From the NCBI GenBank assembly GCA_018266795.1, contig JAFDZV010000040.1, forward strand, positions 1-39,441: DNA of 39,441 nucleotides, read 5' to 3'. How positions within the stretch are numbered: the stretch's first letter is position 1; each line of letters opens with the position of its first letter. The stretch comes from Bacteroidota bacterium. Its GTDB lineage: Bacteria > Bacteroidota > Ignavibacteria > OLB7. The translations under genes were made by a program, and so were the position numbers. The notes under the pieces are model-generated. The model was not told where the DNA came from. It ran no database searches and worked only from the letters and a program-made list of their open reading frames with translations. Below are positions 1 to 39,441 of this stretch, one piece after another.

Positions 1-74
1 GACGACTGACTACCAACTACTGACAACCAACGACTGACTACTGACTACTGACTACCAACCACTGACAACTGTCC
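1..74. repeat. Heptad array 1 (NGTYRGT family, one arm)
   Basis: From base 5 the + strand reads as consecutive 7-mers of the form ACYRACN: nine perfect matches (5-67), then one diverged unit (68-74). Read in the direction of the neighbouring minus-strand gene this is NGTYRGT. The centre dinucleotide is TG or CA here and the last base varies freely. The array starts a few bases past that gene's stop codon (78-80). The opposite arm seen in the other arrays would lie outside the window. Confidence 0.9.
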
Positions 75-77
75 CAC

Positions 78-749
78 TCAGAACCGCATCGCCGCAGCGA
101 GGTACGGCATTGGAGTTGCGGCGTGCTCCGCATTGAGCAGCTGGATGTACTCGAATCCGACTTCGAACTCGAACCCCTCCAGATCGCCGCCGGGAAGGAT
201 GAACCCGAGCGAGCCGCCGGCGAATATCCCGCCGGCACCGGCCGGGGTCACCGGTCCCACCAGGAACACCACGGTGGCCCCCGCATGGGCCTCCGCAACG
301 GCATGGCCCAGTCGAAGCTCCGGACCGATGCGCAGATACGGGTACAGATAGAACAGGCCGATCTCCCCTCCCGCCCCGAGTCGCAGATGGCTGTCGCCAT
401 CGGCGCCGGGATTCGTGCTGACACGATAGTTTGCAGCGATGTAGAGCAACGGGGTAAGGCCGGCGTCGGAATGCATGCGCAGCCAGGAGACGCCGAACTG
501 CAGACGACCGCGGGCATCCCATCCACGCTCGCGGCCCGCTGCGGAAGCCGGCACGGCCGCTGTGTCGACGTCCGGCATTCCGTTTGGATGCACGTGCTGC
601 CGAGAGCAGAGCACCGAATCACCAACCATCGCAGCCGGCGCGTACGACGCGCCGGCAATGGCCCGCATGGAATGAAGAACGGCCAGCAGAGCGAGGCCCG
701 CTGCGAACGCCGTGATCGCCTGGAGCCTGCGTGGAGCGTGCGATCGCAT
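78..749 (-). CDS. Putative exported outer-membrane beta-barrel-like protein
   Basis: The predicted product is 223 residues, starting at the ATG at 747-749. That start places a basic n-region and a hydrophobic stretch (roughly residues 5-30) at the N-terminus, as in a signal peptide. The mature part has alternating hydrophobic/aromatic segments rich in Gly and Tyr (for example FYLYPYLRIGPELRLG) and ends in AAAMRF. A terminal Phe is typical of outer-membrane barrels. The frame stays open upstream to 1043, but that extension is Arg/Cys-rich and looks like non-coding GC-rich sequence. I cannot name a family. A heptad array begins immediately after the stop codon. Confidence 0.6.
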   Translation of the reverse strand: MRSHAPRRLQAITAFAAGLALLAVLHSMRAIAGASYAPAAMVGDSVLCSRQHVHPNGMPDVDTAAVPASAAGRERGWDARGRLQFGVSWLRMHSDAGLTPLLYIAANYRVSTNPGADGDSHLRLGAGGEIGLFYLYPYLRIGPELRLGHAVAEAHAGATVVFLVGPVTPAGAGGIFAGGSLGFILPGGDLEGFEFEVGFEYIQLLNAEHAATPMPYLAAAMRF

Positions 750-833
750 GCCGAAGATGAATGTGGGAGAGCAGAAAACCGGAAGCCGGCGCCCGCACAT
801 CGCGGCGCAGGAACGGATACCGAACGGCGGGCC

Positions 834-863
834 CAACATATCCATCGATGCCGGAACCCGCAA
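834..863 (-). promoter_or_regulatory. Candidate Bacteroidetes-type promoter
   Basis: On the minus strand a TTG (861-863) is followed after 20 bases by TATGTTG (834-840), close to the Bacteroidetes -33/-7 pattern TTG-N19..20-TAnnTTTG. It would give a leader of about 75-80 bases before the ATG at 749. Confidence 0.35.
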
Positions 864-1090
864 CTCCGATTCGTCTTCTGCAGGCGGCAGACCACATGCA
901 ACACCGTCCGCGCGGAATCGAACGGCGCGGACGCAGCCGTACGCTCCACCAGAGGTACGCGGGACGGAGGCACGGCGCCGACCTGGCGTGAGGCGAATGC
1001 CGCAGGCGCCGGATAGAAATGTCGAGTGCGGGATCGAATGCATCGTTTAGAGGCGCCGATTATCGGGCGCGGCAGTATCTTGACCGCTCA

Positions 1091-2449
1091 ATGAAACGGA
1101 ACACTCAGAAAACCGACGGATCGCAGCGCACCGACGTAGGACGCGTTGCGGGGGTTGCGCGTGCGAAGACGCTCATGTCGAGGCCGGAGATGCCCGGCCT
1201 TGTGCTGATCGCCTGTACGGCTCTCGCACTGCTGGCGGCGAATACCGGCATGGCCGGCTGGTATCATCATCTGCTCGAGCTCCCTGCAACGATAGAGCTC
1301 GGATCACTGGGCGTGTCGATGTCGCTGCACGGCTGGGTGAACGACGGGCTGATGGCGATCTTCTTCTTCGCGATCGGCCTCGAGATCAAGCGCGAACTGC
1401 TGATCGGCCATCTGTCGTCGTTCAGGCGCTCCGCCCTCCCCATTCTCGGCGCGCTCGGCGGGATGGTTGTGCCGGCAGCCATCTATGCGGCGTTCAACGC
1501 GGGCGGCCCCGGCTCACACGGCTGGGGAATTCCGATGGCGACGGACATCGCCTTCGCGGTGGGCGTCCTTTCGCTCCTCGGGCGCCGCATCCCGCCCGCG
1601 CTCAAGGTGTTCCTGCTCGCACTCGCCATCGCTGACGATCTGGGCGCGGTGCTCGTTATCGCCATCTTCTATTCGACGTCGATCTCCATCCTGCCGCTGC
1701 TTCTGGCAATCGCAGGCTGGATTGTCGCGATCACGATGAATGCCCGTCACGTGCGAGCGCCGTTGTGGTATGTGGCAATCGGGATTCCGGTCTGGCTCTG
1801 CATGTACAAGTCCGGCGTACACGCAACGATCGCCGGCGTGATGATGGGGCTGGCCATTCCGGTCCGCACGCTGTACGATGGATCGCAGTGGCTCGTGGCC
1901 ATGGAAAAGGCGATCGCCCGCTACCGCGGCATGCTGATGGCTCGCCGCACCGGAGGGCACGAGGAACTGGGCATGCGGCAGGAGGCGGTGCATGAGATCG
2001 AGAAGGCAACCGAGAAGGGGCAGTCGCCGCTGATCCGTCTGGAACACGCCCTTGCACCGTGGGTCTCCTACGCCATCATGCCGGCATTCGCTCTGGCAAA
2101 TGCCGGCGTAACGATTTCACGCGGCAGCATCGGCGACCTCTTCGCCAACGGCATCGCACCCGGCGTGTTCGTGGGGCTTCTTCTCGGCAAGCAGGCGGGG
2201 GTGTTTCTGTTCGGCTGGCTGGCAGTACGTTTGCGAATCGCCGAGATGCCGGATGGAACAACAATGGCTCAGTTCTACGGTGCCGCAATCCTGGCCGGCA
2301 TCGGCTTCACCATGTCCATCTTCGTTACCGAGCTCAGCTTCGGCGGTCTGGAGCCATACACATCCATGGCAAAGCTTGCCATCCTCGGCGCATCGTTTCT
2401 GGCGGGCGCGTTCGGGTACCTGTGGCTGCGAATCGCACTGCGGAAGTAA
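1091..2449 (+). CDS. nhaA: Na+/H+ antiporter NhaA
   Basis: NhaA exchanges internal Na+ (or Li+) for external H+ across the inner membrane, for pH and sodium homeostasis. The 452-residue product has about 11-12 hydrophobic segments. It carries the family signature MATDIAFAVGVLSLLGRRIP and the ALAIADDLGA segment with the paired aspartates (182-183) that bind the cation. Further family landmarks are the FFFAIGLEIKREL segment near the N-terminus and GIGFTMSIFVTELSF near the C-terminus. The cytoplasmic loop between the halves is longer than in E. coli NhaA (388 residues); it is charged (RRTGGHEELGMRQEAVHEIEKATEKG) and includes an amphipathic stretch. The start is uncertain: ATG at 1091 or at 1175 are both possible and neither has a clear ribosome binding site. 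A TATCTTG box at about 1076-1082 would give an almost leaderless mRNA for the first. Confidence 0.95.
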   Translation: MKRNTQKTDGSQRTDVGRVAGVARAKTLMSRPEMPGLVLIACTALALLAANTGMAGWYHHLLELPATIELGSLGVSMSLHGWVNDGLMAIFFFAIGLEIKRELLIGHLSSFRRSALPILGALGGMVVPAAIYAAFNAGGPGSHGWGIPMATDIAFAVGVLSLLGRRIPPALKVFLLALAIADDLGAVLVIAIFYSTSISILPLLLAIAGWIVAITMNARHVRAPLWYVAIGIPVWLCMYKSGVHATIAGVMMGLAIPVRTLYDGSQWLVAMEKAIARYRGMLMARRTGGHEELGMRQEAVHEIEKATEKGQSPLIRLEHALAPWVSYAIMPAFALANAGVTISRGSIGDLFANGIAPGVFVGLLLGKQAGVFLFGWLAVRLRIAEMPDGTTMAQFYGAAILAGIGFTMSIFVTELSFGGLEPYTSMAKLAILGASFLAGAFGYLWLRIALRK

Positions 2450-2491
2450 TCGGCCGATACATCCGGCATCGCGGAGATGCGCCGCCCGCTG

Positions 2492-3136
2492 CTACCAGAA
2501 TTGATGCGTATATCCAATGCCCACATGTGCCCAGACGCTCGATACGCGCACCGAGCCCTGCAGGCTCGCGAAGTCGGCATATGTCACGTACCAGCCATAC
2601 ACCGCCAACTGGACACCAAAAACCACCGTGGACGAACCGTCGGGCACGGCCCCTGCAACGGTTGAGGAGGCTATGCCCGCGTAGGCCGAGAACTGGCACG
2701 TTCGAGCCATCAAGAACGTTTCGACGATATCGAGTTCGTATCCATGATGGCTGCCGGGAATGCCTCCCAGAACCGCACGCACGCCCCAGCCGCCGTAGGT
2801 ATACCCGGCAACCAGGTTGATCATCCCGGGAAACCCCAGCCCGCCCCCGATTGAAGCAAACGATCTGTACGAGTGACTCCCCGGCGCCTGACGAGGAACG
2901 GGGGGCAGAGTATCTCCATCCGCGACAACGTCCAATGCCGCAATCGTCTTCTTCCGTATCACCACAATGGTGCCGTCGCTGCGGCGCACGGCGACACTGT
3001 CCCCTCCCTCAGCCATGATCTCACCGCTCACGAGGACGGAATCGCGCGTGACAATACGCACCTGCGCACCCGCCGCCGCCGTGGCCAGCACGAGCACTAT
3101 GAGTTGGAAGATAACGTGGCGGACTGGCTTGAACAT
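2492..3136 (-). CDS. Putative exported outer-membrane-associated protein
   Basis: The 214-residue product starts at the ATG at 3134-3136; an in-frame GTG lies four codons upstream. Residues 1-25 form a good signal peptide (VIFQLIVLVLATAAAGAQ). The next ~45 residues (VRIVTRDSVLVSGEIMAEGGDSVAVRRSDG onward, with the paired words VLVSGEI and TIVVIRKKTI) look like a small beta domain of the kind found in Bacteroidetes exported proteins that begin with a 'residue-to-property' SH3-like strand set. The C-terminal half has alternating aromatic beta strands rich in Gly and Tyr and ends in GYTHQFW, an aromatic C-terminus as in outer-membrane barrels. It converges with nhaA, with only 42 bases between the stop codons. 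The function is unknown. Confidence 0.6.
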   Translation of the reverse strand: MFKPVRHVIFQLIVLVLATAAAGAQVRIVTRDSVLVSGEIMAEGGDSVAVRRSDGTIVVIRKKTIAALDVVADGDTLPPVPRQAPGSHSYRSFASIGGGLGFPGMINLVAGYTYGGWGVRAVLGGIPGSHHGYELDIVETFLMARTCQFSAYAGIASSTVAGAVPDGSSTVVFGVQLAVYGWYVTYADFASLQGSVRVSSVWAHVGIGYTHQFW

Positions 3137-3242
3137 GGTACGGTTCACACGCTGATGTCGCTTGATCGTGGATCGATGATCATGGTGTCCGTGTTACTGC
3201 AGGCACGTCGGGTGCATCACGCCCACGAGATGCGTGCGCCGG

Positions 3243-4250
3243 TTACGCGAGCCCCTCCTCCGCCAGCACGCACTGCCACGCACGCTCCACATTGCCACTG
3301 CGCAGGTATGCCTGCGCAACGCGGTGCAACTCATCGCGAAGCGATACGGCGGCCGCGCCGGTGCGAATGCGTGCGGCCAGCATCGCGAGCGCGCGATCGG
3401 CGGCGCCCACGCGCAGCTCGATATCGAACGCATCGGGAGCGCTCGCTGCACCAAGAGCGTCCGCTGCACCGGGAGCTGCGGCATCCTCCGGCGCGAGGAG
3501 CCCGGTCCAGAAGTCGCGCACGGCCGCGATCTCCGGGTAGCTCTTCACACCGGCAAACTTCGCAAGGTCGTTGCCGGTAAGCACCGTGCTGGTGCGGAGG
3601 TGATCCGGCAGGGCATCGAAGCCGATGCCCGGATGCGTCGGCTTTGCGAGCGAGAACACCGCCGGACCGCTGGCGCGGCAGTAGAGCGGGCCTCCCATGC
3701 GGGCAACCAGATCAAGGCGCTCCGCATTGAGATAGGTTCCCTCGAATGCGGACTCCTTGATATGGAACATCACCACCTCGCCGATCATCAGGTTGCCCGA
3801 AGCGGGGCCGTTGCCAAGCTCCACATAGTGAAGCAGACGGCACTCCATCACCATGGGCGACTCCGCAACGCCGAACGGTTTGATCTTGTGCGACGGAAGC
3901 TTCATGAAACCCGCCTTGATGAACTCGTCAACACCCTCCGGGAAGTCCCCCGAGGCAAGACTCACCTGCTCCACCATGGAATAGGAAACCACGGAGACGG
4001 TAAACTCGCCGGTGGCGCGAATGTTGAAGTACGTATGCTTCTGCGTTCCATCGCTGCCGCGATTGGCCGGGGAGAAGGCAACCACGGGCGGGTTGGCGCC
4101 GAAGGCGTTGAAGAAGGAGAAGGGGGAGAGATTCGGGCGCCCCTCGCCATCCACCGTGCCGACGAAGGCAATCGGCCTGGGTGCAACGCCGGCAAGCAGA
4201 TAGCGATGCGATTCGGAGTGATGTATCGTTGCGGGATCGATGTGTCGCAT
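3243..4250 (-). CDS. Flavin reductase-like (FMN-binding split barrel) protein
   Basis: The product is 335 residues, starting at the ATG at 4248-4250 (MRHIDPATI). The first ~200 residues match the flavin reductase-like/flavoredoxin (DIM6/NTAB) split-barrel fold, which binds FMN and acts as an NAD(P)H:flavin reductase or electron carrier. Diagnostic stretches are LLAGVAPRPIAFVGTVDGEG, NLSPFSFFNAFGANPPVVAFSP and FTVSVVSYSMVEQVSLASG. The final ~100 residues form an extension: an Ala/Pro-rich linker, then helices that could be a short helical repeat domain (RDELHRVAQAYLRSGNVERAW). The substrate cannot be told from sequence. The frame stays open upstream to 4373, but that stretch is Arg-rich and has no family match. 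A TACCTTTG box lies 38 bases upstream. Confidence 0.85.
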   Translation of the reverse strand: MRHIDPATIHHSESHRYLLAGVAPRPIAFVGTVDGEGRPNLSPFSFFNAFGANPPVVAFSPANRGSDGTQKHTYFNIRATGEFTVSVVSYSMVEQVSLASGDFPEGVDEFIKAGFMKLPSHKIKPFGVAESPMVMECRLLHYVELGNGPASGNLMIGEVVMFHIKESAFEGTYLNAERLDLVARMGGPLYCRASGPAVFSLAKPTHPGIGFDALPDHLRTSTVLTGNDLAKFAGVKSYPEIAAVRDFWTGLLAPEDAAAPGAADALGAASAPDAFDIELRVGAADRALAMLAARIRTGAAAVSLRDELHRVAQAYLRSGNVERAWQCVLAEEGLA

Positions 4251-4287
4251 TGGAACGGCGTTCGGTAACGGAAATGATATTGAGGCG

Positions 4288-4295
4288 CAAAGGTA
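4288..4295 (-). promoter_or_regulatory. Candidate -7 box (TACCTTTG) for the flavin reductase gene
   Basis: The minus strand reads TACCTTTG, an exact match to the Bacteroidetes -7 consensus TAnnTTTG, 38 bases upstream of the ATG. No clear -33 TTG is present at the expected spacing. Confidence 0.4.
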
Positions 4296-4532
4296 CGAAG
4301 CCGCACGATTTGGCCGAGAGCCGCGATCGCGGGGGCGAACGCCACGAGGGTGAACGCCGCGACGGCTCCCCAATGGCCTGGCAGCTCACCAATGAATCGA
4401 AACGTACCGGCTCCCGGCCCAAGCCCGCGTGGCAGAAGCACCGGGAGCCGGACCCCGGCCGTACATTGGCCCGGCAATGGGAACAGCCATGGCATCGAAA
4501 TCCTTAAGGATATATTACACGCAGCGAATGCG

Positions 4533-4564
4533 TTTCATCGTCTACATCGCACAACGTATGTTTG
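4533..4564 (+). promoter_or_regulatory. Candidate promoter for the bacilliredoxin gene
   Basis: TTTC at 4533-4536 is followed after 20 bases by TATGTTTG at 4557-4564, an exact match to the Bacteroidetes -7 consensus. It predicts a leader of about 55 bases ending in a strong ribosome binding site (AAGGAGAG) five bases before the ATG at 4625. Confidence 0.5.
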
Positions 4565-4624
4565 GCGGTTGTCCGCTATCAAACCTGAGCCTACTCTAAC
4601 AGATGCCGACCGAAGGAGAGATTC

Positions 4625-5056
4625 ATGCTTCCGCTTTATGACCCAACGCTTACGCAGCCGATGCGTGATGAGCTGACAAGTATCGGCGTAACCGAACTGC
4701 TGACGCCGGAGGCCGTGGACGCCGCGATTGCGCAGCCGGGAACGACGCTGGTCTTCGTGAACTCCGTCTGCGGATGTGCGGCCGGGAGCGCGCGGCCCGC
4801 GCTGCGCCTGGCATTGCAGCACGGCACGCTTCCTGACCACGTGGTGAGCGTGTTCGCCGGGCAGGACCGCGAGGCAACGCAGCGTGCACGCGACTACTTC
4901 CTGGGATTCCCTCCCTCCTCGCCGCAGATCGCGCTGATGCGCGACGGCAAGGTGGTGCACATGATTCCGCGCCACCATATCGAGGGGCGCACCGCGCAGA
5001 TGATCGCGGAGAACCTCAAGGACGCCTTCGACGCCCATTGCGCTGTGAAGGCATGA
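4625..5056 (+). CDS. BrxA/BrxB family bacilliredoxin
   Basis: The 143-residue product has the full-length organisation of the YphP/YqiW (BrxA/BrxB) family. These thioredoxin-fold thiol-disulfide proteins remove bacillithiol or similar small thiols from oxidised client proteins. The active-site CGC motif is at residues 49-51, in the context VFVNSVCGCAAGSARP. Downstream, HVVSVFAGQDREAT, GFPPSSPQIAL and MIPRHHIEGR are typical family blocks. The start is well supported by the AAGGAGAG ribosome binding site. The gene stands alone, with its own promoter-like box upstream and a strong terminator 10 bases after the stop codon. Homologues are common in Bacteroidetes, so the family assignment is firm; the thiol cofactor used in this organism is not known from sequence. 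Confidence 0.93.
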   Translation: MLPLYDPTLTQPMRDELTSIGVTELLTPEAVDAAIAQPGTTLVFVNSVCGCAAGSARPALRLALQHGTLPDHVVSVFAGQDREATQRARDYFLGFPPSSPQIALMRDGKVVHMIPRHHIEGRTAQMIAENLKDAFDAHCAVKA

Positions 5057-5066
5057 ACGCTTCACG

Positions 5067-5104
5067 AGGCCCATCCATCGCAACCGGTGGATGGGCCTTT
5101 GCTT
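5067..5104 (+). terminator. Rho-independent terminator after the bacilliredoxin gene
   Basis: A perfect 11-bp stem (AGGCCCATCCA at 5067-5077 with TGGATGGGCCT at 5088-5098) encloses a 10-base loop and is followed by TTTGCTTTC. Confidence 0.85.
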
Positions 5105-5164
5105 TCTCCTGATCCCCGCCCCAGGCCAGCCTGCTGCCGGCATGCGCATCCGCCAGCGCTTCCC

Positions 5165-5195
5165 TTCGCCGGAAGACTCCATTCGTCTATATTTG
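5165..5195 (+). promoter_or_regulatory. Candidate promoter for ald with long leader
   Basis: TTCG at 5165-5168, a 19-base spacer and TATATTTG at 5188-5195 match the Bacteroidetes promoter pattern. The start codon of ald is at 5391, so this promoter would produce an untranslated leader of roughly 190 bases. The leader begins near a small hairpin (TCCAAC / GTTGGA at about 5208-5224). The rest of the 5105-5390 gap shows no gene. Confidence 0.4.
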
Positions 5196-5390
5196 CAGGC
5201 TCTTCGCTCCAACACCCTGTTGGACTCCTTCGATCTCGCGGACTGTTCGATAACGGTTCGATGCCGTGCGGCCGCCATGCGGTCACGCCTCCTGCGGTCA
5301 CGGGTGGAACGTTGGCCGGCAGTCCTCCTGGAATACGACACAACTGACACAGTCTGATAGACTCAACCCTAAACGCAACAGACCTCAGCA

Positions 5391-6506
<1,116 letters not shown>

Positions 6507-6558
6507 GGCTCTGCGGACAGCCCTGCGGCACACCGTACGGCCTCCCGCTCAAAGCGAG

Positions 6559-6594
6559 AAAGGGGCTCCCGGTTCGATACCGGGAGCCCCTTTT
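6559..6594. terminator. Bidirectional terminator after ald
   Basis: AAAGGGGCTCCCGG (6559-6572) pairs with CCGGGAGCCCCTTT (6580-6593) around a 7-base loop, TTCGATA, and is flanked by A and T runs. It can serve ald on the + strand and the anti-sigma gene on the - strand. The top of the hairpin (CCCGG-TTCGATA-CCGGG) has the size and loop sequence of a tRNA T-arm. Confidence 0.85.
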
Positions 6595-6771
6595 CATTCT
6601 TCGTCATTCTCCGCGCGATGGCATGGCAGTCCGCCCCATGTACCGCCCATAATGGAAACGGGACCCAGCACCGGGGCCCCGTTGTTTACGGCAGTAATGA
6701 TTCTTCCTTCTTCAGCATTCGGGAGTCTGCCCGTCCCGATGCCGCCCGGCCTTCAGGCCGATTGAGCCGCT

Positions 6772-7542
6772 CTACTTCTTCCCGCTGGCCTTGGAATCAT
6801 CAACCGTGACACGCATCGGTGTGGATGTGTTCGTGGTTCCCAGCTTCACCGGCTGCGCGGGCTTCGTACTGCTCGAAGCGGTATTGGCCTGATGCCCGGA
6901 GCGCACGTTTGCACGATGCGGCCGATGCTGAGCGATGCCGGTCACCCCCTCAGGAGTCGAGGCCTGGCTCTCGATCGCAACTCCATCGGCTGCAGGTGTC
7001 TGCGAGGGAGTCACGGTCGCAGCGCCGGCAGCCGGAGGTGCAGGGAGCGACGGCGGCGCAATCCGCGGCGACTCCGTGGCCGGAGCAACGGCACGAACGG
7101 GCTCCGGTGTCTGATAGTGATTGATCACGAGCGCAGTGCCGCCAACAAGCGAACCACCAACGACAACGGCAACCACCGTCTTCAGGAATCCACCCGCAGC
7201 AGCAGCACCCACCGTGGAAGCGCCGGAGGCGGCTCCCGTGCCGGAGGCCCCGGCAGCACCCGCGCCGGAGGAGGAGCCGGCCGCCGTGCCAGCAATCGTG
7301 CCAACCGCTGCGCCGGGCGTTGCGGCCAGAATCCCCATGATGCGCTGGCGGTAGCGGCTGTTCTCGGTAACCGTGTGCTCGCGATCACCCTGGATGAAGC
7401 GATCCATGACCTGAAACGCCTTCAGCGTGCGCTGCAGATCGCCATCCACGGCGACATTGAGAAAGAAGTCGGCCTCCTGTGCCTGATTCATCTCTCCCGC
7501 CAGATAGCGCTCGACAAGCTCTTCACGTTCGATCTGGTTCAT
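6772..7542 (-). CDS. Putative anti-sigma factor, single-pass membrane protein
   Basis: The 256-residue product begins with about 65 charged, helical residues (EREELVERYLAGEMNQAQEADFF) that resemble the cytoplasmic sigma-binding part of anti-sigma factors, but there is no zinc-binding HxxxCxxC. A Gly/Ala/Ser-rich linker follows (about 75-115), then one membrane segment (about 118-142, TVVAVVVGGSLVGGTALVI), then a Pro/Ala/Thr-rich low-complexity outer part ending in a Lys tail. Its ATG overlaps the stop codon of the upstream ECF sigma gene (ATGA), and a GGAGGAAG ribosome binding site lies within the sigma gene end. This context supports the role: it would hold the sigma factor at the membrane until a signal. 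The role is inferred mainly from position and layout. Confidence 0.7.
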   Translation of the reverse strand: MNQIEREELVERYLAGEMNQAQEADFFLNVAVDGDLQRTLKAFQVMDRFIQGDREHTVTENSRYRQRIMGILAATPGAAVGTIAGTAAGSSSGAGAAGASGTGAASGASTVGAAAAGGFLKTVVAVVVGGSLVGGTALVINHYQTPEPVRAVAPATESPRIAPPSLPAPPAAGAATVTPSQTPAADGVAIESQASTPEGVTGIAQHRPHRANVRSGHQANTASSSTKPAQPVKLGTTNTSTPMRVTVDDSKASGKK

Positions 7543-8159
7543 TGATTGCTTCCTCCGATAAACATTTCAGCATCTGGATTCGGACGTTCTTCACCTTCAT
7601 TTCCCAACGCAAGGAAGGCGGCAACGATGCGGCCGATTCGCGCACGCGCACGCATCGCCCTCATCTTCACCGATCCCAGCGTCTCACCCCGAATCGCGGC
7701 GATATCCTCGTAACCATAGCCACAGTAGTTGTGCAGCGTCAACACTTCACGCTGCTCGAACGGCAGCTGCTCCAGGGCAAGCTTCACCAGTTCCTCGAGA
7801 TGAGAAGGCTCATGTGCCGACTCCGTGGGGTGGTCCGACTCGTACAGGTCATCCAGCGACGTATGCCGACGCTCGCGGCCGATGTACTTCAGGCAGAGAT
7901 TGCGCGCCATGCGAAGCAGATAACGGGCGGGCTCCAGCACCTCGGTGGGATTGTTCCGCATCTTGATCACCCGCTCCCACAGCTCCTGCACCAGATCCTC
8001 GGCAACCTCCTGGTTGCTCACGATCTTCAGGCAGTACATCCGGAGGCGCCGATCGTACCGGTCGAACAATTCCATGAAGGCGGCATCATCTCCCTCGAGA
8101 AACCGTGTGAAGGTCTCCGATTCGTTCACCACCCGCCCTTTGGTTTCTACTCGTGTCAT
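7539..8159 (-). CDS. ECF-type RNA polymerase sigma factor
   Basis: The 206-residue product has the two-domain layout of extracytoplasmic-function sigma factors. Region 2 (about 18-90) includes FMELFDRYDRRLRMYCLKIV and VAEDLVQELWERVI; region 4 (about 125-180) includes LEQLPFEQREVLTLHNYCGY followed by the helix-turn-helix YEDIAAIRGETLGSVKMRAMRARARI. The linker between them is acidic. It directs RNA polymerase to alternative promoters. It is translationally coupled to the downstream putative anti-sigma gene (4-base overlap) and is divergent from the large ASH-repeat surface protein gene. The shared upstream region contains a perfect 10-bp inverted repeat, consistent with autoregulation and co-control of that surface protein. 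Confidence 0.92.
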   Translation of the reverse strand: MTRVETKGRVVNESETFTRFLEGDDAAFMELFDRYDRRLRMYCLKIVSNQEVAEDLVQELWERVIKMRNNPTEVLEPARYLLRMARNLCLKYIGRERRHTSLDDLYESDHPTESAHEPSHLEELVKLALEQLPFEQREVLTLHNYCGYGYEDIAAIRGETLGSVKMRAMRARARIGRIVAAFLALGNEGEERPNPDAEMFIGGSNQ

Positions 8160-8226
8160 GCGTCGTTTATGCCCTGAACGGGATGATACTCTGCCCGTTT
8201 AGAGAGATGATCCCCACCACATCCCG

Positions 8227-8274
8227 AAGGTAACGCGCCCCCTGATATTTTTTTTCCGCCCTTGGCGTTACCTT
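8227..8274. promoter_or_regulatory. Inverted repeat in the divergent sigma / surface-protein promoter region
   Basis: AAGGTAACGC (8227-8236) and GCGTTACCTT (8265-8274) are perfect inverted copies, separated by 28 bases that include a run of eight T. Each half reads GCGTTACCTT towards its own gene, 66-68 bases before the start codon (ATG at 8340 on +, 8159 on -). They could be two identical -10 type elements of one sigma factor, or a two-site operator. Confidence 0.55.
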
Positions 8275-8339
8275 GCACGGCCTCACCGGATCGTCTTCAT
8301 ATCGTAGTGGTCCGTATTTCTCAATCCGGCTGCCGGCCT

Positions 8340-11300
8340 ATGCTCCCCTTCGGTACACTTCGACGGCTGATCCCTGCGCTGCTCCTTCTGGGCTTCTGGC
8401 CCATGGCGGCGCATGCGCAGCTCGATCCGCACGGAGGCGGCCCCAACGATCCCACGCTTACGCCGGACACGGTCCGGTTCAATTGCGTGCTCGTGGGCGA
8501 AACGGCCTCCGCCCCCTTTACCATCACGAACGCAACCGGGCACACGGTCTTCATCGAGGAATACCGGCCGGGACGCCTGGCCGATCCATTCGGCTTCGCA
8601 GCCAGACCGCCTCAGGACACGATCGCTGACCAGAGAACGTTCACGGACACCATCCGTTTCTCTCCGCACGTTCCGGGAGTCTACACCGCATCGTTCAAGA
8701 TCCACTTCGGACATGGCGGCAGCGAGCTGACGATGTTCGTTCGCGGCGTCGCCTCCGTTGCTCCGTCGGTCGACGTGGACGGGCGCATTCTCCCCTTCCT
8801 TCCCGATGTACACGCCGGCGAGTCCTCCACCGAATGCATCTGGCTGCACAACCCATCCTGCCGGGAGGAGCCGGTTACGCAGCTTTCGATTCCGGGCCAG
8901 GACTACTCGATCTCGAACGCTCCCCCGATTCCATTCGCGATTCCCGGGCGCGACAGCATTCAGATATGCGTTCGATTTGCTCCGCGCGCCGACGGCGTTC
9001 ATTCCGATACGCTCACGATCGCAGCGGGTCCGCAGCGGACGCAGATCGCGCTCGTCGGCCGCCAGGTGCAGGCCGGACAGCCCTCGCTGGTGATCGAGCC
9101 CAGCGTGCGGGTTCGGATGGACTCCACGTTCGTCGGGCACATCAGCGCTCCGCAGACAATCATTCTCTTCAACGTCGGCGATGCGGACGACTCGCTCGCT
9201 CCGCAGCAGATCGTACTCGACGGACCGGACGCGGATCAGTTCACGGTGACGCCGGCCGCCATACCGGGACGCATCCTTCACGCGGACCATGCGGACACGC
9301 TTGCGGTGAACGTACGTTTCACGCCAAGCCGCCCCGGCCCGCAGATGACCGCCTTCCGGCTGCGTCACGCGGACGGAAGCCGGCCGCTGGTCTTGTCCCC
9401 CGGCATCGGAGGCGTGGGATTGCTCGCCGCAGCAACGGGCCTTCCCGATGCGATCACGATCGGCGACAGCGTGGAAGTTGGAACCACCGGCGAACAGGAT
9501 TCCGCCTGGCAGTTGCGCAACGACGGGAACGTTCCGCTGGAGATCGACAGTGTGACGATTGCGGGAACGGATGCCGCGGCCTTCGCCGTGGAGGGGCCAT
9601 CGGGATCGCTTCCGCCCGGCGCCGCGTTTCGGTACGACGTGAGCTTCTCTCCGGCAGCGGTGCGCACGTACAACGCGATCCTTGTTGCCAGCGGTCATTA
9701 CATCGATCAGAACAGGCAGCCCAGGGCTGAACAGAAAAGCGCGAGCCTGACCGGCAGGGGCTTCGAACTTCCGCAGCCCGATCCGCGAGTGGTACTGGAC
9801 CGGCCCCAGTACGACTTCGGCTGCGTGCCGCTGGGTGACACGTCCGCCACGATCGTGTTCCACATTTCGAACAACGGGACACGGGCCGTGACGCTGAAGG
9901 AATACCGGCTGCCCCCGGCGTTCGAGGGATTCGGCCCGCGCGCCGGTATCGTGATCGATGCGGGCGCAAGCTACACGGACTCGCTTCGCTGCGCTCCGAA
10001 GAATCCCAACCCTCCGGACATCGGCGGCGAGTTCAGAGTGGACGTGGACGGAGGCCAGGGCTCCCCCACGACCGCAACGCTCACAGCCCATGTAGGCCCG
10101 CCGCTCCGGCCGACGTTCGACGTCTCCGTGCTCACCTTCCCCGATGTTGCGCCGGGTGATACCTCCAAGGTGCCCGATACGGCAATCATCAGCAATCGAT
10201 CCTGCCGCACGCTCCTGGTGACGTCGATCTCGGGACCGGCCACGCCGGCGTTCAGCGTCGTGCAGCCGCCGGCAGGATCCATCCCGATCCTCGCCAACGG
10301 CAACGGCTATCCGCTCGCCATCCTCTTCACACCGCCAACCGGTTCCTCCGGTGATCTGCTCGATACGATCGTTGTGCATGCGGCCAACGGATCGCGCGAC
10401 ACGCTCGCGCTCCGCGGCCGCGCTGACGGAGGCGGAACAGGCGTGCACGGCGCCCGCATCGTCTCGCTTCCGGGCGGACCTGTCGGATTCGATACGGTGA
10501 TCGTGACGCTTGCGGACACATCGACGATTCGTCTGGTGAACCGGGGGGACACGGACGCGCAGATCATTGCGGACTCGCTCCGCTTTGCGGATGCCTCGGT
10601 GCAGGACTTCCAGCTGTTGAACAGGCCGTCCGGCAACCCAACGCTGCATGCCGGCGCTCCCGATACGCTGAGCCTCGCAGTGCGATTCGCTCCCGGCACA
10701 ACCGGAGCCGTTCGCAACAAGCTGCACGTGCTCTTCTCCGACGGGAATCGCGGCACGCTGGATATTCCTCTCGAAGGCGCAGGCACTCCGGGCCCGGTGA
10801 TCGTGCCGGGCACCGTGCAGGCGCCGGATGTCGTTGCGGGAACCGGTGCGCAGCTGGACAACATCTTCAAGATCGCGAACCCGGGTGCCAGGGGGATGAC
10901 GCTCGAGCGGATAGAGCTTACCGGACCGGACTCCGCTGCCTTCAAGGTGACGCCGCAGCGGAACGCACTGGCCGCAGACGACTCGATCGAATGCTCCGTG
11001 CGTTTCGCTCCCGATGCGGTACGGGCGTACAGCGCCGGCGTGATTGCCCGCTTTACCAACGGCCTTTCCGCGGGCGCAACACTCAACGGCAATGGCATAC
11101 AGCCCCCTCCTGCTGCCGAAGTGATCACGATCGACTCCGCCAGCGTGAATGTGAACGAGAAGTTCACGCTTGGTGTGAATGCCTATCCGCCGCTCGCGCC
11201 GTCAGCGGCGGCCACGGAACTCGATGTGAAGATCCACGTCGATCCCGACGCGCTCTTCCTGCATCGCGTGATACCTGCCGCCGGTGCAACGGACTCCGTC

Positions 11301-11798
11301 AGCTTCTCGAAGGATGGCGACACCATCGTCATCGTGCGCCGCGCATCTGCGCCGATGGCAGGCAATCCCTTGATCGAGCTGGAGATGGAGGGGCTGGTCA
11401 CGGGCAAGGCGAAGAACACCGTGGGGCTCGTGCGCGTTGCCATGCCGAACAACGGAACCACGGCGATCGGCGAACTGCGTGATGGCCTTGTGGCGCTCAG
11501 CGGCTGCGAGATCGCTCACCCGGTATCGTTCAGCAGGCCCGTGGCGGCGAAGCTCGTCTACCCGTTGCCGGCGCGCGACAGAATCACCATTCGCTATCAT
11601 GCCGCCCCCGGCTCCTATCCGACGATGGATATCATCAACGTCACCGGCATAACGGTCCGTTCCGAAACATTGCCCGCTGGCACCGGAGACGATCAGGAAG
11701 TGACGGTGGCTCTCGCCGGGCTTTCAGCCGGCATGTACTACGTGCGCCTGCGAACGGCAACCGTGCAGAGCGTGCTGCCGGTGCTCGTGACGGAGTGA
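8340..11798 (+). CDS. Large secreted ASH (choice-of-anchor D) repeat protein with T9SS-like sorting domain
   Basis: The 1152-residue product starts at the ATG at 8340, giving a signal peptide (LRRLIPALLLLGFWPMAAHAQ). The body holds about eight Ig-like repeats of the ASH/choice-of-anchor D type, each with the pattern 'F..V.xGxT....F.I.N.G...V.I' (for example YDFGCVPLGDTSATIVFHI and IFKIANPGARGMTLERIELT). Near 950-1050 a cohesin-like beta domain follows (AEVITIDSASVNVNEKFTLG). The last ~85 residues (PLPARDRITIRYHAAPGSY ... GLSAGMYYVRLRT) form a T9SS type A-like C-terminal sorting domain, so the protein is probably delivered to the cell surface. The frame is open upstream to a TTG at 8262, but that extension lacks signal-peptide character. 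It is divergent from the ECF sigma operon. A heptad array starts two bases after the stop codon. Confidence 0.88.
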   Translation: MLPFGTLRRLIPALLLLGFWPMAAHAQLDPHGGGPNDPTLTPDTVRFNCVLVGETASAPFTITNATGHTVFIEEYRPGRLADPFGFAARPPQDTIADQRTFTDTIRFSPHVPGVYTASFKIHFGHGGSELTMFVRGVASVAPSVDVDGRILPFLPDVHAGESSTECIWLHNPSCREEPVTQLSIPGQDYSISNAPPIPFAIPGRDSIQICVRFAPRADGVHSDTLTIAAGPQRTQIALVGRQVQAGQPSLVIEPSVRVRMDSTFVGHISAPQTIILFNVGDADDSLAPQQIVLDGPDADQFTVTPAAIPGRILHADHADTLAVNVRFTPSRPGPQMTAFRLRHADGSRPLVLSPGIGGVGLLAAATGLPDAITIGDSVEVGTTGEQDSAWQLRNDGNVPLEIDSVTIAGTDAAAFAVEGPSGSLPPGAAFRYDVSFSPAAVRTYNAILVASGHYIDQNRQPRAEQKSASLTGRGFELPQPDPRVVLDRPQYDFGCVPLGDTSATIVFHISNNGTRAVTLKEYRLPPAFEGFGPRAGIVIDAGASYTDSLRCAPKNPNPPDIGGEFRVDVDGGQGSPTTATLTAHVGPPLRPTFDVSVLTFPDVAPGDTSKVPDTAIISNRSCRTLLVTSISGPATPAFSVVQPPAGSIPILANGNGYPLAILFTPPTGSSGDLLDTIVVHAANGSRDTLALRGRADGGGTGVHGARIVSLPGGPVGFDTVIVTLADTSTIRLVNRGDTDAQIIADSLRFADASVQDFQLLNRPSGNPTLHAGAPDTLSLAVRFAPGTTGAVRNKLHVLFSDGNRGTLDIPLEGAGTPGPVIVPGTVQAPDVVAGTGAQLDNIFKIANPGARGMTLERIELTGPDSAAFKVTPQRNALAADDSIECSVRFAPDAVRAYSAGVIARFTNGLSAGATLNGNGIQPPPAAEVITIDSASVNVNEKFTLGVNAYPPLAPSAAATELDVKIHVDPDALFLHRVIPAAGATDSVSFSKDGDTIVIVRRASAPMAGNPLIELEMEGLVTGKAKNTVGLVRVAMPNNGTTAIGELRDGLVALSGCEIAHPVSFSRPVAAKLVYPLPARDRITIRYHAAPGSYPTMDIINVTGITVRSETLPAGTGDDQEVTVALAGLSAGMYYVRLRTATVQSVLPVLVTE

Positions 11799-11800
11799 GC

Positions 11801-11934
11801 GGTCGGTAGCAGTTAGTGGTCAGTTGTCAGTCGTTATTCGTCAGTTGTTAGTACCTTGCAAGGTTTTCTCCACTGACCACTGACCACTGACCACTGACCA
11901 CTGACCACTGACCACTGACCACTGACTACTGACT
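11801..11934. repeat. Heptad array 2 (two opposed arms between convergent genes)
   Basis: Arm A (11801-11852) carries diverged NGTYRGT heptads: GGTCGGT, then in register from 11811 AGTTAGT, GGTCAGT, TGTCAGT, CGTTATT, CGTCAGT, TGTTAGT. A perfect 12-bp palindrome, ACCTTGCAAGGT (11853-11864), follows. Arm B (11872-11934) is nine nearly identical heptads in the opposite orientation, ACTGACC seven times then ACTGACT twice. The stop codon of kbl (11926-11928) lies inside arm B, and arm A begins two bases after the stop of the upstream gene. The two arms are complementary and could fold into a long hairpin. Confidence 0.92.
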
Positions 11935-13146
11935 CCCCACCGCAGACTCCTTCAACACCCCCAGCTCGCGCCCGACCGCGGTAAAGGCTGCGATGGCGCG
12001 ATCGAGATGCTCCCGCTCATGCGCGGCCGATATCTGCACGCGGATGCGCGCCTGCCCCTTCGGCACCACCGGATAGAAGAACCCGATCACGTAGATCCCT
12101 TCCTCCAGCAGCCGCTCCGCGAACTTCTGAGCGAGCGGCGCATCGTACAGCATGATCGGCACGATCGGATGTTCGCCCGGCTTGATGTCGAAGCCGGCCG
12201 CCGTCATCTGCTGCCGGAAGTAGGCCGTACTCTCCTCCAGCCTGTCGCGCAGCGCGGTGGTCTCCGAGATCATGTCGATCACGGCGATGCTTGCCCCGAC
12301 AACGCTTGGCGGCAGCGTGTTGGAGAAGAGATACGGGCGCGAACGCTGGCGCAGCATGTCGATGATCTCCCTTCGCCCGGTGGTGTATCCGCCGATGGCG
12401 CCTCCCAGCGCCTTTCCAAGCGTGCCGGTGATGATATCCACGCGGCCGACGGCGTTGCAGTACTCCACGGAGCCGCGCCCCGTTCTTCCCATGAATCCCG
12501 CTGCGTGGCATTCGTCCACCATCACCAGCGCGCCGTACCTGTCGGCGAGATCGCACACCTTGTCGATCGGCGCGATCACACCGTCCATGGAGAACACTCC
12601 GTCCGTGACGATGATCTTCTGCACCGCTCCGTCGGCATCCGCCTGCTTCAGCTGCTCCTCCAGATCTGCCATGTCCGCGTTCGCATAGCGATAGCGTTTC
12701 GCCTTGCAGAGACGCACGCCGTCGATGATCGACGCATGATTCAACGAGTCCGAGATGATGGCATCGTTCTCACCGAACAGCGGCTCGAACACTCCGCCGT
12801 TCGCATCGAAGCAGGCCGCATAGAGGATGGTGTCCTCCGTGCCGTGAAACGCAGCCAGCTTCACCTCCAGACTCTTGTGAAGATCCTGCGTGCCGCAGAT
12901 GAATCGCACGGAGCTCATGCCGTAGCCGTGCGAATCCAGCGCCGCATGCGCGGCGGCGATCACCTTCGGATGCGAGGAGAGGCCGAGATAATTGTTGGCG
13001 CAGAAGTTGAGCACCGGGGCGTCGCTCCCCTGCACGGTGATCTCCGGGCCCTGTGGAGAAGTGATAACGCGCTCGCGCTTGTATAGCCCGGCTTCCTCGA
13101 TGGCTGCCAGCTCCTTCTGAAGTGCAGGTCTGAACGTATCGAACAT
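11926..13146 (-). CDS. kbl: 2-amino-3-ketobutyrate CoA ligase (glycine C-acetyltransferase)
   Basis: This PLP enzyme of the alpha-oxoamine synthase family cleaves 2-amino-3-ketobutyrate with CoA to glycine and acetyl-CoA, the second step of threonine catabolism via threonine dehydrogenase. The 406-residue product starts at the ATG at 13144-13146 ([20 protein letters not shown]). Landmarks: [53 protein letters not shown]; and the PLP lysine in GTLGKALGG (Lys245), in line with Lys244 of the E. coli enzyme. The C-terminus is a few residues longer than in E. coli (398). The last two codons (Ser-Gln) and the TAG stop are supplied by a heptad repeat array. No threonine dehydrogenase gene is visible here. 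Confidence 0.95.
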
Positions 13147-13611
13147 GGTTACGGCCTTGAATGTCTGAGGGAGAAGGAAATTGAGAGTCCGGCTCCGCGC
13201 ACCGGTCTCTGCCGTGCGCACCGGAATGCCGATTGATGGAACGCTCGCGAAAGGCACGCGTCGCTCGCGGAGGACGCACTGCACGACACAATGATCCGCC
13301 GCCTGTTGCATCCGGCAGCCTCCGCGGAGATCCGCGCGGCGTTGCCGGGAACCTGCCTCCGCGGTATGAACACCCGCAGGCATCGGTGCAGGCGATCGGA
13401 CGCCCAACGCCGCGACAACCTCGCGACGCCATACGTCCCGTGAATGCCGCATGCGGCACGCCTGAAACGGCCGGAGGCAGCAGGCCCCTGCGAACGGCTC
13501 CGAACTTACGAAACCTTCGGCGACCCACCGGCCATCGACAAATGCGGATGCCGCCGTCATCGCCCGTATAAGTGTTGCGCGGCGTGCCGCCGCCGCCGTA
13601 GTTTTTCGCCA
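13147..13611. other. Divergent intergenic region, kbl / hydrolase
   Basis: This 465-base gap lies between divergent genes. Both neighbouring frames remain open into it, but the extensions are Arg/Cys-rich and lack family similarity. I see no RNA gene, repeat or convincing promoter box in it. Confidence 0.5.
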
Positions 13612-14478
13612 ATGGATCAAAACCTGACCGCCGACAGCCTGATACACGCCCGGTTCATGATCCCGGCGAACAGCGGCGAGACCATCTACTGCGACGCGCG
13701 TTTCCCGGGAATCGAGGGAGACGCGCTTCCTGTTATCATCTTCGCCCACGGCTTCAAGGGCTTCAAGAACTGGGGCTCCATCCCCTACATCTGCGAGTCG
13801 CTTGCGCGGCGCGGCTTCTACACCATCGCGATGAACTTCACGCACAACGGTGTGGAGGGGCATCGCCAGGACTTCACGCGGCTGGACAGATTCGAGGCCA
13901 ACACGTTCACGCGCGAAGTGGAGGAACTGCAGGATGCGGTATCGGCCGTGAGCAACGGGGCGGTTCCCCTTTCGGTGCGCGCCTCGGAGAGGATCGGCAT
14001 CATCGGACATTCGCGCGGCGGCGGGATATCGCTCCTCGAGGCGGCGGACGATCCGCGTGTCCGGGCGGTTGCGGTGTGGGCGTCGGTGGCGAGCTTCCAT
14101 CGGTTCACGGAGCGCCAGATCGATATATGGCGGCGCGACGGATTCTTCGAATCGAAGAACATGCGCACCGGCCAGATGATGCGTCTCGGCTCCGACCTGC
14201 TCGCCGATCTCGAGATGAACTCCGATCAGCTGGACATCACCGCGGCCGCCGAGCGATTCGGGCGGCCGCTCCTGATACTGCACGGCGAACAGGATCTCTC
14301 CGTGCGCATCGAGGACGGAGAAGAGATCGCCTCGCATGCGCGGCCGGAACTGACGGAGTTCGTCAGGATACCCACCGCGAACCACACATTCGGCGCGGTA
14401 CATCCGTTCGAGGGAACCAATCCGATTCTGGAGGATGCCATCTCCCGCACGGCCGGCTTCTTCCATCGCCATCTGTAG
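13612..14478 (+). CDS. Alpha/beta hydrolase (dienelactone hydrolase-like)
   Basis: The 288-residue cytoplasmic protein has a complete alpha/beta-hydrolase layout. It has an oxyanion-hole His-Gly in [13 protein letters not shown] (46-47), the nucleophile elbow GHSRGG with Ser134, an acid in LHGEQDLSV (Asp228) and the catalytic His in TANHTFGA (His258). The spacing and the HGFKGFK block resemble acyl-CoA/dienelactone hydrolase-like peptidase or esterase families, but the substrate cannot be told. I chose the ATG at 13612 because it starts a plausible cytoplasmic N-terminus ([15 protein letters not shown]); the frame upstream to 13444 is Cys/Arg-rich and looks non-coding. A 9-bp hairpin lies 22 bases after the stop codon. 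Confidence 0.88.
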
Positions 14479-14500
14479 TCGCAACATTCGGACAGCACAG

Positions 14501-14529
14501 GCCGCCGTTTCCCCACGTCCAACGGCGGC
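14501..14529 (+). terminator. Hairpin after the hydrolase gene
   Basis: GCCGCCGTT (14501-14509) pairs perfectly with AACGGCGGC (14521-14529) around an 11-base loop. No T run follows directly, so it may be a weak or factor-assisted terminator or an mRNA 3' stabiliser. Confidence 0.45.
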
Positions 14530-14614
14530 ACCATGTTTGCCAGCTCCAACAACCAACGTAGCCGACAGGCCAGTGACAACAACCAACTCCTCCTCCCTGC
14601 CCGCCAGCAGACCG

Positions 14615-17461
14615 ATGGCCCGCGCGCTTGCAGCCGCATTGCTCGTGCTCGTGGCAACGGCCACCTCGATACGCGCCCAGTATCTCCCCGGCTATGTGAT
14701 GCGCGGAGTCGATTCGGCGCTCGCCTCGATGGCCATGACCCGTGCGGACATGTCGATGCGCTGGGATGCAGCCGGCACCGATCCCCATCGGCTCTCGGTT
14801 ATCAAGCGACTCTTCGGCGATCCGCTCGCCACCTTCTCCGTTGCCGATTCGCTGGCATCGATCTCCCTTTCCAACCGGAAGAACTACGGCGCGCTGTTCA
14901 ACCATCTCGGCAAGCGCCTGGACTTCGGTGACAACGCGTTCGTGGTGCAGCATCCAGCCCTGAGCGACAACGAGATCAAGCTTTACAGCAAGGTGGATAT
15001 CTCGAAGCTCGGCCTCCCGGATGCCTTCCTCCTTCGAAAGTTCCTGATGCTTGCTCTGGCAACCGATGCGTCGCTTACCAATGCGAAGGGATCGATCAAG
15101 GCGGAGCGGCTTACGCGCCTGATTGCCTACTGCGATTCGCTGATCCTGCAATCGGAGGATGATGCGAACGCAACGTTGCTGGAGATGAAGGAGTCCGAGC
15201 GGTACGGCCTGAAGCGAAGCAAGCAGTTCTTCAACGACGATGCAAACGGGCTGGACTACCAATCGCTGCTCGAACCGGGCGTGGGGCTCTTCTCCGTGGC
15301 GTTCGATCTGGCGCAGAACATGGCGCCGGAGGTTGCGCGTCTGAAGGATTCCATCAAGACCCAGATATGGCAGACACCGCTCGGCATTGTTGCGCTGGGC
15401 GGCCCGGGAGACGACATCTACACCGGCGATCTCTTCTGCGTGATCGATGTTGGCGGCAACGACATCTACAAACCGAAGCCGCACACGAAGAAGGATGCGG
15501 CGGACCGGCAGGTGACGTTGATCGTGGACTTCGACGGCAACGATACCTATATCGGTCAGGACTTCGCGTTCGGCGGCACGCTGTTCGGCGCATCGACGGT
15601 GATCGACATGAAGGGGGACGACAACTATACCGCCGGGAACTTCTCGCTGGGCTGCGGCTACTTCGGAACCGGCATTCTGTACGACGGCGGCGGCAGCGAC
15701 CGCTATTCCGGCGGCACGGCCGTGGAGGGGGCAGGCATGTTCGGCATCGGGCTGCTGATCGATGCGCAGGGGAACGACACCTACCTCGCCCACTTCGAGT
15801 CGCAGGGCTTCGGATACACCCGCGGCGTTGGCGCCATCATCGAGCACGAAGGGAACGACCAGTACATCGCCTCCTCGCCCTACGTCGACTATCTCCGCTA
15901 CGCCGATCACTTCGAGACATTCTGCCAGGGGGCGGCGCTGGGGGCGAGGCCGGTGGCATCGGCCGGCATCGGCTATATCGCGGAAGGCTCCGGCAACGAC
16001 ACATACGTTGCAGACATCTTCGGCCAGGGAACCGGCTACTGGTACGGGCTTGGAGCGATTGTCGATTACGGCGGCAACGACTCCTACAGCGCCTATCAGT
16101 ACGCCCAGGGGGCCGGCGTCCACCTTGCCTTCGGCGTATTGATCGACACCTCCGGCGACGACAACTACGTATCGCACGGCGTATCACAGGGATGCGGACA
16201 CGATGTCGGCTTCGGCGGCTTCTACGATGCCAAGGGGGACGACAATTACGTTGTGGAATCGCTGTCGCAGGGAGGCGGCAATGCGGACGCCATCTCGCTG
16301 TTCGTCGATGGCGGCGGCACCGACGGGTATCTGGCCCGCGTCAACAACACGATGGGCTACAGCGATCTTCGCAACGACTATGGGATGATCGGCATCTTCC
16401 TCGATCTCGAGGGAAAGGATTACTACGGGTCGATTCGCGGAGGGAACGACAGCCTCTGGAACGGCAGCTTCTACGGCGCCGGCCTGGACGCGAACCTGCG
16501 CCCGAAGAGCCAGGATGCGCCAAGCACCGGCCCGGCCGAAGTGAAGAAGACGAAGGAGGAGATCGGCGCGGAACTGGCGAAGGATATCCCCACGCTCTTC
16601 ATTCAGGCCTCCGCCGCTCCGCAGAAGTTCCAGTACCTGGTGGATACCGCGCGGTGGCGTCTGGTGGAGCGTGCCGATGAATCGATCCCCTATCTCCTCG
16701 GCATGATGAACACGGAGCTGCCGCGCGAGCGCCTTGCGCTCGATATCATATTTCCGCGCATCGGCAAGCGGATGTTGAAGCCGCTGATGGACACCGTTGC
16801 GATGGGCGCTCCGGAACGGGTTGGCCGCGCCCTGTACTCCCTCGGGGAGATACGGGATACCACGGCTGCAGAGGTGATCGGCAGGAAGCTGGTGGACCCG
16901 AAGGCAACCTGGCGCATGCGCGCCGCGGCCGGCCAGGCGCTGCTGAAGATCAAGGCGCACTCCGCAAAACCGTATCTGCAGACGGCGCTGCACGACACCG
17001 TGGAGCTGGTTCGCGGCTACGCCGCGCGCGCCATGGTTCTGGTTGCGGACTCCACAGAACTCGAACAGATCATGTCCGCCCTGAACGACCGCAGCCAGGT
17101 GGTCCGGTACCAGGTGCAGATGGCATTGCAGAATCGTGGCGTGGACAGCGCGGACGTAAGCAGGGCCATCGTTCATTCCATGCTGGAGAATCAGAGCGGC
17201 TTCTCCTTCACCCTGCTCTATCAGCTTGCTCTCACCATGCACGACTCCACCGGGCGAACGCAGCTGCTCTCCGGACTGCTTGCGAATTCGTCCCCCACGA
17301 TTCGTGCGAAGGCCGTGCGCCTGGCGCTAACCTGGGGCGATCCCGATCTGCTGGACGTTGCACGCGCGCTGAGGAAGAACGAGAAGAACTCGATGGTGCT
17401 GTTCGAACTGAACAAGATTCCCGAGAGCGCAAAGAAGAAGAAGAAAGGCAGGCACCACTGA
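14615..17461 (+). CDS. Exported GDDxY-repeat protein with C-terminal HEAT-like repeats
   Basis: The 948-residue product starts with a signal peptide ([22 protein letters not shown]). Residues ~25-260 are mixed helical. From about 265 to 605 there are some 13 repeats built round a G-[GSTKN]-[DN]-x-Y core ([49 protein letters not shown] and others). They alternate with SQGxGxxxGxGxLID-like segments at about 24-45 residue spacing. This looks like a stacked beta-helix or beta-solenoid, possibly with Ca2+ held by the DD/ND turns. Residues ~685-925 are helical HEAT-like repeats ([49 protein letters not shown]). The C-terminus is strongly basic ([10 protein letters not shown]). The function is unknown. 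No sorting domain or membrane segment is visible besides the signal peptide. Confidence 0.8.
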
Positions 17462-17645
17462 GCGCGGCACGATGGTGGTTCCCCTGCCCGGCACTGCGGT
17501 TCGGATGCGCCCGCAGGCCGGCACATCCCAACGGGCGGCCGGGCGAACGGGCGGCCGTGCTAACGTGCAAAGGGCGCGAGGGGCGGGACGGCCTGCAGAT
17601 ACCGGCTGCCGCGTGCAGCGTTGAACGGATGAGCGAGGCCGGCTC

Positions 17646-17705
17646 CCGCCGCGCAGGCTGCCGCCGCGCAGACTACCGCCGCGCAGACTACCGCCGCGCA
17701 GGCTA
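17646..17705. repeat. Tandem repeat, four 15-bp units at the SulP gene stop codon
   Basis: CCGCCGCGCAGRCTR is repeated four times head to tail (17646-17660, 17661-17675, 17676-17690, 17691-17705) with two variable positions. The last unit ends exactly with the stop codon of the minus-strand SulP gene. Because the unit length is a multiple of three, the next two units also provide in-frame TAG codons. Confidence 0.9.
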
Positions 17706-19364
17706 CCCCCGGCCGCTGGTCCCCGCCAGCTCCGCTGCGCGAGCCAGTGCTCCCTCGAGCGTGCCGTGAACGTTCTCATTGCCGATCTCTTCATCCAGGC
17801 CGGCCTTCTCCAGTGCCGTGAGCGGCTGGGCGTGTATCTCGGCAAGCACGAGCTGTCCGCCGCGCTTGCGCATCTGCTCCCACGCGTCGCGCAGCGCATG
17901 CAGGCCCGTAGCGTCCAGCGCCGGCACATTGCGCATCCGTATCACGCGCACGATAGGCCCGGATTCCACAACGTTCATGGCTTCGGCGAACTTGTAGGCG
18001 GCTCCGAAGAAGAGCGGCCCGTTGATTTCGTAGATCTCCACGCCGGGCATCTGGAGCGCCGCCACGGCCTGCGACTCATCGTCGCCATCATCGTCGTTCA
18101 GCTCCCGCGTGATCACGCCGACGTTCGTCACCATGGCCATTCGCCGCATGAACAGAAGGATCGACAATACCATCCCGACCTCGATCGCCACCGTGAGGTC
18201 GATCGCCACCGTGAGGACGAATGTCAGGATGAAGACGATGGCATCGCTGAGCGGACTCTTGATCATTGCCCGGAAGGACCGCCACTCGCTCATGTTGTAG
18301 GCCACCACCACGAGTATCGCAGCGAGACAGGGGAGCGGAATCAGTGTTGCCCACTTACCGAGGAGCAGCATGAACAGCAGGAGAACAATCGCGTGCACGA
18401 TCCCCGAAATCGGTGTACGGCCGCCGTTCCGGATGTTGGTCGCCGTGCGGGCAATCGCCCCGGTGGCCGGTATGCCGCCGAAGAGCGGCGTTGCGATGTT
18501 CGCAATCCCCTGCGCTATCAACTCCGTGTTGGAGCGATGTTTGCCACCGATCATGCCGTCGGCCACGACTGCCGAGAGAAGCGACTCGATGGCGGCGAGG
18601 AGCGCAATGGTAAGTGCCGGGCCGAACAACGTCTTGATCGTGGCCAGATCGATCTGCGGAATGGAGGGAGCCGGGATCGACGAGGGAATCGCTCCGAATC
18701 GTGATCCGATGGTTTCCACGTGAAGGGAGAACAGCTGCACCACGGCGGTGGCAGCGAGCAGGGCAATCAGCGGGGCGGGTACGCGGCGCGATATGCGCGG
18801 CCAGAACACGATGATCAGGAGCGACCCGACGGCCACCGCAAGGGCTTCCCAGTTGACCGACGAGAGATGAAGGAAATATTCCCGCCACTTGTCGAAGAAC
18901 TCCGATGGGACCGGCCCCATCTGCAGGCCCAGAAAATCCTTGATCTGCGAGGAGAAGATCACGACCGCGATGCCGCTCGTGAACCCGACGATCACCGGAT
19001 GCGGAATGAACTTGATCAATGCCCCCAGCCGCGCAACGCCCATGATCACCAGCAGGATGCCGGCCATGATGGTGGCGATCGCGAGGCCGCCCTCGCCATA
19101 CTGGCGGACGATACCGTAGATGATCACCACGAACGCGCCGGTCGGTCCTCCGATCTGCACCCTGCTCCCTCCGAGCGCCGAGATCAGGAAGCCGGCAATC
19201 ACGGCGGTGATCAATCCTTTCTCCGGCGAGACACCGCTGGCAATGGCGAACGCTATCGCAAGCGGCAATGCTACGATACCGACGATGACGCCGGCACCGA
19301 TGTCACGAAGGAACTGGCCACGATTGTAGTCGCGGAGTGTGGTAATCAGCTTTGGTCTGAACAT
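17703..19364 (-). CDS. SulP family anion transporter with STAS domain
   Basis: The 553-residue inner-membrane protein has the SulP/SLC26 layout: about 10-14 hydrophobic segments (residues ~15-410) followed by a cytoplasmic STAS domain (about 435-545). Landmarks are [20 protein letters not shown] at the N-terminus, [18 protein letters not shown], and the STAS loop [18 protein letters not shown] with the conserved D-x-TG. Bacterial members carry sulfate, bicarbonate or dicarboxylates; which one this protein carries cannot be told, and no carbonic anhydrase or sulfur gene is adjacent. It converges with the GDDxY-repeat gene. The stop codon is the last triplet of a 15-bp tandem repeat. Confidence 0.94.
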
Positions 19365-19499
19365 GGGGAGAATGTGTCAGCTGGCATTGACGGTTGTCGA
19401 CGTCCGGGGGCGTGGTCGTTGCCGCACCTTCGGCTGCGATCGAGAATGCGGACGTGTCCGCCGCATCGAAACGTTCGGCACCGCGCACGGCATCGCATG

Positions 19500-19847
19500 T
19501 CAGTTGGCGGCGGCGCCTGCATTGACCAGCGCGTCGAGATCTGCAAGCAGGCTCTCCAGACGAGCGGCCTGCTCCACGCCGTCGAACTCCCGCACCGCCT
19601 GTGCAGCAACGAAGCTCTGCCCCGGCAGCGCCCCCCGCTCGGCAACGATGGCGCGCACCCGCGGCAGGAAGACGAACTGCAGCCACTGCGTAAAGGCCAT
19701 CGTATCCATGGCAAACGCCGCCCTGAACTGGTATGCCTCCGGCGGAAGCGCCTCGTGCTGCCACATGCGGGCATGCCGCATCTCCGCCTCGATCGCCTCG
19801 GCGAGCTGCAGCAGCCTGTCGTAGATATCGGATCTGTTCGCGGGCAT
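19500..19847 (-). CDS. YqcC family protein
   Basis: The 115-residue product matches the small all-helical YqcC (DUF446) family. It has YDRLLQLAEAIEAEMRHARMW, then the family hallmark FAMDTMAFTQWLQFVFLPRV (compare FFMDTMEPLEWLQWVLIPRM in E. coli), then PGQSFVAAQAVREF. The biochemical role of this family is not known to me; in enterobacteria the gene often sits next to truC (yqcB). I chose the ATG at 19845-19847 to match the family length; the frame stays open upstream to 20339 without similarity. It lies 135 bases downstream of the start of the SulP gene on the same strand and looks like a separate unit. Confidence 0.85.
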   Translation of the reverse strand: MPANRSDIYDRLLQLAEAIEAEMRHARMWQHEALPPEAYQFRAAFAMDTMAFTQWLQFVFLPRVRAIVAERGALPGQSFVAAQAVREFDGVEQAARLESLLADLDALVNAGAAAN

Positions 19848-20470
19848 GGATGGTGTATAGTGTACGCACTTGCTCACGTTTCTGCAACCTCGCGCGAGGA
19901 AGAACGCCGGCACGGCCCCGCATCGGTGCAGCCGCGCGCTCCGCGTCTCCCGGTCGATACATGCGTACTCGCGTTCCTCACCGGTTGACCGCAGACGCCG
20001 GGCCTCGCAACAGCCAACCCCGGAAGGGCCGTCCTGCAAGGGCTGCAGGGGATGCCGCTTCGCTGCACAATCGCTCCCGGTGATGAAAGTCCGTGAGAGA
20101 ACCGGGTCGATCCCGAACATCCGCAGGAGCCGGTGCGCACTCTGCAACAAGGGTGTCAAACGGTGACTCCGCTCCCGCGCCGAAGCGCCGGGTGGTTGCA
20201 CGCCCGGCCGCTCCCCACGGCATCTCCCGAAAACACAACCGTCCCCACGCGGCGTTCGCAGACGTTGCCGGCATCCGCCTTCCCCAGGCACTTGCGGATC
20301 ACCGGCGCGTCTCACGTCCGAGCGTGGGGACGGCCTCATTCACAACGTGGTTGTCCGTTCACATCATATCAGATCATCATCGTCAGTGGTCAGTTGTCGG
20401 TAGTCAGTGGATTGACTACCGGCAACCGACTCTCCCTGCGCATTCTTCCTCTCTCTTCTCCCCAACTCCA
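19848..20470. other. Intergenic region with heptad array
   Basis: This 623-base gap lies between the YqcC-like gene and the zinc-ribbon gene, both on the minus strand. Apart from the heptad array near 20381-20431 I see no gene; the open frames here overlap one another on both strands and are Arg/Ala/Pro-rich. Confidence 0.5.
20381..20431. repeat. Heptad array 3 (short, two opposed arms)
   Basis: Arm A is four heptads, CGTCAGT, GGTCAGT, TGTCGGT, AGTCAGT (20381-20408). A few bases later arm B runs in the opposite orientation (TGACT, ACCGGCA, ACCGACT; 20413-20431). The arms pair over about 15 bases. The array lies 40 bases downstream of the zinc-ribbon gene's stop codon. Confidence 0.85.
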
Positions 20471-20794
20471 TCACGTGGTGGTGTGGCGATCGCGCTGGGC
20501 GCGACCGCGTTCGTCCCCAGACGAAATTTTCTCCCGGTGCAAGCCGCCGCGTGGGTCCGCATCGTCGCCGCCGAGGCGGGCGCCGCACTGGGTACAGAAG
20601 AACGCCACCGGCTGCAGTACCGCAGCACCGCATTGCCGGCACAGCCTGCGAAGGGGCGCACCGCAGCAGGCGCAGTACTTGTCGTCCCGGTAGCCGAATG
20701 CCAGACAGGCGCCGCAGCGCAGAGGCGTTTCATCGGTATCGTCGGCCGGTCTACCGGCGCTCGAATCGGGCTCGGTCTTTGAATGATTGCTCAT
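20471..20794 (-). CDS. Double zinc-ribbon protein
   Basis: The 107-residue product has four CxxC pairs: Cys27/30, Cys41/44, Cys52/55 and Cys67/70, in the pattern CGAC-CACC-CRQC-CTQC. This makes two adjacent zinc ribbons of the DZR type. The N-terminal ~25 residues are polar and acidic, and the C-terminal ~35 residues are charged and probably disordered; there is no membrane segment. Such modules bind nucleic acid or protein partners, and nothing in the sequence says which. It is divergent from the first ATPase-regulator gene, with 144 bases between start codons, so the two may share control. Confidence 0.75.
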   Translation of the reverse strand: MSNHSKTEPDSSAGRPADDTDETPLRCGACLAFGYRDDKYCACCGAPLRRLCRQCGAAVLQPVAFFCTQCGARLGGDDADPRGGLHREKISSGDERGRAQRDRHTTT

Positions 20795-20938
20795 GATATC
20801 TCTCGCATTGCGATCTCTCCGATACGCCCTGCGGGGTATGAGAGTTCATCACAGAAGCGATTTCAATATATTCCGAGCGATTATCTCCCTACCCCGAAGC
20901 GATTATCGGCCGGTGAACCGAAGGAATTCCTCCCCCAG

Positions 20939-23900
20939 ATGCAGCGTTCGCAGATCGATTTCCTGAACCACGGGCTTCTCCCCTTCGTTGGCCGCAGCGA
21001 GGAGGCGGAACGCATTGCACGATTCTGGGGCGAGACGTCGGACTCTCCCGGGCTCCGTGCCATGATCATCTCCGGTGAGGCCGGCATCGGCAAGAGCCGG
21101 CTGATCGAGGAGATCACGCCTCGCATCGCCAATGCCGGCGGCACGGTAATCCAGACGAAGCTCTATCCCGACGCCGGCACGTCGATCGCACCGCTGCTGG
21201 CGCGGGCGCTGACCCGTTCGGCAACTGCCGGCCACCTGCTCAAGTCGGAGCCGGAGGAGACGATGGGAAGCGTTGCCGCCGCCCTGCTCCGTATCTCCAG
21301 CCTCCGCCCTACGCTCGTGATCGTGGAGGATCTGCATCTGCTCCCGCCGGACGCCGTTCCGGACTTCGCCGCCATTCTGGATCGCCTTGCCGATGAGCCG
21401 CTCTCGCTGCTCGCCACCGCGCGCCCCGTGGAGACGCCCGCACGCGCGGTGCTGGAGCGCTATCTGGTTGAGGAGATCACGCTGCACGGACTCTCCGGGA
21501 CTGAGATCGCTCTGCTCTGCCGGTCCATCTTCGGCGAGCAGGTACGCGAGGAGATCGTGCAGACACTGCGCGAACGCACCACGGGCAATTCGCTTGCGCT
21601 CCGCTCGGCGCTGCGCGGCGCGCTGCGTACGGGCTCCCCGGGGGCCGGACCGCGCAACGGCTCCGGCGTCATGATCGATCAGAACGCCTTCGTGCGCGCG
21701 CTGGAACGGAATGTGCGCCTCCTCTCGGAGGGAATGGTGACGCATCTCACCGAACGTGAGAGGGAAGCGGCCGAACGGCTTGCGATGCTCGGCGAGGTGT
21801 TCGCGCGCGAGACGGCACAGGAGGCGCTGGCCGAGGCGGAGACCATGCTGGAGGTGCTGACATTCAAGGGGATCATCACCACGAGCGCCTCCCCTCCGCT
21901 GCCGATCACGGACACGCAGAGCAAGAGCGCTCCGCTTGCATTCACGCATTCACTGCTCCACCGGCACTTCGCGGACCGCGGACGATTCGACGCGGACATG
22001 ATGGTGCGCATTCTCGCAGCCAGGTATCCGCTCTACTCCCTTATCCCGTTCCCGTTGCTGGAGACGCGCGCCCACGAAGTAACGGCCCACCCGGAGGAGA
22101 TCGCGCTGGCCATCGAGCGCATCTTCACCATCACGGCGGTGCTCGACCGAAGCTCCAACTGGAACCGGACTGCCACGGTGATGAACGTACCGGACGCACT
22201 GGCCGAACAGACGGCGGATCGCTGGCCGGAGGAACGCCGCAGGGAGCTGCAGGCGCTCATCATCATCAACCATCTCACCATCCAGCGGCGCCTGCGCCGG
22301 GGCAACTACGGCGAACTGGTGCAGCGGTTGATGGCGCTCACGGAGAATCCGCGGAACAGCGGGTGGGGCCTGCTGCGCCTGCGCGCAATCGTCTATCGCC
22401 GCCGCCAGTTGAAGCGTGTCGATCCCGCAGCCTGCCTCAAGGCATGGAGCGAGGTGGAATCGATTGCCAACGAGTTCCCGGAACTCCGCAACACACGGCC
22501 CTACATCAGCCATCTGCGGGAGTCCGCGGAGGCCGCCAAGATTCTCAATCTCCCGGCGCGGCTGCGCGAGGTGGAGGCATTGTTCCGCGCATTCCTGGAT
22601 GACCCCGCAACCACGGAGGCCATACGCTTTCAGGCGTGGCTCACGGTCACCCCCTTCTTCCTCAACATCGCCGAATCGTCGGTGGAGCTTGCTGCGCGGC
22701 TGCGCGAGCTGTCGGAGCTGGAGGCGGTGGCCGCGCGCGAGGATACGGTGCTCGCCATCTGCAAACAGGAGCGCCTGTTCCAATCGGGCCTGTTCGACCG
22801 CTGCATCGCGTTCCACGAGGAGACGCTGCCGGTATACCGGGAGCTGGGGATGCAGATGGAAATCTTCAGCAGCACCATCATGCGCATCTTCTCGGAGATG
22901 GTGATCGGCGGAACCGCGGCGCTTGCCGACGATCAGATCGATGCATTGATCGAGATGATACCGGAGATCGCGAGACAGCAGGCGAAGAGCATCATCGGCC
23001 CGCACTTCGCCGGCGCCGCGCTCCTGCTCGGCGACTGGGAACGTGCACGGCGTTATCAGATGCTGTTCGGCAAGGAGGCTCCGTTGCTGGCCGACCGCCA
23101 GATCCTTCTCGAGGTGATCACTGCGGATATCGATTCGCTGCGCGAGACGATGGAGCGTGGAGCGCAGGAGATCGCGCACTTCAGGGCACCGCTGGCGCTG
23201 CTGATGGATCCCGCTGCCGACCTCGAGCCGGCCCGGCAGACGGTTCGGACGCTGCTCGCACGCGAGCTGCTGATGGGGGACGATCTGATCCATCACCGTG
23301 CGATGATCGAGCTTGTCGACGCAATCGATCTGGAACATCCGGGCCTGCGCTTCGGCGCCTCCGTGGAGCAGTCCGTTCACGACAGCGTGATCGCGATGCT
23401 GGAATGGTTGAACCACCGGTCGCTGCCGGCGGTGATGCGCGTGATCGTGGATCGCTTCGAACAGATCCTCACGAAGGCGGAGGTCAGAACGTGGCGTGCC
23501 GCCGTTGCGGCGCTCTCACGCCGGCGCGAGGAGGAGCGTGCGAGTTCGGCCGTTGAACAGCCGCTGCACGTGTCGCTCCTCGGCACCATCACCGTGCAGG
23601 CAGCGGGCCAGGAGGAACCGGCACGCGTACGCGGCACGCAGCTCTGCACAATGCTTGGCCTGATGGCCGCCGATCACATGCTTGCAAAGCCCCTCTCTGC
23701 GAACGAGTTCGCATCCATCGTGTTCGGTTCCGAGCGCGACCCGGACAGTGTGCGCAAGTCCATGAACTTCGCCGTGTTCCGCCTGCGCGAACTGCTGAGC
23801 CCCGAAGCGATCTCCACTGCCGGTGAAACGCCGGTGCTGGATCTGGCGCACGTGGATGTGGATCTGATACGCGCCCACCGCCATCTCACAACCGCAACGG

Positions 23901-24244
23901 AGGCGATGCGTGAGGGGGCATTGGTGCGCGCCCTGCCGGAACTGGTGGCCGCGCTGGCGATATGCGGCGGCAGAGTCCCCTTCCCGACCCTGTACGACGA
24001 GTTCTTCGAGGCCGTGCGCGAGGACTTCGAGAGCGAGCTCCGCTCGACAACCATCAGGCTTGCCCGCGCTCTGCAGCGCGAGGGAGACGGAGCCGCCGCC
24101 GAAGAGGTGCTGCGCCTGGCGTTCGCGGCAATGCCGGATGACGAAGAGATCGCCGAGCTGCTGCAGGATGCGCTCGTCTCGCTTGGCAAGCGCACGGAGG
24201 CCCGCCGCATCGGCATGCGGGCGGAGATGGAGGGGATGAGTTAG
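20939..24244 (+). CDS. AAA_16 ATPase - winged helix - BTAD regulator (paralogue 1)
   Basis: The 1101-residue product probably starts at the ATG at 20939 (MQRSQIDFLNHGLLPFVGRS), because the paralogue begins at the same place relative to LPFxGR. Domains: an AAA_16/STAND-like NTPase at ~15-300 with Walker A SGEAGIGKSRL (~45-55) and Walker B TLVIVEDLHLL (~125-135); a long helical, TPR-like middle (~300-860); an OmpR/SARP-type winged helix (~876-965, LHVSLLGTITV ... RDPDSVRKSMNFAVFRLREL); and a bacterial transcriptional activator domain, BTAD (~970-1090). It is likely a signal-sensing transcription factor. Known SARP-ATPase fusions carry the DNA-binding part at the N-terminus, so this order is reversed. 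The last codon (Ser) and TAG stop lie in the first heptad of a repeat array. The frame is open upstream to 20783. Confidence 0.85.
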   Translation: MQRSQIDFLNHGLLPFVGRSEEAERIARFWGETSDSPGLRAMIISGEAGIGKSRLIEEITPRIANAGGTVIQTKLYPDAGTSIAPLLARALTRSATAGHLLKSEPEETMGSVAAALLRISSLRPTLVIVEDLHLLPPDAVPDFAAILDRLADEPLSLLATARPVETPARAVLERYLVEEITLHGLSGTEIALLCRSIFGEQVREEIVQTLRERTTGNSLALRSALRGALRTGSPGAGPRNGSGVMIDQNAFVRALERNVRLLSEGMVTHLTEREREAAERLAMLGEVFARETAQEALAEAETMLEVLTFKGIITTSASPPLPITDTQSKSAPLAFTHSLLHRHFADRGRFDADMMVRILAARYPLYSLIPFPLLETRAHEVTAHPEEIALAIERIFTITAVLDRSSNWNRTATVMNVPDALAEQTADRWPEERRRELQALIIINHLTIQRRLRRGNYGELVQRLMALTENPRNSGWGLLRLRAIVYRRRQLKRVDPAACLKAWSEVESIANEFPELRNTRPYISHLRESAEAAKILNLPARLREVEALFRAFLDDPATTEAIRFQAWLTVTPFFLNIAESSVELAARLRELSELEAVAAREDTVLAICKQERLFQSGLFDRCIAFHEETLPVYRELGMQMEIFSSTIMRIFSEMVIGGTAALADDQIDALIEMIPEIARQQAKSIIGPHFAGAALLLGDWERARRYQMLFGKEAPLLADRQILLEVITADIDSLRETMERGAQEIAHFRAPLALLMDPAADLEPARQTVRTLLARELLMGDDLIHHRAMIELVDAIDLEHPGLRFGASVEQSVHDSVIAMLEWLNHRSLPAVMRVIVDRFEQILTKAEVRTWRAAVAALSRRREEERASSAVEQPLHVSLLGTITVQAAGQEEPARVRGTQLCTMLGLMAADHMLAKPLSANEFASIVFGSERDPDSVRKSMNFAVFRLRELLSPEAISTAGETPVLDLAHVDVDLIRAHRHLTTATEAMREGALVRALPELVAALAICGGRVPFPTLYDEFFEAVREDFESELRSTTIRLARALQREGDGAAAEEVLRLAFAAMPDDEEIAELLQDALVSLGKRTEARRIGMRAEMEGMS

Positions 24245-24564
24245 TGGCCGGTGGTCAGTGGTTAGTGATCAGTCGTTTGTTGTCAGTAGTTAGTGGTCGG
24301 TTGTCAGTCGTTAGTTGTCCCGCTCGCTGGTCGGCCGTTGTACTGCCGATCACTCAACGTCCTCACCACACCCGCCGCTCGAGGCCAACACGCAAGGATC
24401 GCCACGGCTTCGCTGCGCTCGCATCGCGACCACCACAGGTGAATCATTGCGGACGAATGCCCCGGCCCGGTCGCGGTTGATCTCGCGATGGCGCAAGGCC
24501 GCGACACGAATGACGAGCGACTACCAACCACTGACTACCGACTACCGACGAATCATCACTGATT
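24239..24564. repeat. Heptad array 4 (opposed arms with ~190-bp spacer)
   Basis: Arm A (24239-24315) is eleven consecutive diverged heptads in strict 7-base register, from AGTTAGT to CGTTAGT. Arm B (24516-24564) is seven heptads in opposite orientation, ending ACTGATT. Arm A begins inside the stop codon region of the ATPase gene (TAG at 24242-24244) and arm B begins inside the stop codon of the globin gene (TTA at 24563-24565). The spacer contains no gene, but 24396-24430 resembles a common interspersed GATCGCCACGG...CGCTCGC-type repeat. Confidence 0.88.
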
Positions 24565-24988
24565 ACGCCCCAACCAGGCTGGCCTCGTGCGCCTCCAGCA
24601 TCACGCCGCTGAGCGCCGTGTATGCGGCCGTCCAGGCCTCCGCGGCCGCCGGCGTGTATGCGTCGCCAAGCCCGGTCTCCAGCGTCCAGAGAAGCGCCGC
24701 GCCAACGGTATTGTAATCCTCCGGGCGAACATGGTACGCCACGTGGCGCGCGCCGAGATTTGCAACAGCCGGCCGAAGCGCGTCGAAACGGTCCAGCCCG
24801 GCAACCACCATTGCCAGCATCGCCATCAATTTCCGTCCCTGCTCCTTCATGTCGGCACCCTTGAACAGCGGCGCAAGATTCGGATCGAGCTCGAAGAGCT
24901 TTCCGTAGAAGAGTCCGGCCGCCGTCTCCGCGATCGGCGACACCATTGCGAACGTCTCGCGAACCAGATTCACCTGTTCAGCATTCAT
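24563..24988 (-). CDS. Single-domain globin (flavohaemoglobin-like, no reductase domain)
   Basis: The 141-residue product corresponds to the globin domain of flavohaemoglobin (Hmp) and stops there. The FAD/NAD reductase domain is absent and no reductase gene is adjacent. Haem-pocket residues align: Tyr28 (B10, in LFYGKLF), Gln50 (E7, in DMKEQGRKL) and the proximal His82 (F8, in GARHVAYHV), followed by the family block PEDYNTVGAALLWTLETGLG. Such proteins bind O2 and NO and often detoxify NO. The ATG at 24986-24988 has a ribosome binding site (AGGAAGGA) 11 bases upstream. Two inverted repeats upstream may be regulatory. The stop codon overlaps arm B of a heptad array. Confidence 0.92.
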   Translation of the reverse strand: MNAEQVNLVRETFAMVSPIAETAAGLFYGKLFELDPNLAPLFKGADMKEQGRKLMAMLAMVVAGLDRFDALRPAVANLGARHVAYHVRPEDYNTVGAALLWTLETGLGDAYTPAAAEAWTAAYTALSGVMLEAHEASLVGA

Positions 24989-25040
24989 CGTCCTGATATC
25001 CTTCCTTTCCTGTTGATGGAGTTTCTTCCGATGCCGGTCC

Positions 25041-25076
25041 GCCGGCATAATGCCGGCCGATCAGTTGAAGGAACAA
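25041..25076. promoter_or_regulatory. Candidate operators upstream of the globin gene
   Basis: A perfect 17-base palindrome, GCCGGCATAATGCCGGC (25041-25057), lies 53 bases before the ATG. Further upstream the minus strand shows a TTGAA / TTCAA inverted pair around a 13-base spacer. This arrangement is suggestive of an NO- or redox-responsive regulator site, but the spacing does not match the FNR consensus. Confidence 0.35.
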
Positions 25077-25140
25077 GATAGATTCAACGATTATCGGACA
25101 GGGCGGAATCGGTTTCCGCCCGGCGCCGAATCGATTGTCC

Positions 25141-25185
25141 GCGTGACGCCGGATCGAGTGCCTGCGTGATGCCGGATCGAGTGCC
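25141..25185. repeat. Two-copy direct repeat
   Basis: Two 22-base copies (25141-25162 and 25164-25185) differ by one base (GCGTGACGCC / GCGTGATGCC, then GGATCGAGTGCC). Confidence 0.85.
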
Positions 25186-25318
25186 CGGCCGCGGTGTGTT
25201 CGTGCACGTGCGGCGGCGACGCCGCGAAGGCAGGCAAGCGGCTCAATGCGGAACGGGGATACCTGCGCACCGGCGCGGGCATCCCCGTAGTATTTGCTGC
25301 TGGTTGGTCTCCGCGGGT

Positions 25319-25819
25319 TCAGCCGGCGGCGATACGATCCATCTCCGCGAGCGCGTCCTTGGTGAACTTGTCGGCAAGGGCCTTGTCCGACGTAAGCTTC
25401 CCGACCCATTCGCCGGAGATCTGGCTCCACTGCTGCGGCGTGACGTTGTAGGTATCGAACATCGTCTGCTCCCCCTTCTTCATCACCGTGGCATACATCG
25501 TCACGTACTGTTCGTAGGCAATCTCCGGCGGCGGCGGAGCGAACTGCTTCATCGCGGCCTGATGCAGCGGATAGTAGGCCATCACAACGGCGCTGGCCGT
25601 TGACGGATCGTACATCCGCGCATTCCATCCATTCATTGCGGCCTCCCACGTAGCGCGATCCACGCCATTCGCTGCCGCGATCTGCGCGCACACTTCCAGA
25701 TCGCCGCCGCAGTTCGACATCTTCGCGCTCAACTCGGCATACTGTTCGAGCGAGATTCCGGCTATCGGTTCCAATGGGTCCACTGTCTCCTCCGTCTGAA
25801 TATTGGTTGATTGAACCAT
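25319..25819 (-). CDS. Conserved-looking hypothetical helical protein
   Basis: The 166-residue soluble protein starts at the ATG at 25817-25819 (MVQSTNIQTEETVDP). No signal peptide or membrane segment is seen. The N-terminal half has a helical module: GISLEQYAELSAKMSNCGGD, two Cys six residues apart, then GVDRATWEAAMNGWNARMYD. The pattern 'LEQYA.L.A......G.....W..A..GWN.RM' recalls a domain of unknown function seen in Bacteroidetes proteins, but I cannot name it with confidence. The C-terminal part has a similar W-containing helix pair (NVTPQQWSQISGEWVGKL), so the protein may be an internal duplication. Coding character is good and the frame has no rival. The function is unknown. Confidence 0.65.
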   Translation of the reverse strand: MVQSTNIQTEETVDPLEPIAGISLEQYAELSAKMSNCGGDLEVCAQIAAANGVDRATWEAAMNGWNARMYDPSTASAVVMAYYPLHQAAMKQFAPPPPEIAYEQYVTMYATVMKKGEQTMFDTYNVTPQQWSQISGEWVGKLTSDKALADKFTKDALAEMDRIAAG

Positions 25820-26022
25820 GCCCACGCGTCATCATCTCCGTTTCCCCGCTCCATTACTCACTGATCAATCTACGTGCGCCGATTATCTCTCGGCTGCGAT
25901 CCGATTACAATACATCCGCGTTCCCGGAGTGCCCGCTGCGAAGGTGCACAATACAATGCCCGGCGCTCCAGTCGTGATGCCCGGCGCGCAGCAATGCGGC
26001 GGGCACGCTGCGGCAACATAAA

Positions 26023-26066
26023 GGCGCCCGCGGCACCAGCCATCGCTGGCAGGGTACGCGGGCGCC
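26023..26066 (-). promoter_or_regulatory. GC-rich nested hairpin in the leader of the 25319-25819 gene
   Basis: GGCGCCCGCG (26023-26032) pairs with CGCGGGCGCC (26057-26066), and an inner CCAGC / GCTGG stem-loop lies between them. On the minus strand the structure is followed by TTTATGTT, so it could act as a weak terminator or attenuator before the small hypothetical gene. Confidence 0.4.
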
Positions 26067-26341
26067 CCCATCATACGTCAGTCCCTTCTCTCTCATTGTG
26101 GGACGTGCAATCTCCTCCTTGCACAATCTTCATTGGCCTCGCCTCCATGCAGTGACCGGAAGCGCCGGCCGATTTCCCATCGACCATGATCGTGAGAAAC
26201 AATGCGTTCAATCTACTGGCGACTGATTACAGTTTCCGCCGGCCACAATTTCAGTTTGCCGATCGGCTCCTTTTCATCATCATCGAATGATGGGCCGGCC
26301 GTATTCAACAGGGTAGATCACGCCGCAGCGTAGAGGCTCCG

Positions 26342-26381
26342 GCGAAGAAACGCCCCGAAGGTTGCGACGTCCTTCGGGGCG
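26342..26381 (-). terminator. Rho-independent terminator after the T9SS beta-rich protein gene
   Basis: CGCCCCGAAGG (26351-26361) and CCTTCGGGGCG (26371-26381) form a perfect 11-bp stem with a 9-base loop. On the minus strand it is followed by TTTCTTC, as expected for termination of the gene ending at 26441. Confidence 0.85.
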
Positions 26382-26440
26382 TTCGATGCGCCTGCCCGCC
26401 TCGGTGGTCTGCAACGGCTCCGCCGAGAGCAGGGCTCGCT

Positions 26441-28306
26441 CTATCGTCCCACCACGGAGACTACCGTGGCGTACGGAGTTGTTCCCGGTGCGGAGATGTT
26501 GACGATATACCTGCCGCTCGCCCATCCAGCCGTGTTGATCACGTGCAGCGCCGAGCCGGCCTCGTAGACCGCCGTGTTGCCGTAGACCGTGTTGCCGAGG
26601 ATGTCGCTTACCGTCACGGTCACCGGCAGGGCAACCGGCAGCTCGAACCGCACGTTCATCGGCGCGCCGGCGGTTACCGGGTTCGGATAGAAGCGTGCGG
26701 TATGCTCGTTGAGACTGATTGTGGATGGTGACTCCACACCGGCAACGCCATCGTTGGTTCCGCCGTCTCCGTGCCGCGCCATCGGAGCGAAGCAGAGCTG
26801 ATTGAAGATGTTCAGAAGGACGCGCGCCGATGCGCGGCCGCAGCCCTGCGTGAGCGGAGCGTTCACCACGTCGATACAGTGCTGGCTGAACTGCGCGGCC
26901 GCATCGCTGAAGACGATGGCGGTTTCGTTGCAGCCGCTCAGCTTGTTGGTGCGGGTCTTGATCAGATAGAGCTGTTGCGGATCGGCTCCGATCAGCGATG
27001 CGCTCTGTGTATATCCGCAGATGATATAGCCCGGGGTCTCGCTGCTGCTCGCGTTCGTGGCGATGTTGACGGACCATCCCTCATCGAAACCGTTGCCGCC
27101 GTAGGCCTCCGTGCCGGTAACGAGGCTGCATCCGCTGAACTCTGCGAGATAGACGTTGTTGCCGGTGACGGTGCCGCCGCCGAGCCCCGTGGTGCCGGTG
27201 ACGATCAGATTGCCCGGCGTCATCCCGGCAGGCGCGCCGGCCGGCACTTCACGCACGCAGCGCGCGCCGTCGATACCGTTGGCATTGTCGCCGAAGTAGC
27301 GCTCGCAGATCGGAGTTCCGCAGGGATCGCCCTGCAGCCGCATCAGGAAGCTCTCCGGGCCGGCATTCGGCGCCGGGCGCGAGTCGCTGTATCCAACCAC
27401 GGCAAGCGTCCCCGCGGACGCACCCACGCGGAGCTGGCGGACGGAGCGAGCCTCCTCGTTCCTCCCCGCACCGAACACCGCGATGTTCTGAGGCGCCGCA
27501 CCGTCCAGACCGTTCTGGCCGCTGACGCGCGCCACCAGCGCATCGTAGTTGCCGGCACCGGTGGTATTGGTTGCGCCGACCGCAACGATGTCCGGGGCCA
27601 CGTTCGGCGGAGAGTTGAGCGGCGCCTCCGCAACGCCGAGGAAATACTCGTCCACGCTCGCCGTGCCGCCGTACTGACGGCCCCAGATGATGCCGAGCCC
27701 GGACGTGACGCGCACGATGTAGCCGTCGCGGCCGGTGCCCGACGCATTCGTTGTGGAGCCGACGGCGATCAGATCGCCGGCATGCGTGGTGACGTTGTCC
27801 CCACCGGTTGCCTCCACGATATCGTAGAACACCTCGTCGCGGCCGGAGCCGTACGTAAATGCCACGGCTGCGCCCGTTGTGATATCCACGCGCATGATGA
27901 AGCCGTCGCGCGAGACGACGCACGATCCACCAAGGTTCTGCGTTACGCCGCACACGTAGATCACGTTCGGGTTCAGCGCGCTGAGAACCACGCTGGTTGC
28001 CGAATCGTTGCCGCCGATGTTGTACGTCCCGGACCACAGGTTCGTGCCGTTCGGATTCGTTCGCACGATATAGATATCGGACGTGCTGCACGCTCCGGTC
28101 GGCGCGATGAACGTCTCTCCAACGGCGATGTATCCGCCGCCCGGCAACTGCAGCACGCCTCCGCGTCCCGCCTCACGGCATGAACTGGAGCCGTGCACAT
28201 CCTGGAACGCCTGCCCGTGCAACTCCCCGGCCGCAGCCGCGAAGCCAATGGTTACCGCCAGCAGAAGCACGGTTCTGTGTGCGATGCGATGCATGCCTGC
28301 ATACAT
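26441..28306 (-). CDS. Secreted beta-rich repeat protein with T9SS type A-like sorting domain
   Basis: The 621-residue product starts at the ATG at 28304-28306, preceded by GGAGAGGAAAG. A signal peptide covers ~1-32 (TVLLLAVTIGFAAAAGELHG). The body repeats a ~55-60 residue beta module with the pattern 'GDLIAVGxTxxxGxGxxDxYIVRV' (GDLIAVGSTTNASGTGRDGYIVRV; DIVAVGATNTTGAGNYDALVARV; YIICGYTQSASLIGADPQQLYLIKT). This resembles the beta-propeller-like repeats of many secreted Bacteroidetes proteins. The last ~85 residues are a canonical sorting domain (ARFYPNPVTAGAPMNVRFEL ... GWASGRYIVNI). It is probably cell-surface attached or released. It has its own terminator. Upstream lies a long non-coding region with two repeat elements. 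Confidence 0.88.
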   Translation of the reverse strand: MYAGMHRIAHRTVLLLAVTIGFAAAAGELHGQAFQDVHGSSSCREAGRGGVLQLPGGGYIAVGETFIAPTGACSTSDIYIVRTNPNGTNLWSGTYNIGGNDSATSVVLSALNPNVIYVCGVTQNLGGSCVVSRDGFIMRVDITTGAAVAFTYGSGRDEVFYDIVEATGGDNVTTHAGDLIAVGSTTNASGTGRDGYIVRVTSGLGIIWGRQYGGTASVDEYFLGVAEAPLNSPPNVAPDIVAVGATNTTGAGNYDALVARVSGQNGLDGAAPQNIAVFGAGRNEEARSVRQLRVGASAGTLAVVGYSDSRPAPNAGPESFLMRLQGDPCGTPICERYFGDNANGIDGARCVREVPAGAPAGMTPGNLIVTGTTGLGGGTVTGNNVYLAEFSGCSLVTGTEAYGGNGFDEGWSVNIATNASSSETPGYIICGYTQSASLIGADPQQLYLIKTRTNKLSGCNETAIVFSDAAAQFSQHCIDVVNAPLTQGCGRASARVLLNIFNQLCFAPMARHGDGGTNDGVAGVESPSTISLNEHTARFYPNPVTAGAPMNVRFELPVALPVTVTVSDILGNTVYGNTAVYEAGSALHVINTAGWASGRYIVNISAPGTTPYATVVSVVGR

Positions 28307-28572
28307 GTTCTTTCCTCTCCTGAATTGCAATGAGTATGATCCGGTCAATGCACGGCCAACGCGATGCATGCAGACGGGGAACGACAGAATTTTCCCGTTG
28401 CACGGCACAACGCATGGCGATGCCTCGCCGTCGTTATGGTTTGTTGATCCGAGTGTTTATGAACCAGGTTGTGGTTCCAGCAACATCACCCCCGCAGACC
28501 TCCGGCGGTTCCGCCCTTGCCGATGCACCATGCGGCACACCTGCGTTCAACGAGTTCGCCAATCGATCCGAA

Positions 28573-28708
28573 TGGCCGTGCTCCGACAAGTGGTTTGTGA
28601 GCCGGTCGCACGAACCCGCGTAGCGGCGCGGCGTCGAGCGGGTGCACACGGCCGGCTGCGCTCGGACAAAGCGATCCGGCACAAACAAGATTGTCGGACA
28701 AAGCCTGG
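28573..28708. mobile_element. MITE-like element, diverged copy
   Basis: This 136-base segment is clearly related to 34075-34239. Both contain CAAGTG/TAAGTG, then GTGAGCCGGTCGC, a central ACGAACC...GAG.G.GTGCA block, then GCGATCCGG and ACAAACAAGAT/CCAAACAAGAT and end in A[AG]AGCCTGG. The ends here form an imperfect inverted repeat (TCCGACAA / TTGTCGGA plus flanking bases). It has no coding capacity. Confidence 0.65.
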
Positions 28709-28879
28709 CATTTCAACGGACGTGGGGGCATGGCACTGGCGCTGGGGACGCCACGCGTAACAAGCAACGCTGCAAGGGGTTATGTTCATCCTCACAATGT
28801 TGATGTTCGTTGTACAATGTACAGTGCAGCGCTTACACTTGGCCGCCCGGCACTTGCAGTCGTGCCGGAGTGTGCTTAC

Positions 28880-29003
28880 AGTTGGTGGTCAGTGGTCAGT
28901 GGTCAGTGGTCAGTGGTCAGTGGTCAGTGGTCAGTGGTCAGTGGAAAATGCATCAGCGACTGACTACGAACTACTGACAACTGACCATCAACAACCGACT
29001 ACT
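28880..29003. repeat. Heptad array 5 (perfect arm plus diverged arm)
   Basis: Arm A (28880-28942) is AGTTGGT followed by eight perfect GGTCAGT units. A 16-base spacer containing ATGCAT follows. Arm B (28959-29003) is in the opposite orientation: ACTGACT, ACGAACT, ACTGACA, ACTGACC, ATCAACA, ACCGACT and a partial unit. The arms can pair over about 45 bases. The array ends 114 bases before the start codon of the second regulator. Confidence 0.93.
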
Positions 29004-29117
29004 CTCTTTTATCATGGACGTTCGCCCGTAAAGCCGGATATTCGATTCGGGATCCGCACTGCGCCGCCAATCCGGAACGCACGACGAGAATCAGGCGAGC
29101 ATCGAATCAATTGTCGC

Positions 29118-32100
29118 ATGGAAACGCTACGCGCCGTTACACAGAACGCCGCTCTGCCGTTTATGGGCAGGGACTCGGAGTTGCAGAACCTGGTGGACCT
29201 GTGGCGAGCCACGGATGATGCGCCGGGCATGCTTGCTCTGTTGCTGAGCGGAGAGGCGGGGATCGGCAAGAGCCGGCTGATGGAGGAGCTCGCCCGGCGT
29301 GTTTCGCTGCTGCGCGGCTCCGTGATACAGGTGAAGCTCTATCCGGAGTCATCCACATCGCTCGTGGAGCCGTTCGTTCATGCGCTCTGGCAGCTCTCGC
29401 TCAACCTCCCTGCCGCGCGCATCGCGGATGACCGGACCATCGACGCCGTGGCGCATGCAATCGGTCGCGTTGCGCGTGTCCGTCGCACACTCGTGGTGAT
29501 CGAGGACGTGCACCTGCTCGCGGCGGAGAACAGGGCGGATACGCAGCGGCTGCTCTCACGGCTGGTGGAGGAACAGATCCTCTGCATCCTCACGGCACGG
29601 CCGGTGGAGCTTCAGATTGCGCCGGTTGTGGATGATGTGATCACGCATCGCATGACGCTGCGTGGCCTGACCGCGGAACAGATCCACGCGATGATCGCGA
29701 ACATGGGGCACATCACCAGCCCTGCGCTTGCGCGGGAACTGCACGCGGTTACCACGGGCAATCCGCTTGCGCTTCGTTCGGCGCTCCGCAGCGCTCTCCG
29801 CTTCGGCTTGTTCGATGCCGCCGAAGCAGGCGACAACCCGGGCGGCGATGTTGCGATCGAGCAGATGATCGGTCCCGCGATGAAGATCCTTTCCGAGGGA
29901 ATGATCGCGCACCTGCTTCCCGAGGAACGCATCGCCGCGGAACGGCTGGCAGTGCTCGGAGAGGTGTTCGCCCACGAGACGGCCGCGGCAATCGTGGACG
30001 AGGCGGATCTGCTTCGCCTGATCACCAAGGGAATCATCGCACATACCGACACTCCGGTTGCGGCACTCGGACGGATTCGCAGCACGGACCCGCTCCTCGC
30101 CTATACTCACACGCTCCTGCATCACTACTTCATCGACCGCGCCGATGTGGATGCGGATCTTCTGGTACGCGTGATCGGCACGGGGCTCCCGCTCTACTCC
30201 ACCCAGCCGTTTCTACTCCTGGAGGAAAGCCGCGCCGATCTCGGTCCCGTCAACGAACTGATCGTTGATGCGATCGAGAGAGCGGTGGACATCGCGAACC
30301 TGCTGGACGCAACCGCGGACTGGCGCAAGGCCCAGCGCATCGCGGCCTGCGCCGCGCGCATTCTGCGCGTTCCGGCTTCAACGGCCGGCGATCCCGGGGA
30401 GCGAGCGCTCCGCATCAAGGTGCTCGGCTGCCAGCTCCGGCTTCAACGCCGCAACGTGTTCACCGAGCTGTTCAGCCGTCAGTTGAACGAGCTACTGGAG
30501 CTGACGGCGAACCCGGCAACGCCTGTGGAGGGAGCGGACAGAATTCACGCGCTGGCGTTCGTCTACCGGCAGCGCGATCCGGCACGAGGTGAAAGCGCGA
30601 TGTCGCCCGAGACATGGGACGAGGTGCAACATATCGTGGAGCGATGGAGCGACGTTCGCTACCACACGAGCCACGTGCTCTATCTGCGCGATGTCGCATA
30701 CATCGCCGAGGGGCTGTCCGACGTTCGTACGCTGCGCCTGGTGGAGAATCGATGGAAGGAGATCAGGGAAGGGGTGCTGTTGGACGACGAGCGGCGGCAG
30801 ATCATTCTGAACGACATGGCAGGCTGCATGCTGCAGTTGTTCGAGACGCCGGAGGAGGTTGCCCAGCGGCACCGTGCGGTCAATGCACTGATCGCGGAAG
30901 AGGATCGCATCACATCCGGCACTCGGATGCACATCGTGAACTTCATGGCGGAGATCGGGCGGCTGAACGAGATTCGCGAGCAGACGCTGGTGGCCGCCCG
31001 TAAGCTGGAGGAGATGGGGCTTCCCGGTATGGCAACCAATTGCCGGTTGCTGTACCTGATTGGCGACGTTGCCGCCGGCGCCGAAATGAACGAAGTCCGC
31101 GCGGCACTGGAGGCGCTTATCCAGCACAGCCCCGAGCACCTGCGCCAGGTGTTCCGTTCCAACTGCGACGATGAGCTGGCGCTTGCCGCGTTGCTGCGCG
31201 GCGAATATCGCTGGATAGGCGAGCACCGCGTGCGCATGCCGGACACTCCGTTCTCCGCGGGAGCACGCATCGTCAACCTGTTCCTCCTTCTCGCCAACGA
31301 GGAACCCGCGGAGCGTATTCTCGCAATGGCCGGGAACCTGGAGAAGGACGGCTTTGCCGAAGATGATGTCACGACCTTCCTGGCCGATGTGCTGGATCCC
31401 GCGTCCACCATGGAACGGGCCGCGGCCGCGGTTCGGGAACGCTGCCTGCGCATGCGTCTGCGGATGCGCCACATGCTGGACCCGTTGATCGTTCTCCACG
31501 CCGCGAACATCGCCATGCGCGAGCGCGGATGGGACCTCGCCGCCGCCGCAACTCTGGAGATCGGCTCCATGGTGGAATCGATCGGCGCCTGGTTCATCGA
31601 ACGCGGACTGTATGCATACGTCGGACCGCTCCTGAACTACGGCGCCGGGCACGTGGATGGATCGACGCTCGAGCGATGGAGCGAGTGGTCCAGCAAACGT
31701 CCGCACGTGCAGACCGAACCGCAGGAACGGAATGCCGAATCGGTCGTGAAGCTCTCGATGTTCGGAACGATCGAGGTGAAGCCGCCGGACAGTGAGGCGG
31801 TGCGGCCGCGAGGCGCGCGCATCAGGACCCTGCTCGGCGTGCTGGTGGCCGATCGCATGTTGAAGAAGCCGCTGACACCGCGCGAGTTTCAGGCGTGGGC
31901 TGCAGGTGAGGAACGCGATCCGGATGGCGCGCGGAACACGATCAACGTAAGCGTGCATCGCCTTCGCGATCTGCTACACCATGATGCCATCGATACTCGC
32001 GGCGGCAAGCCGCAGCTGGATACCCTGCGCGTGCAGGTGGACCTGCTGGATGCACACACGGCAATGAACGCGGCGGACGAGGCGATGCGCGAGGGACTTC

Positions 32101-32414
32101 TTCCGCGTGCCAACGAATCGCTGCTGGAGGCGCTCCGCATCGCCAACGGCGAGATCCCCTTCCCCGGCCTGTACGATGAGCTGTTCGAGGGCTTGCGCGA
32201 GGAGTTCGAGACGCGCATCCGATCGCTGGTGCTGCGCCTGGCAACGCAGTTGGAACACGCAGGCGATACCAGCGGCGCGGAGGAACTTCTGCGGCATGCG
32301 CTGGAATCGATGCCGGGCGATGAGGAGATCGCGGAGCGCCTGAAGAGCATCCTGGTCCTTCTGGGGCAGCGCGCGGAGGCCAGCCGGCTCAACATGCATT
32401 GGGAGGAGGCGTAA
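29118..32414 (+). CDS. AAA_16 ATPase - winged helix - BTAD regulator (paralogue 2)
   Basis: The 1098-residue product is a full-length paralogue of the 20939-24244 protein. Shared blocks run the whole length: GEAGIGKSRLMEEL (Walker A, ~44-57), TLVVIEDVHLL (Walker B, ~124), GNPLALRSALRSALR, LGEVFAHETA, then a helical middle. The C-terminal winged helix (~877, VKLSMFGTIEV ... RDPDGARNTINVSVHRLRDL) and BTAD (~973, VDLLDAHTAMNAADEAMREG; FPGLYDELFEGLREEFETRI) follow. I chose the ATG at 29118 because it matches the paralogue's N-terminus (METLRAVTQNAALPFMGRDS). The frame is also open through heptad array 5 back to 28782. It is likely an NTP-dependent transcription factor with an unknown signal. No obvious target gene is adjacent except the divergent T9SS protein gene. 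Confidence 0.85.
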   Translation: METLRAVTQNAALPFMGRDSELQNLVDLWRATDDAPGMLALLLSGEAGIGKSRLMEELARRVSLLRGSVIQVKLYPESSTSLVEPFVHALWQLSLNLPAARIADDRTIDAVAHAIGRVARVRRTLVVIEDVHLLAAENRADTQRLLSRLVEEQILCILTARPVELQIAPVVDDVITHRMTLRGLTAEQIHAMIANMGHITSPALARELHAVTTGNPLALRSALRSALRFGLFDAAEAGDNPGGDVAIEQMIGPAMKILSEGMIAHLLPEERIAAERLAVLGEVFAHETAAAIVDEADLLRLITKGIIAHTDTPVAALGRIRSTDPLLAYTHTLLHHYFIDRADVDADLLVRVIGTGLPLYSTQPFLLLEESRADLGPVNELIVDAIERAVDIANLLDATADWRKAQRIAACAARILRVPASTAGDPGERALRIKVLGCQLRLQRRNVFTELFSRQLNELLELTANPATPVEGADRIHALAFVYRQRDPARGESAMSPETWDEVQHIVERWSDVRYHTSHVLYLRDVAYIAEGLSDVRTLRLVENRWKEIREGVLLDDERRQIILNDMAGCMLQLFETPEEVAQRHRAVNALIAEEDRITSGTRMHIVNFMAEIGRLNEIREQTLVAARKLEEMGLPGMATNCRLLYLIGDVAAGAEMNEVRAALEALIQHSPEHLRQVFRSNCDDELALAALLRGEYRWIGEHRVRMPDTPFSAGARIVNLFLLLANEEPAERILAMAGNLEKDGFAEDDVTTFLADVLDPASTMERAAAAVRERCLRMRLRMRHMLDPLIVLHAANIAMRERGWDLAAAATLEIGSMVESIGAWFIERGLYAYVGPLLNYGAGHVDGSTLERWSEWSSKRPHVQTEPQERNAESVVKLSMFGTIEVKPPDSEAVRPRGARIRTLLGVLVADRMLKKPLTPREFQAWAAGEERDPDGARNTINVSVHRLRDLLHHDAIDTRGGKPQLDTLRVQVDLLDAHTAMNAADEAMREGLLPRANESLLEALRIANGEIPFPGLYDELFEGLREEFETRIRSLVLRLATQLEHAGDTSGAEELLRHALESMPGDEEIAERLKSILVLLGQRAEASRLNMHWEEA

Positions 32415-32495
32415 CCCTCCGGCGCACGGAAGGCTCGCCTCGAGTCCGGAGAGGGCCCTGCTCCGCATCGGGAATCGGCACGCAGCGCCGCGGGC

Positions 32496-33935
32496 CTACA
32501 ACGATGTCAGGAATGCGATCAGCGCCTCGCGATCGTCGCGGCGCAGGCGCTTGTAGAGATCGCGTGCCCCGGCCCCTTCGCCGCCATGCCAGAGAATTGC
32601 CTCCTCCAGATTTCGCGCGCGGCCGTCGTGCAGAAACCGCGTGTGTCCGCTCACCACGGCCGTGAGGCCGATCCCCCAGAGCGGCGGCGTGCGCCACTCG
32701 GCGCCGCCGGCCAGGCCGTCCGGACGGTTGTCGGAAAGCTCGGCTCCCATGTCGTGCAGAAGGAGGTCGGTGTACGGGAAGATCGTCTGGTACGTCAGCT
32801 CCGGCATTCCATCAACAACGCCGGTCGTGAACCTGGGCACATGACAGCCCGCACAGCCGATGGCATTGAAGATCCCCTTTCCGCGCAGCACCGTACGATC
32901 GTTGCACCCGCGTCGTGCCGGCACGGCAGCCAGCCGCGTGTAGAACGCGACGCTTCGCAACTCCGCGTCGGTGATCTCCGGCATGGCATCCTTCGCCGTG
33001 CAGCTATCCGCACCATCGCTCGCACGGTGCGATGGCATTATTCCGATGTCGAACTGAAAGGCGTTCGCAACCTGCTGTTCCACTGTCGGCTGATTGGCCT
33101 TCCATCCAAAACGCCCAAGCATCGTCTGCCCGGTGCGTTCATCGATCACATAGTTCGGGCGGCCGGAGATGCCGTCGCGATCGCGGTCATCGGGATCGGC
33201 ATGTGCGAGAACCGACTCTGCAGGAATCGCATCCAGCAGCCCGATGCCGGCAATGAGCTGCGCAACCCGGGGCGAGTACATCGCCCGCTCCCCGATCGGC
33301 CCGTACGACATGTGGTTGAACGTATACACCGGCTTCGTCAACGTGTACGCCGTGCCGTCCGCGAATTCGCCGCTCGTCTCGGTGTACGACACACACACCG
33401 TACCTTCACCAGCCTCCCCGTCCGTATGGTAATAGCTGAGCTGGCGGCCGTACACCGGGTGAGGCACCGGCCCGCGCTCCGTCAGCAGGCTCAAACGAAA
33501 CACCATCGTCTCGGGAATCTCATCCACAGTCGCCGGAGGGTGCCCACGCCCGTCGCGGACGTGGCATCCGGCGCACGATACTGCGTTGTAGAATGGCCCG
33601 AGCGGCGTCGCAACAGGCCTGCCGCCTGCAGCATCGTGCGTTGCAAGCCCCCAGTTTCTGTCGAACAGAAGTTTGCCCGAACGAAAGATCGGCCAGCGCG
33701 TATCGAACTGCGCCAGGTTCATCGGCACCCGGCCGAACGCATGGCGGCTCTCGTTGGCAACCGTCCCATCGCCTCCCCCGTTCTGCTCCCCCGCTTCCAT
33801 CCACGCCGATGCACTGCCCGCCGGCAGTGTCAGCAGTCGTGCGTTACCGGCCGAGCGCCGTGCCGAATAGAGCGCAACGGTGCCGGTCAGCAGAACCACG
33901 ATGATGCCGTATGCAAAGGTCGAAGCGCGCTTCAT
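32496..33935 (-). CDS. Di-haem oxidoreductase (DHOR, 'thiol oxidoreductase' family)
   Basis: The 479-residue exported protein has an N-terminal membrane/signal segment (~8-24, YGIIVVLLTGTVALYSA) and two CxxCH c-type haem sites, both CAGCH, at 121-125 (NAVSCAGCHVRDGRGHPP) and 361-365 (NAIGCAGCHVPRF). The blocks GLLDAIP and DGISGRPNYV and the ending RTPPLWGIGLT ... FLHDGRARNLEEAILWHGGE are diagnostic of the DHOR family, which is related to bacterial di-haem peroxidases. It should act in the periplasm in electron transfer; its substrate is unknown. These genes often neighbour imelysin-like or iron-uptake genes, but none is seen here. It converges with the second regulator gene, 81 bases away. 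A MITE-like element lies 140 bases upstream. Confidence 0.92.
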   Translation of the reverse strand: MKRASTFAYGIIVVLLTGTVALYSARRSAGNARLLTLPAGSASAWMEAGEQNGGGDGTVANESRHAFGRVPMNLAQFDTRWPIFRSGKLLFDRNWGLATHDAAGGRPVATPLGPFYNAVSCAGCHVRDGRGHPPATVDEIPETMVFRLSLLTERGPVPHPVYGRQLSYYHTDGEAGEGTVCVSYTETSGEFADGTAYTLTKPVYTFNHMSYGPIGERAMYSPRVAQLIAGIGLLDAIPAESVLAHADPDDRDRDGISGRPNYVIDERTGQTMLGRFGWKANQPTVEQQVANAFQFDIGIMPSHRASDGADSCTAKDAMPEITDAELRSVAFYTRLAAVPARRGCNDRTVLRGKGIFNAIGCAGCHVPRFTTGVVDGMPELTYQTIFPYTDLLLHDMGAELSDNRPDGLAGGAEWRTPPLWGIGLTAVVSGHTRFLHDGRARNLEEAILWHGGEGAGARDLYKRLRRDDREALIAFLTSL

Positions 33936-34074
33936 GATATCGCCTTTCGATTGAGGTTCATTGGTCCCCGCGTCGCGGATGAATTCTCGATGCAGTGCGA
34001 ATGCGTAATGCGATCCCGGAAGCGGAGCCGGCGAACGATTGCCGCGGGCTCCGCCGCCGAGAGAGTGGTCACGT

Positions 34075-34238
34075 CAGGCTCTGTCTGATAAGTGTCCTGT
34101 GAGCCGGTCGCGAGCCATCGGTGCTCGTGTCAAGGCGTACGAACCAGGCGCAGCGACGCTACGCCGAGTGAGTGCAACGTGGCCACGGGCACCCAGGCGC
34201 CGCGATCCGGCCCAAACAAGATCCTCAGACAGAGCCTG
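34075..34238. mobile_element. MITE-like element with perfect 14-bp terminal inverted repeats
   Basis: CAGGCTCTGTCTGA (34075-34088) and TCAGACAGAGCCTG (34225-34238) are exact inverted copies bounding a 164-base non-coding segment. The segment also has an inner GCCGGTCGC / GCGATCCGGC partial inverted pair. A diverged relative lies at 28573-28708. No transposase gene is present and no clear target duplication is seen, so mobility is inferred from the ends and copy number only. Confidence 0.75.
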
Positions 34239-34264
34239 GTTCAATGTGACATCCGGATGGTCCG

Positions 34265-35065
34265 TCATCGGCTGGTCGATTCCTTCGTGATGACATAGCT
34301 GTCGGCAGTCCCCTGCTCGTTCACACTCTGGAAATAGTTGTATGCGTAGTGTCCCAGCTGCGAATGCTCGGTGATGTCGATCTGGTCGCCGGTCACCACG
34401 TGCCCACCGGGCGTATGAACGGGCATGCCGTTCTCGAAGATGAGCTGCCACTTGCAGATGTTGTAGAACTTCAACAACCATGGCGGAGCCATGAGCAGAT
34501 CCTGCAGGCTGTTGAAGATGACCATTGCGTTGGAGCCGTCCGACACGTTCTCTTCGTTGGCAACCAGCTCGCCATGGTTGTAGATGGCGATGTCGTACGA
34601 TGAAGCGTTGTTGAGCGCGCCCGTGAAGTGCGGGGTGAGGTCGAACTGCGTGGTGGCTCCCTGCTGGCTCAACGCGAGCGTACTGACGGTCTCGCCCCCG
34701 GTCACCGCTGAGAACGTGATCCGGTTATTGCCCGCTGCGTTCACATGCAGCTGCCCGTTCTGCGCCCACGCTGTTGCATCGCTGAAGCTGCTCGATGCAC
34801 CATCGCTTCCATCGTCGGAAGTCATGTTGGAGACGGTGACATTGTCGGCGCCAAGCTTGACGTCGCCCTTGCCGAGCCCACAGATGGTGCTCCCGGAGAA
34901 GTCCACGCAGTTATCGGCGAGCACGTGCCCTCCCTTCCCGCCACCCGATACCGGGCCGGCCTTCGGAGAACTCGGCGTACTCTCCTGCTGGTTGCAGGCG
35001 ATGAAACCGGTAACCGAACAGCAGAGCGCCGCGCCGAGCAACAGCGCGTAGTGTTGTTTTCTCAT
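34265..35065 (-). CDS. Putative lipoprotein
   Basis: The 266-residue product starts at the ATG at 35063-35065 and has a lipoprotein signal: MRKQHYALLLGAALCCSVTG followed by FIAC, with Cys24 as the likely lipidated residue. A Ser/Pro/Gly-rich tether follows (NQQESTPSSPKAGPVSGGGK). The remainder is beta-rich with Asn/Thr/Gly repeats (ADNVTVSNMTSDDGSDGASS; GQLHVNAAGNNRITFSAVTG), then a more globular C-terminal half with Trp/Tyr (WLLKFYNICKWQLIFENGMP). I do not recognise a family. The frame upstream to 35677 runs across non-coding DNA. It stands upstream of the di-haem oxidoreductase on the same strand, separated by 329 bases that contain the MITE-like element. Confidence 0.7.
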   Translation of the reverse strand: MRKQHYALLLGAALCCSVTGFIACNQQESTPSSPKAGPVSGGGKGGHVLADNCVDFSGSTICGLGKGDVKLGADNVTVSNMTSDDGSDGASSSFSDATAWAQNGQLHVNAAGNNRITFSAVTGGETVSTLALSQQGATTQFDLTPHFTGALNNASSYDIAIYNHGELVANEENVSDGSNAMVIFNSLQDLLMAPPWLLKFYNICKWQLIFENGMPVHTPGGHVVTGDQIDITEHSQLGHYAYNYFQSVNEQGTADSYVITKESTSR

Positions 35066-35470
35066 GACTCTGTTCCAAGAATGATGATGAGGTAGTCGTT
35101 GCCCAGACTCCGTGTCACTACAGATCCTGTCAAACCCGGGATGCGCTTCAAAGCCTGCAGACCTTGCAGCGCCGAATGCCAGGAGCTCTGACACGGAACT
35201 GCACCGGACCTTCATACCGCGGCAACGATTGTGAAGAACGCTTCGGCCTCCAGACTGCCATGCCGAACGCGATCGCACCAAACATAGAGTTGAAGCGTGC
35301 CCATGGAAATCACCAATGAGCAGGCGGAACCGGATGATGACAGCCGTGTTGTGGCGGTTGATAACTGTGACGGCCGGCTGCCACGGTGATGCACAGCCGG
35401 GCATGCGTAATAAATGAGTGGTATACCGAAACGAGCACCGCTGTATACTTGTCCAACAACGGGAACATCG
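35066..35470. other. Divergent intergenic region
   Basis: This 405-base gap lies between the lipoprotein gene and the first of the tandem secreted-protein genes. No gene or repeat is visible, except that its last part (from 35401) is duplicated in front of the second tandem gene. Confidence 0.5.
35401..35422 (+). promoter_or_regulatory. Conserved upstream motif, copy 1
   Basis: This 22-base segment (GCATGCGTAATAAATGAGTGGT) recurs at 36411-36432 with 19 of 22 bases identical, at nearly the same distance before the start codon (70 versus 73 bases). It may be a promoter or regulatory site kept after gene duplication, or the true start (both copies contain an in-frame ATG-AGT). Confidence 0.5.
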
Positions 35471-36379
35471 ATGAAACACGGAACACTCTGCCTCTCTCTT
35501 CTCGCCGCGGCCGCCATGATGTTCCATGGCTCCGACACTGCGACGGCACAGCCGCACGGCTGGCCCTGCGACTATGGACTGCGACTCAACAACGTATGGT
35601 TCTATCGTTCTCTGAACGACTCCAACAGGATTCATACAGAGACGGCGGTGCGTGAATTTCTCGACAGCACCGGACACTACTGGATCGTTATCGCGTCATC
35701 AGAGGGCCAGGCCCATTGGCTTCGGATCGATAGCAACTGCATCATGGATCGCTTCGGGCTTCCCATGGACACAACCTTCGAACGCTGGTTCATTGGCAAT
35801 GCTGCCGTTGGCACACACTGGACAGTGGATTCCGTCGCAGGGCAATTGCCCGTACATGCACGGATCAACCGCATCAATAACCGCACCCTGTTCGGTCATA
35901 CGGTCAGATCGAAAGAGGTGACCTATTACCCCGGCGACATCGAGGACGCATGGTATCAATCGGAGGAGTATGCACCGGGGTTCGGAGTGATTCGAAGGTG
36001 GCAACAGGGTAACAATCGTCAGGAACTCAGTGGCTACGAAGAGCTGATCGGTGCAATCATCGACGGTGTAGGATATGGCTACAACACTGATCTCGGCATC
36101 ACCAGCAGCCATACAGACCGGCCGAACCATGTTGTGGTGCACCCGCTTCCGGCATCCGCGCAGGCAACGCTCGAGATCAACGCACGCGCGGGTGACGATG
36201 CCGCCATCGAACTGCACGACATGCTTGGCGGCCTCGCCCGCCGCGAACGCCACGACGAGCTGGCCGACGGAGTGAACAGTATTCCTCTCGACCTCTCGCA
36301 TGTGCAGCCCGGCTCGTACATCGTCGTCGTCGATGTCGGCGGCCGGCGATGCACGATACCGATGGTGATTGTTCGGTAA
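35471..36379 (+). CDS. Secreted protein with C-terminal sorting-like domain (tandem paralogue 1)
   Basis: The 302-residue product starts at the ATG at 35471 with a signal peptide (LCLSLLAAAAMMFHGSDTATAQ). The mature N-terminus, QPHGWPCDYGLRLNNVWFYR, is nearly the same as in the next gene. The middle (~25-210) is beta/aromatic-rich and shares the blocks RIDSNC, VRSKEVTYYPGD, FGVIRR and YEELIGAIIDGVGYG with the paralogue. The last ~80 residues (HPLPASAQATLEINARAGDD ... HVQPGSYIVVVDVGG) match a short T9SS type A-like sorting domain. The function is unknown; it is probably secreted or surface-attached. An alternative in-frame start at 35414 would add 19 residues before the signal peptide. Confidence 0.78.
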   Translation: MKHGTLCLSLLAAAAMMFHGSDTATAQPHGWPCDYGLRLNNVWFYRSLNDSNRIHTETAVREFLDSTGHYWIVIASSEGQAHWLRIDSNCIMDRFGLPMDTTFERWFIGNAAVGTHWTVDSVAGQLPVHARINRINNRTLFGHTVRSKEVTYYPGDIEDAWYQSEEYAPGFGVIRRWQQGNNRQELSGYEELIGAIIDGVGYGYNTDLGITSSHTDRPNHVVVHPLPASAQATLEINARAGDDAAIELHDMLGGLARRERHDELADGVNSIPLDLSHVQPGSYIVVVDVGGRRCTIPMVIVR

Positions 36380-36410
36380 CGCTGTATCGGCCCTGTACAT
36401 TCGATCGGCG

Positions 36411-36432
36411 GCATGCGTAGAAAATGAGTAGT
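36411..36432 (+). promoter_or_regulatory. Conserved upstream motif, copy 2
   Basis: This is the second copy of the 22-base upstream motif (GCATGCGTAGAAAATGAGTAGT), 73 bases before the ATG at 36484. It lies in the 104-base gap between the tandem genes, so the second gene probably has its own promoter. Confidence 0.5.
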
Positions 36433-36483
36433 GTTTTGAATCGCCTGTCTCCGTATCATCGTTTTTCGTTCGGAGCCTGCACT

Positions 36484-37371
36484 ATGAAGTATTTCAACTG
36501 TTCTCTTCTCCTGTCGGCTGCCGTGTCTGTGATAGCGGCATGGAGCACCGCAACGGCCCAGCCGCACGGCTGGCCATGCGACTACGGCCTGCGCCCCGGC
36601 AACACCTGGTTCTATGCCTCCACGAGCTTCAAGAATGGCTACTCAGAGACGGTAGTGCGTGACTCCATGGCCGCCGATGGTCATTACTGGGTGAACGTCG
36701 CGTCACCGAGTTTTGGTGAAAATGACTGGTACCGTATTGACAGCAACTGCACCATCGACTTTTATCATGCTCCTACGGATAGACAGTTCAAACAATGGTT
36801 CGTGGCCTCTGCTGACTCGGGTGACTGGTGGGTGGTCGACACGGTAACACTGGACGTGCCCACATATGCGCAGATCAATGCGATCTATCATCCGGGCATC
36901 TTCGGCAGAACCGTTCGCTCCAAGGAGGTCGTCTACTACAGCGGAGGGGCTGTTGGTAAGGACTGGTTTTTTTCGGAAGAGTGGGCTGAAGGAATCGGCG
37001 TCATTCGCAGACGCAGCCATCCGAACGGCTACGACGAACTCGTTGGCGCGATCATCGATGGAGTCGCCTACGGAAACACCAGCGGTATCACCGAACCGCT
37101 CGTGACCGGCGAGGGCCTGCGCATCGCCATACATCCGTTACCGGCATCGGACCACACGACACTCGAAATACTCGCCAGGGCCGGCGGGCATGCCCGTATT
37201 GAACTTCATGACATGCTCGGCCGCCTTCTCCGCCACCAGGAGGTCAACGAATTGACAGATGGCGCCAACGCCGTCCCGATCGATCTCAGCGGCCTCGCGG
37301 CCGGGCGGTACCTCATCGCCGTCGACCTGAACGGCGTGCGCGCTACGGCATCGCTCGTCGTTGTACGGTAG
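36484..37371 (+). CDS. Secreted protein with C-terminal sorting-like domain (tandem paralogue 2)
   Basis: The 295-residue product starts at the ATG at 36484 with a signal peptide (CSLLLSAAVSVIAAWSTATAQ). The shared N-terminal block is QPHGWPCDYGLRPGNTWFYA. Other shared blocks are RIDSNC, WWVVDTVTLDVPTYAQIN (compare HWTVDSVAGQLPVHARIN), VRSKEVVYYSGG, IGVIRRR and YDELVGAIIDGVAYG. The ending (HPLPASDHTTLEILARAGGH ... GLAAGRYLIAVDLNG) is again sorting-domain-like. It clearly arose by tandem duplication with the upstream gene; divergence is spread evenly, so the event is not recent. The function is unknown. An alternative in-frame start lies at 36424. Confidence 0.78.
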   Translation: MKYFNCSLLLSAAVSVIAAWSTATAQPHGWPCDYGLRPGNTWFYASTSFKNGYSETVVRDSMAADGHYWVNVASPSFGENDWYRIDSNCTIDFYHAPTDRQFKQWFVASADSGDWWVVDTVTLDVPTYAQINAIYHPGIFGRTVRSKEVVYYSGGAVGKDWFFSEEWAEGIGVIRRRSHPNGYDELVGAIIDGVAYGNTSGITEPLVTGEGLRIAIHPLPASDHTTLEILARAGGHARIELHDMLGRLLRHQEVNELTDGANAVPIDLSGLAAGRYLIAVDLNGVRATASLVVVR

Positions 37372-37497
37372 CCACACATACCCACTCATTCCACATCCCC
37401 CACACATCAATCAACCAACCGTGCACGGCCACCCTACGCCAGTGCGATGGCCGCCGCATGCTCTTCATTCATCTATTCAAGTATCGGGGAGATTATC

Positions 37498-39441
37498 ATG
37501 AAACGCTTCTCGCTTCTCCGGCTTGCCGCAGCCGCACTCGCGGCATCACTTCTCATCGTGCCATTGCGCGCGTCCGGACAATGCATGTCCACGTGCGGCT
37601 TCTGCCAGCAGCCGCAGGCACCGCCGCTGCTGGCGCCTACGCCATCCCCCCGCGCGGGAATCGTTCTTCCATCGCACGGCACGGTGAACGCCCTTGTTCT
37701 CTTCATCGACTTCGAGGACGAACCGGAGGACATCAACAACGTCAACTGGCCACGCGGCAGCGGGCCGGTGGGGATCGGCCCGGCATTCAAGGGACTCTTC
37801 ATCGACCAGACGCCGGCGCAGCAGAGCGGCCGCAAATTCAACATCACCACCTTCTACCGCGACATGAGCTTCGGACAGCTCACCATCATCGGCTACCCGG
37901 TCTATAAGCGCGCCCGCCGTACCAAGGCCGCATATGAAGCGGACTCCACCACATTGAGCAACGTGCCCTATTGGGCCACACGCGATGTGCTGACCAGCCT
38001 GACGGCACAGGACGTGGGAGGCTGGGCGCAGTACGACAGCATCACCACCAACGGCCTGTACTCGCAGAGCGCCGGACCGGACGGCGCAATCGATCTCGTC
38101 ATCGTCTGCTATCGTGGTTTCTTTCAAGCCAAATACGGTTGGATCGGCGAGGGCTTCGCGAGCCTTGGGCAGAGCGGCACGGGCGGTGACTACTTCATTG
38201 CCAACGGCGCGTTGAAGGTACGTGCCGGCTATTATGGCTCCGGCGTCACGTGGCAGCACGGCATCAACTATCCGGACTGCTCCGTGCCGTTCCACGAGGT
38301 GGGGCACAACCTTCTCGGATCATCGGAGCGCTACAACGACGACAACGGCGGCCTCTGGAGCGTGATGGGGCAGCGAGCGGTGAACGTGAGCTACTGCATG
38401 AACGCCTATGAGCGGGAACAGCTTGGATGGATCACCTTTCATGAGGCTGCCGACGGTCTGGAGACGGACATTCCGGACTTCGCCACCACAGGCATCGCCT
38501 ACCGGATGGCGTATCCCGGCGCAGAAGGCACGCTGGAGTATTATTTCGAAAACCATCAGCGGCTCCCATCCCCGTATATCAAGGTAGCGGAGGACGGCAT
38601 CTTCAGCTACGATATCGTGGATCGGCTCAATCTTCCAAGCGGAGGTGTGCCCGGACAGAAGGGACTGTATATCGTCGAGAACGATGCACCCAGCCTCCGT
38701 GTCGTCTGTGCAGACGGACGCTGGAACTGGGAAGCGGCTGGCTCACAACCCAACCCCTTCAATCCGACCGTGACCGCTATCGTGTTCAGACAGTCCACCA
38801 TCGACAGAGTACTGGGCAAGACCGATCGCAGGGTGGAACGTGGAACGTACCTGAATACACCGTACGAGCAGTTCATCTGGGTCTGGCGCGATGAGGCAAC
38901 CGGACTGCCAACATGGCTTCCAACCAACGGAAAGCAGAATGGTGATGGCAACGATGCATGGAAACCGGATGGCAACAATATCTTTTCACCGTGGAGTAAT
39001 CCCGCAGCCCGCCTCACATACAATCCGAACCTGACACTCGGCTCCGCACAGGTGATTCGTGAGAATACCGATGGATCGGTCCGTGTGAAGTTCTTCACGA
39101 CGAATCTGGACTCCATCCCTCCATCGCAACCACAGGGATTCAGCGCAACAACAATGGGAGGATACAATGGAGCCACGCTCCCAGAGCTTTCGTGGATCGG
39201 CAATATCGAACCGGCCGTTACGGACGGCGGACTCGTAGAGATGTGGCGGCAGGTTCAGTTGTATGGCGAACAGGCTGGAGAGTGGGAGTTGATTGCAACG
39301 CTTCCGATCAGCACGACCTCCTTCATTGACGAGTCCGTTACGGATGCGCGACTGACCGGCGGCGGCAATGCGGTGCGGTATCGCATGCGTGTGCTGGATT
39401 CCAATCGCAGAGCTTCAACTGATCTTGCCCTGTTATGGTGG
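37498..39441 (+). CDS. Secreted M6-like (immune inhibitor A type) metalloprotease, 3' end outside the window
   Basis: The frame is open for 648 codons from the ATG at 37498 to the window end, so the C-terminus is missing. A GGGGAG ribosome binding site precedes the start. Residues 1-28 are a signal peptide (LAAAALAASLLIVPLRASGQ), followed by a Cys-rich stretch (CMSTCGFCQ). The catalytic part includes NALVLFIDFEDEP, FYRDMSFGQLTIIGYPVYK, DGAIDLVIVCY, the zinc motif HEVGH (266-270, in PFHEVGHNLLGSSERYND) and a Met-turn-like LWSVMG. This order fits M6 peptidases, which degrade proteins outside the cell. From ~545 a fibronectin type III-like or similar beta domain begins (PPSQPQGFSATTMGGYNG ... 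VRYRMRVLDSN). A T9SS sorting domain would be expected beyond the window edge. Confidence 0.85.
   Translation, partial: MKRFSLLRLAAAALAASLLIVPLRASGQCMSTCGFCQQPQAPPLLAPTPSPRAGIVLPSHGTVNALVLFIDFEDEPEDINNVNWPRGSGPVGIGPAFKGLFIDQTPAQQSGRKFNITTFYRDMSFGQLTIIGYPVYKRARRTKAAYEADSTTLSNVPYWATRDVLTSLTAQDVGGWAQYDSITTNGLYSQSAGPDGAIDLVIVCYRGFFQAKYGWIGEGFASLGQSGTGGDYFIANGALKVRAGYYGSGVTWQHGINYPDCSVPFHEVGHNLLGSSERYNDDNGGLWSVMGQRAVNVSYCMNAYEREQLGWITFHEAADGLETDIPDFATTGIAYRMAYPGAEGTLEYYFENHQRLPSPYIKVAEDGIFSYDIVDRLNLPSGGVPGQKGLYIVENDAPSLRVVCADGRWNWEAAGSQPNPFNPTVTAIVFRQSTIDRVLGKTDRRVERGTYLNTPYEQFIWVWRDEATGLPTWLPTNGKQNGDGNDAWKPDGNNIFSPWSNPAARLTYNPNLTLGSAQVIRENTDGSVRVKFFTTNLDSIPPSQPQGFSATTMGGYNGATLPELSWIGNIEPAVTDGGLVEMWRQVQLYGEQAGEWELIATLPISTTSFIDESVTDARLTGGGNAVRYRMRVLDSNRRASTDLALLWW

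Follow-up and report, generated by a model that had tools for sequence, protein, structure and literature searches.

The divergent gene pair considered here raises the question of whether one ECF sigma factor may read two mirrored promoters, one leading into its own operon and the other into the gene of a large surface protein. The pair is located in the window, by which is meant the whole 39,441-nucleotide stretch of Bacteroidota DNA that was analysed, and its features are collected in Table 1.

Table 1. Genes and predicted promoter elements of the divergent locus, in window coordinates
Feature	Position	Strand	Basis
ECF sigma factor gene, 206 aa	7539..8159	-	Pfam and NCBIfam profile matches
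Putative anti-sigma factor, single membrane pass, 256 aa	6772..7542	-	overlap, AlphaFold, weak structural matches
Surface protein, 1152 aa	8340..11798	+	Pfam ASH, HYDIN-like Ig, Por_Secre_tail
Predicted -35 element, sigma-operon promoter (GCGTTACCTT)	8227..8236	-	sequence, conservation, motif search
Predicted -10 block, sigma-operon promoter (GGATCATCT)	8205..8213	-	GATC begins 14 nt past -35 block
Predicted -35 element, surface-protein promoter (GCGTTACCTT)	8265..8274	+	sequence, motif search
Predicted -10 block, surface-protein promoter (GGATCGTCT, CGTC inside)	8288..8296	+	matched block and shuffles
T8 run separating the -35 elements	8248..8255	.	sequence

The sigma factor contains the Pfam domains sigma70 r2 (residues 31-98) and r4_2 (124-175), both above cut-off, and scores 76 bits against the NCBIfam sigma70-ECF model (cut-off 42.9); within its 206 aa only the sigma2 and sigma4 domains are present, as in ECF (group IV) factors. 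Its recognition helix, RGETLGSVKMRAMRAR, in which K and M are the variable contact residues, is kept in orthologs and differs in paralogs. The downstream gene overlaps the sigma stop codon by 4 nt, and a -4 overlap was likewise found at most of the paralog loci examined. For its 256-aa product, AlphaFold (12 sequences) predicted helices at 3-14, 20-32 and 34-74 as well as 118-141; the three N-terminal helices are modelled confidently over about the first 50 residues, the helix at 118-141 is of membrane length, and the tail is disordered. The top four PDB rows obtained with VIA-align were cytoplasmic domains of anti-sigma factors (MucA with Z 7.0 and 6.8, RsiW with 6.5, RseA with 5.4), followed by an unrelated row at Z 4.2, and the Foldseek matches were weak (E 3.2 or worse). 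Pfam and NCBIfam scans gave no family match for this protein, and a sequence-profile search of the PDB gave no match. On the modelled fold, the product is likely, though tentatively so, a putative anti-sigma factor.

The divergent gene encodes a surface protein with repeated ASH/choice-of-anchor-D Ig-like domains (NCBIfam choice_anch_D, 172.7 bits in 7 stretches) and a C-terminal T9SS sorting domain. The latter, detected as Por_Secre_tail (PF18962, 29.0 bits, cut-off 27), is the feature that marks T9SS cargo, and TIGR04183 scored 23 bits, exactly its cut-off. Elsewhere in the window, short tandem repeats on a 7-base unit (such as GTGGTCA, CCACTGA, GACTACT) occupy positions 1-71, 11812-11933, 24251-24319 and 28885-28944, the last of them extending into the beginning of a large predicted ORF, and TCAGTAGTCAG repeats of a similar kind are located upstream of sigma locus L044 in another genus. 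Two similar proteins of ~1150-1210 aa, encoded at 20783-24244 and 28782-32414 (+), carry a P-loop GEAGIGKSRL near the N-terminus and are possibly large ATPase-type regulators.

Within the 180 bp that separate the sigma ATG (8159) from the surface-protein ATG (8340), the sequence-only reading had described a perfect 10-bp outward inverted repeat with a 28-base spacer and a T8 run, and this arrangement was confirmed, the arms being AAGGTAACGC at 8227-8236 and GCGTTACCTT at 8265-8274; the distances of 66 and 68 bases that it gave from arm to start codon are corrected by recounting to 67 nt on the sigma side and 65 nt on the surface-protein side. When the region was dinucleotide-shuffled 5000 times, a 10-bp inverted repeat arose in 39 of the shuffles (0.8%), and the arms by themselves are uncommon but not decisive. 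A second matched, -10-like block, which that reading had not mentioned, is located at equal offset on both sides (GGATCnTCT, 8213-8205 minus and 8288-8296 plus). Aligned outward from the arms, the two strands read GCGTTACCTT-N14-GATCATCT toward sigma and GCGTTACCTT-N14-GATCGTCT toward the surface protein. With the arms given, a second block this good was obtained in 31 of 20000 flank shuffles, and arms and second block jointly in 0 of 5000, so that each arm would form the -35 part of a whole ECF-type promoter. Judged by its sequence, the intergenic region is a pair of complete outward ECF-type promoters, with -35 CGTTACCTT, a 14-nt spacer and -10 GATC(n)TC, and GTTACCTT-N14-GATCnTCT occurs with zero mismatches only at these two sites in the 6.0-Mb genome (5.97 Mb, 71 contigs). 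The symmetry had originally been taken as the clue; the matched elements were borne out, but it is the two ordinary outward promoters that matter and not the symmetry itself.

The classic ECF signature of AAC at -35 and CGT at -10 is not seen here, the -35 being GTTACC and CGTC being found in the plus-strand -10 only. According to the available sections of one review, AAC/CGT was an early hallmark of ECF promoters that is no longer defining (PMC8103513). The T8 run is possibly an UP-like element, and A/T runs of 5-13 nt were present in all 21 of the 21 sigma upstream regions examined.

Orthologs of the sigma factor, at 60% aa identity, were identified in two of the four other family genomes (G003 and G004, from another genus), where the divergent gene encodes a protein of 1122-1124 aa, the one in G004 being typed as ASH/choice-of-anchor-D. 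On the sigma side, CGTTACCTT-N14-GATC is kept in otherwise different intergenic regions; conservation is lower on the surface-protein side, with CGTTACTTT-N14-GATC in G003 or AATC in place of GATC in G004. Taken singly, the two ortholog pairs are no better than shuffles (p 0.81 and 0.25), and they carry weight because the same motif recurs at the same spacing.

A search of the genome for further promoters of this type, as the sequence-only reading had proposed, yielded one extra strict match at C10:195478, 220 nt upstream of a lipoprotein gene. Its homolog in G004 is located just past the surface-protein gene, with CGTTACCAT-N14-GATC 212 nt upstream, and CGTTACTAT-N14-GATC precedes the G003 homolog by ~208 nt; as background, GTTAC-N17-GATC occurs 4 times per 800,000 control strand-bases. 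Pfam and NCBIfam scans assigned the lipoprotein to no confident family, and a Spy/CpxP-like identity, considered on account of an LTxxQ-type motif, was dropped, Pfam LTXXQ reaching only E 0.5 in one homolog.

Among 61 genomes, the strict pattern was matched 16 times in 13 genomes, including 5 times at these promoters, and its reversed control once. The pattern CGTTACYWT-N14-GATC, which was widened after two lipoprotein sites were known and leaves the G004 surface side (AATC) uncounted, had 9 matches in the five family genomes versus 1 for the reversed-pattern control. Eight of the nine precede the sigma operon, the surface-protein gene or the lipoprotein gene, all in the three genomes with a window-type sigma, and the two family genomes lacking such a sigma had 0 matches. 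The ninth, on the minus strand of the window's own genome (G000:C41:90214-90240), is possibly a fourth target or a chance match.

Family genomes contain 12-32 ECF matches each, and mirrored promoters were surveyed at 81 ECF loci of several families with a score for outward-geometry pairs (maximum 14). Pairs scoring 13 or more of 14 were present at 17 of the 81 loci versus 6 of 310 control regions, the latter taken from reading frames of at least 250 aa, a crude criterion that lets in spurious ORFs. The mirrored-pair signal sits in one sigma clade, to which the window sigma belongs (16/36 loci versus 1/45 other ECF loci), the clade having been delimited by recognition-helix residues after the scores were known. 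Over all 81 ECF loci, the whole score distribution did not differ significantly from controls (p 0.06), and the pair at most paralog loci taken singly was no better than shuffles. A first matched-pair search without the outward geometry gave nothing convincing beyond the window because palindromes, together with the repeat read in reverse, swamped it. Different motifs are mirrored at different loci, for instance CTGTCAGG-N14-TGCGTC on both sides at L056 and L058, TTAGGTTC-N11-ATTGTC at L051, GTCAGGGT-N12-(T/C)GTGTC at L063 and TGTAAGGA-N11-CAATCG at L076. When intergenic halves were cut at the A/T run rather than at the motif, in 21 hand-chosen loci each with a neighbouring divergent frame, pairing of 13 or more was found for 10 of 21 own-locus combinations versus 16 of 420 cross-locus ones, and in the window's genome alone for 5/8 versus 1/56.

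The divergent partners are ASH/T9SS proteins, DUF7948/SBBP/PKD proteins, a protein with a weak OmpA match, and PD40 lipoproteins. Many partner lipoproteins (L051, L056, L058, L057, L066, L094, L099, L105, L117, L182, L161, L171) have in common a C-x-D-x-(L/F/I) start right after the lipobox cysteine, as in GCKDQLP, GCRDDFP and SCKDRLP, which is perhaps a surface-export signal. The upstream region of L165 differs from other loci in having two overlapping TGTAAGG motifs that are convergent and not outward.

Across loci, the -35 sequence appears to follow the recognition helix. With the two variable helix residues written as x1 x2 and the -35 as GT-b3-A-b5-b6, sequence comparison indicates that x2 predicts base 3 and x1 predicts bases 5-6. 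The combination KM goes with GTTACC (window and orthologs), RT with GTGAYG, RM with GTTATG, RK with GTCAC, WM with GTTAGG, WT with GTAAGG, and WK, WA and WQ with GTCAGG; the exceptions are L158 (WT, but TGTCAGG) and L060 (YA, but GTAAGG). In the first set of loci, TGTNAGG was present at 18 of 18 W loci; of the other ECF loci 4 of 45 had it, as did 13 of 310 controls. The residue-base rule was recorded before new genomes were fetched, and 19 new loci were then examined, from which L172-L175 (helix RA or KT) fell outside the clade and were left out, so that 15 W loci were counted. TGTNAGG was found at 14 of these 15, L163 being the one without it, and the predicted base was present in 13 of the 14, the misfit being L158. 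Four of the 15 (L155, L168, L170, L182) had clean outward pairs on the two strands, others having the motif on one side only or lacking a long divergent frame.

In a tree built with these residues masked, the pairing of residue M with base T arose on only 3 distinct branches, of which 2 had good support; so small a number does not permit a significance test, and related sequences are not independent. The base labels of this tree were first filled from the rule and corrected only at known conflicts, the RT, RM and W rows then being checked against sequence, and RK sites, L059 above all, were weaker input. The same residue-base logic of the -35 is described for SigE and SigW in the accessible part of a structural report, in which SigE S172 and SigW T171 contact base -34, and SigE R171 and SigW K170 contact bases -31/-32 (PMC6713349). 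The x1 and x2 positions align to those residues, and setting b3 as -34 places b5 and b6 at -32 and -31.

Taken at the level of sequence, the -10 blocks, the orthologs, the co-occurrence of motif and sigma, the differing mirrored motifs of paralogous loci and the covariation with the helix support the earlier proposal that the sigma factor drives its own operon and the surface protein from matched elements. It is very probable that the adjacent ECF sigma reads both outward promoters, in autoregulation and for the surface protein, together with that of the lipoprotein, under the control of a putative membrane anti-sigma factor. One promoter would drive the sigma/anti-sigma operon, giving positive autoregulation, the other would drive the divergent ASH-repeat surface protein, and a third copy elsewhere in the genome would drive the lipoprotein gene. 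The anti-sigma factor made from the sigma operon would keep the sigma inactive at the inner membrane until an envelope signal arrives, and the freed sigma would then raise its own level and deploy the surface protein. An autoregulated module is also what the sequence suggests in that a sigma-type promoter, conserved and covarying with the recognition residues, precedes the sigma gene.

A narrower role, in which the window sigma uses one promoter only (most likely that of its own operon) and the other arm has decayed or serves a paralogous sigma, is improbable. It would agree with the lower conservation of the surface-protein side in orthologs and with six loci (L044, L045, L046, L048, L049, L050) where the motif is confined to the sigma side and no neighbouring divergent gene encodes an exported protein; however, the two halves in the window match the consensus to the same degree, both orthologs keep the surface-side site, and cross-locus matching is rare. 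Perfect inverted repeats between divergent genes are typical of operators, and the repeat might then bind another dimeric DNA-binding regulator between two housekeeping promoters with the sigma uninvolved. We regard such an operator as highly improbable, given that the arms are 28 nt apart, that arm distance and sequence vary in orthologs and paralogs while the -35/-10 spacing is common within a locus, that the motif also occurs singly at the same spacing upstream of the lipoprotein, and that its sequence tracks the sigma recognition residues. A chance inverted repeat or a transcription terminator was rejected: despite the frequency of such repeats in shuffles and the T run close by, the run is in the loop and not past the stem, and neither origin would lead one to expect the matched second block and its conservation.

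The proposed sigma-driven module resembles the RpoE/RseA, SigW/RsiW and AlgU/MucA operons in its sigma2+sigma4-only sigma with an own-type promoter upstream, and in an overlapping downstream gene for a putative single-pass membrane protein whose predicted N-terminal fold may be MucA/RsiW/RseA-like. Unlike classic autoregulated ECF operons, it has a -35 of GTTACC and not of AAC type, a mirrored second promoter for a divergent ASH/T9SS protein, and a sigma from a lineage-expanded set with different private motifs. Divergent units under promoters of one ECF sigma are also described, in the available part of the review, for alphaproteobacterial EcfG/NepR-PhyR (PMC8103513), but there the regulon is global and PhyR, an anti-anti-sigma, is encoded by the divergent gene, whereas here the regulon looks tiny and the divergent gene is that of an exported structural protein. 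SigI factors of cellulosome-forming clostridia are likewise paralogous alternative sigmas with limited cross-talk that serve cell-surface machinery; they belong to a different sigma family, and the accessible text describes no mirrored divergent promoter scheme (PMC6056542). Another ECF sigma tied to type IX secretion is Porphyromonas gingivalis SigP (PorX/PorY cascade; PMC4800418), which is reported to regulate the secretion machinery, whereas the predicted target in the window is a T9SS cargo gene beside the sigma. No description of such a module was found in open-licence literature searches on ECF sigmas with divergent partners, T9SS and Kapabacteria.

The principle is not new, since it is already established that ECF sigmas autoregulate, pair with anti-sigmas and follow a residue-nucleotide code, with ~55% of ECFs predicted to be autoregulated, according to the sections available (PMC8103513). 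What is new is a set of paralogs in one genome, each with a self-reporting promoter pair. On sequence grounds the variant appears to be an expanded set of sigma/anti-sigma modules, many of them with a divergent exported protein under mirrored private promoters. We lean slightly towards the view that the lineage has multiplied a sigma/anti-sigma/exported-protein module into private circuits with mirrored promoters, each sigma copy driving itself and, if it has a divergent exported partner, that partner too, and specificity being set mainly by two helix residues that determine three -35 bases. Among the resulting predictions are the residue changes that would redirect a GTCAGG-reading sigma to GTAAGG or GTTAGG promoters and, for the window sigma, a regulon comprising about three transcription units, and candidate surface proteins under switched deployment can be named. 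Orthogonal sigma-promoter pairs may come from such a set. Since the promoter pairs report on their own sigma, its specificity would be readable from sequence in uncultured bacteria and, with a private circuit per sigma copy, the genome may have several switches, insulated from one another, that serve different surface proteins.
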